A stretch of 36,392 nucleotides of DNA from Pseudomonadota bacterium. GTDB taxonomy: Bacteria; Pseudomonadota; Alphaproteobacteria; Sphingomonadales; SMXR01. Under the pieces are notes generated by a model that worked only from the letters and a program-made list of their open reading frames with translations, was not told the origin of the DNA and did not search any database. The first letter of the stretch is position 1; every line of letters starts with the position of its first letter. Below are positions 1-36,392 of the stretch, in pieces. The position numbers were made by a program, and so were the translations under genes. The stretch is from positions 1-36,392 of the forward strand of contig JADFJJ010000015.1 of the NCBI GenBank assembly GCA_022566215.1, given 5' to 3'.

Positions 1-1
1 T

Positions 2-748
2 GTTGCAGCAACAGCCGCCAAAAAAATGTCCAATTGCATCCTGGCATTGGGCCTGGCAATTACTCTTGTTTCCAATCAGGCTGACGCCGGAGTCTTTAAG
101 GTCTATTCGCCGATCGTTGAAAAGGGCGAGATGGAGCTGGAAGTCTTCGGGGTTCTTGAAGATGACAACACCGCCGGTTTCAAGCATGAGGTTGGCCTTG
201 GCGTCACTGACCGCTGGTTTACCTCCATTTATCTTGAAACCGAAAAAAAACCGGGGGGTTTTTACAACGGCAAATTCATCGCCACTGAGCATATTTTCCA
301 GCTGACCGGACAGGGCCAGTATTTTATCGATGTCGGCGTTTATCTTGAGTACAAGGTGGCGCTGGATAGCGGCAGGCCGGACAAGTTCGAGGGCAAAATC
401 CTGCTGGAGAAATCAACCCGGCATTTTACCCATACCGCCAACATCATTTTTGAAAATGAAATCGGCCCGGGCGCGGCGCAAGGAACCGACCTGGAATACG
501 CCTGGCAAAGCCTTTACCGCTTCAAGCCATCGCTTCAGTTTGGCCTCCAGGGGTTTGGCAAGTTCGGGAAAATCCACGACTTCCTGCCCGGCTCCCTGCA
601 GCGCCACCAGATCGGCCCGGCCTTTCGCGCCAAACAGCGCCTCGGCAACAAGACCTTCTTTGTCTATGAGGCCGGTTACATGATCGGCTTGACCCAGGGC
701 TCCAAGAACGTCTTCCGCTGGCTGGTGGAACTGGAAATTTATTTCTAG
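2..748 (+). CDS. Exported beta-barrel-like hypothetical protein (5' end probably outside window)
   Basis: I do not recognise a named family. The reading frame is open to the first bases of the window. The first ATG is at 26, but a start there gives a hydrophobic leader (ILALGLAITLV, then a likely cleavage after QADA) with no positive charge. The two Lys codons just before that ATG would supply one, and no ribosome site precedes 26, so the true start is probably off the left edge. The mature part is rich in short alternating hydrophobic/aromatic stretches and ends in EIYF, a C-terminal aromatic as in outer-membrane beta-barrels. This suggests an outer-membrane or periplasmic barrel protein of about 220 mature residues. 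Function is unknown, and the barrel call is inference. Confidence 0.6.
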   Translation, partial: VAATAAKKMSNCILALGLAITLVSNQADAGVFKVYSPIVEKGEMELEVFGVLEDDNTAGFKHEVGLGVTDRWFTSIYLETEKKPGGFYNGKFIATEHIFQLTGQGQYFIDVGVYLEYKVALDSGRPDKFEGKILLEKSTRHFTHTANIIFENEIGPGAAQGTDLEYAWQSLYRFKPSLQFGLQGFGKFGKIHDFLPGSLQRHQIGPAFRAKQRLGNKTFFVYEAGYMIGLTQGSKNVFRWLVELEIYF

Positions 749-818
749 AAAAATTCAATATTTTGGCCCCCTTATTATTGTTCTTGTTTTGTTCCTTAAA
801 CAGGAATACCCTGAACCA

Positions 819-1928
819 ATGCGTAACTTTTCCGGAAACCGGGACCGATCTGGCGCCCTGGTCCGCAAACAAGAACGGCGCGGGCGGGCGGCGCTCAGCA
901 ACGCCTCCGGGCGGTTCGAAGTCCACGTCCGTGAGAACTTTGACGACGGCTGGAACCACAGTGATGAAATTAAACCCATAAAAACACAGGTGTTCCGCGA
1001 GGCATCAAAGCGGATTATTACCACCAACAAGTCGCCGGATATTCCCTTTGACCGTTCGATCAACCCCTACCGGGGGTGCGAGCACGGCTGCATTTACTGT
1101 TTCGCCCGGCCTTCCCACGCCTATATCGGCCTTTCCTCCGGGCTTGATTTCGAGACCAAGCTGTTCGCCAAGCCAGATGCCGCCCAGCTGCTGGAGCGGG
1201 AGTTACGGAACCCCAACTACCGCTGCCAGGTGCTGGCGATCGGCACCAACACCGACCCTTACCAGCCGATCGAGCGGAAATGGCGCATCATGCGGCAAAT
1301 CCTGGAGGTGCTGGAGGCGTTTTCCCACCCGGTCTCGATCGTCACCAAGGGGCACCTGGTGACCCGCGATATCGATATCCTCAGCAGGATGGCGGAGCGG
1401 AACCTGGCCCATGTCGCGCTGTCGGTGACCACCCTCGACCACAAGCTGGCCAGAAACATGGAACCCAGAGCCTCAACCCCGAAAAGAAGACTGGCGGCGA
1501 TCCGCGAGCTGACCGAAGCCGGCATCCCGGCCAGCGTGATGGTGGCGCCGATCATCCCGGCCTTGAACGATCATGAGATTGAAGCGATCCTGGAAGCGGC
1601 CTCCGCCAATGGCGCCAGGGGGGCGGCGTTTATTTTCATGCGCCTGCCGTACGAGATCAAGGATTTGTTCCGTGAATGGCTGGAGGAAAATTATCCCGGC
1701 CGGGCGGCACGGGTTTTGCACCATATTCGCGCCCTTAAAGGGGGCCGTTACAATAACCCTGATTTCCACGAGCGCTTCAAGGACCACGGAGAATACGCCC
1801 ATTTGATCCGCCAGCGCTTCGATAAGGCCTGCCGGCGTCTGAGGCTGAATGAGGATATTCCGGCGCTTGACAATACGCTCTTTTATCCCCCGGCGCTGAA
1901 GGGCGAACAGTTCGATTTGTTTAGCTAG
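819..1928 (+). CDS. PA0069-family radical SAM protein (SplB-like)
   Basis: The 369-residue protein carries the radical SAM cluster motif CEHGCIYC (Cys87, Cys91, Cys94), which holds a 4Fe-4S cluster and S-adenosylmethionine. The N-terminal RGRAALSN...RFE segment, the NPYRGCEHGC context, and AIGTNTDPYQPIE and VSIVTKGHLVTRD further on match the PA0069 subfamily of the spore-photoproduct-lyase-like COG1533 group. The substrate of that subfamily is not established. A frame extension to a TTG at 789 exists, but the ATG at 819 fits the family N terminus better; neither has a good ribosome site. Its TAG stop lies inside a CTAG that also supplies the stop of the convergent ACP gene. Family assignment is firm and the reaction unknown. 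Confidence 0.88.
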   Translation: MRNFSGNRDRSGALVRKQERRGRAALSNASGRFEVHVRENFDDGWNHSDEIKPIKTQVFREASKRIITTNKSPDIPFDRSINPYRGCEHGCIYCFARPSHAYIGLSSGLDFETKLFAKPDAAQLLERELRNPNYRCQVLAIGTNTDPYQPIERKWRIMRQILEVLEAFSHPVSIVTKGHLVTRDIDILSRMAERNLAHVALSVTTLDHKLARNMEPRASTPKRRLAAIRELTEAGIPASVMVAPIIPALNDHEIEAILEAASANGARGAAFIFMRLPYEIKDLFREWLEENYPGRAARVLHHIRALKGGRYNNPDFHERFKDHGEYAHLIRQRFDKACRRLRLNEDIPALDNTLFYPPALKGEQFDLFS

Positions 1929-2152
1929 GTAAGATATTTCGCAACGTCGCTCAGGCAAGCAATATCGACCACCGCTTCAGGAGTGAGTTCCCTGCCGATC
2001 TTTTCTTCCATCGCCATGATCAGGCGCATGTGGGAGAGGCTGTCCCAGCCGTCAAAATTCGTGACCGAGGCATCGTCGGGAATTTCATGCGGCTGGCGCT
2101 GGCTGGCCCCGGCCAGAAGGGCTTTTGCGTTTATCAAATCCTGAGCGCTCAT
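1925..2152 (-). CDS. Acyl carrier protein (discrete, 75 aa)
   Basis: This small acidic protein has the phosphopantetheine attachment motif W36-D37-S38-L39 followed by HMRLIMAMEE, the usual start of ACP helix II. Ser38 should carry 4'-phosphopantetheine. Length (75 aa) and layout match free-standing ACP/PCP proteins. It is not the fatty-acid-synthesis AcpP, whose motif is DSLDTVELVM. The start at 2152 was chosen because ATG there overlaps the TGA of the upstream GNAT gene as ATGA; an in-frame ATG 30 bases further upstream lies inside that gene. It is the last gene of the six-gene GNAT/ligase operon and presumably holds the acyl group activated by the ligase at 3287-4756. The ACP fold is well supported; the cargo is unknown. 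Confidence 0.88.
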   Translation of the reverse strand: MSAQDLINAKALLAGASQRQPHEIPDDASVTNFDGWDSLSHMRLIMAMEEKIGRELTPEAVVDIACLSDVAKYLT

Positions 2153-2724
2153 AATTTGCCCGCCTTTCGCATTTCCAGCCATTCTTCTTTCAACAGGCCG
2201 AAATGGTAGGCGTCCACCCGGCCGCCGAAGGGGGAGATCAGATGTTCCCTGACCACTGCTTCAGGGGTAAAACCCATCGCCTTGTAGTTATAAATGGAGG
2301 GCAGGTTGCGGCCGTGAATTTCACCTTCCACCTTTTCCATCCCGAGCGTGTTGAAAATAAACGGCAGCAAGCGCGCGCGCACCTCCAAGGTGACACCCTT
2401 GCCCCACCACGCCTTGTCGCCAATACAGATATTGGTCAGGGCGACTTTTTTAGTGTAATTCGGCCAGATGGCAAAAAAGCCGATTATCTTCTTGGTCTGT
2501 TTTTCAAAAATCCCGAGATGAAATTTTTTGCGGTTGTCAAAAGTTTCGATGTGCTGGGCCGCCCTTTGCTGGTCCCATCCCCTTGGTTTAAAGTTGAAAC
2601 CCTTCTGGATTTCCGCATCGTTCCACCAGCTGGTATAGATCGGGCCAGCGTCTTTCGCCGAAAGCGAGCGGATAATAAAACGCTCGCTTTGCGTTATCAG
2701 TGGTTTTCCAGGCTCCCAATTCAT
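2149..2724 (-). CDS. GNAT-family N-acyltransferase, paralogue D
   Basis: The 191-aa protein is of the RimJ/RimL-like GNAT type (COG1670) and the fourth paralogue in transcription order. It begins MNWEPGKPL and carries the shared WWNDAEIQKGF motif near residue 35 and CIGDKAWWGKG near residue 104. The latter corresponds to the CoA pyrophosphate-binding loop and is the most canonical of the four copies. The start at 2724 gives an ATGA overlap with the preceding GNAT gene and aligns with the paralogues; a frame extension to 2745 does not. Its stop overlaps the ACP start in the same way, so these genes are probably translationally coupled. Transfer of an acyl group to an amine is inferred from the fold; substrate unknown. 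Confidence 0.85.
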   Translation of the reverse strand: MNWEPGKPLITQSERFIIRSLSAKDAGPIYTSWWNDAEIQKGFNFKPRGWDQQRAAQHIETFDNRKKFHLGIFEKQTKKIIGFFAIWPNYTKKVALTNICIGDKAWWGKGVTLEVRARLLPFIFNTLGMEKVEGEIHGRNLPSIYNYKAMGFTPEAVVREHLISPFGGRVDAYHFGLLKEEWLEMRKAGKL

Positions 2725-3290
2725 GACCCGTACCTTTCCTGCCATTCCCTTTTCAGCAGCCCATATAAGTGAATATCGATGCGTTTTCCGCCGGGGCCGA
2801 TGCCCTGTTTGCGCAAGGTGCCCTCCTTTTTGAAGCCCAGTTTATCGTAAATGGCCATCGAGGCCCGGTTGTCGCCCCTGATCTCGCCCTCAATTTTCTC
2901 GACCCCCATTTCCTCAAACCGGATTTTCATGGCAGCTATGGCGATCTCAGTGGCTGTGCCCTTGCTCCAGAGGGATTTGTCGCCGATACAGAGGTTTGCC
3001 TTGGAAACTTTCTGCCGGTGATCAACAGTTATGGCGTAAAAGCCGATCAGTTTGCCGGTGCTTTTCAGGAAAATACCGAGGTGAAAGTTGTTTTTGTTAT
3101 TGAATTTGGCGACGTGCTGCCGGGCGCTTTCCAGGGTAAACCCCCGCGGCGGGTTGCCAAAGCCTTGCTGGATTTCAGGATCGTTCCACCAGCTGACATA
3201 ATCTTCATTTACATCATCGGCGGTCAGCGAGCGGGCGATAAACCGTTCGGTTTCAATTTTTAAAGGCTGTCCTGGTCGCCAGTCGCTCAT
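2721..3290 (-). CDS. GNAT-family N-acyltransferase, paralogue C
   Basis: The 189-aa GNAT domain protein begins MSDWRPGQPLKIETERF. It shares with its three neighbours the W-W-N-D-x-E-I-Q-x-G-F motif near residue 35 and a CIGDK segment before the CoA loop. In this copy the loop reads LWSKG, with Ser in place of the usual Gly. The frame extends about 230 bases upstream inside the ligase gene, but the ATG at 3290 overlaps the ligase TGA as ATGA and matches the paralogue start, so 3290 is preferred. It sits between the ligase and paralogue D in the same operon. It is probably an N-acyltransferase acting on the product of this cluster; RimJ/RimL-type protein acetylation is the alternative. Confidence 0.85.
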   Translation of the reverse strand: MSDWRPGQPLKIETERFIARSLTADDVNEDYVSWWNDPEIQQGFGNPPRGFTLESARQHVAKFNNKNNFHLGIFLKSTGKLIGFYAITVDHRQKVSKANLCIGDKSLWSKGTATEIAIAAMKIRFEEMGVEKIEGEIRGDNRASMAIYDKLGFKKEGTLRKQGIGPGGKRIDIHLYGLLKREWQERYGS

Positions 3291-4756
3291 CGGTTTTTCC
3301 CTTCCAGGCAATACTCCCGCACCACCTGGCGGTTGACCTTGCCGCGGCCGGTTTTCGGAATTTCGGAAACCGGATACCATTTTTCCGGCACACAATCCAG
3401 CCGTATCCGTATCTGACACCATGCCCTGAGATCCGCTGGCGACAGTTGGCTTCCCTCCTTTAGCGTATAGGCGATTGCCACCGTCTCGCCGCTGACCGCG
3501 TCCGGCACTCCGAAGGCGCAAGCCTCCACCACCTCTTCATGCCCTTCCAGCAGGGCATCGATCTCTTCGGGCAGAATTTTCATGCCGGCCCGGTTGATCT
3601 CGGTCTTGATGCGTCCCAGCAGCCGGATCACACCCGCCTTATCAATCGAGCCGATATCGCCGGTGTGATACCAGCCGCCGCGGATCGCCTGATCGGTCAG
3701 GTCCGGGCGCTGGTAGTACCCTTTCATCAGCGATGGGGGCTTGAGCAGCAGCTCCCCCTCCCCGGCTGCCTGGCGTTTGCCGCCGCTGGTCATAACCGCT
3801 GCCTGACCGCCCCACATCTTGCCCACCAGGCCGGTCTCAATCCGGTAATCCGCGCCGGATGCCCCGGCGGCCCAGTTGGCGGTCTCGGTAATCCCGTACA
3901 TATTGACCACGTTTTTTATACCGGCCCAGTTCATGATCGCCTGCCAGTGGCCTTTTGACAGCGGCGCGGAACCGACACTGACCTGTTTCAGGGAACCACC
4001 CCCGGGCGGGGAAGAGGCTTTCAGAACCACCTTCCAGAAAGAGGGGACGGAACTCAGGAATGTTATGGCATGGTCATCAATAATCTTTCCCATCCGGGCC
4101 GCGCCCCCGATCCCCTGGTCCTGAAAAAGAAACAGGCGCCGGCCACAAAGCAGTGGCGTCAGGCAGTTGCCGATCAGCCCGTGGCCGAAATGGGTCGGCA
4201 GGACGCACAGGGTTTTCGCCAGAATAACTTTCGAAAGATGCCGCCAGTTGTTTTCCAGCCGGGCCTGGAGCGAACCGTAGCTATGAACAACCCCCTTGGG
4301 ATCGCCGGTGGTGCCGGAGGTGAACAAAATAAGCGCCGGATCATTGGGTGAAACTCCTGCCACATCACAACAAGCATCCCCTTTCGCATTCCGGTCCAGG
4401 TCAAACTGCGGGCAGCGGAATGACAGCTCTTTCGCGCCCTGGCCCCGGCCCAGAAGAATTGCTTTGGGCTGGGTAAAGGCGGAGACCGTCTCAAGCTCGT
4501 TCAGGGTCAGCTTCGAATTCAGGCAGGCGGCAATCCCGCCGATCCCCCAAACCGCAAAAAGATCGGCAAAAAACATCGCCGTCCCGCCGTGGGTAATCAG
4601 GAATAAGTCGCCCTTGCCAAACTTGTTTTCCTTCAGGTAAGAAATGCGCCTCAGGGTTTGAGCCCTAACCTCCCCGGAGGTCCAGTGAACACCTGACGCC
4701 AGGTCGGTGATCCCGCCGGATTTGATTTCCAGGAATAAGGTATTCAGGGATGACAT
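3287..4756 (-). CDS. AMP-forming acyl ligase (ANL superfamily)
   Basis: This 489-residue adenylate-forming enzyme has all core motifs in order. They are the ATP loop FTSGTTGDPKGV (residues 145-156), YGITET (287-292), WYHTGD (362-367), the hinge GRIKTEINRAG (381-391) and KTGRGKVNR near the C terminus, with the catalytic Lys at 473. Such enzymes activate a carboxylic acid as an acyl-AMP and pass it to CoA or a carrier-protein thiol. An ACP in the same operon makes ACP loading likely. The start at 4756 follows a clear GGGGGAGGA ribosome site; the frame extension to 4804 lies inside the upstream gene. Length fits stand-alone ligases of the DltA/acyl-CoA synthetase size class. The substrate cannot be read from sequence. 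Confidence 0.88.
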   Translation of the reverse strand: MSSLNTLFLEIKSGGITDLASGVHWTSGEVRAQTLRRISYLKENKFGKGDLFLITHGGTAMFFADLFAVWGIGGIAACLNSKLTLNELETVSAFTQPKAILLGRGQGAKELSFRCPQFDLDRNAKGDACCDVAGVSPNDPALILFTSGTTGDPKGVVHSYGSLQARLENNWRHLSKVILAKTLCVLPTHFGHGLIGNCLTPLLCGRRLFLFQDQGIGGAARMGKIIDDHAITFLSSVPSFWKVVLKASSPPGGGSLKQVSVGSAPLSKGHWQAIMNWAGIKNVVNMYGITETANWAAGASGADYRIETGLVGKMWGGQAAVMTSGGKRQAAGEGELLLKPPSLMKGYYQRPDLTDQAIRGGWYHTGDIGSIDKAGVIRLLGRIKTEINRAGMKILPEEIDALLEGHEEVVEACAFGVPDAVSGETVAIAYTLKEGSQLSPADLRAWCQIRIRLDCVPEKWYPVSEIPKTGRGKVNRQVVREYCLEGKNR

Positions 4757-4770
4757 TCCGGATCCTCCCC

Positions 4771-5349
4771 CTAAGACCCTTGGTCCGCCAGGGAAGCCAG
4801 CCACTCTTCCTTCAGCATGCCGTAAATGTGAAGGTCAGCCCGGCCGCCGCCGATGCCCTCCACCCGTTGGCGCAGCTGCCCTTCTTTGGTGAACCCGAAG
4901 TGCTTTAAGATGCCAATTGAGGCCGGGTTAGCTCCCCTGATCCGGACTTCAATCTTGTTGGCGCCAAGAACCTTGAAAATAAAATCAAAGAAGGGCGTTA
5001 CCACCTCGGTTGCGGTGTGCTTGCCCCAATAGTTCTTGTCGCCGATACAAATATTGGGAACGGCGATGCCAATATCGGATTCCACAAAAAGGGTATAAAA
5101 GCCGATCAATTCGTCATTGCTTTTTAAGTAAATACCAAAATGAAACTTGTCCCGGTTGTTGAACTGCCTGACGTGGTCGGTGGCCATTTTCAGGTCCCAG
5201 TTTCTGGGGGGAAAGCCGAAACCTTTCTGGATTTCAGCATCGTTCCACCAGCCAAGATAGGTTTCATTGACATCATCAGGGGTAAACGTGCGCACGTAAA
5301 AACGCTCGGTTTCAATTCTTAACGGTTCGCCTGGTTGCCAAGGATTCAT
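4771..5349 (-). CDS. GNAT-family N-acyltransferase, paralogue B
   Basis: This 192-aa GNAT protein, second in the operon, begins MNPWQPGEPLRIETERF and carries WWNDAEIQKGF near residue 35. Its CoA loop region reads CIGDKNYWGKH, with His where the family normally has Gly. Its first about 40 codons are nearly the same as those of paralogue A at both protein and DNA level, whereas the remainder is much more diverged. The gap to the upstream gene is 15 bp, and the ligase ATG follows 14 bp after the stop. Function is inferred as N-acyl transfer; acceptor and donor are unknown. Confidence 0.85.
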   Translation of the reverse strand: MNPWQPGEPLRIETERFYVRTFTPDDVNETYLGWWNDAEIQKGFGFPPRNWDLKMATDHVRQFNNRDKFHFGIYLKSNDELIGFYTLFVESDIGIAVPNICIGDKNYWGKHTATEVVTPFFDFIFKVLGANKIEVRIRGANPASIGILKHFGFTKEGQLRQRVEGIGGGRADLHIYGMLKEEWLASLADQGS

Positions 5350-5364
5350 TTTTTAGCCATTTTG

Positions 5365-5937
5365 TTATTTGTCTTTTTGTCTGCGTCGCCATTCTTCGCA
5401 AGTTAGCGTGTAATATGAGATTTCTACCGGCTGGCCATCTTGCTGGAGGTCTTTGTGAGGTTTAGTTATAACCAGTTTAAAGCCAAATTTCTTGTAAAGT
5501 TTTTTGATCACGGGATTGTCTCCTACAATCTTTCCGACGATCAGGTAATGTCCCATGGCATTAAACCGGTAGTTCAACATATGCGGACCAACTTCTGAAA
5601 TTACTCCCTTGTTTTGCCATTCCTTTTCTCCAATACAGACACTCGATTCAGAGGAATTATCATCCGGGTTGGTTATAAAAGAATAATATCCAATCAGATG
5701 ATCGTTTTCCTTGACAAAAATTCCCAGATGAAACTGGCTGAAGTTATCAAAAGACTTCACATGTTTGAGCGCATCATCCAGTGTCCAGTTACAAGGTTGA
5801 TGACCAAACCCCCTCTGGATATCGGCATCGTTCCACCAGCCTAGATAAGTCTCATTAACATCCTCTGGTGTAAACGTGCGTAGATAAAAACGCTCGGTTT
5901 CAATTCTTAAAGGTTCGCCTAGTTGCCAGTTGGTCAT
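5365..5937 (-). CDS. GNAT-family N-acyltransferase, paralogue A (first gene of operon)
   Basis: The 190-aa GNAT-like protein opens the operon. The start at 5937 follows an AGGAG ribosome site 9 bases upstream; a longer frame to 5985 lacks one. The N terminus MTNWQLGEPLRIETERF and WWNDADIQRGF match the paralogues, but the C-terminal half is the most divergent of the four, with loop CIGEKEWQNKG (Asn for Gly) and no GGGR/DxHxYG-type tail. The gene is visibly more AT-rich than its neighbours outside the conserved 5' end. It could be a diverged or partly converted copy, perhaps with another acceptor. Assignment to the GNAT fold is sound; activity is less certain than for the other three. Confidence 0.8.
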   Translation of the reverse strand: MTNWQLGEPLRIETERFYLRTFTPEDVNETYLGWWNDADIQRGFGHQPCNWTLDDALKHVKSFDNFSQFHLGIFVKENDHLIGYYSFITNPDDNSSESSVCIGEKEWQNKGVISEVGPHMLNYRFNAMGHYLIVGKIVGDNPVIKKLYKKFGFKLVITKPHKDLQQDGQPVEISYYTLTCEEWRRRQKDK

Positions 5938-6054
5938 GATATCTTCTCCTGTGCTAGGCTTAATGCAAAAGAAAATGTTTGGCAAATAGCGCGAACTGGT
6001 ACACTTTAGTGGCCATGAAAATTTCCCGGTAATAATTCACGAGGGGGACTGGTT
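5938..6054. promoter_or_regulatory. Divergent intergenic region between GNAT operon and exported-protein gene
   Basis: This AT-leaning 117-bp gap must hold the promoter of the leftward six-gene GNAT operon and that of the rightward gene at 6055. Rightward, TTGGCA at 5979-5984 and TACACT at 6000-6005 resemble -35 and -10 boxes, but the 15-bp spacing is short. Leftward, a TTGCCA-type -35 lies in the same stretch with no convincing -10. I see no clear operator. The promoter role is inferred from the gene layout rather than from strong motifs. Confidence 0.35.
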
Positions 6055-6798
6055 ATGGGTGTTTTTAAATGGGTGGTTTTAACGGTTTTACTGGCGGTTC
6101 TGGTGGTTTTTTACGGGCCGCCGAACAGCCCGGCGCAAGCGCCCGGTCCTTATCCTGAGCTGTACAAGGTCACCCTGCTTCGGGCGGCGCCCGGCAAACT
6201 TTCCGACCTGATCGATTTCCTGGTCCAGCAAAAAAAGGACGGCTATTACGCCGCCCTGGGCGAAAGGCCGCCGATGATCATGCGCCATTCCCAGGGGGAC
6301 CAGTGGGATTTGTTTTTGCTGCAGCCGATCGGCAGTTACCGGGCCTATTTTTCCGGCGAAAAAGACCATCGCGCCTACCGTACCACCATCAATGGGTTGA
6401 GCGTCTTCCGCGAGGAACTTTTCGCCTTTGGCCCGCCCGCCGCGGAAGCAGAAGCGCTCTATGCCGAAAATGCTTTTTTCCACATTGAAATGTTCGCCGC
6501 CCTGGCCGGCCAGCACGATGCCCTGCTGGGCGAGCGGGTCATGGAAAACCACTATCTGATAGCGACCGGCAGAAATCCTAACCTGATATTTATTGGCGAT
6601 GTGGGCTCGGACTTCGACAGCTTTACGATCGGCTTTTACCCTTCATTGAAAGAATTCGCCGCCCCGGCGCCAGTTTCTGATCAGGAAGCCAATCAGGCGG
6701 CGATAGCGGCCGGGTTCGAGGGGCGCTCCTCAATCGGATTTTATTTAAGGGAGTTTCTTTCCTATCACCACGACACGCTTGCCACCAAGGTGGAATAA
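6055..6798 (+). CDS. Exported protein with two similar ABM/NIPSNAP-like halves (hypothetical)
   Basis: The 247-aa protein has a GAGGGGG ribosome site, a signal peptide or N-terminal anchor (WVVLTVLLAVLVVFYG, possible cleavage near SPAQA) and no family I can name with confidence. By eye the mature part has two related halves. About 36-105 reads YKVTLLRAAPGK...GYYAALGERPPMIM...DQWDLFLLQPIGSYRAYF. About 142-205 reads FHIEMFAALAGQ...NHYLIATGRNPNLIF...DFDSFTIGFYPSLKEF. The pattern (strand, helix, a Tyr before A-x-G-R/E-x-P, then a strand with D-x-D/W) recalls dimeric alpha-beta barrel domains, so it may be an internal barrel dimer acting outside the cytoplasm. It is divergent from the GNAT operon and probably unrelated to it. 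Confidence 0.7.
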   Translation: MGVFKWVVLTVLLAVLVVFYGPPNSPAQAPGPYPELYKVTLLRAAPGKLSDLIDFLVQQKKDGYYAALGERPPMIMRHSQGDQWDLFLLQPIGSYRAYFSGEKDHRAYRTTINGLSVFREELFAFGPPAAEAEALYAENAFFHIEMFAALAGQHDALLGERVMENHYLIATGRNPNLIFIGDVGSDFDSFTIGFYPSLKEFAAPAPVSDQEANQAAIAAGFEGRSSIGFYLREFLSYHHDTLATKVE

Positions 6799-6850
6799 TG
6801 AAAGGTTTTTCAGGTCCCTTATTTCTGTAGTTTGAAACCTTTGAAAATGC

Positions 6851-6887
6851 CCCCATATAGACTAGGGTCTGGACCGGTCATATGGGG
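6851..6887. repeat. Inverted repeat overlapping the first 34-bp unit
   Basis: CCCCATAT at 6851-6858 is the exact reverse complement of ATATGGGG at 6880-6887. A smaller GGTC-TG-GACC inverted repeat lies between them at 6866-6875. Together they could form a hairpin in the transcript after the exported-protein gene, or an operator. There is no T-run, so a standard terminator is unlikely. Confidence 0.5.
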
Positions 6888-6974
6888 ATGTCCGGGCCAA
6901 CATAAGACCGGTCATATGGGGATGTCCGGGCCAACATAAGACCGGTCATATGGGGATGCCCGGGCCAACATAAG
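6873..6974. repeat. Three tandem 34-bp direct repeats upstream of the antiporter gene
   Basis: Three head-to-tail copies (6873-6906, 6907-6940, 6941-6974) begin ACCGGTCATATGGGG and end GGGCCAACATAAG. They are identical except for one T-to-C change in the third. With the base preceding each unit, every copy holds the perfect 8-bp palindrome GACCGGTC, followed by ATATGGGG. The array ends 19 bp before the TTG start of the antiporter gene, inside the presumed promoter or leader. There are no spacers, so it is not a CRISPR. Iterated operator or minisatellite expansion are the simplest readings. Confidence 0.9.
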
Positions 6975-6993
6975 AAGAATGGAATGATTTGAT

Positions 6994-7986
6994 TTGGTAG
7001 CTTTTTTTCAGCTCCTGGGTGGTCTGGTCCTGCTCGTCTATGCCGGGGATGCCTTGATCCGTGGTTCTGTTTCCATGGCGCGCCGCCTGAACGTTTCGCC
7101 CTTGATTATTGGCCTGACGATTGTCGCCTTTGGCACCTCGGTGCCGGAACTGGTGGTGGGCATTGATGCGGTCCTGACCAAAGTTCCGACGCTGGCGCTC
7201 GGGAATGTGGTTGGCTCAAATATTGCAAACATCTGGCTGGTGATTGGCCTGCCAGCGGTGATCGCCCCGATGCTGTGTCCTGCGCATCGCCTTTCGCACA
7301 ATATGATCGCCATGTTACTTGCCACGGTGGGCTTTATCGCCATGGCCTTTACCGGTGAGTTTACGGCCATCAAGGGGATGGTTTTACTGGCTGGACTTTT
7401 GATTATTTTATTTTTTCTCGCCAGAAAAGACAAAAAAAGCGCCAGCTACCAGGAAATCCTGGGGAAAATGAAAGGGGTCCCGGAAAAACCGGATTCGTTC
7501 CGGATTTCCGCCCTGATTATCTTAGGCGGCTTGGTTGGCCTTGGCATCGGCGCTCATTTTTTCGTTGCTGGTGCGGTTGATTTCGCCCGGATGATGGGCG
7601 TGACGGAAGCGGTGATCGGCCTGACCCTGGTGGCGTTTGGGACATCCATTCCAGAACTGGCGACCGCCTTGGCCGCCGCTTTGCGCCGGCATTGCGATGT
7701 CGCCATAGGTACCGTTATCGGCAGTAATATTTTCAATCTCCTTGGCATCATCGGGATTTCATCAATGTTCGGGACCATCCCCGTGCCGGCGGGTTTTTTG
7801 AACTTCGACTTGTGGGTCATGCTGTTTGCTTCACTGACATTCGTGCCAATTTGCCTTTACCGGAAGAATATCTCCCGCAACGTCGGGCTAATGTTTTGCC
7901 TGGCGTACATTACCTACATTGTGTTCCTGGCCCAAAGGGGGTCAGACAGTCAATATATGAATCCATTGGCGGGGTTGATAGGATGA
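6994..7986 (+). CDS. Calcium/sodium antiporter, CaCA family (YrbG-like)
   Basis: This 330-aa inner-membrane protein has about ten hydrophobic segments and the two inverted alpha repeats of the Ca2+/cation antiporter family. They are GTSVPELVVG...GNVVGSNIANI near residues 48-82 and GTSIPELATA...GTVIGSNIFNLLGI near 213-250. The Glu in each GTSxPEL and the Asn in each GSNI are ion ligands. It should exchange Ca2+ or another cation for Na+ or H+. The start is TTG at 6994: an in-frame TGA at 6985 blocks any extension, and the next ATG would remove the first membrane helix. Its TGA overlaps the ATG of the pterin-reductase gene (ATGA). The triple repeat lies directly upstream. Confidence 0.9.
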   Translation: MVAFFQLLGGLVLLVYAGDALIRGSVSMARRLNVSPLIIGLTIVAFGTSVPELVVGIDAVLTKVPTLALGNVVGSNIANIWLVIGLPAVIAPMLCPAHRLSHNMIAMLLATVGFIAMAFTGEFTAIKGMVLLAGLLIILFFLARKDKKSASYQEILGKMKGVPEKPDSFRISALIILGGLVGLGIGAHFFVAGAVDFARMMGVTEAVIGLTLVAFGTSIPELATALAAALRRHCDVAIGTVIGSNIFNLLGIIGISSMFGTIPVPAGFLNFDLWVMLFASLTFVPICLYRKNISRNVGLMFCLAYITYIVFLAQRGSDSQYMNPLAGLIG

Positions 7987-8711
7987 GCACGGGCGCACTT
8001 CTCATTACCGGGGCGGGGAAAAGAATCGGCAAGGAAATTGCCTTGTTGCTCGGGGCTTGCGGATACCATATCGGGGTGCATTACCATACCTCGCAAGCGG
8101 GTGCGGACCAAGTGGCGAAGGCGATCAGCAAGGGGGGCGGACATGCCGTCGCCTTAAAGGCCGATTTGAGGAACGCCGGCCAGGCCAGCGCCCTGGTCCG
8201 GAACGCCGCCGAAAAACTGGGACAGCCGGTAACGGGTCTGGTTAACAATGCCGCGGCGTTTGTGGAAGATACTCTGGAGACCTTTACCAGCGACAGTTTC
8301 GATGCCAATTTTGAGACCAATCTCAAGGCGCCAATGATGCTCTCCCGGGCCTTTGCCGCTTCCCTCCCCAAGGGCCAGGAGGGGTCGATAGTCAATATCA
8401 TCGACCAGCGGGTTCTGACCAGAAGCAAGGGGTTTCTGACCTACACCATCAGCAAGCACGCCCTGTTCGCCCTGACCCGGATTCTGGCGGCCGAATTGGC
8501 GCCGGCTATTCGCGTCAACGGCATCGGCCCGGGGCCAACCCTGCCCAACCCCTACCAAAGCAAGGAGGATTTTGAAAAGGAAGTCCAGGGCCTGCCCCTG
8601 AAGCGCGGCCCGGCCCCGCGCGAGATTGCCGCCCTGGTAAAATTCCTGCTTGAAACCCCGGCCATGACCGGACAAATGATTGCCCTTGACGGTGGCCAGC
8701 ACCTTGGCTAG
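7983..8711 (+). CDS. SDR-family pteridine reductase, FolM/PTR1-like
   Basis: The 242-aa short-chain dehydrogenase/reductase has the cofactor motif TGAGKRIG (residues 9-16; the TGxxxRIG form with Arg indicates NADPH use), NNAAAF near 88 and YTISK (Tyr154, Lys158). Where most SDRs have a catalytic Ser, it has Asp141, exactly 13 residues before the Tyr. This is the Asp-Tyr-Lys arrangement known from PTR1. The following RVNGIGPGPTL also matches the pteridine reductase/FolM group. It probably reduces dihydromonapterin or dihydrobiopterin-type pterins. The neighbour folB supports this. The start at 7983 overlaps the antiporter stop (ATGA); an upstream frame extension lies inside that gene. Confidence 0.82.
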   Translation: MSTGALLITGAGKRIGKEIALLLGACGYHIGVHYHTSQAGADQVAKAISKGGGHAVALKADLRNAGQASALVRNAAEKLGQPVTGLVNNAAAFVEDTLETFTSDSFDANFETNLKAPMMLSRAFAASLPKGQEGSIVNIIDQRVLTRSKGFLTYTISKHALFALTRILAAELAPAIRVNGIGPGPTLPNPYQSKEDFEKEVQGLPLKRGPAPREIAALVKFLLETPAMTGQMIALDGGQHLG

Positions 8712-8720
8712 GGAACCTTT

Positions 8721-9149
8721 ATGAAAAGCAAAAAAGCGATACCGGCCAATAATCTCCATCCCCTGAAAATTGCCGATGTAGAGCGCGGCATCCGTCACGT
8801 CTTTATCCGTGATTATGTGACCGGAGCCTTGATCGGCGCCTATGATCATGAAACCGGGCGAAGCCAGAAAATCCGTATTAACGTAGATATGTCGGTTAAT
8901 GAAGCCGGCGGCGGCCATGGCGACCGGCTGGAAAATGTCGTTTGTTATGACCAGGTCATCCGGGGAATCGAAACCATCCTGGGAGCCGGACACATCAACC
9001 TGGTGGAAACCCTGGCGGAAAGAATAGCCGATCTGGTCCTGCAAGACCGCCGGATTACCGCTATTCGGGTTCGGGTCGAGAAACTGGGTGCGGTCAGCGG
9101 CGCGGCCAGCGTCGGGGTGGAAATTGAACGCAAATCGGGGGCGATTTAA
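8721..9149 (+). CDS. folB: Dihydroneopterin aldolase (FolB)
   Basis: The 142-aa protein matches FolB. It has IRDYVTGALIGAYDHETGRSQ followed by the strand IRINVDMSV, then VCYDQVIRGIETIL, INLVETLAERIADLVL and VRVEKLGAV with the Lys expected in the active site. The enzyme cleaves 7,8-dihydroneopterin to 6-hydroxymethyl-dihydropterin and glycolaldehyde in folate synthesis, in the cytoplasm as an octamer. The N terminus is some 15-20 residues longer than in typical FolB. It starts 9 bp after the pterin reductase stop, so the two are very likely co-transcribed. Confidence 0.9.
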   Translation: MKSKKAIPANNLHPLKIADVERGIRHVFIRDYVTGALIGAYDHETGRSQKIRINVDMSVNEAGGGHGDRLENVVCYDQVIRGIETILGAGHINLVETLAERIADLVLQDRRITAIRVRVEKLGAVSGAASVGVEIERKSGAI

Positions 9150-9319
9150 CCCCTTAAGCCGTTCAAATTTTTAGCTAATTCTGATTCTCACCAAAATTAA
9201 TTGTACACATTCACAATTTTTGCAATTTCTGCTCTTTGGGCTTTAAAATTTGTTGCAAAAAAACCCCACTTGTTTCACATTGACAAACAGAAAAACCAAT
9301 AAAAACAATAAGTTAATAG

Positions 9320-9342
9320 TTTTGCCTATTTTTTAGGCAAAA
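9320..9342. terminator. Possible bidirectional hairpin (TTTTGCCTA/TAGGCAAAA)
   Basis: A 9-bp perfect stem around TTTTT lies 170 bp past folB. The A/T flanks of the stem give T-rich ends on either strand, so it could act as a weak terminator or as a protein-binding palindrome. It is not GC-rich, so confidence is low. Confidence 0.35.
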
Positions 9343-9401
9343 TGAAAATAAGCCTTGAATTGCGCGGGTTTGGGGGCTTTGAAGTGAAAATACACACAAA
9401 G

Positions 9402-9410
9402 TTATCCACA
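9402..9410 (+). promoter_or_regulatory. DnaA box TTATCCACA
   Basis: This is an exact match to the 9-mer high-affinity DnaA site, just before uvrC and next to an AT-rich tract. Such a site may regulate uvrC or titrate DnaA. The match itself is certain and its use is not known. Confidence 0.45.
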
Positions 9411-9427
9411 GGTTTGGTGGATAGTTT

Positions 9428-11449
9428 ATGAGCGAAACGTGGCCCGGAAAAGTGAACTTGGAACGGCATCTAGCGCAACCCCTTAAAAGTCTTGAAGAAA
9501 TCGTCCCGGGCGCACCGGAAAATCCCTTAAAGTACGCTGGCGCTTTCCGCCCCGGTGATTTATGTTTCGATCTTATGAGCGGGAAAAAAAATATCACCCC
9601 CAACCTCGATTTGGGCCTGAGGGTCATCCAAAAGCAGTTGAAAACACTGACCGGACAACCTGGAGTTTACCGCATGGCCGATTCCGGGGGGAATATTCTG
9701 TACGTCGGCAAGGCCAAGAACCTGAAAAAAAGGGTGGTCAGCTATACCCGCCTCAAGATGCTCTCCAACCGGCTGAAAAAAATGGTCTCCCTGACCGCCT
9801 CGATGGAAATTATCACCACCCATACCGAGGCCGAAGCGCTGCTGCTGGAAGCCAACCTGATCAAAAAGCTGAAACCCCACTACAATATCCTGCTCAGAGA
9901 CGACAAATCGTTCCCGTATATTCTTCTACGGACCGATCACCCGTGGGCGCAGATCACCAAACACCGCGGCGCCCAGAAAAAGGACGGAGAATATTTTGGC
10001 CCCTTCGCCGCAGCTTCGGCGGTCAACAAAACCCTCAACACCCTGCAAAAAATTTTCCTGTTGCGCTCGTGTTCCGATTCGGTTTTCAGCGCCCGCACCC
10101 GGCCCTGCCTTTTGTACCAGATCAAACGCTGCTCGGCCCCGTGCGTTGATAAAATTACGCCCGCTGATTATGCCCGGCTGGTGAATGACGCGCGGATTTT
10201 CCTCAAGGGTAAAAAAACCGGCATCCAAAAGCGCCTGGCCGGGGAAATGAAAACCGCCAGCGATGCCAGGGAATATGAAAAAGCGGCGAGGTTCCGCGAC
10301 CGGCTGCAAGCCCTGACCCGCATCCAGGCCCATCAGCTGATCCACGCCAAAGGGCTGGGCGATGCTGATATTATCGCCATCGCCAGTATCGCCGGGGTGA
10401 CCGCTGTCCAAGTGTTTTTCTTCCGCGCCGGGCAAAACTGGGGCAATCGCTCCTACTTTCCCCGCCACGCCAGGGAGGAGCCGGAAGGAGCTGTGCTGGG
10501 GGCGTTTATCAGTCAGTTTTATGCCAACAAACCGATCCCGAAGCTGATTCTAGTCAACACCGTTCCGGAAAGCCGCATGGTCATGGAGCAGGCCTTCAGT
10601 GAAAAATCCGGCCGCCGGGTGACCATTTCCAAACCCCAGCGGGGACGGCGCAAAAACCTGGTGCTGGAAGCCGGGCTTAACGCCCTCGGGGCCTTGAAGC
10701 GGCGGCTGGCGGAAAATACCGCCGAGAAGAAAATCCTCGAAAAACTGGTCAGGATTTTTTCCATTGAGGGCGATCTGGAACGCATCGAGGTTTACGACAA
10801 CAGTCATATTTCAGGAAAATACGCGGTCGGCGCGATGATCGTGGCGGGGCCCGGGGGGTTTACCAAAAACGCTTACAGAAAATTTAACATTCGCTCTGGG
10901 GAATTAAGCCCGGGGGATGACTACGGCATGATGCGCGAGGTGTTTACCCGCCGTTTTTCACGCCTGGTCAAGGAAGACCCGGACCGCGCGGCGGGCCACT
11001 GGCCCGATCTGGTCCTGATTGACGGCGGCAAAGGCCAGTTAAGCGCCGCCCATGACGTCCTGACCGAAATGGGGATCGAGGATTTGTGTCTGGTGGCCAT
11101 CTCCAAAGGCCCCGACCGCCATGCCGGGCGGGAACAGTTTCATATCAGGGGCCAGGCATCGTTCACCCTGCCAACCGCCTCGGCGGAGCTTTACTATCTG
11201 CAGCGTCTTCGTGATGAAGCCCATCGGTTCGCGATTTCCGCTCACCGGGCCCGGCGGAAGAAAAATATCTACGCCTCCCCGCTTGATAACATCTCCGGCG
11301 TGGGGCCCGGGCGAAAACGGGCGCTGCTTAATCATTTCGGTTCGGCCGCCGCCGTCAAGGAAGCGGGGAGGAAAGACCTGGAGGCGGTCAAGGGCATCAG
11401 CAAATCTACCGCTCAGGCCATTTATGACTTTTTTCATGAGCAAGGTTGA
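9428..11449 (+). CDS. uvrC: Excinuclease ABC subunit C (UvrC)
   Basis: The 673-aa protein has the UvrC domains in order. The GIY-YIG nuclease has GVY at 79-81 and YVG at 92-94. The UVR helical pair reads SDAREYEKAARFRDRLQAL. The RNase H-like nuclease shows YDNSH and VLIDGGKGQL acidic residues and DEAHRFA. A C-terminal helix-hairpin-helix pair carries ISGVGPGRKRALL and VKGISKSTAQAI. It makes both incisions in nucleotide excision repair with UvrA/UvrB. The GIY-YIG domain starts about 50 residues later than in E. coli. An internal ATG at 9575 would remove most of this extension, but neither start has a strong ribosome site (GGTGGA precedes 9428). The gene leads the uvrC-pgsA-moaD-moaE set. Confidence 0.95.
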   Translation: MSETWPGKVNLERHLAQPLKSLEEIVPGAPENPLKYAGAFRPGDLCFDLMSGKKNITPNLDLGLRVIQKQLKTLTGQPGVYRMADSGGNILYVGKAKNLKKRVVSYTRLKMLSNRLKKMVSLTASMEIITTHTEAEALLLEANLIKKLKPHYNILLRDDKSFPYILLRTDHPWAQITKHRGAQKKDGEYFGPFAAASAVNKTLNTLQKIFLLRSCSDSVFSARTRPCLLYQIKRCSAPCVDKITPADYARLVNDARIFLKGKKTGIQKRLAGEMKTASDAREYEKAARFRDRLQALTRIQAHQLIHAKGLGDADIIAIASIAGVTAVQVFFFRAGQNWGNRSYFPRHAREEPEGAVLGAFISQFYANKPIPKLILVNTVPESRMVMEQAFSEKSGRRVTISKPQRGRRKNLVLEAGLNALGALKRRLAENTAEKKILEKLVRIFSIEGDLERIEVYDNSHISGKYAVGAMIVAGPGGFTKNAYRKFNIRSGELSPGDDYGMMREVFTRRFSRLVKEDPDRAAGHWPDLVLIDGGKGQLSAAHDVLTEMGIEDLCLVAISKGPDRHAGREQFHIRGQASFTLPTASAELYYLQRLRDEAHRFAISAHRARRKKNIYASPLDNISGVGPGRKRALLNHFGSAAAVKEAGRKDLEAVKGISKSTAQAIYDFFHEQG

Positions 11450-11490
11450 CGAAATCCGCAGATGGCATATCTTGGCCCGAGGGGTAAACC

Positions 11491-12036
11491 ATGAAACACC
11501 TTCCGAACATCCTGACGCTGTCGAGAATTTTTGTCATTCCGGTGCTGATCGCATCGTTCTACCTGCCGGCTCCGTGGGGTAACTGGGTGGCGTTCGTGGT
11601 CTTCACCCTGGCCGGGATAACCGATTATTTCGATGGGCTTATCGCCCGAACCTTTGAGGTTACCTCAAAGCTGGGCCAGTTTCTCGATCCGGTCGCCGAC
11701 AAGCTGATGGTCGCCGCCACCCTTTTGATGCTGACCGCGTTCGGCACCATTTCCGGCATCCATATCCTGGCCGCGATGGTGATCCTGCTGCGGGAAATTC
11801 TAGTCTCGGGCTTGCGCGAATTCTTATCCGGCATGGAGGTTTCGGTGCCGGTCACCAAAATTGCCAAATGGAAAACCGCATTCCAGATGATTGCCCTTGG
11901 TGCGCTTCTGATCGGCAATGCCGCACCGCCATGGCTGCCGGCGATGGAAATTGGTCTGACGCTTTTGTGGCTGTCGGCCATCTTCACCCTTTATACCGGC
12001 TATGATTATCTCAAGGCCGGTCTCAGGCATTTTTAG
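11491..12036 (+). CDS. pgsA: CDP-diacylglycerol--glycerol-3-phosphate 3-phosphatidyltransferase (PgsA)
   Basis: This 181-aa inner-membrane enzyme carries the CDP-alcohol phosphatidyltransferase signature D-G-x2-A-R-x8-G-x3-D-x3-D, seen as DYFDGLIARTF...GQFLDPVADK near residues 45-72, with several hydrophobic helices. The N-terminal LPNILTLSRIF is typical of PgsA. It makes phosphatidylglycerophosphate, the committed step to phosphatidylglycerol and cardiolipin. It lies 41 bp after uvrC and 13 bp before moaD, an order common in alphaproteobacteria. Confidence 0.95.
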   Translation: MKHLPNILTLSRIFVIPVLIASFYLPAPWGNWVAFVVFTLAGITDYFDGLIARTFEVTSKLGQFLDPVADKLMVAATLLMLTAFGTISGIHILAAMVILLREILVSGLREFLSGMEVSVPVTKIAKWKTAFQMIALGALLIGNAAPPWLPAMEIGLTLLWLSAIFTLYTGYDYLKAGLRHF

Positions 12037-12049
12037 CGAGGAACCCCCG

Positions 12050-12301
12050 ATGAAACTGGTTTATTTCGCCTGGGTCAGGGAGCGCATCGGCCTCGACTTT
12101 GAGGCCGTCACCCCGCCGCAGGAGGTTAAAACAATTTCCGCGCTGGCCGATTGGCTGTGCGCCAGGGGAGACAATTACAGATACGCCCTGGCGGACCGGT
12201 CCGCCATCAGGGTCGCCCGCAACCAGACCTTTGTCGGCTGGGACGAAGCCATCAGTGAGGGCGATGAGGTGGCCTTTTTCCCGCCGGTGACGGGGGGCTG
12301 A
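12050..12301 (+). CDS. moaD: Molybdopterin synthase small (sulfur carrier) subunit MoaD
   Basis: The 83-aa ubiquitin-like protein ends in the required Gly-Gly (FFPPVTGG), which is thiocarboxylated and donates sulfur to precursor Z in molybdenum cofactor synthesis. VYFAWVRERIG at the start and EGDEVAFFPPVTGG at the end are typical of MoaD. The start at 12050 follows GCGAGGAA; a longer frame runs back into pgsA. moaE begins 10 bp downstream. Confidence 0.93.
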   Translation: MKLVYFAWVRERIGLDFEAVTPPQEVKTISALADWLCARGDNYRYALADRSAIRVARNQTFVGWDEAISEGDEVAFFPPVTGG

Positions 12302-12311
12302 GGCCCTAGGT

Positions 12312-12752
12312 ATGACAGTCAAAATCCAGAAAGAAGACTTCGATGCCCCTCTGGAAGTTGGGGCGATGTATGACAATTGCGCCAATCCCGGCGCGGTTGT
12401 CACTTTTACCGGCCTGGTGCGCAGCCGCGATAATGATAAGGAACTGATCGCGCTGGAACTGGAACACTATCCGGGCATGGGGGAGAAGCAGCTGGAAAAA
12501 ATCGTCGCCGAAGCCCGGAAGCGCTGGGATCTTCAGGATTGCCTGGTGATCCACCGGTTCGGGCGCTTGAAACCGAAAGAGCAGATCGTTTTGGTGGCCT
12601 GTATTTCAGCGCACCGGGGGGATGCCTTTGCGGCTGCGTCTTTTTTGGTGGACTGGCTGAAAACCAAAGCTCCGTTCTGGAAAAAGGAAATTTATGCGGA
12701 CGGATCAACCTGGGTTCAAGAACGCCGGGAAGACATTGAACGGGCCGGATAA
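12312..12752 (+). CDS. moaE: Molybdopterin synthase catalytic subunit MoaE
   Basis: The 146-aa protein has the MoaE landmarks: GAVVTFTGLVRSRD near residue 27, LELEHYPGM, the HRFGRL segment and ISAHRGDAFAAASFLVDWLKTKAPFWKKE near the C terminus, with the Lys residues of the active site. With MoaD it converts cyclic pyranopterin monophosphate to molybdopterin. It closes the uvrC-pgsA-moaD-moaE unit and faces proC, with 15 bp between the two stops. Confidence 0.95.
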   Translation: MTVKIQKEDFDAPLEVGAMYDNCANPGAVVTFTGLVRSRDNDKELIALELEHYPGMGEKQLEKIVAEARKRWDLQDCLVIHRFGRLKPKEQIVLVACISAHRGDAFAAASFLVDWLKTKAPFWKKEIYADGSTWVQERREDIERAG

Positions 12753-12767
12753 CAGAAAACCAGGCGT

Positions 12768-13610
12768 TCAGGATGACAATTCCTTGCTGCGCGCCGCGGC
12801 TTTTAAAATCGCCTTTTCCATCAACGCCTTGAGACCGCCATCCGCCATCAGGATGCTCAGCGCCGCCTCGGTGGTGCCCCCCGGGCTGGTAACTTTCTGG
12901 CGCAGCGCCGCCGCCTCTTCACCGGACGCTTCCAGCAGGGCCGCGGACCCTGTAAAAGTCTCCCGCGCAAGTTTCATCGCGGCCTCTGGTTCCAGCCCGG
13001 CCTTGAGGCCGGCCCCGGCGAGCGCTTCCACCATATAAAAAAAGTACGCCGGGCCGGAACCGGAAAGCGCGGTGACGGCATCCAGCGCATCCTCGGATGT
13101 CACCCGGACCACCTCGCCGACGCAGGAAAACAACCCTTCGGCCAGGCCGATATCCTGATCGCTTGCGGCCTTGTTTCCAATCACCGCGCTGATCCCCTTG
13201 CCGACCGCTGCCGGGGTATTGGGCATGGCGCGGATGATCGCGGTATCCTTGCCGAACTGTTTTTCAAACACCCGAATCCTGGTTCCGGCGGCGATCGAGA
13301 GCAGCAGGGTTTCCTGCAAGGGAATATGGCCGGCCAGATCAAAAACATCGGCCATGAATTGCGGCTTGACGGCAAAGACAACGATCCGGGGCGGGTTGAT
13401 CGCGCCCATCGCGGCAAGACTTTCAAACACCCGCAGCTGGTCCACGCCCAGGCTGTTCCGGATTTCTTCCCGCCCTCTGGGATCAACGACAATCACCGCC
13501 TCCGCCGACAGGCCGGCCCTGAGCCAGCCCTTCAGAAGGGCTCCGCCCATCTGGCCCGCGCCGATCAGAAGCAAAGGCTTGCTGCGCGTTATTTCAGAAA
13601 AAAACGCCAT
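12768..13610 (-). CDS. proC: Pyrroline-5-carboxylate reductase
   Basis: The 280-aa enzyme has the N-terminal NAD(P) loop LLIGAGQMGGALL, VVFAVKPQ, IIRAMPNTPAAVGKG, the signature ALSGSGPAYFFYMVEAL and the C-terminal VTSPGGTTEAAL. It reduces pyrroline-5-carboxylate to proline, the last step of proline synthesis, and forms oligomers through the C-terminal domain. ATG at 13610 is preferred over the TTG codon immediately before it. It lies 37 bp after the YbjN-family gene and is probably co-transcribed with it. Confidence 0.95.
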   Translation of the reverse strand: MAFFSEITRSKPLLLIGAGQMGGALLKGWLRAGLSAEAVIVVDPRGREEIRNSLGVDQLRVFESLAAMGAINPPRIVVFAVKPQFMADVFDLAGHIPLQETLLLSIAAGTRIRVFEKQFGKDTAIIRAMPNTPAAVGKGISAVIGNKAASDQDIGLAEGLFSCVGEVVRVTSEDALDAVTALSGSGPAYFFYMVEALAGAGLKAGLEPEAAMKLARETFTGSAALLEASGEEAAALRQKVTSPGGTTEAALSILMADGGLKALMEKAILKAAARSKELSS

Positions 13611-13647
13611 CAAGAATGTGTAACTGAAATTAAACGAAAGCTAAAGG

Positions 13648-14157
13648 TTAAGCTTCACCAACGGTGTTAAGCATGGCTGCATCCAGCGCCTCGGCCGGGC
13701 TTTTATCGTTCCAGGCGACAAACTGGAACACCGGGTAAAAGCGTTCGCACTCGGTCAGCGCGATCTCCATCAGCATACTGGAATTTGATGAGCTGATGCC
13801 GTTCACCCCCTCTTCCGCCAGCGAGGCATGCCGGAACATGATGACGTTGTCTTCGTCCCAGATCTCAAAATGGCCCAGCCACAGACGCTCGTTCAGGATG
13901 GAGAGGGTTTCATAAACCTGCTGTTTGCGGTCTTCCGGGACGGTCAGGTCCAGGATGCAGGCAAGTTGCAGAATCTGGCCTTCCTCCTGCCAGTAAAAGC
14001 GGAGAAAATATTCGCACCACTTGCCCTTGACCGTGGCGGAAATTTCTTCGTCGGACATGCGCTCATAGGGCCAGCCGTTGACCCCCAGCACGTGTTCGAT
14101 ATTCTCCAATGGGTTAACCAATGCGGGATCGGCATCGTCAGAAAATAGAGTGGCCAT
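13648..14157 (-). CDS. YbjN domain-containing protein
   Basis: The 169-aa cytoplasmic protein matches the YbjN family (secretion-chaperone-like alpha/beta fold) common in alphaproteobacteria next to proC. Recognisable parts are NPLENIEHVLGVNGWPYER, YFLRFYWQEEGQILQLACILDL and LNERLWLGHFEIWDEDNVIMFRH. No catalytic residues are evident, and its role, perhaps stress-related regulation or chaperoning, is not established. The start at 14157 follows GGGAG ten bases upstream; the extension to 14178 passes through that site. Confidence 0.85.
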   Translation of the reverse strand: MATLFSDDADPALVNPLENIEHVLGVNGWPYERMSDEEISATVKGKWCEYFLRFYWQEEGQILQLACILDLTVPEDRKQQVYETLSILNERLWLGHFEIWDEDNVIMFRHASLAEEGVNGISSSNSSMLMEIALTECERFYPVFQFVAWNDKSPAEALDAAMLNTVGEA

Positions 14158-14332
14158 CGTTTCAAGCTCCCTAAACAATGCGGCTTGCCGGGTTATATCC
14201 CGTTTCTCCCCTCCCAGCCCGGCACCATAAAAAACACAATATGTGGTTAAAATGAGCCGGCAGCCACTAGATATAGCCTGCCACTGCTTTAACAGAAGAG
14301 CAAGAGGGAAAAGTTAATTTATGCGATTTTTT
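14158..14332. promoter_or_regulatory. Leader/promoter region of the ybjN-proC unit
   Basis: This is a 175-bp gap between two leftward genes. It presumably holds the end of the ubiK transcript and a promoter for ybjN-proC. A T-rich run near 14325-14342 follows ubiK on the opposite strand. I see no convincing hairpin terminator or consensus promoter. Confidence 0.25.
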
Positions 14333-14602
14333 TTATTTTTTAGCTTTTGCGGGTGATTTTGGTGATGATTTTTCAAGCTTGCCCAGGCGCTTTTTCAGGT
14401 CCTGGTTCTCCGCTTTCATCTTCAACAGCATTTCTTTCAGAACCTCAAACTCATCACGCGGGACCAGGTCAAACTCTGACGCCAGGCGCTCGATCCGGGC
14501 CCGCACCATCGCATCGCATTCCTTCCTGACGCTATCAAGGGTGGCCACCAGGCCGTTGGCCAGTTTGGAAAGGTCGTCGAGGATCGGATTATCGGTCTGC
14601 AT
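14333..14602 (-). CDS. ubiK: Ubiquinone biosynthesis accessory factor UbiK (BMFP family)
   Basis: This small 89-aa helical protein begins MQTDNPILDDLSKLANG and continues as an amphipathic helix, then a coiled coil (FEVLKEMLLKMKAENQDLKKRLGKLE) and a Lys/Ala/Ser-rich tail. This is the YqiC/BMFP layout, in which the protein trimerises and assists the Ubi complex in ubiquinone synthesis. The start at 14602 fits the family; a longer frame to 14662 would add an atypical N terminus. It is divergent from lgt, a common alphaproteobacterial arrangement. Confidence 0.88.
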   Translation of the reverse strand: MQTDNPILDDLSKLANGLVATLDSVRKECDAMVRARIERLASEFDLVPRDEFEVLKEMLLKMKAENQDLKKRLGKLEKSSPKSPAKAKK

Positions 14603-14700
14603 TTTTTCTATCCCGGGATCGTTTGCCACGTTGGTTAAGGGGACTTTACCCTCAAGCCTCAAGGGTTGTCAAAATAACAAATTGTTTACACCCCTTTTTC

Positions 14701-14728
14701 TTGACAAGTGACCCCAAGCGGCCATGAT
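14701..14728 (+). promoter_or_regulatory. Putative sigma-70 promoter for lgt
   Basis: A perfect -35 TTGACA (14701-14706) and a -10-like CATGAT (14723-14728, 4 of 6 matches) are spaced 16 bp apart, 38 bp before the chosen lgt start. It is in the right place to drive lgt-midA-pgeF. The assignment is by eye only. Confidence 0.4.
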
Positions 14729-14766
14729 TGCACCCGGGCGCCCGTGACAAATAAAAAGGAATGACC

Positions 14767-15597
14767 ATGACGTTTGAGCCAATTTTAGCCGTTCTTGAGT
14801 ACCACAATATCTCTCCGGATATTTTCCGCATCGGGCCGTTTGCACTGCGCTGGTATTCCTTGAGTTATATCGCCGCGCTGGTGTTCGGCTGGTGGTGGAT
14901 GGCCCGTTACGCCAGGAAAGGAAAAACCCCCTATAACCGCCCGCAGCTGGACGATTTTGTCTTCTGGGCGCTGGTGGGGGTGTTTCTGGGCGGCCGGCTG
15001 GGCTATGTTTTATTCTATAATCTGTCGGATTATCTGGATAGACCGCTGGATATTCTCAAAATCTGGGAAGGGGGAATGTCGTTTCACGGCGGTCTGCTGG
15101 GGGTGATAGCGGCGGTCTTTTTCGTCACCCGCAAACACAAGATAAATATTTACAGTTTTTCCGATTACTTGGCCTGCGCGGTTCCCGCCGGGCTGTTTTT
15201 CGGGCGCGTCGCCAATTTTATCAACGGTGAGCTTTACGGCGCCCCCAGCCAGCTGCCGTGGGCGATGCCGTTCCCCGGCGGCGGGCTTGAGGCGCGCCAC
15301 CCCAGCCAGCTTTATGAAGCCGCCCTGGAGGGATTGCTGCTGTTTATGGTCCTCAATTTCATGATGACCAGAACTGGAGCGAGAAAATTCCCGGGCATGA
15401 TTGTCGGGATGTTTTTCACCGGCTACGGGATCTCCCGCTACCTGGTGGAATTTGTCCGCCTGCCCGATGCCCACCTGGGCAAGCTGTGGGGGGTGATCAG
15501 CATGGGGCAACTGCTGTCTTTGCCGATGGTGGCCTTCGGGCTTTATCTGATTGTCACCAGCCTGAAGCGGGGCGCGGAGGCGGCCAATAAAGCATGA
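14767..15597 (+). CDS. lgt: Prolipoprotein diacylglyceryl transferase (Lgt)
   Basis: This 276-aa polytopic inner-membrane enzyme has Lgt signatures: LRWYSLSYIAAL, GGRLGYVLFYN, MSFHGGLLGVI, the signature GRVANFINGELYG and RHPSQLYEA. It transfers diacylglyceryl from phosphatidylglycerol to the lipobox Cys of prolipoproteins, such as the one at 22243. ATG codons lie at 14761 and 14767. The AAAAGGA ribosome site ends at 14760, leaving no spacer for the first and 6 bases for the second, so 14767 is preferred. The TGA overlaps the next ATG. Confidence 0.95.
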   Translation: MTFEPILAVLEYHNISPDIFRIGPFALRWYSLSYIAALVFGWWWMARYARKGKTPYNRPQLDDFVFWALVGVFLGGRLGYVLFYNLSDYLDRPLDILKIWEGGMSFHGGLLGVIAAVFFVTRKHKINIYSFSDYLACAVPAGLFFGRVANFINGELYGAPSQLPWAMPFPGGGLEARHPSQLYEAALEGLLLFMVLNFMMTRTGARKFPGMIVGMFFTGYGISRYLVEFVRLPDAHLGKLWGVISMGQLLSLPMVAFGLYLIVTSLKRGAEAANKA

Positions 15598-16661
15598 CCG
15601 CCCTGCATGATCATATTTGCGATGTGATCCGGAGCGATGGGCCGATGACCGTGGCCCGCTATATGGAGATCTGCCTGACCCACCCGGAGCAGGGCTATTA
15701 TACCACCCGGGACCCGCTCGGCGCCGCTGGTGATTTTACCACCGCGCCCGAGGTTAGCCAGATGTTCGGGGAGCTGATTGGCTTATTTCTGGCCGATTAC
15801 TGGCTCGGCATAGGCCGCCCGTCGCCGGTTCATTTGATAGAGCTGGGGCCCGGGCGCGGAACCCTGATGGCCGATGCCCTGAGAGCCATGAAAATCGTCC
15901 CGGACTTGACCGGGGCCGTCCAGGTCCATTTTATCGAAGTCAACCTGGCCCTCAAGGAAATGCAGAAAAAAGCCGTGCCAGGCGCCAGCTGGCCGGGCAG
16001 CCTGGATGAAATTCCGCCCGGGTTCTGCTTTGTTGTCGCCAACGAATTTTTCGATTGTCTGCCGGTTCGCCAGTTTATCAAAACCTCCCCCGGCTGGGCT
16101 GAGCGGATGGTCACCCTGGAGGACGGCAAGCTGGTTTTTACCCAAGGTGAGGTTGCCGGCCCGCTGGCGCTGCCGGAAGCCGGATTTAATCCCGGCGACA
16201 TCATCGAGGCCTGCCCTCAAGGCGCGTTCTGGATCAGCGCTATTGCACAGCGTCTGAAAGATTTCGGCGGCCTGGCGCTGATTATCGATTATGGCTACGG
16301 CCGGGAAGGCGCAGGCGACACCTTCCAGGCGGTAAAAAACCACAAGCCCGCCGCTGTGCTGGAAAGCCCGGGGCAGTGTGACCTGACCGCCCATGTTAAT
16401 TTTGTGGAGCTGAAGGAAAAGGCGGAACAAAACGGCCTGACCGCTTACGGGCCGGTCGCCCAAGGCATTTTCCTGCAAAACATCGGCATTGAAGCGCGCG
16501 CCGGAAAGCTTTTGGACCAAGCCAATAAAAAACACAAAAAGGACATACTTTCGGCGGTGAAAAGGCTGGTCTCCAAAGATGAAATGGGCGAGTTGTTCAA
16601 GGTGCTTTGCCTCGCCAAAAAAGGTGAGCCGGCCCCGGCCGGTTTCGATCAGGATCAATGA
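15594..16661 (+). CDS. MidA/NDUFAF7-like SAM-dependent protein arginine methyltransferase
   Basis: The 355-aa protein belongs to COG1565. It has MTVARYMEICLTHPEQGYYTTRDPLGAAGDFTT cut from the family consensus, IELGPGRGTLM as the SAM-binding glycine loop, ANEFFDCLPVRQF, DYGYGR and DLTAHVNF. The mitochondrial member NDUFAF7 symmetrically dimethylates an arginine of a complex I subunit, so the bacterial protein probably helps respiratory complex I assembly. It overlaps lgt and pgeF at both ends by ATGA, implying coupled translation. Confidence 0.9.
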   Translation: MTALHDHICDVIRSDGPMTVARYMEICLTHPEQGYYTTRDPLGAAGDFTTAPEVSQMFGELIGLFLADYWLGIGRPSPVHLIELGPGRGTLMADALRAMKIVPDLTGAVQVHFIEVNLALKEMQKKAVPGASWPGSLDEIPPGFCFVVANEFFDCLPVRQFIKTSPGWAERMVTLEDGKLVFTQGEVAGPLALPEAGFNPGDIIEACPQGAFWISAIAQRLKDFGGLALIIDYGYGREGAGDTFQAVKNHKPAAVLESPGQCDLTAHVNFVELKEKAEQNGLTAYGPVAQGIFLQNIGIEARAGKLLDQANKKHKKDILSAVKRLVSKDEMGELFKVLCLAKKGEPAPAGFDQDQ

Positions 16662-17437
16662 CGCTCAAGGCTTACAGATCACCGGATATCCCTTCAGGAG
16701 AAATCCGGCACGGGTTTTTTACCCGCCATGGCGGGGTCTCGGCGGGACTTTACCAAAGCCTCAATTGCGGGCCCGGATCAGATGATAAAAAAGCGGCGGT
16801 TGTCGAAAACCGGCGGCGCGCCAGCCGCTATCTGGCTGGGGCTGAGGGGCCATTGGCGACCCTTCATCAAATCCATTCCGCCAAGGTGGTGGTTGCCGCT
16901 CAGCCCTTCCCGCTGGACAATCTGCCAAAAGCCGATGCCCTGGTCAGCACCACAAAAGGCTTGGTGATAGGGGTTTTGACCGCCGATTGCGCCCCCATTT
17001 TGTTCGCCGACGCGGCAGCAGGGGTGATCGGGGCGGCTCACGCCGGGTGGCGCGGGGTGCTGGCGGGAATTCTGGAAAACACCATCGCCGCCATGGAAAC
17101 CCTGGGCGCGGACAGGAAGAACATAACGGCCGCCATTGGCCCCTGTATTGCCCAGGCGTCTTATGAAGTGGGGCGGGATTTTTATCATCCTTTCATTTCC
17201 GCCGACCCTGGTTACGGTGATTTTTTCAGTCCCGGCAAAAAAGATCGGCGCTTCTTCGACCTGGAGGGTTTCGTAAAAATGAGGCTACAAGCCGCCGGCC
17301 TGGAAGGCGTTGGGGTTCTTTCTCACGATACCTACCGGGACGACCGGGAATTTTTCAGCTACCGGCGCACCTGCCACAAAAAAGAGGCAGATTACGGCCG
17401 CCAGTTATCCGCCATTTGTTTATCCGGAACCGGGTAA
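16658..17437 (+). CDS. pgeF: Peptidoglycan editing factor PgeF (YfiH/laccase-domain family)
   Basis: The 259-aa protein has the three metal ligands of the family in HQIHSAKVV, TADCAPILF and AAHAGWRG, followed by IGPCIAQASYEVG and a C-terminal SYRRTCHKKEADYGRQ. PgeF cleaves wrongly incorporated amino acids from UDP-MurNAc-type precursors; the family was earlier called polyphenol oxidase and also shows purine nucleoside activity. It is translationally coupled to the midA-like gene (ATGA at 16658). Confidence 0.92.
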   Translation: MTLKAYRSPDIPSGEIRHGFFTRHGGVSAGLYQSLNCGPGSDDKKAAVVENRRRASRYLAGAEGPLATLHQIHSAKVVVAAQPFPLDNLPKADALVSTTKGLVIGVLTADCAPILFADAAAGVIGAAHAGWRGVLAGILENTIAAMETLGADRKNITAAIGPCIAQASYEVGRDFYHPFISADPGYGDFFSPGKKDRRFFDLEGFVKMRLQAAGLEGVGVLSHDTYRDDREFFSYRRTCHKKEADYGRQLSAICLSGTG

Positions 17438-17525
17438 AGAAAGTGCTCATTAGCGGATTTACAAACCCCCCACCGGCTGGTAAACGAGCGAGTGGGTTTT
17501 AGCCCGCCCAAAGGGAGGGATGGCG

Positions 17526-18458
17526 ATGAAATTACTGGCGGCCAACAGCAACCGCGCCTTAAGCGAAGCGATCGGCAAGTATCTCAACCTGCCTTTGACC
17601 AAGGTCATTGTAAAACGTTTTTCCGACCAGGAAATTTTTGTTGAAATCCTGGAAAACGTCCGTGGCGAGGATGTTTTCGTTCTCCAGTCGACCAGCTACC
17701 CGGCCAACGACCATGTCATGGAACTGCTGATCTGTATTGATGCCTTAAGGCGCGCCTCGGCGCGCCGCATTACCGCGGTTATCCCCTATTTCGGCTATGC
17801 CCGCCAGGACCGCAAACCCGGCCCGAGAACGCCGATCTCGGCCAAGCTGGTGGCCAACCTGATCACCACCGCCGGGGCCGACCGGGTGCTGACCATGGAC
17901 CTCCACGCCGGGCAAATTCAGGGCTTTTTTGATATCCCGACCGACAACCTTTACGCCGCGCCGGTGATGACCCGTGATATTCTGAAGAAATTCAAGGATA
18001 AAAAACTGATGATTGTCTCGCCCGACGTCGGCGGCGTGGTGCGCGCCCGCGCTTATGCCAAGCGGGTCAATGCGCCGCTGGCGATCATCGACAAGCGCCG
18101 GGCAAAGGTCAACGAATCCGAGGTGATGAACATCATCGGCAAGGTCCAGGGCCAGGATTGCGTCATGGTCGACGACATCAGCGATACCTCGGGCACCCTG
18201 TGCCATGCCGCCGAGGCCCTGATCGACGCGGGCGCCGCATCGGTCAGCGCCTATGTCGCCCACGGGGTGCTTTCGGGCCCGGCGGTTGAGAGGATTTCCT
18301 CCTCGGTCCTCAAGGAGGTGGTGATTACTGACAGCATCGAGGCCAATGATGAGGTCAAGGCCTGCAAGAAAATCCGCATTGTTTCCATCGCCCCGCTGAT
18401 TGGTGAGGCGATCCGGCGGATCAGCCTGGAGACGTCGGTTTCCAGCCTGTTCGACTGA
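17526..18458 (+). CDS. prs: Ribose-phosphate pyrophosphokinase
   Basis: The 310-aa enzyme makes PRPP from ribose 5-phosphate and ATP for purine, pyrimidine, His and Trp synthesis. Visible motifs are [41 protein letters not shown] and the PRPP-binding [15 protein letters not shown] codons occur at 17520 and 17526. The strong AAGGGAGGG site abuts 17520 but is well spaced for 17526, and the shorter form begins [10 protein letters not shown] as in relatives. The PRPP product is used by apt elsewhere in the window. Confidence 0.96.
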
Positions 18459-18499
18459 CCAGACAATTTACCGGGAATTTCCTTGAAATCAGTTGCATT

Positions 18500-18565
18500 T
18501 CCGCCGCTGGCGGAGTACCAAGGCCGCGTTCAATTCCGCCAAGGCATCCCTGGAGGCTTGGCGGA
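18500..18565 (+). ncRNA. Structured leader upstream of rplY with alternative hairpins (putative)
   Basis: Two hairpins share the same 6-mers. Stem 1 is TCCGCC (18500-18505) with GGCGGA (18509-18514). Stem 2 is TCCGCCAAG (18535-18543) with CTTGGCGGA (18557-18565). Because GGCGGA of the first can also pair with TCCGCC of the second, and the outer pair with each other, the leader could switch between structures 40 bp before rplY. No T-run follows, so it is not a plain terminator. A role as an autoregulatory or binding leader is inference. Confidence 0.4.
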
Positions 18566-18606
18566 CGGCCAAAGAAATTGAGCCGGTATTAAAACGGAGA
18601 TAAAAA

Positions 18607-19335
18607 ATGGCTAAAGTAACCGAATTAAAAGTTGAGCCGCGCGAGAGGGCAGGAAAGGGATCCGCCCGCGCAGCACGGCGCGCCGGGCTGGTTCCGGCCG
18701 TCATCTACGGCGATAAAAAACCGCCGGTCATGATCAATATTCCCCGCAATGAGCTGGTCCGGCTTTTCAACCGCGGCGGTTTCATGACCCAGCTGTTCGA
18801 ATTGAAACTGGACGGCCAGAGCCAGAAGGTCCTGCCCCGTGATTTGCAGCTGCACCCGGTTTCGGACCAGCCGCTGCATATCGATTTCCTGCGCCTGAGC
18901 GCTGGCGCCAAGGTGGTAATCGAAATTCCGGTTCGCTTCCTGGATGAGGAAGAGTGTGAAGGGATCGCGCGCGGCGGGGTGCTGAACATCGTCCGCCATA
19001 CCATTGAATGCAGCTGCCCGATGGACGCCATTCCGGAGTTTTTCGAGGCTAGCCTCGCCGGCCTGGATATCGGCGACAGCGTCCACATCAGCGAAATGAC
19101 CCTGCCTGAGGGGGTCGAGCCGACCGTTTCCGACCGTGACTTTACCGTCGCCACCATCGCCGCGCCGGTTGAAGAGGTGATCGAGGAAGTAGAAGAAATC
19201 GAAGAAGAGCTTCTCGAGGGTGAGGAAGGCGAAGAGGGCGTTGAAGGCGCCGAAGGCGAAGAAGGCGCTGAAGGCGCCGAAGACGGGGAAGCTTCCAAGA
19301 AAGACGGCAAGAAGGAAGAAGGGGGCAGCGACTAG
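18607..19335 (+). CDS. rplY: 50S ribosomal protein L25/general stress protein Ctc, with acidic tail
   Basis: This 242-aa protein of the long TL5/CTC type has an N-terminal 5S-rRNA-binding domain (MAKVTELKVEPRERAGKGSARAARR, VPAVIYGDKKPP) and the C-terminal beta domain ending near residue 185. A tail of some 55 residues rich in Glu/Gly/Ala follows, with repeated E-G-A-E and E-E-G units and a final Lys/Asp patch. It binds 5S rRNA in the central protuberance of the large subunit. The acidic tail is common in alphaproteobacterial L25 but variable in length. The ribosome site is ACGGAGAT. pth follows 34 bp later, as in many bacteria. Confidence 0.95.
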   Translation: MAKVTELKVEPRERAGKGSARAARRAGLVPAVIYGDKKPPVMINIPRNELVRLFNRGGFMTQLFELKLDGQSQKVLPRDLQLHPVSDQPLHIDFLRLSAGAKVVIEIPVRFLDEEECEGIARGGVLNIVRHTIECSCPMDAIPEFFEASLAGLDIGDSVHISEMTLPEGVEPTVSDRDFTVATIAAPVEEVIEEVEEIEEELLEGEEGEEGVEGAEGEEGAEGAEDGEASKKDGKKEEGGSD

Positions 19336-19369
19336 GGTCTGGACTCAATCTGTTAGCGGGAGCTTGAAC

Positions 19370-19960
19370 ATGATCCTTTTTGTCGGCCTGGGAAATCCTG
19401 GAAACAGTTACGCTAAAAACCGCCATAACGTTGGTTTTATGGCGGTGGAAGCGCTGGCCGGGGCGTTTTCCTTCAGCCCCTTTAAAAAACGCTTCCAGGG
19501 CCAGTTCGCGGAAGGCAAGATTGGCCGCCACAAGGTTTTTATCCTTAAGCCCGAGACCTTTATGAACCGCTCCGGCCCTTCGGTGAGCAAGGCCGTGCGC
19601 TTTTACAAAATTCCCCTCAAGAACGTTTATGTCTTTTATGACGAGCTGGACCTGACCCCGGGCAAGGTGCGCCTGAAAGAGGGGGGCGGGGCGGCCGGCC
19701 ATAACGGCCTGCGCTCGCTGATCGCCCATGTGGGTGAGGCCTTCAAGCGGGTCCGGATCGGCATCGGCCATCCCGGCCACAAGGATCTGGTGCATGGCTA
19801 TGTCCTGACCAATTTCCTGCGGGAAGAGCAGGTGTGGGTCAAGGCCCTGCTGGAGGTTCTGCCCAAGCTGGCCCCGCTGCTGGTCAAGGGTGAGGATGCC
19901 CGTTTCCAGAACGACGTGGCGCTCCATATGGCCCGGTCTGTGAAAAGAGAAGAAAAATAA
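19370..19960 (+). CDS. pth: Peptidyl-tRNA hydrolase
   Basis: The 196-aa enzyme releases tRNA from peptidyl-tRNA dropped by ribosomes. Landmarks are FVGLGNPGNSYAKNRHNVGF (catalytic His in RHNVG), KPETFMNRSG, YDELDLTPGKVRLKEGGGAAGHNGLRS in relatives' order, and FKRVRIGIGHPG. The start at 19370 follows GCGGGAG and gives the typical N terminus; an upstream frame extension runs into rplY in another frame. Its TAA abuts the GTG of ychF. Confidence 0.96.
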   Translation: MILFVGLGNPGNSYAKNRHNVGFMAVEALAGAFSFSPFKKRFQGQFAEGKIGRHKVFILKPETFMNRSGPSVSKAVRFYKIPLKNVYVFYDELDLTPGKVRLKEGGGAAGHNGLRSLIAHVGEAFKRVRIGIGHPGHKDLVHGYVLTNFLREEQVWVKALLEVLPKLAPLLVKGEDARFQNDVALHMARSVKREEK

Positions 19961-21061
19961 GTGGGATTTAAATGCGGCATTGTTGGTCTGCCCAACGTCG
20001 GCAAATCAACCCTTTTCAACGCCCTGACGCAAACCGCGTCGGCGGCCTCCGAGAACTATCCTTTTTGCACCATCGAACCCAATATCGGCCAAGTGCCGGT
20101 GCCGGATGCGCGATTGCACAAAATCGCGAAAATCGCCAAATCCGCCAAAGCCATCGAGACCCGGTTGATGTTTGTCGACATCGCCGGCCTGGTGCGGGGC
20201 GCCAGCAAGGGTGAGGGCCTGGGCAATAAATTTCTCGGTAATATCCGCGAGGTCGACGCCATCATTCATGTCCTGCGCTGCTTTGAGGATGAAGACGTCA
20301 CCCATGTGGAAAAGCAAATCTCGCCCACCTCGGACGCCGGGACGGTCGAGACCGAGCTGATGCTCTCCGACCTTGAAAGGCTGGAGCGAAAGAAACAGGC
20401 TCTAATTAAAAGGGTGCGCGGAAATGATAAAGAAGCCAGGGCCGCCCTGCCGGTCGTGGACGGGCTGATCGCTCTTTTGGCCGCAGGCAAGCCGGGCGGA
20501 TTTTTCCAGCCCAAGGATGCGGATGAAAAAAGAATCGTCAAAAATCTCCAGCTTCTGACCACCAAGCCGGTTCTCTATGTCGCCAACGTCGGGGAGCAGG
20601 ATGCCGCCGCCGGCAATGCCTATTCCAGGCAGGTTCAGGATATGGCAAAAGCGAACGGGGCCGGGGCGGTGGTAATCTCCGCCGCCATAGAAGCGGAAAT
20701 CGCATTGATGGCCCGCGCCGAGCAAAAAGAATTTCTGGAAGCCATCGGCCTGACCGAAACCGGCCTTTCCAAGGTGATCCGCGCCGGTCATAAGCTTTTG
20801 GATCTGATTACTTTTTTTACCGCCGGGCCGAAGGCCGCCAGGTCGTGGACGGTCAGGAAGGGCGCCAAAGCGCCAAAAGCCGCAGGCGTCATTCATGGCG
20901 ATTTTGAAAAGGGGTTTATCCGGGCCGAAACCATATCCTATCCGGATTATGCCGCCCTCGGCGGTGAACAGGGCGCCAGGGATGCCGGGAAGATGCGTCT
21001 CGAGGGCAAGGACTACGTGGTTCAGGATGGCGACGTCATACACTTCCGGTTCGCCAATTAG
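19961..21061 (+). CDS. ychF: Redox-regulated ATPase/GTPase YchF
   Basis: The 366-aa P-loop protein of the Obg-related YchF family (OLA1 homologue) has Walker A GLPNVGKST at residues 8-16, DIAGLVRGASKGEGLGNKFL (G3) and a C-terminal TGS-like domain with IHGDFEKGFIRAE and KDYVVQDGDVIHFRF. YchF prefers ATP and binds ribosomes. The start is GTG at 19961, directly after the pth stop; AGAGAAG within the pth end serves as ribosome site. The pth-ychF pairing is widely conserved. Confidence 0.95.
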   Translation: MGFKCGIVGLPNVGKSTLFNALTQTASAASENYPFCTIEPNIGQVPVPDARLHKIAKIAKSAKAIETRLMFVDIAGLVRGASKGEGLGNKFLGNIREVDAIIHVLRCFEDEDVTHVEKQISPTSDAGTVETELMLSDLERLERKKQALIKRVRGNDKEARAALPVVDGLIALLAAGKPGGFFQPKDADEKRIVKNLQLLTTKPVLYVANVGEQDAAAGNAYSRQVQDMAKANGAGAVVISAAIEAEIALMARAEQKEFLEAIGLTETGLSKVIRAGHKLLDLITFFTAGPKAARSWTVRKGAKAPKAAGVIHGDFEKGFIRAETISYPDYAALGGEQGARDAGKMRLEGKDYVVQDGDVIHFRFAN

Positions 21062-21132
21062 GGCTCTGACCTCACCGTACTTTGAAATGGTGTGACTGGC
21101 TGGGAAGACTGTTTCCAGTCATAGTCATTATC

Positions 21133-22131
21133 ATGTCCGGGATTAAAAAAGTTGTCATTCTTTTATTAATTATCCTTGCTCCCCTAACTGCTCTTGGCCA
21201 GGGGCCGGGTGAAAGTTTCGAGGAGATGATCAGACGGGTTGAGTGGCCAAATACAGACTTTTCCATAACCCTGGTTGACCTTGACGAGATCCATCATGGC
21301 GGCCCGGCGAAGGACGGTATACCGGCGATAGATGATCCAAAATTTGTACCAGTCCGTCTGATTAAGAATATTGCCGGAACCGAGCCGGTTATAACCGTTG
21401 AAATTAACGGGGAAGCCCGTGCTTACCCGTTCCGGGTTTTGATGTTCCATGAGATTGTGAACGATAAAATCAGGGGTGTACCCATAACCATTACATTCTG
21501 CCCGCTGTGCAACACAGCGATCGTCTTTTCCCGGGAAATAGAAGGAAGGGTTCTGGATTTCGGGGTCACCGGGTGGCTGCGGAATTCAGATTTGGTCATG
21601 TACGACCGACAAACCGAAAGCTGGTGGCAGCAATTTACCGGCAGGGCGATCATCGGCGAAATGGCCAGCCAAACCCTGACAAAAATTCCTGCCCGCATTG
21701 AATCGTTTGCAAACTTTAAAAAGCGCTACCCCCAGGGTGATGTTCTGGTTCCCAACAAACCGGGGCGTCGGGATTATGGGGTTAATCTTTACGAAGGCTA
21801 TGATGCCCTGCCCCGTCCTTTTTATCAGCTAAAGGATTTTCCGGAAAACATAAAGCCGATGGCCCGGGTGGTGACGGTGGGAAACCGCGCCTGGGCGCTT
21901 ACATTGGTTCGCAAAGTCGGCAAGATTGTCACTGAAGACGGGCTGGTTATCACCTGGGAAGAGGGTCAGAATTCTGCTTTGGACAGCCGCCGGATCGATC
22001 AGGGCCGCGATGTCGGGAATGTTCTGGTGCAGAAAAAAACCGAAACAGGTTTAAAAGATGTTGTCTACGGAGTTGATTTTGCCTTTGCATTTCACGCCTT
22101 TTACCCGGATAGCCCTATTATAGTTAAATAA
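21133..22131 (+). CDS. DUF3179-family exported protein
   Basis: The 332-aa protein starts MSGIKK followed by a hydrophobic stretch VVILLLIILAPLTALGQG, a standard signal peptide. The rest matches DUF3179: ARAYPFRVLMFHEIVND, FCPLCNTAIVFSRE with two Cys three apart, FGVTGWLRNSDLVMYDRQTESWWQQFTG, and DVLVPNKPGRRDYG further on. The family's function is unknown; the CPLC pair suggests metal or redox chemistry in the periplasm. The frame extends to a TTG at 21082, but 21133 gives a clean signal peptide. Neither has a clear ribosome site. Confidence 0.85.
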   Translation: MSGIKKVVILLLIILAPLTALGQGPGESFEEMIRRVEWPNTDFSITLVDLDEIHHGGPAKDGIPAIDDPKFVPVRLIKNIAGTEPVITVEINGEARAYPFRVLMFHEIVNDKIRGVPITITFCPLCNTAIVFSREIEGRVLDFGVTGWLRNSDLVMYDRQTESWWQQFTGRAIIGEMASQTLTKIPARIESFANFKKRYPQGDVLVPNKPGRRDYGVNLYEGYDALPRPFYQLKDFPENIKPMARVVTVGNRAWALTLVRKVGKIVTEDGLVITWEEGQNSALDSRRIDQGRDVGNVLVQKKTETGLKDVVYGVDFAFAFHAFYPDSPIIVK

Positions 22132-22152
22132 CTCCCCTTATTTTTATCCTGT

Positions 22153-22168
22153 TGGCAGCGAACTGCCA
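22153..22168 (+). terminator. Tetraloop hairpin after the DUF3179 gene
   Basis: TGGCAG and CTGCCA pair around CGAA, giving a compact hairpin 21 bp past the stop codon. No T-run follows, so it would be a Rho-assisted end or an RNA-stabilising structure rather than a classic terminator. Confidence 0.35.
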
Positions 22169-22242
22169 GGCCCGGATAGTCTCTGCCCATTGGCAAGCCG
22201 GGATCATTGTATTATTGTTAAATAAGAGGAGGAGGCAATCTT

Positions 22243-22674
22243 ATGAAGGCCAAGTATCTTAAAGTTTTGGGTTTGGCGGGTTCACTGTTTGTGGCCGCAT
22301 GCGCCACCGGGCCATCCGGGTACGATGTCTATCGCATCACCGAAGACGATCTCCTTATTCTTCAAACCGCAAGATCCCTGCTCGGTGAAGAAGACCAGTG
22401 GGCTCACCACGAAGAAACCCAATGCGACCTGGGGGCGGTTGCCTGGACCCTGTTTTGCGCCCTGCAAAAGGCCTCTTATGATGTTTTGGGTGAGTTTCAG
22501 CTGCGCCGCCCAGCGCTCGAGGAAGTGCGGGTGGTGGTCGAACAGCTGGCCGGGCAAACCTTTGAGAAGCGCCTGATCGATTTCAACAACCGGCCGGAAA
22601 CGTCGTTTGAGGATATTCAGAAAGCCCTGGATATTGCGCTTGGGCGGATCAAGGCAAGACTGCCCGCATCATAA
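22243..22674 (+). CDS. Small lipoprotein (hypothetical)
   Basis: The 143-aa protein has a clear lipoprotein signal: MKAKYLK, a hydrophobic core and the lipobox VAAC with Cys20 as the lipidated residue. Lgt at 14767 would modify it. The mature part has two further Cys residues (ETQCDL and TLFCAL) that could form a disulfide, then a helical C-terminal half. I do not recognise a family. A strong AAGAGGAGGAGG ribosome site precedes it. It converges on apt with 16 bp between stops. Confidence 0.8.
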   Translation: MKAKYLKVLGLAGSLFVAACATGPSGYDVYRITEDDLLILQTARSLLGEEDQWAHHEETQCDLGAVAWTLFCALQKASYDVLGEFQLRRPALEEVRVVVEQLAGQTFEKRLIDFNNRPETSFEDIQKALDIALGRIKARLPAS

Positions 22675-22690
22675 AAACCAGGGCCGGGAC

Positions 22691-23224
22691 CTAATCGTCC
22701 TTGAATTCACAAAGGGTAACAACTTCAAGGCCCATATCCTTGAGCTTTTGCGAACCGCCCAGGTCGGGCAGGTCGATAACAAAACAGGCGGCGAGGATTT
22801 TTGCCCCTACCGATTGAATTAATTTCACCGCTGCTTCGGCGGTGCCGCCGGTGGCAATCAGGTCATCCACAAGCAGGATGAAATCCCCCTCCTTGATGGC
22901 ATCGATATGCATTTCCAGCCGGCCGGCGCCATATTCCATCTGGTAGTCCTGGCCGATCGTGGTATAGGGCAGCTTGCCAGGCTTCCTTAGGGGGATAAAG
23001 CCGGTGGAAAGCTGGTGGGCGACGGCGCCGCCGAGAATAAACCCGCGCGATTCGATGCCCGCGATTTTATCGATATTGACCCCGGCAAACAGTTGAACCA
23101 ATTCATCAACCGCCTTCCTGAACCCGACCGGGTCGGCCAGCAGGGTGGTGATATCGCGGAACTGGACCCCCTTCCTGGGAAAGTCTGGGATAGTCCTGAT
23201 CCGCGATGTCGCCCACTCTGACAT
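22691..23224 (-). CDS. apt: Adenine phosphoribosyltransferase
   Basis: The 177-aa enzyme salvages adenine with PRPP to give AMP. It has [33 protein letters not shown] and the PRPP-binding motif [17 protein letters not shown] near residues 117-133. It begins 6 bp after the petC stop and is probably read from the cytochrome bc1 operon. This order is common in alphaproteobacteria, although the functional tie is not obvious. Confidence 0.95.
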
Positions 23225-23230
23225 GAGCGC

Positions 23231-24103
23231 CTACTTTTTCACCCGGCGCCAGATGACCCGCATCGAAAAGAACAGCAATATGGTCAGGACCACCATGTAA
23301 GCCGTGACCTTGAAGCCCATTTTGTGGCGGTCGTCGAGATTGGGTTCGGCGGTCCACATCAGGAAATTGGTCACGTCCGCCGCCATCTGTTCGACATTCG
23401 CCTCGGTGCCGTCCTGGTATTCGACCATGTCTTCAAACAAAGGGGCCATCATCAGTATTTCCCAGGTCGGGAAATAAGGATTGTAGTTGGTCACGTCCGA
23501 ATTGAACTCGAAACCGTCCGGCGCGTCCCCGTACCCGGTCAGGATGGAATAGACATAGTTGGGGCCATCCCCGCGGGCTTTGGTGATCAGGGATAAATCC
23601 GGCGGGGCGGCGCCGCTATTGGCGGCCATGGCGGCATTCTGGTTGGCGAACGGACTTGGGAAATAATCGGTCAGGCGCCCGGCCCGCTCAAACATGTCGC
23701 CATAGGCATCGGGACCGTCGGTGACGGTGTATTCAGCGGCGATCTCCTTGGCGGCACCCTCGCTGTAGCCAATCTCGGTCAGGTTGCGGAAGGCGATCTG
23801 GTTCAGGCCATGACAGGCCGAGCAACTCTCCCGGTAAACCTGGAGACCACGGCGCACCGAAGCCATGTCATACTGGCCCAGGGGGCCGTCAAACGGCCAC
23901 GCCACCTGGTTGGGGGGCAGCGCCGGGCGCTCCTCTCCGGCGGCCGCTTCAATGCCAAGCACATCGTACATCCAATAACGGAATGTCCCTTCCCCGGCCG
24001 GGCTGAAGGTCAGGAACAAGGCAATCCTGAGGGCGAATAGCGCTAACACCATAACGGTCAAAAGGGCGACAATTTTGTCTACGTTTTTTTTCAAAAAATC
24101 CAT
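23231..24103 (-). CDS. petC: Cytochrome c1 subunit of the bc1 complex
   Basis: The 290-aa protein has an N-terminal membrane leader, the haem-c motif CSACH (Cys94, Cys97, His98), GLNQIAFRNLTE, GPNYVYSILTGY, a Met in EILMMAPLF as likely sixth haem ligand and a C-terminal transmembrane anchor (VTAYMVVLTILLFFSMRVIW). It passes electrons from the Rieske protein to a soluble or membrane cytochrome c in the periplasm. It lies 18 bp after petB. The N-terminal hydrophobic stretch has no clear cleavage site by eye. Confidence 0.95.
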   Translation of the reverse strand: MDFLKKNVDKIVALLTVMVLALFALRIALFLTFSPAGEGTFRYWMYDVLGIEAAAGEERPALPPNQVAWPFDGPLGQYDMASVRRGLQVYRESCSACHGLNQIAFRNLTEIGYSEGAAKEIAAEYTVTDGPDAYGDMFERAGRLTDYFPSPFANQNAAMAANSGAAPPDLSLITKARGDGPNYVYSILTGYGDAPDGFEFNSDVTNYNPYFPTWEILMMAPLFEDMVEYQDGTEANVEQMAADVTNFLMWTAEPNLDDRHKMGFKVTAYMVVLTILLFFSMRVIWRRVKK

Positions 24104-24121
24104 TTTCTTTTCCCCTTGGCC

Positions 24122-25372
24122 TTACTGGATAACCGGTTCTGACCGGATAACCGGTTCTGAGATGCTTTTCGGCAAAGGCCGGGTTTTTTCATACTTGCCC
24201 AGCAAGTACAGGATGACCGTGAAATGCAGGAAATAATAGGCGGTGCCAAACTGCCCGAGGTAAATCCAGATCCCGTCCACCGGCATGGCCCCGACCACCC
24301 CCAGCAGGAAGACATCGGCTACCATAATCCAGAAAAAGATCCGCGACAGCGGCCTGAAGGTCATCGAGCGCACCTTGGACTTGTCGATCCACGGAATGAC
24401 AAACAAGATCATGATAGAGCCGGCCATGGCGATAACGCCCCACAGCTTGGCGTTGGGAATCAGGTGTTCCCAGGTCACCGCCCGCAAAATCGCATAGAAG
24501 GGCAGGAAATACCATTCCGGCACAATATGCGGCGGGGTGACCCCCGGATTGGCCGGAATGTAGTTGTCCGGGTGGCTCATCAAATTCGGATAGTAAAACA
24601 CCAACACCGCAAAGATAACAATAAACACACCCATCCCGAACAAATCCTTGACGGTATAAAAGGGATGGAACGGAATGGTGTCCGAAGTGCCTTTTTTGAC
24701 ATTAATTCCCTTGGGATTTCCTGACCCGTGAACATGCAGCGCCCAGATATGCACAATCACAATGCCAACGATGAGAAACGGAAACAGATAATGAAAGCTG
24801 TAAAAACGGTTCAAGGTGGCGTTATCGACCGCGAATGATCCTCTCAGCCATTCGACCACGTCGGTGCCGACCCCCGGGATGGCGCTGAAAAATTCGGTAA
24901 TCACGGTCGCCGCCCAGAAACTCATCTGGCCCCAGGGCAGGACGTAGCCGGTAAAAGCGGTCATCATCATCAACAGCAGGATCACCAGACCCAGCATCCA
25001 CAGCAATTCGCGCGGGGCCTTGAAGGAGCCATAATAAAGCCCCCGGAAGACATGGATAAAGACCACCAGAAAAAACAGCGATCCGCCGTTGGAGTGAACG
25101 TAGCGCATCAGCCAGCCGTAGTTGACGTCGCGCATGATGTGCTCGATCGACTCGAAAGCGCCGGCCGCCGACGGATTATAATACATCGCCAGGATAATGC
25201 CGGTGATAATCTGGATAACTAAGGCAAAACCGGCCAGCGAGCCGAAGTTCCACCAGTAGTTCAAATTTTTCGGGGTGTGATAGCCGGTGCCGACGGCATT
25301 ATCCAACAGGCTGAAAATGGGAAGCCGGTCTTCGATCCAGCCCATGATGCCGGTATATTTATGCTTTGCCAT
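24122..25372 (-). CDS. petB: Cytochrome b subunit of the bc1 complex
   Basis: The 416-aa polytopic protein has the four haem-ligand His residues in RYVHSNGGS...FIHVFRG and [10 protein letters not shown]...VIVHIWALH, and the quinol-oxidation-site PEWY motif in [15 protein letters not shown]. It oxidises ubiquinol at Qo and reduces quinone at Qi. The start at 25372 lies 1 bp after the Rieske stop, with GGGAGG inside the Rieske end; the longer frame into that gene is rejected. The last residues are a duplicated hexapeptide, [12 protein letters not shown], from an 18-bp tandem repeat at 24127-24160. Confidence 0.95.
24127..24160. repeat. 18-bp tandem duplication at the 3' end of petB
   Basis: GGATAACCGGTTCTGA occurs at 24127-24142 and again at 24145-24160, separated by CC, so the period is 18 bp. 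Each copy contains the palindrome AACCGGTT. The duplication is in frame and adds six residues to the cytochrome b C terminus, likely by replication slippage. Confidence 0.85.
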
Positions 25373-25373
25373 C

Positions 25374-25925
25374 CTAAGCCTCCCTGGCGCCGATAATGAT
25401 TTTGTCATCGCCATCAAAGACATAATCCGGAACCAGCAGGTTGGTCGGCGCCGGGCCTTTCCGGATGCGGCCCGAGGTATCGTAGTGCGATCCATGGCAG
25501 GGGCAGAACCAGCCTCCGTATTCACCGCGCTCGCCGATCGGGATACAGCCCAGATGGGTGCAGATGCCGACCATGATCAGCCACTCGGGTTTTATCCTCC
25601 GGGACTGGTCGGTCTGGGGGTCTTTCAATTCACTTAAAGGCGTTGCTTCGGCCTCAAGAATTTCCTGCTCGGTGCGGTGGCGGATAAAGACCGGTTTTTT
25701 CTGCCAGAAAACGGTGATGCTTTGGCCAACATCGATCTGGCTGATGTCCACTTCAGTGGTCGTCAGCGCCAGAATATCGGCCGACGGGTTCATCTGATCG
25801 ATCATCGGCCAGATCGCGGCGCCAACCGCAATTCCGCCCACCGCCCCGGTTAAAACGTGAATAAAATCACGTCGCGTAACCCCCTCGTGCGGGGCCCCGT
25901 TTGTTCCCTTACCCTTAGGTGCCAT
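25374..25925 (-). CDS. petA: Ubiquinol-cytochrome c reductase Rieske iron-sulfur subunit
   Basis: The 183-aa protein has a Tat-type N terminus ([11 protein letters not shown], Arg18-Arg19) with a hydrophobic anchor, and the Rieske 2Fe-2S motifs CTHLGC and CPCHGSH. Ligands are Cys122, His124, Cys141 and His144, with a Cys127-Cys143 disulfide. It moves electrons from quinol to cytochrome c1. It is the first gene of petABC-apt, and an AAGGAA ribosome site precedes the start at 25925. Confidence 0.96.
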
Positions 25926-26102
25926 GGGACTGTTCCTTAATCTCTGAGTTCCCTAAATTTTTGAGAAGAGTTCGCAATTTTATTCACGTCTGGAACCCCT
26001 CTCCGGTATCTTGGGGACAAGGTTTAGCGGGGGTTGAGACCGATTGCAACCGTCCTGTTAGCCTTTGCTGGATTTTTTTCAAAAAAGCCTTAAAAGGGCG
26101 TT
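25926..26102. promoter_or_regulatory. Divergent intergenic region between petA and trmL
   Basis: This 177-bp gap must carry promoters for petABC-apt (leftward) and trmL-hemF (rightward). AT-rich patches near 25950-25985 could include a leftward -10. I see no clear FNR, Fur or other palindrome and no RNA gene. The role is inferred from layout. Confidence 0.35.
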
Positions 26103-26555
26103 ATGGAGCTTGCTTTATATCAGCCGGATATCCCGCAAAACACCGGCGCAATGATCCGCACATGCGCCTGTCTCGGGGTCCCTGTCCACATCATTGAACC
26201 GTGCGGATTTCCCTTTTCCGACAAGGGGTTGCGGCGCGCCGGGCTGGATTATCTGGAGCTGGCGGAGATCACCCGTCACGACAGCTGGGACCATTTCAAT
26301 GAGTGGCGCAAGGGGTCCGGCAAAAGACTGGTTTTATTGACCACAAAAGCCGCCATGCTCTACACCGATTTTGAATTCCTGAGCGGGGATATCCTGCTCG
26401 CCGGGCGCGAATCCGCCGGGGTCCCGGATGCGCTTCACAAGTGCGCTGATGCGCGTGTCAAAATCCCGATGCAAAAGGGCGCGCGCTCCTTGAATGTTGC
26501 GGTTGCCGCGGCTATGGTTTTGGGCGAGGCTTTGCGGCAGATGGGAACGAAATAA
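26103..26555 (+). CDS. trmL: tRNA (cytidine(34)-2'-O)-methyltransferase TrmL
   Basis: The 150-aa SPOUT-fold enzyme methylates the wobble 2'-OH of tRNA-Leu. Motifs are [21 protein letters not shown] at the start, [12 protein letters not shown] in the trefoil knot and [26 protein letters not shown] at the end. Length is typical of the short TrmL form. hemF starts 2 bp after its TAA. Confidence 0.95.
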
Positions 26556-26557
26556 AT

Positions 26558-27412
26558 ATGGAAAATAAAAAGAACCGGGCGAGCGCGTGGTTTGAGGAAC
26601 TGCGCACCTCGATCTGTTCGTCTTACGAGCAATTGGAGCAGGACTATGCCGGCCCCTATTGCGATCTGGCGCCGGGAAAATTTGAACGCAAATCCTGGCG
26701 GCGGGAAGACCTCGGCGGTGGTGATGGCGGGGGTGGCATCACAGCGGTTATGGAAGGCCGGTTGTTTGAGCGGGTCGGGGTCAATGTTTCGACAGTGCAT
26801 GGGACGTTTTCCGAAGAGTTTGCCAAGGCCATTCCCGGGGCGGAAGAAGACCCCCGGTTTTGGGCATCTGGCATCTCACTTGTGGCGCACCCGTGGAGCC
26901 CCCACGTGCCGGCGGTTCATTTCAACACCCGCTTTATTGTCACCACCAAGGCCTGGTTCGGCGGCGGCGGCGACATGACCCCAACCTTTCCCGATGACCA
27001 GGACACCAAAGATTTTCATAACGCCTTCAAGGCGGCCTGCGGCAAGCACGACCCTGAATACTTCCCGAAATTCAAGAAGTGGTGCGATGACTATTTCTTT
27101 ATCAAGCACCGCAACGAGCCGCGCGGGGTTGGCGGGATTTTTTACGACAATCTCGACAGCGGCGACTGGGATGCGGATTTCGCCTTTAGCCAGGATGTCG
27201 GGCGGGCGTTCCGCGATATCGTTCCCAAAATTTACCGCCGCCACATGGACCAGCCATGGTCGGAAGAGGAACGCGATGCGCTGCTGTACAAACGCGGCCG
27301 CTATGTGGAATTTAACCTGATCTATGACCGCGGCACCCTGTTCGGCCTGAAAACCGGCGGCAACGTCGATGCTATCCTGATGTCGATGCCGCCCGAGGTG
27401 AAATGGCGCTAG
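26558..27412 (+). CDS. hemF: Oxygen-dependent coproporphyrinogen III oxidase
   Basis: The 284-aa cytoplasmic enzyme decarboxylates two propionates of coproporphyrinogen III to make protoporphyrinogen IX using O2, so the organism has an aerobic haem pathway. It shows [41 protein letters not shown]-type [26 protein letters not shown] in family order, and [18 protein letters not shown] at the end. Its product feeds the cytochromes encoded opposite. Its TAG shares CTAG with the stop of cca. Confidence 0.96.
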
Positions 27413-28611
27413 GGAAGATTATCCAGCAAGTCTTCTTTGGAAAGTAGGAAATCGCTTTTCAGCCAGCGCGCCTCGAGGCCGTCGAGAATTTTGCCCATCC
27501 CAGTACCGGGTTTGACGCCGCGCTTCTTCAGGTCAGCTCCTTGAACGGGGAATTTCGGGATTTCATAACCGCCGGCATAATCCAGAAGGGCTGTGATGTC
27601 TTCCGCCGCCCCGCCGCGCAGGATCAGCCGGTCGCGGAAGGCTTCCTCCCGGTGGAGATATAGTTCAGCCCGGGCCTTTTTTTCACTCACTTTACCGGGC
27701 AGCGGGTTGGTCACCGCCTCCAGAAGTCTTTTCCCTTGCCGGTTGGACAATTTCAATGCAGTGGCAATGCTTATGGCTTCGAAATTACCGGCGGCCAGAA
27801 ACGCCCCAAGCCGGCGCAAGCCGGAAACATCCCCCAGGGCATTTTCCAGGCTGACAATCCGCTCCAGCCTCCCAAAATCAAAAGTAAATCCCTCAAACAA
27901 TTGGCCAAGAACCCCTACTTTTTCCATGGCCTTCAAGAGCGGCACGGGATCCGGAGCCCGCAGCAGTTTAAAGGTCTCCGCCGCCACCCGTTCTCCGGAA
28001 AGAATGTTCAAAAGATCGAGCTTTCGGCCGACCGCTTCAAGGGCATCCCGGTCCAGCGGCCCCTGCCCGTACCAGGCATGAAAGCGGAACAGGCGCAGGA
28101 TGCGCAGCGCGTCCTCTTCAATCCGCTTGGCGGCATCGCCGATAAAGCGGACCTGGCCGCGTTTAAGGTCGTCCCCGCCGCCGAAATAATCATAAAGAGC
28201 GCCATCCGGTGAAAGGTAGAGCGCGTTGATGGTAAAATCGCGGCGCGCGGCATCTTCCCGCCAGTCGTCATGGAACGCCACCTTGGCATGGCGCCCGAAG
28301 GTCTCAACATCATGGCGCAGCGTGGTCACTTCAAAGTGCCGGCCGGGGAAAACGGCGGTGACGGTGCCAAATTTCAGCCCGGTGGGAACCACTTTTATTT
28401 TTGCAGCTTCCAAGCGCTTGATCACCTCCTCGGGGGTGAGCGTGGTGGCCAGATCGACGTCCTCGACGGGCTTCCTGATCAGGCTGTCGCGCACCGCACC
28501 GCCGACGAACCGGCACGCATCCTTGCCCAGCGCGCTAACCAATTCCCCGGCGCTGCCCTTCATCCAGTCAAAAGCGCGGCCGGATATGTCTATTTTTTGT
28601 TCATTGGGCAT
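27409..28611 (-). CDS. CCA-adding tRNA nucleotidyltransferase/poly(A) polymerase family
   Basis: The 400-aa class II nucleotidyltransferase has [12 protein letters not shown] (the GGxVRD motif) with catalytic Asp residues in VEDVDLATT, then [18 protein letters not shown] and [15 protein letters not shown]. It adds or repairs the 3' CCA end of tRNA; a poly(A) polymerase role cannot be excluded, but the size fits alphaproteobacterial CCA enzymes. It begins 6 bp after the Nudix gene stop in a leftward operon with DUF1285, and its stop overlaps hemF by three bases. Confidence 0.92.
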
Positions 28612-28617
28612 GGCTAT

Positions 28618-29265
28618 TTATTCCTCCACGCCGGCGTAGGCCAGCAGCGCCTCGCGCAGGTTGATCAGCATCGCCGCGGTCGCCCCCCAGATAAACCGCC
28701 CCTGATAATCAAAGGCATAATAGCGCCGCGGCTGGCCCTGATAAATGGCAGTGTGTTTTTGTACATTCGCTTTGTCCAGAAAAAAACCCAGCGGGGCCTC
28801 AAACGCATCCGCCACTTCGCGGGCATCCAGGGTGGGCGTAAAGGTCTGTTGAACAAGGCCGATCACCGGGGTCACGCGATAGCCGGTTATGGTCTGGTAG
28901 GGGCTCAGGCTTCCAATAATTCTGACCAGGCCGGGATCTAGGCCAATCTCCTCCTTTGCTTCACGAAGCGCGGTATCGGTCAGCGTTTTATCCCCTTGGT
29001 CCTGGCTGCCGCCGGGAAAGGCGATCTGGCCGGGATGTTCCTTCATGGTCTCGGGCCGCTGGGTGAAAAAAATGCTCAACCCCGGGGCGCCCGCCAGGAT
29101 CGGGATCAGGACCGCCGCCGGCTTGCCCCGGGGGGCATCCCGGTATCCGGCGATCGAACCGTCGCCGGTCAACGGCTTTGACGCCGCTATCGGGCCATTC
29201 AGCGGATCACCCCGGAGCAGTTTTTGCTCCAAAGTCTCAAGGGTTCTATCGAGGAGATTGCTCAT
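28618..29265 (-). CDS. CoA pyrophosphatase-type Nudix hydrolase
   Basis: The 215-aa protein has HPGQIAFPGGSQDQGDKTLTDTALREAKEEIGL. This combines the CoA-diphosphatase subfamily lead-in (HPGQIAFPGG) with a Nudix box whose REAKEEIG supplies the Mg2+-binding Glu residues. It probably splits CoA or acyl-CoA into phosphopantetheine and 3',5'-ADP. It is coupled to DUF1285 by ATGA at 29262-29265 and precedes cca, an arrangement common in the class. Confidence 0.9.
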   Translation of the reverse strand: MSNLLDRTLETLEQKLLRGDPLNGPIAASKPLTGDGSIAGYRDAPRGKPAAVLIPILAGAPGLSIFFTQRPETMKEHPGQIAFPGGSQDQGDKTLTDTALREAKEEIGLDPGLVRIIGSLSPYQTITGYRVTPVIGLVQQTFTPTLDAREVADAFEAPLGFFLDKANVQKHTAIYQGQPRRYYAFDYQGRFIWGATAAMLINLREALLAYAGVEE

Positions 29266-29825
29266 ACCTCACCAATATCAAAACGCTGGCCCGAACTCCA
29301 AACCGATAGTCTGGTCCGGCCCTGGTCTTTGGCGGCTTCGGCAATTTCCACCAGCTGGTAAAAAACCGGACGGTTGATCAGCGCCTCCAGATTGTCACGC
29401 ACCAGAATGTAAGGGGACGGCTGTTGTGTTTTTGGATCGGTTTCGACCCGGATCGGGTGGTCGTGATCCGCGATCACCCAGTCATCGACATTGGTGCGGA
29501 AGCTCAGGGTTTGCTCCCGGCCCTGGCCATTTTGCACCATCTCGACCGCGACGAAGGGCGCGTCATCAACCTTGATGCCGAGTTTTTCCACCGGGGTCAC
29601 CAGGTAATATTTGCCGTCCTGATCATGGCGCAGGACGGTCGAGAACAGTTTCACCATCGCCATTCTGCCGATCGGCGTACCCATATAATACCAGGCGCCA
29701 TCGCGGGCGATGCGCATATCCATATCGCCGCAAAAATCCGGGTTCCACAAATGGACCGGGGGAAGTTTTTTCCCCTTTATGGCTTTCAGGATTTCCTGAA
29801 GGGTATTCGGGTCATCGGCGGACAT
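29262..29825 (-). CDS. DUF1285 domain-containing protein
   Basis: The 187-aa protein matches DUF1285: PPVHLWNPDFCGDMDMRIARDGAWYYMGTPIGR, LFSTVLRHDQDGKYYLVTPVEK and PYILVRDNLEALINRPVFYQLVE. No catalytic residues are known for the family, which is usually found beside the CoA-type Nudix and cca genes as here. The start at 29825 follows GAAGG; a frame extension to 29876 would run towards the porin stop and lacks family similarity. Confidence 0.88.
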   Translation of the reverse strand: MSADDPNTLQEILKAIKGKKLPPVHLWNPDFCGDMDMRIARDGAWYYMGTPIGRMAMVKLFSTVLRHDQDGKYYLVTPVEKLGIKVDDAPFVAVEMVQNGQGREQTLSFRTNVDDWVIADHDHPIRVETDPKTQQPSPYILVRDNLEALINRPVFYQLVEIAEAAKDQGRTRLSVWSSGQRFDIGEV

Positions 29826-29869
29826 AAGGGCCTTCTTTCTCTGAGAAGATCCTTTTAGCCTGTTACACG

Positions 29870-31084
29870 CTACCAATCAATTTGGGTTCTGATCCCGAAG
29901 GCGTTGACCGCATTGGCGCCATCCGTCCCGTTGGCCGCCACCAGCAACGCCCGGGCAATGTTCGAGTGTGAATAATTGACCGCCACCTTGATGTGCCCGG
30001 ACAGCCACCAGTTGGCGCCGATGATGAAGGTTTTCTGGATGCCGCCGAAAATGCCGGCATCGACCAGGTCGATATGGTCATAGCGGACCACCAGCTGCAG
30101 GGCGCCCCTGCCCCCTTTCAGAACCGAGGTGGTCACCTTGGGGCGGTCCAGTGCGCCTTTTTTGGCGTTGTAGGTTGGGCTGCCGCCGAACAGGAAATAC
30201 CCGGCGTTAATGTAACCACCCCAAAAGGCCGGGTCTTTTTGCCCGACCGCCGGGGCCGCCAGTTGCGCTTTCATGAAACCCAGCTCGCCGTAAAGGCTGA
30301 AAGGCCCCTTGAAGACCCCCGCCTCAAAGCCGAAAAAAGTATCAGCGTCGGCGATCCGGCTGGTGTTCAGAAACCGCGGGGCCAGATGCTGGAAGGCCCG
30401 CTCTCGGTATTGGAAATTGCTTTGGTTATCCCCGGTTTCACGGTAGCGGAAACCGGCCCCAAGGTGGACGGTGGCCTCACCCGCCGGGATCGCGCGGGTG
30501 GCGCGGACGGTAAACTTGAAGCCGGTATGGTCGCCGCTGCCGGCGAACCCGCCCCGGAAGACGCCAACCGCGAACAGGCCCTTGTCAGACGCCCTGGTCA
30601 ACGTAATTCCGAACTGGCGGCCGAAAGCGAAAGCATCGGAATAGCCGCTGCGCTCCATCACGTCGGTAAAGCGGCTGGAGGTTGCCTCGTCAAATGACGG
30701 CGGCAACTTGAAATGCCCGCCCTTGATCTCAATCGGTCCTTTCCAGGCAATGTAGATATCCTTGTAGGTGACCTTCTTGCGGGCGAAGTCGGCGGTGAAA
30801 CGAAAGGCGATTTTGTTCCCGTAACCGCCGTCGACGCCAACCCGCGCGGTGCGGAACTCGCTGGCGTTCAGATTGATGGTATTGTCCCGGTCATTGACCC
30901 AGGCATGGTCGAGAAAAACCCTGCCCTTCAGTTTGATCACAAACTTGCCGCCGGCGGACCTGATGACCGGCTTGTTGTCCCAGTCGAGGTTCAGTGTATT
31001 GCCGCCCGATGTACTCTGGGCCCCGGCCGGCATCGCCAAAGCTATTAACAAAAGTACACCCGCTCCCAAACCTCCATACTTCAT
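29870..31084 (-). CDS. OprO/OprP-type phosphate-selective porin
   Basis: The 404-aa outer-membrane protein has a signal peptide (GVLLLIALAMPAGA, cleavage near AGA-QS) and the OprP family pattern: KLKGRVFLDHAWVND, ASEFRTARVGVDGGYGNKIAFRFTADFA, KDIYIAWKG...GHFKLPPSFDEATSSRFTDVMER and FGRQFGITLTR. It ends with a terminal aromatic (TQIDW). Members form trimeric anion channels; OprP takes up phosphate and OprO polyphosphate. A likely Pho box upstream supports phosphate control. It is 44 bp before DUF1285 and could share its transcript. Confidence 0.9.
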   Translation of the reverse strand: MKYGGLGAGVLLLIALAMPAGAQSTSGGNTLNLDWDNKPVIRSAGGKFVIKLKGRVFLDHAWVNDRDNTINLNASEFRTARVGVDGGYGNKIAFRFTADFARKKVTYKDIYIAWKGPIEIKGGHFKLPPSFDEATSSRFTDVMERSGYSDAFAFGRQFGITLTRASDKGLFAVGVFRGGFAGSGDHTGFKFTVRATRAIPAGEATVHLGAGFRYRETGDNQSNFQYRERAFQHLAPRFLNTSRIADADTFFGFEAGVFKGPFSLYGELGFMKAQLAAPAVGQKDPAFWGGYINAGYFLFGGSPTYNAKKGALDRPKVTTSVLKGGRGALQLVVRYDHIDLVDAGIFGGIQKTFIIGANWWLSGHIKVAVNYSHSNIARALLVAANGTDGANAVNAFGIRTQIDW

Positions 31085-31161
31085 CGTCTGTTTCCTCTAA
31101 TCTTCATTAGCCGGGTCTTATTAAACCCCTCCATTAAAGCCATCAAGGCGAATATCTTCAC

Positions 31162-31177
31162 CCCCTGGTTTCAGGGG
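31162..31177 (-). other. Hairpin in the porin leader
   Basis: CCCCTG and CAGGGG pair perfectly around a four-base loop between the predicted porin promoter and its start. It could stabilise the porin mRNA leader. On the plus strand ATTTT follows, which looks like a weak terminator, but no rightward gene precedes it. Confidence 0.45.
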
Positions 31178-31179
31178 AT

Positions 31180-31213
31180 TTTCTAGAACCCCGGCATGAC
31201 TTTCATATGACAG
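31180..31213 (-). promoter_or_regulatory. Pho box and -10 element for the porin gene (PhoB-regulated promoter)
   Basis: On the minus strand CTGTCATATGAAAGTCAT (31213-31196) matches the 18-bp PhoB box consensus at 15 positions by hand. Its two 7-mers, CTGTCAT and AAGTCAT, are spaced 11 bp as required. Ten bases further lies TAGAAA (31185-31180), a plausible -10, which is the usual PhoB-promoter geometry. The porin start is 96 bp downstream of that -10. Together with the porin family this predicts induction at low phosphate. Confidence 0.55.
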
Positions 31214-31238
31214 GAATATTAAGGTTAAATGACAACAA

Positions 31239-31266
31239 AAAAGGCCGGGAAAAATCCCGGCCTTTT
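31239..31266 (-). terminator. Strong rho-independent terminator after groEL
   Basis: AAAAGGCCGGGA (31239-31250) and TCCCGGCCTTTT (31255-31266) form a 12-bp stem with a four-base loop, 27 bp after the groEL stop. In the leftward direction it is followed by TT. Its A/T-tailed symmetry would also let it stop rightward transcription. Confidence 0.9.
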
Positions 31267-31292
31267 CAATATCTTTAAAAAGGGTGCTGGCT

Positions 31293-32939
<1,647 letters not shown>

Positions 32940-32975
32940 TCAATTCCTTTGGTTTTTGAATATTCAGTTGAAATG

Positions 32976-33266
32976 TTACTTGCTGATAATGCCGAGAATG
33001 TCGGATTCTTTCATGATCAGCAGTTCCTCACCGTCGATCTTGATCTCGTTGCCAGACCACTGGCCAAACAGAACCCGGTCGCCGGCCTTGACGTCAAGCG
33101 CGACGACTTTGCCGTCTTCACCCCGGGCCCCGGCGCCAACCGCGATTACTTTGCCTTCGCTGGGTTTTTCCTTGGCGGTATCCGGAATAATGATTCCGCC
33201 CGGCGTTTTTTCTTCGTTTTCGATACGCCGGACCAGAACCCGGTCATGTAATGGACGAAATTTCAT
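32976..33266 (-). CDS. groES: Co-chaperonin GroES (10 kDa)
   Basis: The 96-aa GroES begins [16 protein letters not shown]. It has the mobile-loop segment [23 protein letters not shown] and ends with [30 protein letters not shown]. It caps the GroEL ring. A GAAAGGGAT ribosome site precedes the start, and the CIRCE element lies 43 bp upstream. Confidence 0.98.
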
Positions 33267-33309
33267 GGGAATATCCCTTTCCAGTAATTTTATCTTTTAA
33301 TTTCCTGAT

Positions 33310-33336
33310 TTAGCACTCCTCGTTGATGAGTGCCAA
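33310..33336 (-). promoter_or_regulatory. CIRCE element (HrcA operator) of groESL
   Basis: TTAGCACTC (33310-33318), nine bases, then GAGTGCCAA (33328-33336) matches the consensus TTAGCACTC-N9-GAGTGCTAA with a single change. This is the operator bound by the HrcA repressor at chaperone operons. Its position between promoter and groES start predicts heat-shock derepression. Confidence 0.95.
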
Positions 33337-33346
33337 TCGTCGCGGC

Positions 33347-33376
33347 TAGATATTGCTATTTATGCTCAAGAGTCAA
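33347..33376 (-). promoter_or_regulatory. Putative groESL promoter
   Basis: On the minus strand TTGACT (33376-33371) and a weak TATCTA (33352-33347) are 18 bp apart, just upstream of CIRCE. The -35 also reads CCTTGAC, close to the heat-shock sigma-32 form of alphaproteobacteria. The placement is good but the -10 is poor. Confidence 0.45.
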
Positions 33377-33488
33377 GGCTTGGGTGCGGAATTGTGAAAT
33401 TTAATTTCTTGTTTTTTTAAACCAGAATGAGCTTGTCTTCCTTGGCTCTTTAATCAAAACTGCAAAAAATTCAAAATTTGGGGTGTCT

Positions 33489-34805
33489 ATGCCAAATAAA
33501 AATTCCAAATTGCTGCAAGTTTGCATTATCGGTTCCGGTCCGGCCGGGTATTACACCGCCGAAGCGCTGGCCAAGGAAGAAAACGTCCGGGTCGATATCA
33601 TCGACAAACTTCCCACCCCCTATGGCCTGATCCGCGGCGGGGTGGCCCCCGATCACCAGAAAATCAAGGGGGTCTACCGCAGGTATGAGAAAACCTCGCT
33701 GGGGGAAAGGGTCCGTTTTGCCGGCAATCTGGAGGCCGGCCAGGATGTTTCCTTGGGCGAATTGCGCGAATTGTACGATGCCGTGGTGCTGGCGCTGGGC
33801 GCTCCGAAAGACCGCACGCTGGGCATCCCGGGGGATGACAAATTGGGGGTTATCGGTTCGGCCGAGTTTGTCGGCTGGTACAATTCCCACCCCGATTTCG
33901 CCGGTCTCGACCCGGATCTCGATATTTCAACCGTGGTGGTGATCGGCAACGGCAATGTCGCGGTTGACGCCGCCCGGGTGCTGGCCAAAACACCCCAAGA
34001 GATGGCCGCTTCCGACCTGGCCCCTTACGCGGCGGAAAAAATCCACGCCGCGCCGATCAGCAAGATCTGGATGCTCGGCCGCCGGGGGCCTTTGGAAGCC
34101 AAATTTACCCCCAAGGAAATGGGCGAACTGGGGGAGCTGCAAAACTGTATCACGGTCACCGATAAAGACCAGATTCCAGATCTTACAGAAGAACAGCTGG
34201 CCGCCCTGCCGCTGGTGGTCCGGAAAAACATGGTCCATCTGAAAGCCTTTACCGGAAACAGGCCGGAGGCGGGCAAAAAAACCCTGCATATGCAATTTTA
34301 TTCCAAACCGGCCGAGGTTCTGGGCGAGGATCGCGTCACCGGCCTCAGGCTGGAGAAAACCCGGGTTGAGAACGGAAATTGCATCGGCACCGGTGAGATC
34401 TTCGAGATCGGCTGCCAGATGATCATCCCGTGCATCGGCTATCGCAGCGTACCGCTTGAAGGCGCCAAATTCCGCGAGGATTGGGGCTGTTTCGATAACC
34501 AGGATGGCAAAATTGAAGACCGGCTTTATTGCACCGGCTGGGCGCGGAGGGGGCCGACCGGTACGATCGGCACCAACCGCCCAGACGGCCACCAAATCGC
34601 CGCCAGGATTTTGCGGGAAGTCACCCCTGGCGGCAGGCCGGGCGGCGCCGGGCTTGACGCCCTGGCGGGGCGAAGGGGGCTGGAAATAATTACCTTTGGC
34701 GACTGGCAAAAAATCGAGGCTGCCGAAGAAAAGGCCGCGACCGGCGAGGCTCCCAGGGTCAAGTTTCACCGTACCCGGGATATGCTAACCGCCGCCCGGC
34801 GTTGA
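33489..34805 (+). CDS. Ferredoxin--NADP+ reductase, adrenodoxin-reductase type
   Basis: The 438-aa flavoprotein has an N-terminal FAD loop VCIIGSGPAGYYTAEAL, IDKLPTPYGLIRGGVAPDHQ typical of mitochondrial adrenodoxin reductase and FprA, a central NADPH-binding VVVIGNGNVAVDAARVL, and a C-terminal CTGWARRGPTGTIGTNRPDG. It should pass electrons from NADPH to a ferredoxin, for Fe-S cluster assembly, haem or P450-type chemistry. ATG at 33489 is preferred over GTG at 33483; TTGGGG upstream is a weak ribosome site. No ferredoxin gene is adjacent. Confidence 0.93.
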   Translation: MPNKNSKLLQVCIIGSGPAGYYTAEALAKEENVRVDIIDKLPTPYGLIRGGVAPDHQKIKGVYRRYEKTSLGERVRFAGNLEAGQDVSLGELRELYDAVVLALGAPKDRTLGIPGDDKLGVIGSAEFVGWYNSHPDFAGLDPDLDISTVVVIGNGNVAVDAARVLAKTPQEMAASDLAPYAAEKIHAAPISKIWMLGRRGPLEAKFTPKEMGELGELQNCITVTDKDQIPDLTEEQLAALPLVVRKNMVHLKAFTGNRPEAGKKTLHMQFYSKPAEVLGEDRVTGLRLEKTRVENGNCIGTGEIFEIGCQMIIPCIGYRSVPLEGAKFREDWGCFDNQDGKIEDRLYCTGWARRGPTGTIGTNRPDGHQIAARILREVTPGGRPGGAGLDALAGRRGLEIITFGDWQKIEAAEEKAATGEAPRVKFHRTRDMLTAARR

Positions 34806-34806
34806 C

Positions 34807-34836
34807 TTGGACGGCCCGGGGCTTACATGCTATAAA
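34807..34836 (+). promoter_or_regulatory. Putative promoter of sppA (extended -10)
   Basis: TGCTATAAA gives an extended -10 (TATAAA at 34831-34836 with TG two bases upstream). TTGGAC at 34807-34812 is a moderate -35 with 18 bp between. It lies directly after the reductase stop and 39 bp before the sppA ATG, so sppA probably has its own start of transcription. Confidence 0.5.
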
Positions 34837-34875
34837 ACAAGGCTTACTGTAACCGCAGCGCAAAAGGACAAACAA

Positions 34876-36392
34876 ATGCAGGGCATCAAGGACGTTTTAA
34901 AAATCATCTGGAAGGGCATCCAGCTATTCAAGAGCATTATCGGGACGCTGTTCTTTTTTCTGTTCCTGTTTATTCTCTATAATGCCTTTTTTACCAGCAC
35001 CACCCCGGTGGTGCCCAAATCCGCCGCACTGGTGATCGACCCGGCCGGTTATATCGTCGAACGCGAAACCCAGAAAGATATCTGGGATATCCTGTTTGAG
35101 GACAAGACCCGGGAAATTCCCGAAACCCTGCTGCGCGACATCGGCAAGGCGATTGAAACCGCCGCCCATGATGAACGGATCAAGGCCCTGGTGCTCAATA
35201 TGGATTACCTCCATAGAGCGGGCCTGGCCCAGCTGCACTACATCGGCGGAAAGGTCGAGGATTTCAAAAAAAGCGGCAAACCGGTGCTGGCTTACGGCCT
35301 TGGCTTCAGCAACGGGTCGTACCTGGTCGCCTCGTTCGCCGACGAGATTTACATGCACCCCTACGGGGCGGTGTTCCTGACCGGGTATGGGGTCTGGCCC
35401 GCCTATTACAAAAGCGCGCTCGATAAAATCAAAACCAAAGTCCATGTGTTCAGAAGCGGCCCCTACAAGGCCTACGGCGAACCTTACCTCCGGGATGACA
35501 TGTCGGATGAAGCGCGGGAGGCCAACCGCGTTCTGCTGGATACCCTTTGGGGCGAATTTATCGAACAGATTGCGAACGCCCGCGGGATCGATCCTGCGGC
35601 CTTCCGGGCCAGCTATCAAACCCTGGCCGAGGACCTCAGGGAGGTCGGCGGCGACCTGGCCCAGCTGCCGGTCGAGCAAGGCCTGATCGACGGCCTCAAG
35701 TCTGAGAGCCAGTGGGGAGAATATATGGCGACCCTGGTTGGCGATGAAGGCTCAGATGATGGCTATACCAATATTCACATGGCCCAATACCTTGAGGCGA
35801 CGGCAAATGACGCCGTTTTCTCCGGTATCTCAGACGACAAGATCGCCGTGGTGGTCGCCCGCGGCGAAATTATATTCGGTGAAAATATCAACGGCACCGC
35901 CGGCTCATACACGATCATCCGCCAGCTGCAAAAAGCCCGCCTCGATGACAGCGTCAAGGCCGTGGTCTTGAGGATTGACAGCCCGGGCGGCAGCCTGCTG
36001 GCCTCCGAGCTGATCCGCGAAGAGATAGAGCTGGTGAAGGCAAGCGGCAAGCCGGTCATCGCCTCGATGGGGGCGGTGGCGGCCTCGGGCGGATACTGGA
36101 TCGCCTCACCGGCTGACGAGATCTGGGCCCAGCCGACCACAATTACCGGGTCGATCGGGGTGATCGGGATCGTGCCGACCTTTGAAGGAACGCTGGATGC
36201 CATCGGCATCCATGTCGACGGCGTCGGCACCACCCCGCTTTCGGGTGATTTCAGGCTCGGCCGGCCGCTTTCCCCGCTGGCCAGGGACATCATTCAGCAG
36301 TCGGTGGAAAACTCCTACGCGCATTTTATTGATATGGTGGCAAACTACCGCGGGCTGGAGCCGGAAGCGGTGGATGCGATCGGCCAGGGCCG
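34876..36392 (+). CDS. sppA: Signal peptide peptidase SppA, 67K type (3' end outside window)
   Basis: 505 codons are present with no stop, so the gene continues past the right edge. The start follows AAAAGGAC. A membrane anchor (LFFFLFLFILYNAFF, about residues 25-40) precedes two protease-like domains, as in the 67-kDa E. coli type. The catalytic dyad is visible as Lys198 in SGPYKAYGEP (first domain) and Ser404 in AVAASGGYWIASP (second domain). IDSPGG and TGSIGVIG are also typical. It digests signal peptides left in the inner membrane after secretion. Confidence 0.95.
   Translation, partial: MQGIKDVLKIIWKGIQLFKSIIGTLFFFLFLFILYNAFFTSTTPVVPKSAALVIDPAGYIVERETQKDIWDILFEDKTREIPETLLRDIGKAIETAAHDERIKALVLNMDYLHRAGLAQLHYIGGKVEDFKKSGKPVLAYGLGFSNGSYLVASFADEIYMHPYGAVFLTGYGVWPAYYKSALDKIKTKVHVFRSGPYKAYGEPYLRDDMSDEAREANRVLLDTLWGEFIEQIANARGIDPAAFRASYQTLAEDLREVGGDLAQLPVEQGLIDGLKSESQWGEYMATLVGDEGSDDGYTNIHMAQYLEATANDAVFSGISDDKIAVVVARGEIIFGENINGTAGSYTIIRQLQKARLDDSVKAVVLRIDSPGGSLLASELIREEIELVKASGKPVIASMGAVAASGGYWIASPADEIWAQPTTITGSIGVIGIVPTFEGTLDAIGIHVDGVGTTPLSGDFRLGRPLSPLARDIIQQSVENSYAHFIDMVANYRGLEPEAVDAIGQG

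Follow-up and report, generated by a model that had tools for sequence, protein, structure and literature searches.

What is made by an operon that joins four related GNAT-type acetyltransferases to a single acid ligase and a single acyl carrier protein (ACP)? Such an operon lies on the minus strand of the window (the whole 36,392-nucleotide stretch analysed, from an alphaproteobacterium of the order Sphingomonadales), from 5937 to 1925, and its six genes are all co-directional. GNAT1 (5365..5937; 190 aa; Pfam Acetyltransf_3, 4.4e-14), the most divergent paralogue, is followed by GNAT2 (4771..5349; 192 aa; Acetyltransf_3, 1.1e-18), an AMP-forming acid ligase of the ANL family (3287..4756; 489 aa; Pfam AMP-binding, 1.2e-48, and AMP-binding_C, 1.1e-12), GNAT3 (2721..3290; 189 aa; Acetyltransf_3, 1.9e-19), GNAT4 (2149..2724; 191 aa) and a dedicated ACP (1925..2152; 75 aa; Pfam PP-binding, 2.3e-6). 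The first two gaps are 15 and 14 bp; three 4-bp ATGA overlaps then link the ligase gene to GNAT3, GNAT3 to GNAT4, and GNAT4 to the ACP gene. Gene set, order, strand, gaps and overlaps had all been described by a first-pass annotation and are borne out on re-examination, and its operon span is exact. Neither chance nor faulty assembly explains the layout: a second species of the genus has the same operon arrangement, on separate contigs (L099/L100), and the core of ligase, GNAT and ACP turns up again across the class. A promoter and terminator scan gave sites no more numerous than in shuffled sequences and was uninformative. A defence system was considered and rejected, as the sole PADLOC match (4e-4, 23 residues of GNAT1) is negligible.

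The operon probably represents an ACP-dependent N-acylation cassette, in which the ligase loads one acid onto the ACP and the GNATs pass the acyl group to amines. We infer that the ACP is loaded, that the GNATs draw on acyl-ACP and that an amide is formed, and the steps would be as follows. The holo-ACP synthase of the genome would prime the operon's own ACP at Ser38. The ligase, with ATP, would adenylate one particular carboxylic acid and place the acyl group on the phosphopantetheine thiol of Ser38. A GNAT would then dock acyl-S-ACP rather than acyl-CoA and hand the acyl group to an amine. In this genus the single ancestral GNAT has been duplicated, and one activated acid could thereby supply several acceptors or else several sites on the same acceptor.

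The motifs of the ligase and of the ACP are intact. The catalytic motifs of the ligase, called complete in the first-pass annotation, are all present in the protein, i.e. FTSGTTGDPKGV, YGITET, YHTGD, GRIKTEINRAGMK and the catalytic Lys in PKTGRGKVNR. They are conserved in the aligned relatives, and P-loop, YGxTE, TGD, hinge and C-terminal Lys together place the enzyme in the ANL superfamily. It is 48-54% identical to 11 relatives, ten of which lie in ligase-GNAT-ACP cassettes; the other is a second copy in its own genome. What acid does it activate? The nearest solved structures are oxalate-CoA ligases, followed by the amino-acid adenylation protein LgrA, but these lie only at superfamily distance, and therefore no firm substrate is drawn. 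The ACP carries the WDSL site, with Ser38 within GWDSLSHMR. It thus has the DSL phosphopantetheine motif of an acyl carrier protein, and the genome encodes a holo-ACP synthase; it scores well under the cut-offs of the housekeeping AcpP models. Between the two species it has 0 non-synonymous and 6 synonymous changes.

Is the association of these genes more than local? The class survey covered 385 sampled Alphaproteobacteria genomes, and the ligase-subfamily counts refer to genomes other than the window's own. With the ligase as anchor, 10/13 subfamily members directly adjoin both a subfamily GNAT and an ACP. Two adjoin an ACP alone, and there a PEP-mutase-like gene either comes after the ACP gene or is joined to it as a fusion; the remaining ligase stands alone, with a GNAT-ACP pair elsewhere in that genome. 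With the GNAT as anchor, and with the six weakest GNAT genomes set aside, both partners are adjacent in 10 of 12 close relatives, the ACP only in one and neither in one. The first-pass annotation had expected GNATs of this kind to co-occur with ligase and ACP, and not to be found widely as single RimJ/RimL genes without such neighbours; the tabulated neighbourhoods agree, and plain RimJ/RimL-type protein acetyltransferases are rejected on the strength of this linkage. A phylum search added one further full cassette (G817). The ligase-ACP-GNAT neighbourhood is kept in no fewer than nine alphaproteobacterial families, with a patchy distribution. Over 13 cassettes the ligase, GNAT and ACP distances correlate (r 0.59-0.65, Mantel p <= 0.0004), which partly reflects species relationship. 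A scan of genome contigs gave distant ligase relatives (about 25-36% identity, e.g. in Vibrio) with no cassette GNAT or ACP detected nearby, save for a single marginal GNAT match (3e-4), and these are therefore placed outside the family.

Of particular relevance is a second locus in the window's own genome, where a 281-aa in-frame GNAT-ACP fusion is encoded, with a 53%-identical ligase not far from it. No sequence gap falls within the fusion; contig C70 does have a 10-N gap, which bears on the number of GNATs in this copy. Neighbourhood and fusion together show that the components are functionally linked, but they do not fix the direction of acyl flow.

How did four GNATs arise beside one ACP? 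Pairwise identities are about 35-51%, and WWND and I-Q-x-G-F of the motif proposed at first pass are invariant in all four. Their relationships indicate that they are an expansion, at genus level, of one ancestral GNAT. They are not equally intact. In the alignment, GNAT1 has WQNKGV where the other three have W-(G/S)-K (WGKxV), and it forms the longest branch within the genus clade of the tree. In GNAT2 the Tyr of the Y-K motif, conserved in most relatives, is replaced by Leu; the dN/dS of GNAT2 between the two species is 0.15. GNAT4 is the sister, in the tree, of the GNAT fused to the ACP in the second copy. GNAT4 appears closest to the ancestral state and GNAT1 and GNAT2 the most altered, and the motif changes in the latter two suggest that not all four are classical enzymes. 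An AlphaFold2 model of GNAT4 (pLDDT 90.7) has a RimL/SpeG-like fold. Structure comparison places the GNAT fold closest to ordinary CoA-using RimL/SpeG enzymes, with no feature forcing ACP use. No GNAT passes a Rim model (GNAT3 alone matches RimI, with 25 of 86 bits). Against the PseH model TIGR03585, GNAT3 scores 26 bits with a cut-off of 93, and GNAT1, GNAT2 and GNAT4 have no listed match. A plasmid search with GNAT3 gave no match at >=60% identity; those listed are at ~30%.

Which amine receives the acyl group? The cassette might make a small N-acyl product or tailor a peptide, with a free amine, amino acid, polyamine or short peptide as acceptor; this reading is tentative. In three genomes (f48) the ligase gene is immediately preceded by an ATP-grasp-like gene, the cassette and this gene forming a single operon of four, but the ATP-grasp matches there are weak (best 8e-8) and one of the three has none. 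In the additional cassette of the phylum search, genes for PqqD, a lasso-type B2 transglutaminase and an HprK-like protein precede the cassette and NTP_transf_5 follows it, all on the same strand; however, neither a lasso cyclase nor a precursor was seen in G817. In fold the modelled GNAT4 resembles SpeG and a lasso-peptide acetyltransferase, but a likeness to SpeG/RimL is generic to the GNAT fold. Around the window operon there are no sugar genes, which agrees with a small product, but neither is there an ATP-grasp or peptide-type partner.

Alternatively, the same cassette could N-acylate UDP-amino-deoxysugars or nonulosonic-acid precursors, by a PseH-like step that uses an acid other than acetate, the product being destined for flagellin or a glycan of the cell surface. 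As a general account this is rather unlikely, yet genomic context in certain relatives is suggestive: one cassette (G678) sits inside a locus with NeuB, a CMP-sugar synthetase, a PseG-GNAT fusion and PIG-L, sister ligases with an ACP occur in glycan loci of two genomes (G664, G719), and more distant GNAT relatives are found in loci that resemble pseudaminic/legionaminic acid loci by sequence (L094, L098, L139-L141). In several other cassettes no sugar genes are nearby, and NeuB is absent from 8/12 cassette genomes outside the genus. The window's genome, which is 93% complete, has no flagellin, and the flagellin target envisaged at first pass is thus not supported for this organism. It also lacks NeuB, its sole NeuB match being a DAHP synthase on examination, and its DegT (amino-sugar-aminotransferase) matches are weak only. 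The surface amino sugar that was likewise proposed as acceptor fits the three loci above but not this organism: some relatives probably acylate an amino-deoxysugar, and here there is no sign of one. Of the original scheme of activation, carrier and GNAT transfer, therefore, the functional unit of ligase, ACP and GNAT is upheld by its retention across families and by the GNAT-ACP fusion, and the flagellin or nonulosonic acceptor is not upheld for this organism.

Could the acyl group flow the other way? The ligase might load an amino acid and the GNATs N-acetylate the ACP-held aminoacyl group from acetyl-CoA, the product being released or used elsewhere. LgrA among the nearest structures and the GNAT fold as the standard CoA-binding fold are consistent with this, but the cassettes examined have no recognisable thioesterase or other gene for release, several GNATs per one ACP are left unexplained, and the Sbz precedent (below) runs in the opposite direction; this reading is improbable. 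That a plain acyl-CoA synthetase and RimJ/RimL-type acetyltransferases merely share an operon is very improbable: the Pfam families are common ones and the closest curated models of the ligase are acyl-CoA ligases, but the plain synthetase is disfavoured because the ACP linkage is specific and conserved in 12/13 ligase relatives, with a GNAT-ACP fusion besides, and because the ligase passes no curated acyl-CoA ligase model, the NCBIfam ones listed all being far under cut-off (best PRK06187, 226 of 476 bits).

ACP-dependent N-acylation is thus the reading retained. It is conceivable, as a speculative extension, that the cassette is a mobile general-purpose unit of ACP-fed N-acylation, plugged into nonulosonic-acid, peptide-like and ATP-grasp pathways, and self-standing in this genus via multiplied GNATs, with one acid decorating several amines. 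No paper describing a ligase-GNAT-ACP cassette was found among the open-access papers searched; the three-part core seems undescribed, although the mechanism itself is known. Acyl-ACP-dependent GNATs are known from a small number of characterised systems. A cassette this compact and widely scattered, with its natural GNAT-ACP fusion, would be a clean model of GNAT-carrier protein recognition, and would serve as a searchable signature of unrecognised N-acylation chemistry. It would also caution that proteins annotated 'GNAT family N-acetyltransferase' beside an ACP and ligase are probably not acetyl-CoA enzymes.

How does the cassette compare with known systems? PseH is likewise a RimL-like GNAT and acylates a nucleotide amino sugar, but its donor is acetyl-CoA (PMC4964394), and the pseudaminic acid pathway is not seen in the window's genome. 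A pseudaminic-acid locus (PMC7874193) has an ACP and an AMP-dependent synthetase, with PseH in the same locus, but reductase, LuxE and LuxC genes are linked there, and no GNAT is listed with its ACP and ligase genes. DltA/DltC, the model chosen at first pass, is apt for the loading step, as an ANL enzyme loads a dedicated small carrier protein; beyond that step Sbz is the closer precedent. In Dlt, membrane proteins carry out transfer to teichoic acid and there is no GNAT; no DltB (MBOAT) or DltD genes directly flank the operon. The Streptomyces altemicidin/SB-203208 pathway resembles the cassette by description, in that a free-standing adenylate-forming enzyme, a small ACP and a GNAT are encoded together (SbzL, SbzG/SbzK and SbzI). 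As proven in vitro, SbzL charges SbzG/SbzK with 2-sulfamoylacetate, which SbzI then passes to an amine, and in the related SbzB/SbzC reaction the ACP is not replaceable by CoA (PMC6331615). The same paper cites FeeM, a GNAT-like N-acyl amino acid synthase, as a further GNAT supplied by a carrier protein. The likeness is that of a GNAT-type enzyme with an acyl group from a carrier protein, and FeeM does not appear among the solved structures that these GNATs match in sequence. The FeeM donor is a long-chain fatty acyl group. The Sbz genes lie in a 20-kb natural-product cluster that has two ligases, two ACPs and a known acid and acceptor; here, in contrast, the cassette is compact, with a GNAT-ACP fusion in one copy and four GNATs in another.

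The six-gene operon on the minus strand was read accurately in the first-pass annotation, as gene coordinates, gaps, overlaps and Pfam assignments all indicate. It runs from GNAT1 (5937-5365) and GNAT2 (5349-4771) through an AMP-forming ligase (4756-3287; Pfam AMP-binding plus C-terminal domain) to GNAT3 (3290-2721), GNAT4 (2724-2149) and an ACP (2152-1925; Pfam PP-binding carrier protein), all four GNATs being recognized by Pfam. The first gaps are 15 and 14 bp, and three 4-bp ATGA overlaps follow. The window is contig C11 of a 1.89 Mb assembly that is 93% complete. When two species of the genus are compared, six synonymous and no non-synonymous changes separate their ACPs, and dN/dS is about 0.15 for GNAT2 and GNAT4 and 0.31 for the ligase; the values for GNAT3 (0.55-0.67) and GNAT1 (0.82) come from change counts too small for inference. 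The WGK motif is missing from GNAT1 and the conserved Tyr from GNAT2, which may point to a division of labour, or partly lost activity, among the GNATs.

Is the arrangement peculiar to this operon? A GNAT profile search of 385 alphaproteobacterial genomes turned up 12 close relatives outside the window's own genome, at E of about 1e-30 or better and spread over 11 genomes. Ten of them have both partners, an ACP and a ligase of the window ligase's subfamily, as direct neighbours; one, in genome G523, has an ACP alone as partner, with no adjoining ligase, and another, on contig C93 of G401, is solitary. An independent search with the ligase profile yielded 13 members of the subfamily in other genomes: the ten cassettes already counted, plus G664, G719 and G523. 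The G523 ligase is solitary, its GNAT and ACP being on a different contig. In G664 (L147 8860-11885) and G719 (L169 8490-10999), a sister ligase and ACP lie in glycan loci, and a PEP-mutase/methylisocitrate-lyase-like gene is fused to the ACP in the former and follows it in the latter. A phylum-wide sample of 399 genomes, where all matches fall within the same class, added one full cassette (G817). The commonest order is ligase, GNAT, ACP; locus L128 has ligase, ACP, GNAT. Cassette ligases are 48-54% identical to the window ligase, and WDS(L/I)-x-H is common to the ACPs. Full cassettes occur in at least nine families, yet in <4% of genomes, and this patchy spread suggests horizontal transfer.

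Which amines might be acylated? The first-pass proposals were amino sugars of a surface glycan or flagellin, or a small peptide. Flagellin was not found in the window's genome. Amino sugars fare poorly in this organism: the NeuB match was rejected as a DAHP synthase, and the DegT aminotransferase family gives only weak matches. Outside the genus, NeuB is present in only four of 12 cassette genomes. In three genomes of one family, an ATP-grasp-like gene (382-394 aa) lies immediately upstream of the ligase (L132 11368-12516; L133 6470-7633; L135 6874-8058); two of these genes match ATP-grasp, weakly. The G817 cassette follows PqqD, lasso-type B2 and HprK-like genes and precedes NTP_transf_5, on a single strand throughout (L148 7813-13169); no lasso cyclase was seen near it. 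The G678 cassette is within a nonulosonic-acid locus. These contexts differ, and the cassette looks like a module serving different acceptors. Directly upstream of the G678 ligase is a 541-aa protein (L136 11422-13047) with no Pfam or NCBIfam match, and in G618 a monooxygenase af470-like gene (L126 3896-4402) has a 4-bp overlap with the start of the ligase gene.

The window's genome carries a second ligase, 53% identical to the first, on contig C70 (locus L067). There, a 281-aa protein (1534-2379) represents a GNAT running in frame into an ACP, entirely within ungapped sequence. Beside it, a 10-N scaffold gap (2673-2682) interrupts another GNAT. Ahead of the gap, the DNA of this GNAT nearly matches that of the beginning of the fused one, which may reflect a recent duplication or a mis-scaffolded repeat. 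Also on this contig are two TPR proteins in tandem, each of about 610 aa (7171-10952); the first, the one scanned, has a putative 2OG-Fe(II) oxygenase domain at its end. Next comes a TonB-dependent receptor gene on the opposite strand. In the tree, this genome's five GNATs group as a single clade (support 100/98), within which the fused GNAT has as its sister GNAT4, the neighbour of the ACP (96/82). The simplest history is that one ancestral ligase-GNAT-ACP cassette was duplicated and additional GNATs then arose in the window copy. No multi-GNAT cassette was seen outside the genus among the cassettes found.

The cassette probably performs acyl-ACP-dependent N-acylation, where we infer both ACP loading and acyl transfer. 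GNAT4 is modelled with high confidence (pLDDT 90.7) as a RimL/SpeG-like GNAT. The genome encodes a holo-ACP synthase, and by model score the operon ACP is not the housekeeping ACP. The reading also has a precedent. In the Streptomyces altemicidin/SB-203208 system, an acid is passed from a ligase (SbzL) to ACPs (SbzG/SbzK) and on to an amine with a GNAT (SbzI), and in a related pair, SbzB/SbzC, the ACP is not replaceable by CoA (PMC6331615). No description of the cassette was found in the open-access literature, most subscription papers being outside its scope. Related systems found there are the Sbz system, with the same three parts, and an Aeromonas island, which has an ACP and a ligase. The class of mechanism is already known; what appears to be new is a compact, recurrent form in which GNATs have been fused and expanded.
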